This document shows, piece after piece, positions 1 through 9,058 of a DNA stretch of 9,058 nucleotides. A program made the position numbers and the translations under genes. Positions within the stretch are counted from its first letter, which is position 1. Every line of letters begins with the position of its first letter. The DNA is from Bacteroidales bacterium (lineage in GTDB: Bacteria; Bacteroidota; Bacteroidia; Bacteroidales; UBA7960): the NCBI GenBank assembly GCA_003557765.1, contig PWNO01000102.1, forward strand, positions 1 through 9,058, read 5' to 3'. The notes beneath the pieces are model-generated. The model worked only from the letters and a program-made list of their open reading frames with translations. It made no database searches and had not been told where the DNA came from.

Positions 1-1
1 G

Positions 2-517
2 CTCATCATCGAGCCACTCAACGCTTACCGCCTGAAGGAAAAGAAGCCTTCCAACATCGGTGAATATACCGTCCCGGTGGGCAAGCCCGAGATCATCAGC
101 GAAGGCAGCGACGTGACCCTGGTCACCTACGGATCCTGTGTCCGGATCGCACAAGATGCCGTCAGACAACTGAAAGAATTCAACATCTCCGTAGAGCTGG
201 TCGACGTGCAGAGCTTGCTGCCCTTCGACATCCACCACACCATCGTGAAATCGCTGAAGAAGACCAACAAGATCGTCTTTTTCGATGAGGATGTGCCGGG
301 AGGCGCCACCTCCTTCATGATGCAAAAGGTGCTGGAAGAGCAGCAGGGCTATCGCTATCTCGACGCTGAACCGGCCACAGTGACCGCCAAAGAGCACCGG
401 GCGGCATACAGTACCGACGGCGACTATTTTTCAAATCCCAATGCGGAAGACGTGTTTGAAAAGATCTACCTGCTAATGCACGAATACAACCCGGCAGCTT
501 ATCCGCAGATCTTCTGA
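2..517 (+). CDS. 2-oxo acid dehydrogenase E1, beta/transketolase C-terminal part (partial, 5' end missing)
   Basis: This is the last 171 residues of a thiamine-diphosphate-dependent E1 component, the decarboxylating part of a pyruvate or branched-chain 2-oxo acid dehydrogenase complex. The frame is open from base 2, so the GTG at 77 is an internal valine and the gene begins outside the window. The visible part matches the end of the pyrimidine-binding domain (EPLNAYRLKEK, then a VPVGKPEI stretch) followed by the transketolase C-terminal domain. That domain shows SDVTLVTYGSCV, VELVDVQSLLPFD, KIVFFDEDVPGG and the tail DYFSNPNAEDVFEKIY. In many Bacteroidota E1 alpha and beta are fused in one chain of roughly 650-700 residues. 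The missing upstream part decides whether that is so here, and the substrate cannot be read from this fragment. It converges on the rubrerythrin gene, with 204 bp between the two stops. Confidence 0.85.
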   Translation, partial: LIIEPLNAYRLKEKKPSNIGEYTVPVGKPEIISEGSDVTLVTYGSCVRIAQDAVRQLKEFNISVELVDVQSLLPFDIHHTIVKSLKKTNKIVFFDEDVPGGATSFMMQKVLEEQQGYRYLDAEPATVTAKEHRAAYSTDGDYFSNPNAEDVFEKIYLLMHEYNPAAYPQIF

Positions 518-575
518 AACACCCAGGATCACGATCACCCCTCCGGGCAAGGCAAGAACACTTCCGTCCCACCTT

Positions 576-598
576 GGATGGGCATAATGGACCCATCC
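576..598. other. Hairpin in the convergent E1/rubrerythrin gap
   Basis: GGATGGG (576-582) pairs perfectly with CCCATCC (592-598) across a 9-nt loop. It lies 58 bp after the E1 stop. There is no T-run on either strand, so it is not a standard intrinsic terminator. It could be a 3'-end stabilising or Rho-independent-like structure, or chance. The rest of 518-666 shows no convincing gene. Confidence 0.3.
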
Positions 599-666
599 GT
601 AAGGTTAAGCGGACAAGGAATTCGCATGGATGAACAGAGGAGATCCCATCTGGCCAATAAGCCATT

Positions 667-721
667 AACTAAAAGCCAAATAACCAAAAGCTAAAAGCCA
701 ACAAGCTAAAAGCCAACAAGC
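667..721 (+). repeat. Short-period array with a perfect 15-nt tandem duplication
   Basis: The unit CTAAAAGCCAACAAG occurs twice in perfect tandem (691-705 and 706-720). It is preceded by decayed copies (CTAAAAGCCAAATAACC at 669-685, then AAAAG). The words are variants of AGCYAAAA and GCCAACA, so the array looks like an expanded and partly diverged 7/8-nt word. It ends at the last bases of the rubrerythrin gene on the opposite strand. The same word family, on the other strand, abuts the purA start. Confidence 0.75.
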
Positions 722-1303
722 CTAATAGTTCTCGGCCAGCTCCTCAAACCAGGCCTGTGGATGGCGACAAGCGGGGCAATTCTTCAGGGCCTTCTCCCCT
801 TCGTGGATGTACCCGCATTTGATACAAAACCACTGAGTCTTCTGGGGCCTTTCAAAAACGGTGCCTTCCTTCACGCGCTCCAGCAGTTTGAGATAGCGTT
901 CCTCGTGGTGCTTCTCGACCTGGGCCACCAGCTTGAATGATGTAGCCACCCTTTTGAAGCCCTCCTCTTCAGCCACGCGGGCAAACTCCGGGTAAAGCTC
1001 AACCCACTCTTCGTTTTCACCGGCAGCAGCCGACACGAGGTTTTCCGCGGTGGTACCTACCCTACCAGCCGGATAGGCAGCCGTAATCTCCACCTTACCG
1101 CCTACGAGGTACTCATAAAAAGTCTTGGCGTGGATCTTCTCATGGTCTGCTGTCTGCCTGAAGATGTTGGCGATCTGCTCATAGCCTTCTTCGCTGGCCA
1201 CCTTGGCGTACATCTCATACCTGCGGGCCGCCTGCGATTCTCCTGCAAAGGCCTTCAACAAGTTTTTTTCCGTTTGTGTTCCTTTGATTTCTTTTTCTGA
1301 CAT
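722..1303 (-). CDS. rbr: Rubrerythrin
   Basis: This 193-residue cytosolic non-haem iron protein reduces hydrogen peroxide to water with electrons from NAD(P)H-linked donors; it is typical of anaerobes and microaerophiles. The N-terminal four-helix erythrin domain carries all expected diiron ligands: E22, E55 and H58 (DHEKIH), E96 and E99 (GENEEW), E130 and H133 (VEKHHEE). The C-terminal rubredoxin domain has C160-x2-C163 (CIKCGY) and C176-x2-C179 (CPAC) for a single Fe(Cys)4 site. Length and domain order match classical rubrerythrins. The frame stays open to a possible start at 1423, but those 40 extra codons only translate the 6-nt repeat (a TL/IL-rich string) and the spacer. The ATG at 1303, beginning [15 protein letters not shown], is therefore chosen by homology. 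No Shine-Dalgarno sequence is seen. The gene has its own candidate promoter at 1451-1484 and is probably transcribed apart from purA. Confidence 0.95.
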
Positions 1304-1325
1304 ATCATTTGGTGTTTTTGGGATG

Positions 1326-1361
1326 AATAAGGTTAAGGCTAAGGTTAAGATTAATATTAAG
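1326..1361 (-). repeat. 6-nt-period tandem array in the rubrerythrin leader
   Basis: Six consecutive 6-nt units match CTTAAY or close variants when read on the minus strand (CTTAAT, ATTAAT, CTTAAC, CTTAGC, CTTAAC, CTTATT). The array ends 22 nt before the rubrerythrin ATG. The sense strand contains a single G, so the leader RNA should be largely unstructured. The array has the same period, consensus and orientation as the one at 8342-8401. Confidence 0.8.
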
Positions 1362-1382
1362 GTGTTAAAGGGTTGCGGCAAA

Positions 1383-1421
1383 CCCGGACATTTCGGCCTT
1401 TTGACATTTAGACTTTTAGAC
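1383..1421 (-). repeat. 8-nt-period tandem array in the rubrerythrin leader
   Basis: Read on the minus strand there are four full 8-nt units (GTCTAAAA, GTCTAAAT, GTCAAAAG, GCCGAAAT) and a final partial unit GTCCGGG. The period is exact, with no indels. The array lies 21 nt upstream of the 6-nt array. It has the same period, consensus (GWCNAAAR) and near-identical terminal unit as the array at 8258-8328, where the last unit is GTCCAGG. Confidence 0.8.
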
Positions 1422-1430
1422 ATTGTGCCC

Positions 1431-1444
1431 GGGGCAGTTGCCCC
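1431..1444 (-). promoter_or_regulatory. Strong hairpin at the predicted 5' end of the rubrerythrin transcript
   Basis: On the minus strand GGGGC pairs with GCCCC across the tetraloop AACT. It starts only about 6 nt downstream of the candidate -7 box at 1451-1458, so it would sit at or near the 5' end of the mRNA. No T-run follows, which argues against a terminator. A role in mRNA 5'-end stability or operator function is inference. Confidence 0.4.
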
Positions 1445-1450
1445 TCACAA

Positions 1451-1484
1451 CAAATGTAGCGGTTTTCAGCCCGAAAACAGGAAA
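1451..1484 (-). promoter_or_regulatory. Candidate Bacteroidota-type promoter for rubrerythrin
   Basis: TACATTTG on the minus strand (1458 to 1451) is an exact match to the -7 consensus TAnnTTTG. A weaker -33-like TTTC lies 22 nt upstream (1484 to 1481), in AT-rich DNA. The predicted start would be near 1444, giving a leader of about 140 nt that contains the hairpin and both repeat arrays. The match is by eye and the -33 box is imperfect. Confidence 0.42.
1462..1478. promoter_or_regulatory. Palindrome inside the rubrerythrin promoter spacer (candidate operator)
   Basis: GTTTTC (1462-1467) and GAAAAC (1473-1478) form a perfect 6-bp inverted repeat with a 5-bp centre. It lies between the candidate -33 and -7 boxes, a classic place for a repressor site. 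Which regulator would bind is unknown. It does not obviously resemble a 19-bp Fur or PerR box. Confidence 0.35.
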
Positions 1485-1508
1485 TGACAGAAATTTATAA
1501 ACAGAATA

Positions 1509-1593
1509 AATAAGGTTGAGGTTAAGGCTGAGATTAAGATTAAGATTAAGATTAGGTTAAGGTTGAGGTTAAGGAGTTATGGGAGTTATGGGG
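1509..1593 (-). repeat. 6-nt-period array plus 10-nt duplication between purA and rubrerythrin
   Basis: Read on the minus strand, 1573 to 1509 holds about eleven units of CTYAAY type (CTTAAC, CTCAAC, CTTAAT and so on), with one 5-nt unit breaking the phase. It ends in CTTATT, as the rubrerythrin leader array does. Next to it, at 1574-1593, a 10-nt word of the GAGTTATGGG type (plus strand) is repeated twice. The array begins 35 nt after the purA stop and lies upstream of the rubrerythrin promoter candidate, so unlike its relatives it does not directly precede a start codon. Confidence 0.8.
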
Positions 1594-1628
1594 TTTGCGG
1601 TGACATGGCAGGGTTGTTGGCGACGGGT

Positions 1629-2966
1629 TTAAACCACGGATAGCCTTTGCAGGATACCGGCGCCTTTACGGATGAGGATCTCCTTGCGGTCGGCCCCAAC
1701 GGAGATGATGTCGACAGGCACTTTGACAAAGTCTTCGATGACCGCCACATAGTCCAGCAGTTCCTGCGGAAGCGCTTCAAAGGTTTGGATGTCGTCAAGG
1801 GGGCGGTTCCATCCCCTCAGCTCTTCATAGATTGGTTCCATGTCCTGCTGGCCGGCAGAAAGCGGCACCACATCGTGCGATTCCCCATCCACCTTATAGG
1901 CAACACAGACACGGATCTTCTCCATGCTGTTGAGTACATCGGCTTTGGTCATGATCAGGCGGCTAACCCCATTAATCATCACGGCATACTTGAGGGCCGG
2001 CAGATCGAGCCAGCCACATCTGCGGGGCCTGCCGGTGGTAGAACCATATTCATGCCCTTCATCGCGCAAACGGTCTCCATCCGCATCTAAAATTTCAGTA
2101 GGAAATGGCCCGCTTCCCACGCGTGTACAATAAGCCTTAAACACACCAAACACCTCTCCGATACGCGAAGGCGCCACGCCAAGGCCCACGCAGGCTCCGG
2201 CAGTGATGGTATTGGATGAGGTAACATAAGGATAAGAGCCGAAATCAATGTCGAGCAGGGTACCTTGTGCACCCTCAGCAAGCACGCGGGCACCCTTGTC
2301 GAGCGCCTCATTCACAAACACCTCACTCTGTATCCGCGGCAGTGCCTTTAGCCTCTCAAGTCCTGAAAACCAAGCTTTCTCATAATCATCAAATGGCAAT
2401 CCATCCAACACCAAGTCCCTGAGGTCATAACCAAGATCTTCGGCCATCCGCAGATGCTCCTGCTTCAGGCGGGCATATTTTTCAGTAAAATCAGGCGTAG
2501 CTGTATCGGCAAGACGTAAACCCGTCCTTGCTACTTTGTCCGTATAGGCCGGACCAATGCCCTTAAGCGTACTGCCAATTTTCAGTTTGCCTTTCTTATT
2601 TTCAATGGCAGCATCCATTAGCCGGTGGGATGGCAAGATCAAGTGGGCCTTGCCGCAAACAAAAAGAGACTCCTGCAACTCTTCATCGGGAATGTTGAGC
2701 TGGTCGAGCTCCTTATTGATGATAAAGGGGTCCAGCACCACCCCATTGCCCACCACGTTCAGGCACCCCTTATGGAAAATGCCGCTGGGAATGGTGTGCA
2801 GGATGTACTTCTTGTCTTCGAAAACCAGCGTATGACCAGCATTGGGACCACCCTGGAATCGCGCAACCATTTTGTAGTGTGGAGTCAGGACATCCACAAT
2901 CTTTCCCTTGCCTTCATCTCCCCACTGCAAGCCCAGCAGGACATCGGCCTTGTTTGTGTCGTTCAT
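1629..2966 (-). CDS. purA: Adenylosuccinate synthase
   Basis: This 445-residue cytosolic enzyme makes adenylosuccinate from IMP, aspartate and GTP, the first committed step to AMP. The N-terminal GTP-binding loop with catalytic Asp is visible (LGLQWGDEGKGK, residues 11-22, D17), as are the catalytic His in AGHT (H45), the IMP-binding STLKGIGPAY segment (132-141), GSTTGRPRRCGW (308-319), TKADVL (340-345) and the C-terminal base-recognition SVGADR (422-427). It is slightly longer than the usual 420-432 residues, partly because 18 residues follow SVGADR. The frame is open to 3116, but the family begins at MNDTNKADVLLG, so the ATG at 2966 is used. The 50 upstream codons read through repeat and promoter DNA. 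A 7-nt-type repeat abuts the ATG. The candidate promoter is at 3044-3075. Confidence 0.97.
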   Translation of the reverse strand: MNDTNKADVLLGLQWGDEGKGKIVDVLTPHYKMVARFQGGPNAGHTLVFEDKKYILHTIPSGIFHKGCLNVVGNGVVLDPFIINKELDQLNIPDEELQESLFVCGKAHLILPSHRLMDAAIENKKGKLKIGSTLKGIGPAYTDKVARTGLRLADTATPDFTEKYARLKQEHLRMAEDLGYDLRDLVLDGLPFDDYEKAWFSGLERLKALPRIQSEVFVNEALDKGARVLAEGAQGTLLDIDFGSYPYVTSSNTITAGACVGLGVAPSRIGEVFGVFKAYCTRVGSGPFPTEILDADGDRLRDEGHEYGSTTGRPRRCGWLDLPALKYAVMINGVSRLIMTKADVLNSMEKIRVCVAYKVDGESHDVVPLSAGQQDMEPIYEELRGWNRPLDDIQTFEALPQELLDYVAVIEDFVKVPVDIISVGADRKEILIRKGAGILQRLSVV

Positions 2967-3005
2967 GGCTATTGGATTTTGGATTTTGGCTATTAGCTGT
3001 TGGCC
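2967..3005 (-). repeat. 7-nt-type degenerate repeat abutting the purA start codon
   Basis: On the minus strand the 39 nt directly before the purA ATG are built from words such as GCCAACA, GCTAATA, GCCAAAAT, CCAAAAT and CCAATA. The last word touches the start codon with no spacer. The word family is the same as at 667-721. It contains no Shine-Dalgarno sequence. Confidence 0.65.
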
Positions 3006-3023
3006 GTGAACATAACTGTTCCG

Positions 3024-3044
3024 GATCAGCTGCTTTGCCTGATC
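3024..3044. promoter_or_regulatory. Palindrome at the predicted purA transcription start
   Basis: GATCAG (3024-3029) and CTGATC (3039-3044) form a perfect 6-bp inverted repeat with a 9-bp centre. The right arm touches the -7 box, so the element covers the predicted start site. It could be an operator or, in RNA, a 5'-terminal hairpin. Chance is possible at this length. Confidence 0.35.
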
Positions 3045-3075
3045 AAAAATAGCACAAATAAATAAGAGAAACAAT
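3044..3075 (-). promoter_or_regulatory. Candidate Bacteroidota-type promoter for purA
   Basis: The minus strand reads ATTG (3075 to 3072), 20 nt, then TATTTTTG (3051 to 3044). This is an exact TAnnTTTG -7 box with a TTG -33 box at suitable spacing, and is the best promoter match in the window. It starts upstream of the fur stop-proximal region's end and would give a leader of about 70 nt, so purA need not depend on read-through from fur. Confidence 0.55.
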
Positions 3076-3081
3076 GCGGAT

Positions 3082-3546
3082 TTACCGGCATCTTTTACAA
3101 AGACCGTAAAAAGCAAAGGAACGATGGGTAACCTGGAAGTTCATCAGGTCCTCAACGGAGTCCTGAATGGCCTGCAGACGCGGATCACAAAACTCATAGA
3201 CGTTGCCGCACTTGCTGCACACCATGTGGTCGTGCTGACGATATTTGTATGACTTTTCAAACTGAGCCACATTCTTGCCAAACTGATGCTTTACCACGAG
3301 GTTGCAATTGAGCAGCAACTCAATAGTGTTGTATAGCGTTGCCCGACTGACACGGTATTTGTTGTTTTTCATTTTAATGTACAAGGACTCCACATCAAAA
3401 TGACCGTCAGTTAAGTAGATCTCGCGTAAAATCGTAAAACGCTCAGGGGTCTTCCGATGGCCATTGTTTTCCAGATAAGCAGAAAAGATCCCCTTTACTG
3501 TTTCAAAAACCTCCTGATCGGTATATTTATTCTTTTCTTCCTTCAT
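3082..3546 (-). CDS. Fur-family metal-dependent transcriptional regulator
   Basis: This 154-residue cytosolic DNA-binding protein is predicted to act as a dimer that represses genes when loaded with a metal. The N-terminal winged helix spans about residues 28-90 ([15 protein letters not shown], then [16 protein letters not shown] as recognition helix). The C-terminal metal-binding and dimerisation part has the family [10 protein letters not shown] block. Candidate sensory-site ligands are H49, E97, H105 and H107, plus E118 and H141. A structural zinc site is indicated by C110/C113 and C150/C153. The residue aligned with PerR Asp104 is Glu (E118), which favours a Fur-like over a peroxide-sensing PerR-like protein; the alignment is by eye. 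An in-frame ATG at 3570 would add eight residues (MRLLIHVD); the ATG at 3546 better fits family N-termini. The gene lies 153 bp after relA/spoT and 115 bp before purA. Confidence 0.9.
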
Positions 3547-3642
3547 GTCGACATGTATTAGCAAACGCATAAACCATCACTGCATCAGTATAAGCTCAAG
3601 CGGGCACAAAAGCATTCTGCCAAATATCGGGTATAAAGATAT

Positions 3643-3677
3643 AAAAAAAAACTCTTATTTGAATTCTTTATAAATAA
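3643..3677 (-). terminator. Possible weak intrinsic terminator after relA/spoT
   Basis: On the minus strand TTATTT (3677 to 3672) can pair with AAATAA (3660 to 3655) over an 11-nt loop. Three nt later comes a run of nine T (3651 to 3643). The T-run is convincing but the stem is only six A-T pairs, so efficiency is doubtful. It lies 23 nt past the relA/spoT stop. The AT-rich stretch may instead be part of the fur promoter region. Confidence 0.35.
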
Positions 3678-3699
3678 TAACTTATGTAGGAGGACAACG

Positions 3700-5946
3700 T
3701 CAGCTAACGGATTCCATCTTGCCGATCCGTGTCACCTTCTGAATGCCCTTCACTTTTTTGAGCTTCTTAATGAGTGAATTGAGGTGCTGGGTGTCGTTAA
3801 TGTACAACATCACCTCACCTTCGAAGGTGCCATCATGGGTGTCTAGATGAATGTTCCGGATATTCACGTTGTGTTCACTGGAAATGGTGTTGGTAATGGT
3901 CTGCAGCAAACCCGCTTCGTCGATGCCTTTCAAACGCAGACCGGACAGAAATGCAATGCTTTTGTTGGTCATCCACTTGGCCTTCACCACACGATAGGCA
4001 TATTTCGACATCAGTTGCACTGCGTTCGGACAATTGTTGCGGTGGATTTTGATGCCATCCTGTATGGTTACAAAGCCAAACACGTCGTCGCCAGGAATTG
4101 GGTTACAGCAGGGCGAGAGTTTATAGCTCAGGTTGTCCAGGCTGTCACCGATCAGCAAGGTGTCCGGCTTGTCTTTCAGCTGCTGCCGGATCGGGTCCTT
4201 TTCCGGTTGTTGGGCTGGTGCCTGTTCTTTGGATCGCGAAAAAGGCTTGCGGATGTAACTCAGCAGCCCCCCACCATCCTGTTCCGTAGCAAAGGCCTTG
4301 ATGTCCTTCTGAACGATGTTTCCCACCGCCACCTCAAAGTAAAGGTCCAACGGTGAGCCAAGCTTAAAATAATCCTGCAGTTTCTGCACTGTGGCTTGCG
4401 AATGCTCTATCTTAAACTGTCGGAGCTTCCTGTCCAGAATTTCCTTACCCTCCTCAGCCTGTCTTTTGCGCTTCTCCTTGAGGGCAGACTTGATCTTTCC
4501 TTTTGCCCGGGCCGTGGTCACATAGTTTAGCCAGTCGGCTTTGGGAGTTTGCTTTTTGGATGTGATGATCTCCACCTGGTCACCACTTTTCAGTTCGTAG
4601 CTAAGGGCCACAAGCTTATGGTTAACCTTTGCACCTAAGCAATTGTCTCCGATTTGCGTATGGATACTGTAAGCGAAATCCAGGGCCGTTGATCCCAGGG
4701 GAAGGGTACGCAACTCGCCTTTGGGGGTAAAGACGATGATCTCATCGGAGAAGAGATTCAGATTAAAGTCGTCAATAAAGTCCAGGGCATCTACATCGGC
4801 GCTTTTCAGGATCTCGCGAATCCGGCGCAGCCATTTGTCGATGCCGCTTTCTCCCGGCCTGGCCTCTTTATAGACCCAGTGGGCTGCATAGCCCTTTTCG
4901 GCGATGGCATCCATCCGCTCTGAGCGGATCTGCACCTCCACCCACTTGCCCTGCCGGCTCATCACCGTCGTATGCAGTGATTCATAGCCATTGGCCTTTG
5001 GTGTGGAAATCCAGTCGCGCAAACGGTCCGGGTTTGGCCGGTAAATGTCCGTCACAATGGAATATGCCCGCCAACAATCTGCCTTTTCTCTTTCCTCGGG
5101 CGCGTTCAACACAATCCGGATGGCAAAAATGTCGTACACCTCCTCAAAAGGCACCTCCTTCTTTTTCATCTTGTTCCAGATCGAGCTCACCGACTTGGTC
5201 CGTGACTGGATGGTAAAGTCAAGGTTTTCTTTTTGAAGTTCCCTTCGGATGGGTTTGGTAAAAGACTGGATGAAACGTGTCCTGGCAGCCCTGGTATCGG
5301 CAAGCTTCTGCTGGATGGTCTGATACACTTCCGGCTCCGTGTATTTCATTGCCAGGTCTTCGAGTTCGCTTTTGATGGCATGAAATCCGAGCCGGTGCGC
5401 CAGCGGTGCAAAAAGGTACAGGGTCTCATTGGCCACCTTAAGCTGTTTCTTTGGCGGCAGGGACTCCAGCGTGCGCATGTTGTGCAGCCGGTCGGCAAGC
5501 TTGATGAGGATGACCCTGACATCGTCAGACAGGGTCAGCAACATTTTCCGGAAATTCTCAGCCTGTATGGAGGTGGTCTGATCGAAGATGTCGGAGATCT
5601 TGGTCAGCCCGTCGATGATGCGCGCCACCTCTTCACCGAAGTAGTCGGTAATGTCTTCCAGGGTGTAATCGGTGTCTTCCACCACGTCGTGCAGCAGGGA
5701 ACAGATCACACTCGTAGCGCCCAGCCCGATCTCCTCCACGGCAATCTTGGCCACGGCTATGGGATGGTAAATATAGGGTTCACCACTCTTGCGGCGGTGA
5801 TCCTGATGCGCTTTGGCAGCAAAGTCAAAAGCCTCCCTGATCCGTTTGCGGTCTTCCTTGTTGATATGGTGTCTGCAAACGGTAAGCAGCGAACGATATT
5901 TCTTTAGTATTTCCGTGCGTTCTTTTTCAAAAGAAATTTCATTCAT
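3700..5946 (-). CDS. Bifunctional (p)ppGpp synthetase/hydrolase, RelA/SpoT (Rel) type
   Basis: This 748-residue cytosolic stringent-response enzyme transfers pyrophosphate from ATP to GDP or GTP and also hydrolyses (p)ppGpp. The N-terminal HD hydrolase domain (about 35-185) has its motifs intact: H61, H86-D87, E90-D91 (LLHDVVEDT), D152 and N156 (LADRLHNM). The synthetase domain (about 235-360) has SRTKS (248-252), YDIFAIRI (271-278), NGYESLH (319-325) and E337 in VEVQIR. The charge-switch motif reads R308-L-R-D311, the RxKD-like type of bifunctional enzymes rather than the ExDD type of RelA. A TGS domain (about 403-463), a Cys-rich CC/zinc-finger segment (C613, C614, H635, C639) and an ACT domain (about 668-743) follow. 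The frame is open to 6126 and would overlap the upstream phosphatase gene; MNEISFEKERTEIL at 5946 fits the family. The gap to the phosphatase stop is 100 bp. Confidence 0.96.
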   Translation of the reverse strand: MNEISFEKERTEILKKYRSLLTVCRHHINKEDRKRIREAFDFAAKAHQDHRRKSGEPYIYHPIAVAKIAVEEIGLGATSVICSLLHDVVEDTDYTLEDITDYFGEEVARIIDGLTKISDIFDQTTSIQAENFRKMLLTLSDDVRVILIKLADRLHNMRTLESLPPKKQLKVANETLYLFAPLAHRLGFHAIKSELEDLAMKYTEPEVYQTIQQKLADTRAARTRFIQSFTKPIRRELQKENLDFTIQSRTKSVSSIWNKMKKKEVPFEEVYDIFAIRIVLNAPEEREKADCWRAYSIVTDIYRPNPDRLRDWISTPKANGYESLHTTVMSRQGKWVEVQIRSERMDAIAEKGYAAHWVYKEARPGESGIDKWLRRIREILKSADVDALDFIDDFNLNLFSDEIIVFTPKGELRTLPLGSTALDFAYSIHTQIGDNCLGAKVNHKLVALSYELKSGDQVEIITSKKQTPKADWLNYVTTARAKGKIKSALKEKRKRQAEEGKEILDRKLRQFKIEHSQATVQKLQDYFKLGSPLDLYFEVAVGNIVQKDIKAFATEQDGGGLLSYIRKPFSRSKEQAPAQQPEKDPIRQQLKDKPDTLLIGDSLDNLSYKLSPCCNPIPGDDVFGFVTIQDGIKIHRNNCPNAVQLMSKYAYRVVKAKWMTNKSIAFLSGLRLKGIDEAGLLQTITNTISSEHNVNIRNIHLDTHDGTFEGEVMLYINDTQHLNSLIKKLKKVKGIQKVTRIGKMESVS

Positions 5947-6046
5947 AACAATTGATCCCCTGTTGATGTAAATGTAATTCTGCGTATGTGGTGCGGTCAT
6001 CAAGGCGCACAGGATAAAGCGGGCACTTCTTCCTCTAAATCCTTCC

Positions 6047-6541
6047 TCAACCGTCATTTCCGGGTCGCAACACAAAAAGGGTATAAGCAGGTGCGAGCAC
6101 AATCTCCTCCCATATCTTAGCGTCAAATTGTATACATACGACCCCGGTGTTAGGCATGTAGTCCACCTTCTGCGGCATAAAGCTGTTGGCCAGCTGAGTG
6201 ATGGTAGGATTGTGCCCCGTGATCATCACCATGTCCTGATCATTAGGCAAACCTGCAATCAGGTTATGTAGATCTTCCGTATGTCCATGATACACCTTAC
6301 TCTCGATAAGAATTTCATGGCGAGGGTAATCCAAAGCACTGGCCAGAATGATGGCCGTGTCAAGTGCCCTGACTGCCGGACTGGAAATCACCAGGTCCGG
6401 TGTCCCTGTCTTATCCTTCAGCGTAACACCCATGACTTCAGCAGCAGCAATGCCCTCTGCCGTCAACGGCCTTTCATGGTCCTGCAAGGCAGCTTGCTCC
6501 CAGGATGCATGGGCATGACGAATCAGTACTAACGTCTTCAC
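6047..6541 (-). CDS. SixA-type histidine phosphatase family protein
   Basis: This 164-residue cytosolic protein belongs to the histidine phosphatase (phosphoglycerate mutase-like) superfamily. It has the N-terminal RH motif in LVLIRHAHA (R8, H9, the phospho-acceptor), the ERPLTAEG segment (23-30), R58 in SSPAVRALDTA and the second catalytic His in ITGHNPTI (H110). Small size and the RHAHA/ERPLTxxG/GHNP pattern match SixA, which in E. coli removes phosphate from phosphohistidine proteins. The target in this lineage is unknown and 'SixA-type' describes sequence only. The start is a GTG at 6541: no in-frame ATG lies between it and an in-frame TAA 30 bp upstream, and the RH motif must begin about eight residues in. 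It precedes relA/spoT on the same strand. Co-transcription is possible but not shown. Confidence 0.88.
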   Translation of the reverse strand: MKTLVLIRHAHASWEQAALQDHERPLTAEGIAAAEVMGVTLKDKTGTPDLVISSPAVRALDTAIILASALDYPRHEILIESKVYHGHTEDLHNLIAGLPNDQDMVMITGHNPTITQLANSFMPQKVDYMPNTGVVCIQFDAKIWEEIVLAPAYTLFVLRPGNDG

Positions 6542-6689
6542 AACATGTCCATTTTTGTTTTCCCTTGATCGTTATATGACAAAAAAGGTGCCATTTAGCC
6601 TCAATGCACTTTTCCTGCCCTGAAGTTAACACTTTTTGGTACATGAACCAAGTAAAAACAAAAATAGCCCCCTGATTACAAATGGATCT

Positions 6690-6740
6690 TTCACCGCCGC
6701 CAAAGCCTCTGCGAATATCTGCGAGAAAAAAACACCAAGT
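6690..6740. repeat. Degenerate CTCTGCGA-type intergenic repeat
   Basis: The word TCTGCGA occurs twice 11 nt apart (CTCTGCGAATA, then TCTGCGAGA), flanked by TTTCACCGCCGCCAAAG and by ACACCAAG. The arrangement resembles the widespread intergenic 'CTTTGCG/CTCTGCG' word repeats of many environmental bacteria, which often end in CTTNGTG or GGTGAAA. That likeness is from memory, and only one decayed copy is here. Confidence 0.35.
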
Positions 6741-6770
6741 TTATTTACAGCACATTGCAAAATAATAAAC
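6726..6770 (-). terminator. Possible intrinsic terminator downstream of glyA
   Basis: On the minus strand GTTTATT (6770 to 6764) pairs with AATAAAC (6745 to 6739). The large loop contains a small GCA/TGC pairing. Seven T (6732 to 6726) follow six nt later. It lies 73 nt after the glyA stop. The stem is AT-rich with a long loop, so support is modest. Confidence 0.33.
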
Positions 6771-6842
6771 ACATAAACATGACCTGGACCTGGGCTGACA
6801 AATGCGTGGTTAACATAACACCAGGGCAACAACACACATCGC

Positions 6843-8123
6843 TTACCAGGCAAAAAGCGGGAAATCGCCCATCAGCTCATTCACCTTTCTCCGCACACCG
6901 GCAATGGCCTGTTCGTCATCGATATTGGAGATGACCTCGTCGATGAAGTCGACGATCTTCACCACGTGCTCTTCTTTCAGACCTCGTGTGGTGACGGCCG
7001 GAGTGCCGATGCGGATACCCGATGTCTGGAAGGGCGAGCGGCTGTCAAATGGCACCATGTTCTTGTTGATAGTGATGTCGGCCTCTACCAGGGTATTTTC
7101 CACCTTTTTTCCGGTGATATCAGGAAACTTCGAGCGCAGGTCGATCAGCATCAGATGATTTTCAGTGCCATTGGAGGTCACATGATAGCCCTTATCGATA
7201 AATGCTTTCGCCATGGCCTGAGCATTCTTCATCACCTGTTCGCCATATGCCTTGAATGCTGGATCGAGTGCTTCACCAAAGGCCACTGCCTTGGCAGCAA
7301 TGACGTGTTCCAGTGGTCCGCCCTGTGTGCCAGGGAATACGGCGCTGTCAAGGACTGCCGACATCATCTTCACCTTGCCCTTAGGCGTGGTCAGGCCCCA
7401 TGGGTTTTCAAAATCCTTACCTATAAGAATCAATCCGCCGCGCGGCCCCCGAAGGGTCTTGTGCGTGGTCGTGGTAATGAAATGACAATGCGGCAGCGGA
7501 TCATTCAGCAGGCTGGCAGCAATCAATCCTGCAGGATGTGCAATGTCGGCCATCAGCAACGCTCCCACCTTGTCGGCGATCTCACGCATGCGGGCGTAGT
7601 CCCAGTCGCGCGGATAGGCAGAAGCGCCTGCCACAATCAGCTTGGGCTTTTCCTTCATCGCCACCTCTTCCATATGCTCGTAGTCGATGGTTCCGGCATC
7701 CTCAGTAACAGTATAGGCCACCGGGCGATATAGGATGCCCGACAGGTTTACCGGTGCCCCGTGCGAAAGGTGTCCGCCGTGACTCAAATCAAGTCCCATG
7801 AAGGTATCTCCGGGGTTGAGGCAGGCCAGGAAGACCGCTGCGTTGGCCTGAGCGCCACTGTGCGGCTGCACATTGGCCCATTCAGCACCAAACAACTCCT
7901 TCGCTCTGTCGATAGCCAGCTGCTCTGTCTGATCAACGATCTGACAACCACCATAGTAACGACGCCCCGGATAACCCTCGGCATACTTGTTGGTCATCAC
8001 ACTGCCCATTGCAGCCATCACCTGTTCACTCACAAAATTCTCAGAAGCAATTAGCTCCACACCATGCAACTGGCGCTGACGCTCCTGCTCAATTAAATCA
8101 AATACTTTATGATCTTTCTTCAT
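6843..8123 (-). CDS. glyA: Serine hydroxymethyltransferase
   Basis: This 426-residue cytosolic enzyme, dependent on pyridoxal phosphate, converts serine and tetrahydrofolate to glycine and 5,10-methylene-tetrahydrofolate. It is the main one-carbon supply for purine, thymidylate and methionine synthesis. Family hallmarks are [11 protein letters not shown] (20-30), [15 protein letters not shown] (45-59, with the catalytic Glu at 49 and Tyr at 51), [10 protein letters not shown] (85-94), the cofactor Asp and His in [10 protein letters not shown] (D193, H196) and the Schiff-base lysine K222 in [14 protein letters not shown]. The carboxylate-binding Arg is in [14 protein letters not shown] (R371). 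Length matches bacterial enzymes. The only reasonable start is the ATG at 8123 ([15 protein letters not shown]). A separate candidate promoter is at 8178-8209. The gene diverges from the secreted protein gene at 8404. Confidence 0.98.
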
Positions 8124-8177
8124 AACATCAAACTGTTTTATATATTTGGACTTTCTCTACTATTTGACGATAGAAGC

Positions 8178-8209
8178 CAAAAATACATATTATTTAACAA
8201 TCACCGAAA
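8178..8209 (-). promoter_or_regulatory. Candidate Bacteroidota-type promoter for glyA
   Basis: The minus strand reads TTTC (8209 to 8206), a 20-nt AT-rich spacer, then TATTTTTG (8185 to 8178). This is an exact TAnnTTTG -7 box with a one-mismatch TTTG -33 box. The expected leader is about 45-50 nt before the ATG at 8123. Confidence 0.5.
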
Positions 8210-8257
8210 CCTGAATGTTTTCCTTTCAGAAAAATGGTATTTTTACAATCAAATAAT

Positions 8258-8328
8258 GACGAAAGGACGAAAGGACAAAAGGACAAAATGTCGAAAAGTC
8301 GAAAGGTCTAAAGGTCCAAAAGTCCAGG
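8258..8328 (+). repeat. 8-nt-period tandem array in the leader of the secreted protein gene
   Basis: Eight full units of consensus GWCNAAAR follow each other in perfect 8-nt register, with a final partial unit GTCCAGG. The first four units begin GAC (two are exactly GACGAAAG) and the later ones begin GTC. No unit is gained or lost by indel. Units are 60-100 percent alike, so this looks like an old expansion, not a freshly slipping microsatellite. Confidence 0.9.
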
Positions 8329-8341
8329 TATTTGGTAAATT

Positions 8342-8401
8342 CTTAATCTTAATCTCAATCTTAACCTTAATCTCAATCTCAACCTTAACCTTAATCTCAA
8401 T
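8342..8401 (+). repeat. 6-nt-period tandem array next to the start of the secreted protein gene
   Basis: Ten units of CTYAAY (CTTAAT, CTCAAT, CTTAAC, CTCAAC) run in exact 6-nt register and end two bases before the ATG at 8404. The sense strand of the array has no G at all. In the reading frame of the gene, every CTTAA unit gives a TAA stop, the last at 8392-8394, which fixes translation to begin at 8404 or 8407. Confidence 0.92.
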
Positions 8402-8403
8402 AC

Positions 8404-9058
8404 ATGATGTTCAAAACAAACTTACTCCCCATTCTAATTGCATTTTTACTGCCCTTCGGCTCGATGGCCGGCGAAAAAGTTGTGGTTTCCCAATGGCTAT
8501 CCACGGGTCCGCTAAACGTACACTACCCTGCATTTCACGAAACCCCGAATGTAAAGGGTCAGGCATTCAGCGACAGGCAGTTGCTGATGTTTGACCACCT
8601 CGACCTGAACGATTACTTTCCGGAAATCGGCAAGGACCTCATCTGGCTGGATGGCAATTCATACGCTTGGCTGGCAGAAACTACCGATGCAGAGGGTTTT
8701 GTTGCGGTTGCCGACCATCCTTCCGGTGATGAGCCGCAGGTAGCCTACCTGGCCACCTACATCCGTACCGATCGCTGGATCCAGGCACAGCTCGAAATGC
8801 GCAGCCCCTATCTTTTTGAAGCCTGGCTTAACGGTACAAAGATCGGTACCAAATCGACGATAGAAGGTAGCTTAAGCGATGATGATACAGGCAATGATGC
8901 CGGCAATGATGGCAATCAGGATACAGAGCAGGGGTCAGCCGACGGCAGTGCCAATGAGGGCATCAACGATGCAGAAGGTGACGGTCACGAAGAAATGCGT
9001 GGCCGCTATGGGCGTGTCGGACACCAGATGGAACTGCCCCGCGGCAAGCATTTGCTGG
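8404..9058 (+). CDS. Secreted protein, probable N-terminal region of an S9-type peptidase/hydrolase (partial, 3' end missing)
   Basis: The first 218 codons of a gene that leaves the window. An N-terminal signal peptide is clear: a short K4-containing head, hydrophobic LLPILIAFLLPFG, and a likely signal peptidase I site after SMA (residues 20-22). There is no lipobox Cys, so export to the periplasm or beyond is expected. The mature part opens with VSQWLSTGPLNVHYPAFHE and contains RSPYLFEAWLNGTKIGTK (133-150), a beta-sandwich-like pattern. I associate it from memory with the N-terminal domain of large Bacteroidota prolyl-oligopeptidase-family (S9) proteins. The catalytic part would lie outside the window, so this is tentative. 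Residues 156-197 are a low-complexity acidic insert (14 Asp/Glu, no Lys/Arg). ATG at 8404 is followed by another at 8407; in-frame TAA codons at 8392 and upstream exclude an earlier start. Confidence 0.8.
   Translation, partial: MMFKTNLLPILIAFLLPFGSMAGEKVVVSQWLSTGPLNVHYPAFHETPNVKGQAFSDRQLLMFDHLDLNDYFPEIGKDLIWLDGNSYAWLAETTDAEGFVAVADHPSGDEPQVAYLATYIRTDRWIQAQLEMRSPYLFEAWLNGTKIGTKSTIEGSLSDDDTGNDAGNDGNQDTEQGSADGSANEGINDAEGDGHEEMRGRYGRVGHQMELPRGKHLL

Follow-up and report, generated by a model that had tools for sequence, protein, structure and literature searches.

Ordered tandem-repeat modules of different period at gene borders in related Bacteroidales genomes

The 9,058-nt stretch of Bacteroidales DNA analysed here (the window) carries, before a gene for a secreted-looking protein, an 8-nt tandem array followed by a 6-nt tandem array, and this composite probably belongs to a family of modular leader repeats specific to the lineage. 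A fixed order of the modules, placement at gene borders, strand polarity, persistence with varying unit numbers and one insertion at a start codon were directly observed. The explanation we favour, with modest confidence, is that composite leader modules were copied between loci, partly by a mobile leader targeting the pentamer ATGAA, and then resized by slippage. Degenerate tandem modules (8-nt GWCNAAAN, 6-nt CTYAAY, 7-nt GCYAANA and others), several of them strand-polar, would thus occupy gene borders, and the 8+6 pair would be copied with its spacer from locus to locus as a unit. Insertion at ATGAA would leave the start codon whole and supply the gene with a new leader, which would account for the fixed side and orientation. 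The window's own composite may have spread by the ATGAA route, and growth by slippage is presumed because unit numbers differ at orthologous loci.

The window is collinear with contig L126 of the MAG PUOJ (G002; ~85–91% identity) and contig L134 of the MAG PWRF (G001; ~70–86%), and each of its arrays can therefore be read in three genomes. The sequence-only reading had placed the arrays at 8258 correctly. The 8-nt module (8258–8321, plus strand) comprises eight units of GWCNAAAN, four with GAC and then four with GTC; seven of the eight octamers fit GWCNAAAR, the exception being the fourth, whose final base is T. It ends in GTCCAGG (8322–8328; GTCCGGG-like in other copies) and is followed by a 13-nt spacer (8329–8341), replaced in L134 by a spacer of the rubrerythrin type, and by the 6-nt module of ten CTYAAY units (8342–8401). 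The two bases AC then lead to ATGATG at the start of the secreted-protein gene (8404–8409). Since L134 reads ...CAATATGTTC, keeping the second ATG and lacking the first, the true start may be at 8407. The array at 8258 points toward glyA, whose start codon (8121–8123, minus strand) is 134 nt away, and the composite sits between the divergent genes. Directly before the array stands TATTTTTAC (8238–8246, plus strand), conserved in L126 and L134 and a possible promoter of the secreted gene; as a guess, it would place the glyA/secreted composite in the mRNA of that gene. The arrays at 8258–8401 are far above chance: self-match reached 31/36 at lag 8 (8243–8332) and 31/36 at lag 6 (8336–8405), and none of 100 first-order window shuffles gave more than 22/36. 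By Pfam, the window encodes the C-terminal part of a transketolase, rubrerythrin, PurA, Fur, RelA/SpoT, a histidine phosphatase and GlyA; the search gave no match for the secreted protein of the window. An acidic repeat-like stretch lies near 8880–8990 of this secreted-looking protein (8407–9057).

The second composite, reported before the rubrerythrin gene, is likewise as described, and short. On the minus strand, four units (GTCTAAAA GTCTAAAT GTCAAAAG GCCGAAAT; 1390–1421), reversed relative to the usual placement, end in GTCCGGG (1383–1389) and are followed by the 21-nt spacer TTTGCCGCAACCCTTTAACAC (1362–1382), nearly identical in L134 at both the rubrerythrin and the glyA locus, and by six CTYAAY-like units (1326–1361) that end 22 nt before the start codon (1301–1303). 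This copy falls below the listing threshold of 27/36 in the self-match test (Tandem Repeats Finder score 34–48), and it is convincing because its G001 ortholog has 11 octamers and six hexamers around a near-identical spacer. An ORF on the minus strand (1423–722) with its ATG within the 8-nt array extends rubrerythrin in frame across both arrays; ATG 1423 is probably not the real start. Between the purA stop and the rubrerythrin composite lies a lone 6-nt array (1515–1573, minus strand; lag-6 self-match 31/36 at 1509–1579). Two 7-nt arrays of the GCYAANA type complete the window: one ends at the purA start codon (2965–3009, minus strand) and is present in L126 and absent in L134, the other directly follows the rubrerythrin stop (654–727, plus strand) and is shared by all three genomes, its units differing between them. 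The lone 6-nt array and these two 7-nt arrays are additions to the sequence-only reading.

The glyA/secreted composite is present in the window, G002 and G001 with differing units, its 8-nt array having seven units in L126 and seven, of the GACGGGAA type, in L134. The rubrerythrin composite occurs in the window and in G001; G002 lacks it, the purA and rubrerythrin genes being almost adjacent there. About 300 nt containing the lone 6-nt array and the composite (window 1326–1627) are absent from G002 (L126 953–954). The glyA/secreted spacer of G001 is of the rubrerythrin type, one letter off that genome's own rubrerythrin copy, and differs in type from the spacer of the window and G002. This near-identity of two spacers in G001 is the best sign that composites were copied as units.

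A single composite pattern in the order described, searched over the species genomes, gave ten stretches in four MAGs, namely PWRF, PUOJ and SLCY (G003), all Bacteroidales, and SBGR (G004), Bacteroidetes. When all four arrangements of the two modules, 5–35 nt apart, were sought in six genomes, the original order and strand was found at ten distinct loci (five in G001, three in G002, one each in G003 and G004, none in G056 and G244) and each of the other three arrangements at none. The predicted ordered pair is thus borne out. In the sample of stretches described below, the 8-mer came first in six of the seven pairs no more than 100 nt apart, the seventh being formed by the 8-mer before rubrerythrin and the lone 6-mer on the other side of it. 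The proposal of a dispersed composite element or leader type gains from the fixed order and the location at gene borders, but the 8+6 pair is a minority form, found in 7 of the 60 gaps with an 8-mer array, and some of these seven are orthologous to each other. Co-occurrence is modest: among 547 gaps of at least 40 nt, both modules occurred in 7, the 8-mer only in 53, the 6-mer only in 12 and neither in 475 (p = 0.002; 5/53/12/470 and p = 0.027 when the window is left out). Arrays might instead have grown locally and independently by slippage from short words frequent at gene borders, selection having cleared genes and core promoters and left position, polarity and order as by-products of the places in which each word is tolerated. 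The 53 of 60 8-mer gaps that lack a 6-mer agree with such growth, as do the differing unit numbers of orthologs and the other words, with periods mostly of 6–8, in related genomes. The recurrence of one rare order at ten loci against none argues against it, however, as do the spacer types common to several loci and the inner order kept by the rubrerythrin copy (L008) in spite of its reversal relative to its genes. We consider independent slippage rather unlikely.

Of the ten scanned composites, six have a start on the 8-mer side, three a stop (at a distance of 807 nt in one) and one no predicted gene; on the 6-mer side, five have a stop, three a start (one a spurious repeat ORF) and two no gene. 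The commonest order in gene sense is upstream stop, (RTTRAG)n, spacer, CCCGGAC, (YTTTNGAC)m, (YTTTTGTC)n, start. Both window composites depart from it, one lying between divergent genes and the other being reversed.

Placement was analysed in 107 stretches, made up of stretches of G001 and G002 together with the window (1.10 Mb, 833 predicted genes), 14 of 120 fetched stretches having been left out because more than half of their letters were N. This sample held 78 8-mer arrays of at least three units, 14 of them at contig edges, against three for a reversed-unit control; nine of 20 G001 contigs, and nine of 20 in another batch, were chosen for known arrays, which inflates the frequency of arrays and not their orientation. 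The home-made gene caller set the secreted start of the window at 8464 rather than 8404/8407, so that the distance of this array is overstated. None of the 78 8-mer arrays lay inside a predicted gene. Among the 64 with two predicted neighbours, the start codon was on the 5' side in 57; it lay within 30 nt on that side in 30 (mean of random placements 6.9, reached by 0 of 1,000) and within 30 nt on the 3' side in none. Relative to the gene that follows it, the 8-nt module thus usually lies on the non-coding strand, and it reads (YTTTNGWC)n before the ATG in gene sense. A leader common to two genes is therefore upheld as to the start-side placement (57/64) and not as to the sense strand, the 8-mer being usually on the opposite strand and the rubrerythrin copy reversed; one leader type in sense at two genes, as a general rule, is ruled out by the same 57/64. 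The 5'-start rule also holds for four of five G003 arrays and for the sole G244 array with a 5' neighbour, and in G056 none of four 8-mer arrays was near a start.

Each of the other words has a placement of its own, which again would fit independent slippage. TACTKCY arrays had a stop within 30 nt on the 3' side in 14 of 17 cases (null 3.9, reached by 0 of 1,000), AATGTGYN arrays lay just past a stop in four of eight (null 0.7), and 6-mer arrays had a stop within 30 nt on the 3' side in six of 22 (null 1.7, 2 of 1,000). The suggested enrichment before start codons accordingly applies to the 8-mers and does not extend to the 6-mers (start on the 3' side in 3/22 against a null of 1.8). At stops, TACTKCY reads (RGMAGTA)n in gene sense and often overlaps the predicted gene end (L094 1537–1585, L100 19–81, L110 2055–2082, L126 ~10846–10899 and others). 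GCYAANA arrays showed no clear placement in the 107 stretches. Inverted pairs of 7-nt GCYAANA arrays that would form long hairpins were seen in L076 (2915–2976), L093 (10188–10249), L097 (5843–5911), L104 (5205–5266), L106 (26–87), L116 (4401–4469) and L133 (7548–7602); their arms are 6 nt apart in six of the seven and 13 nt apart in L104. Strong Shine-Dalgarno-like AGGAG, unusual for the phylum, precedes the ATG at L125 11873 and at L173 5126.

Variation among units is confined to fixed positions, and this holds for arrays detected by periodicity alone as well. In 8-mer arrays of at least four units, a GAC block precedes a GTC block (23 steps versus 4), and the most frequent units are GACAAAAA, GACAAAAG and GTCAAAAT. 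The 8-mer words were found in ten of 295 genomes of the order (G002 431, G244 21, G056 7, G003 6 and six others with 1–2, the level of the reversed control, in which 13 genomes had 1–4 matches); a stricter pattern gave 446 in G001 and 188 in G002. The 6-mer words occurred in six of 119 genomes and in none of the control. Related genomes also carry other words, with periods mostly of 6–8.

The proposed comparison of orthologous leaders showed arrays kept across genomes. Among 41 reciprocal-best pairs of G002 and G001 genes with a usable leader, 8-mer arrays were present on both sides in five, on one side in two (one in each genome) and on neither in 34, as computed: L129/L072 is probably not orthologous, and L132 holds a remnant of two to three units at an uncalled start. 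In four of the five shared pairs the array is no more than 45 nt from the ATG in both genomes, the glyA pair having distances of 124–392 nt. Identity over the last 60 nt was 0.72–0.77 in three array pairs and averaged 0.66 in 22 other pairs; farther upstream the three had 0.49–0.64 and the others 0.63, a contrast that with three pairs is suggestive only. A regulatory leader kept by selection, in which (YTTTNGWC)n in the mRNA would bind a protein or the ribosome and dispersal would be secondary, is consistent with this retention beside the ATG and with the higher identity next to it, with the strand polarity at starts, with the limitation of variation to fixed unit positions in arrays including those found by periodicity only, and with the report that Bacteroidia ribosomes ignore Shine-Dalgarno sequences (PMC9976891, as far as its accessible part goes). 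Against it, the identity values come from three pairs only, the fixed variable positions may stem from a common source, and there is no sign of a selected RNA structure: 31 leaders had no excess stability (−17.43 versus −17.41 kcal/mol), and an RNA hairpin as the function was set aside on that account. We regard a selected regulatory leader as possible, though not probable. Neutral persistence may also explain the retained arrays.

The arrays could also occupy the usual place of the promoter and work at the DNA level, as a promoter or a protein-binding site, instead of being transcribed as a leader. The motif TAnnTTTG, which we take to be the −7 motif of Bacteroidota, peaks 20–60 nt before the ATG (4.4 and 3.5 per kb) in a set of 430 other leaders, and in 38 8-mer leaders it occurred twice in the gap between array and ATG, never in the arrays and never 20–60 nt beyond them. 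The counts are small, however, and the arrays themselves lack the motif; action at the DNA level seems to us improbable.

A mobile route to start codons is suggested by a dispersed non-coding element that contains some of the 8-mer arrays (five loci, exactly 76 nt from the ATG) and many 7-nt arrays. The element was modelled on the 62 nt before the ATG of six leaders, selected for ending at the ATG. With the best ATGAA match within 3 nt taken as the proximal pentamer, the sample contained 30 proximal ends, of which 21 were followed by ATGAA (19 at the exact modelled edge) and nine by near variants; outside the seeds, ATGAA followed 15 of 24. The element stood exactly at a predicted gene start in 11 of 30 copies and in five of 24 non-seed copies, so that many copies lie at ATGAA words which the gene caller does not take for starts. 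At the distal edge, ATGAA was found in 13 of the 30, another word in seven and no edge in ten. The distal piece reads ..CGCCCAT..GACACACAGG.. and the proximal end ..TATAAACAG, adjoining ATGAA. Further copies were seen in L072, L076, L089, L116, L149, L178, L179, L186 (two in tandem) and L190.

In G002 a 260-nt copy (L126 ~7498–7757) stands exactly at the glyA start with ATGAA on both edges, which may represent a target duplication or an ATGAA borne by the element. The window has a single ATGAA there and no element; G001, also without a copy, reads ATGGAA, leaving the window as the only clean empty site. By eye, no terminal inverted repeats were seen in the L126 copy. A search with the glyA copy gave matches in 16 of 41 relatives, some through the 7-nt array alone. 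A second copy precedes a G001 gene and is absent from its G002 ortholog, the upstream flanks of which do not align. An IS200/IS605-type transposase (PF01797) was considered as carrier and dropped, with one match in G002, none in G001 and no demonstrated link to the element. Of 36 genes that have an 8-mer array no more than 60 nt away, 20 open with ATGAA, compared with 137 of 576 others (p = 9e-5), a hint that this pentamer was also the target of the window's array class. No clean insertion footprint was found for this class, the stretch between array and ATG varying in length and sequence. It is conceivable, although we would not expect it, that a start-codon-targeting mobile leader inserts at ATGAA, leaves the start codon functional and itself delivers the 8-, 7- and 6-nt modules, interchangeable and in fixed order.

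Copying of modular leaders is backed by the order of ten loci against none, the placement at starts, the common spacers, the 5/41 orthologs, the GAC–GTC order and the ATGAA data. It is weakened by the 11/30 copies at starts, the missing footprint, ATGGAA in G001, the 7/60 pairs, G056 and the ordinary RNA stability of the leaders.

Short tandem arrays of heptamers between genes are also known from cyanobacteria as STRR repeats. Rfam at gathering score gave no match in the window, L126, L134 or L116. The sequence-only reading knew of no described family that matches; related kinds are in print, to judge from the accessible parts of three papers. GGGNATC heptamer arrays of Xanthomonas and Nostoc (Rehm et al. 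2015; PMC4692102) are, like the 8-mers, dispersed, mostly intergenic, degenerate and strand-polar, lying mostly on the non-coding strand near starts and on the coding strand near stops. The 8-mers match the start half of this polarity, forming degenerate intergenic arrays within 50 bp of a start on the non-coding strand (30/64 within 30 nt), and at stops the coding strand of TACTKCY arrays is the purine-rich one, RGMAGTA. In contrast to GGGNATC, as there described, the periods here are 8, 7 and 6 instead of 7, the usual 8-mer unit has no run of three G, two or more modules stand in fixed order, and one array class lies in a mobile leader. A quadruplex-capable unit of the GGGNATC type is absent among the commonest 8-mer units.

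TAACTGA heptamer arrays of Beggiatoaceae, Cyanobacteria and five Bacteroidetes (MacGregor 2015; PMC4679880) are tandem as well, lie a few nucleotides from start codons and are gained or lost between relatives; in some Bacteroidetes the corresponding gaps hold other heptamer repeats, and a leader role was suggested. They differ, as far as the available text describes them, in word and period, in running forward to the start, in a near-constant unit and in lacking an ordered pair of different periods. The 8-mer and 6-mer arrays, with other words and periods of 8 and 6, do not have the TAACTGA unit of period 7. The 8-mers lie 7–30 nt before the ATG in one orientation, orientation classes being not comparable between different words. 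BrickBuilt, a MITE of Porphyromonas gingivalis (Klein et al. 2015; PMC4596501), is dispersed and intergenic in a member of the Bacteroidales and has a tandem repeat of strain-variable unit number between leader and tail, but the accessible account gives it a 23-nt unit, terminal inverted repeats and target duplications of variable length, unlike the ATGAA edges found here. Conserved flanks around a variable array are present in our leader element (30 proximal ends); in the 8+6 composite the spacer is the only flank part common between loci. Among the matches listed from open-licence PMC text, the composite was undescribed by title and abstract. Since these kinds, as described in the parts consulted, have no ordered modules of different period, the composite is best seen as a variant of known gene-border repeats: repeats at gene edges are established, and what looks new is their ordered combination in several repeat lengths.

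Gene-border repeats in these genomes are placed by word, 8-mers at starts and RGMAGTA at stops, and the ordered composite recurs across loci and species. The ATGAA element may offer a concrete route by which mobile sequence settles at start codons and leaves genes unbroken. In bacteria that do without Shine-Dalgarno sequences, a low-complexity stretch before the start might tune leader length or the access of ribosomes, a role we put forward tentatively and hold to be less than probable. The part that leaders play in Bacteroidia is of general interest, ribosomes there working without Shine-Dalgarno pairing (PMC9976891, in its accessible part), and natural array-length variants at orthologous starts make it testable. 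If the mobile leader system is real, the leaders of many unrelated genes would have been rewritten and then tuned by repeat number.
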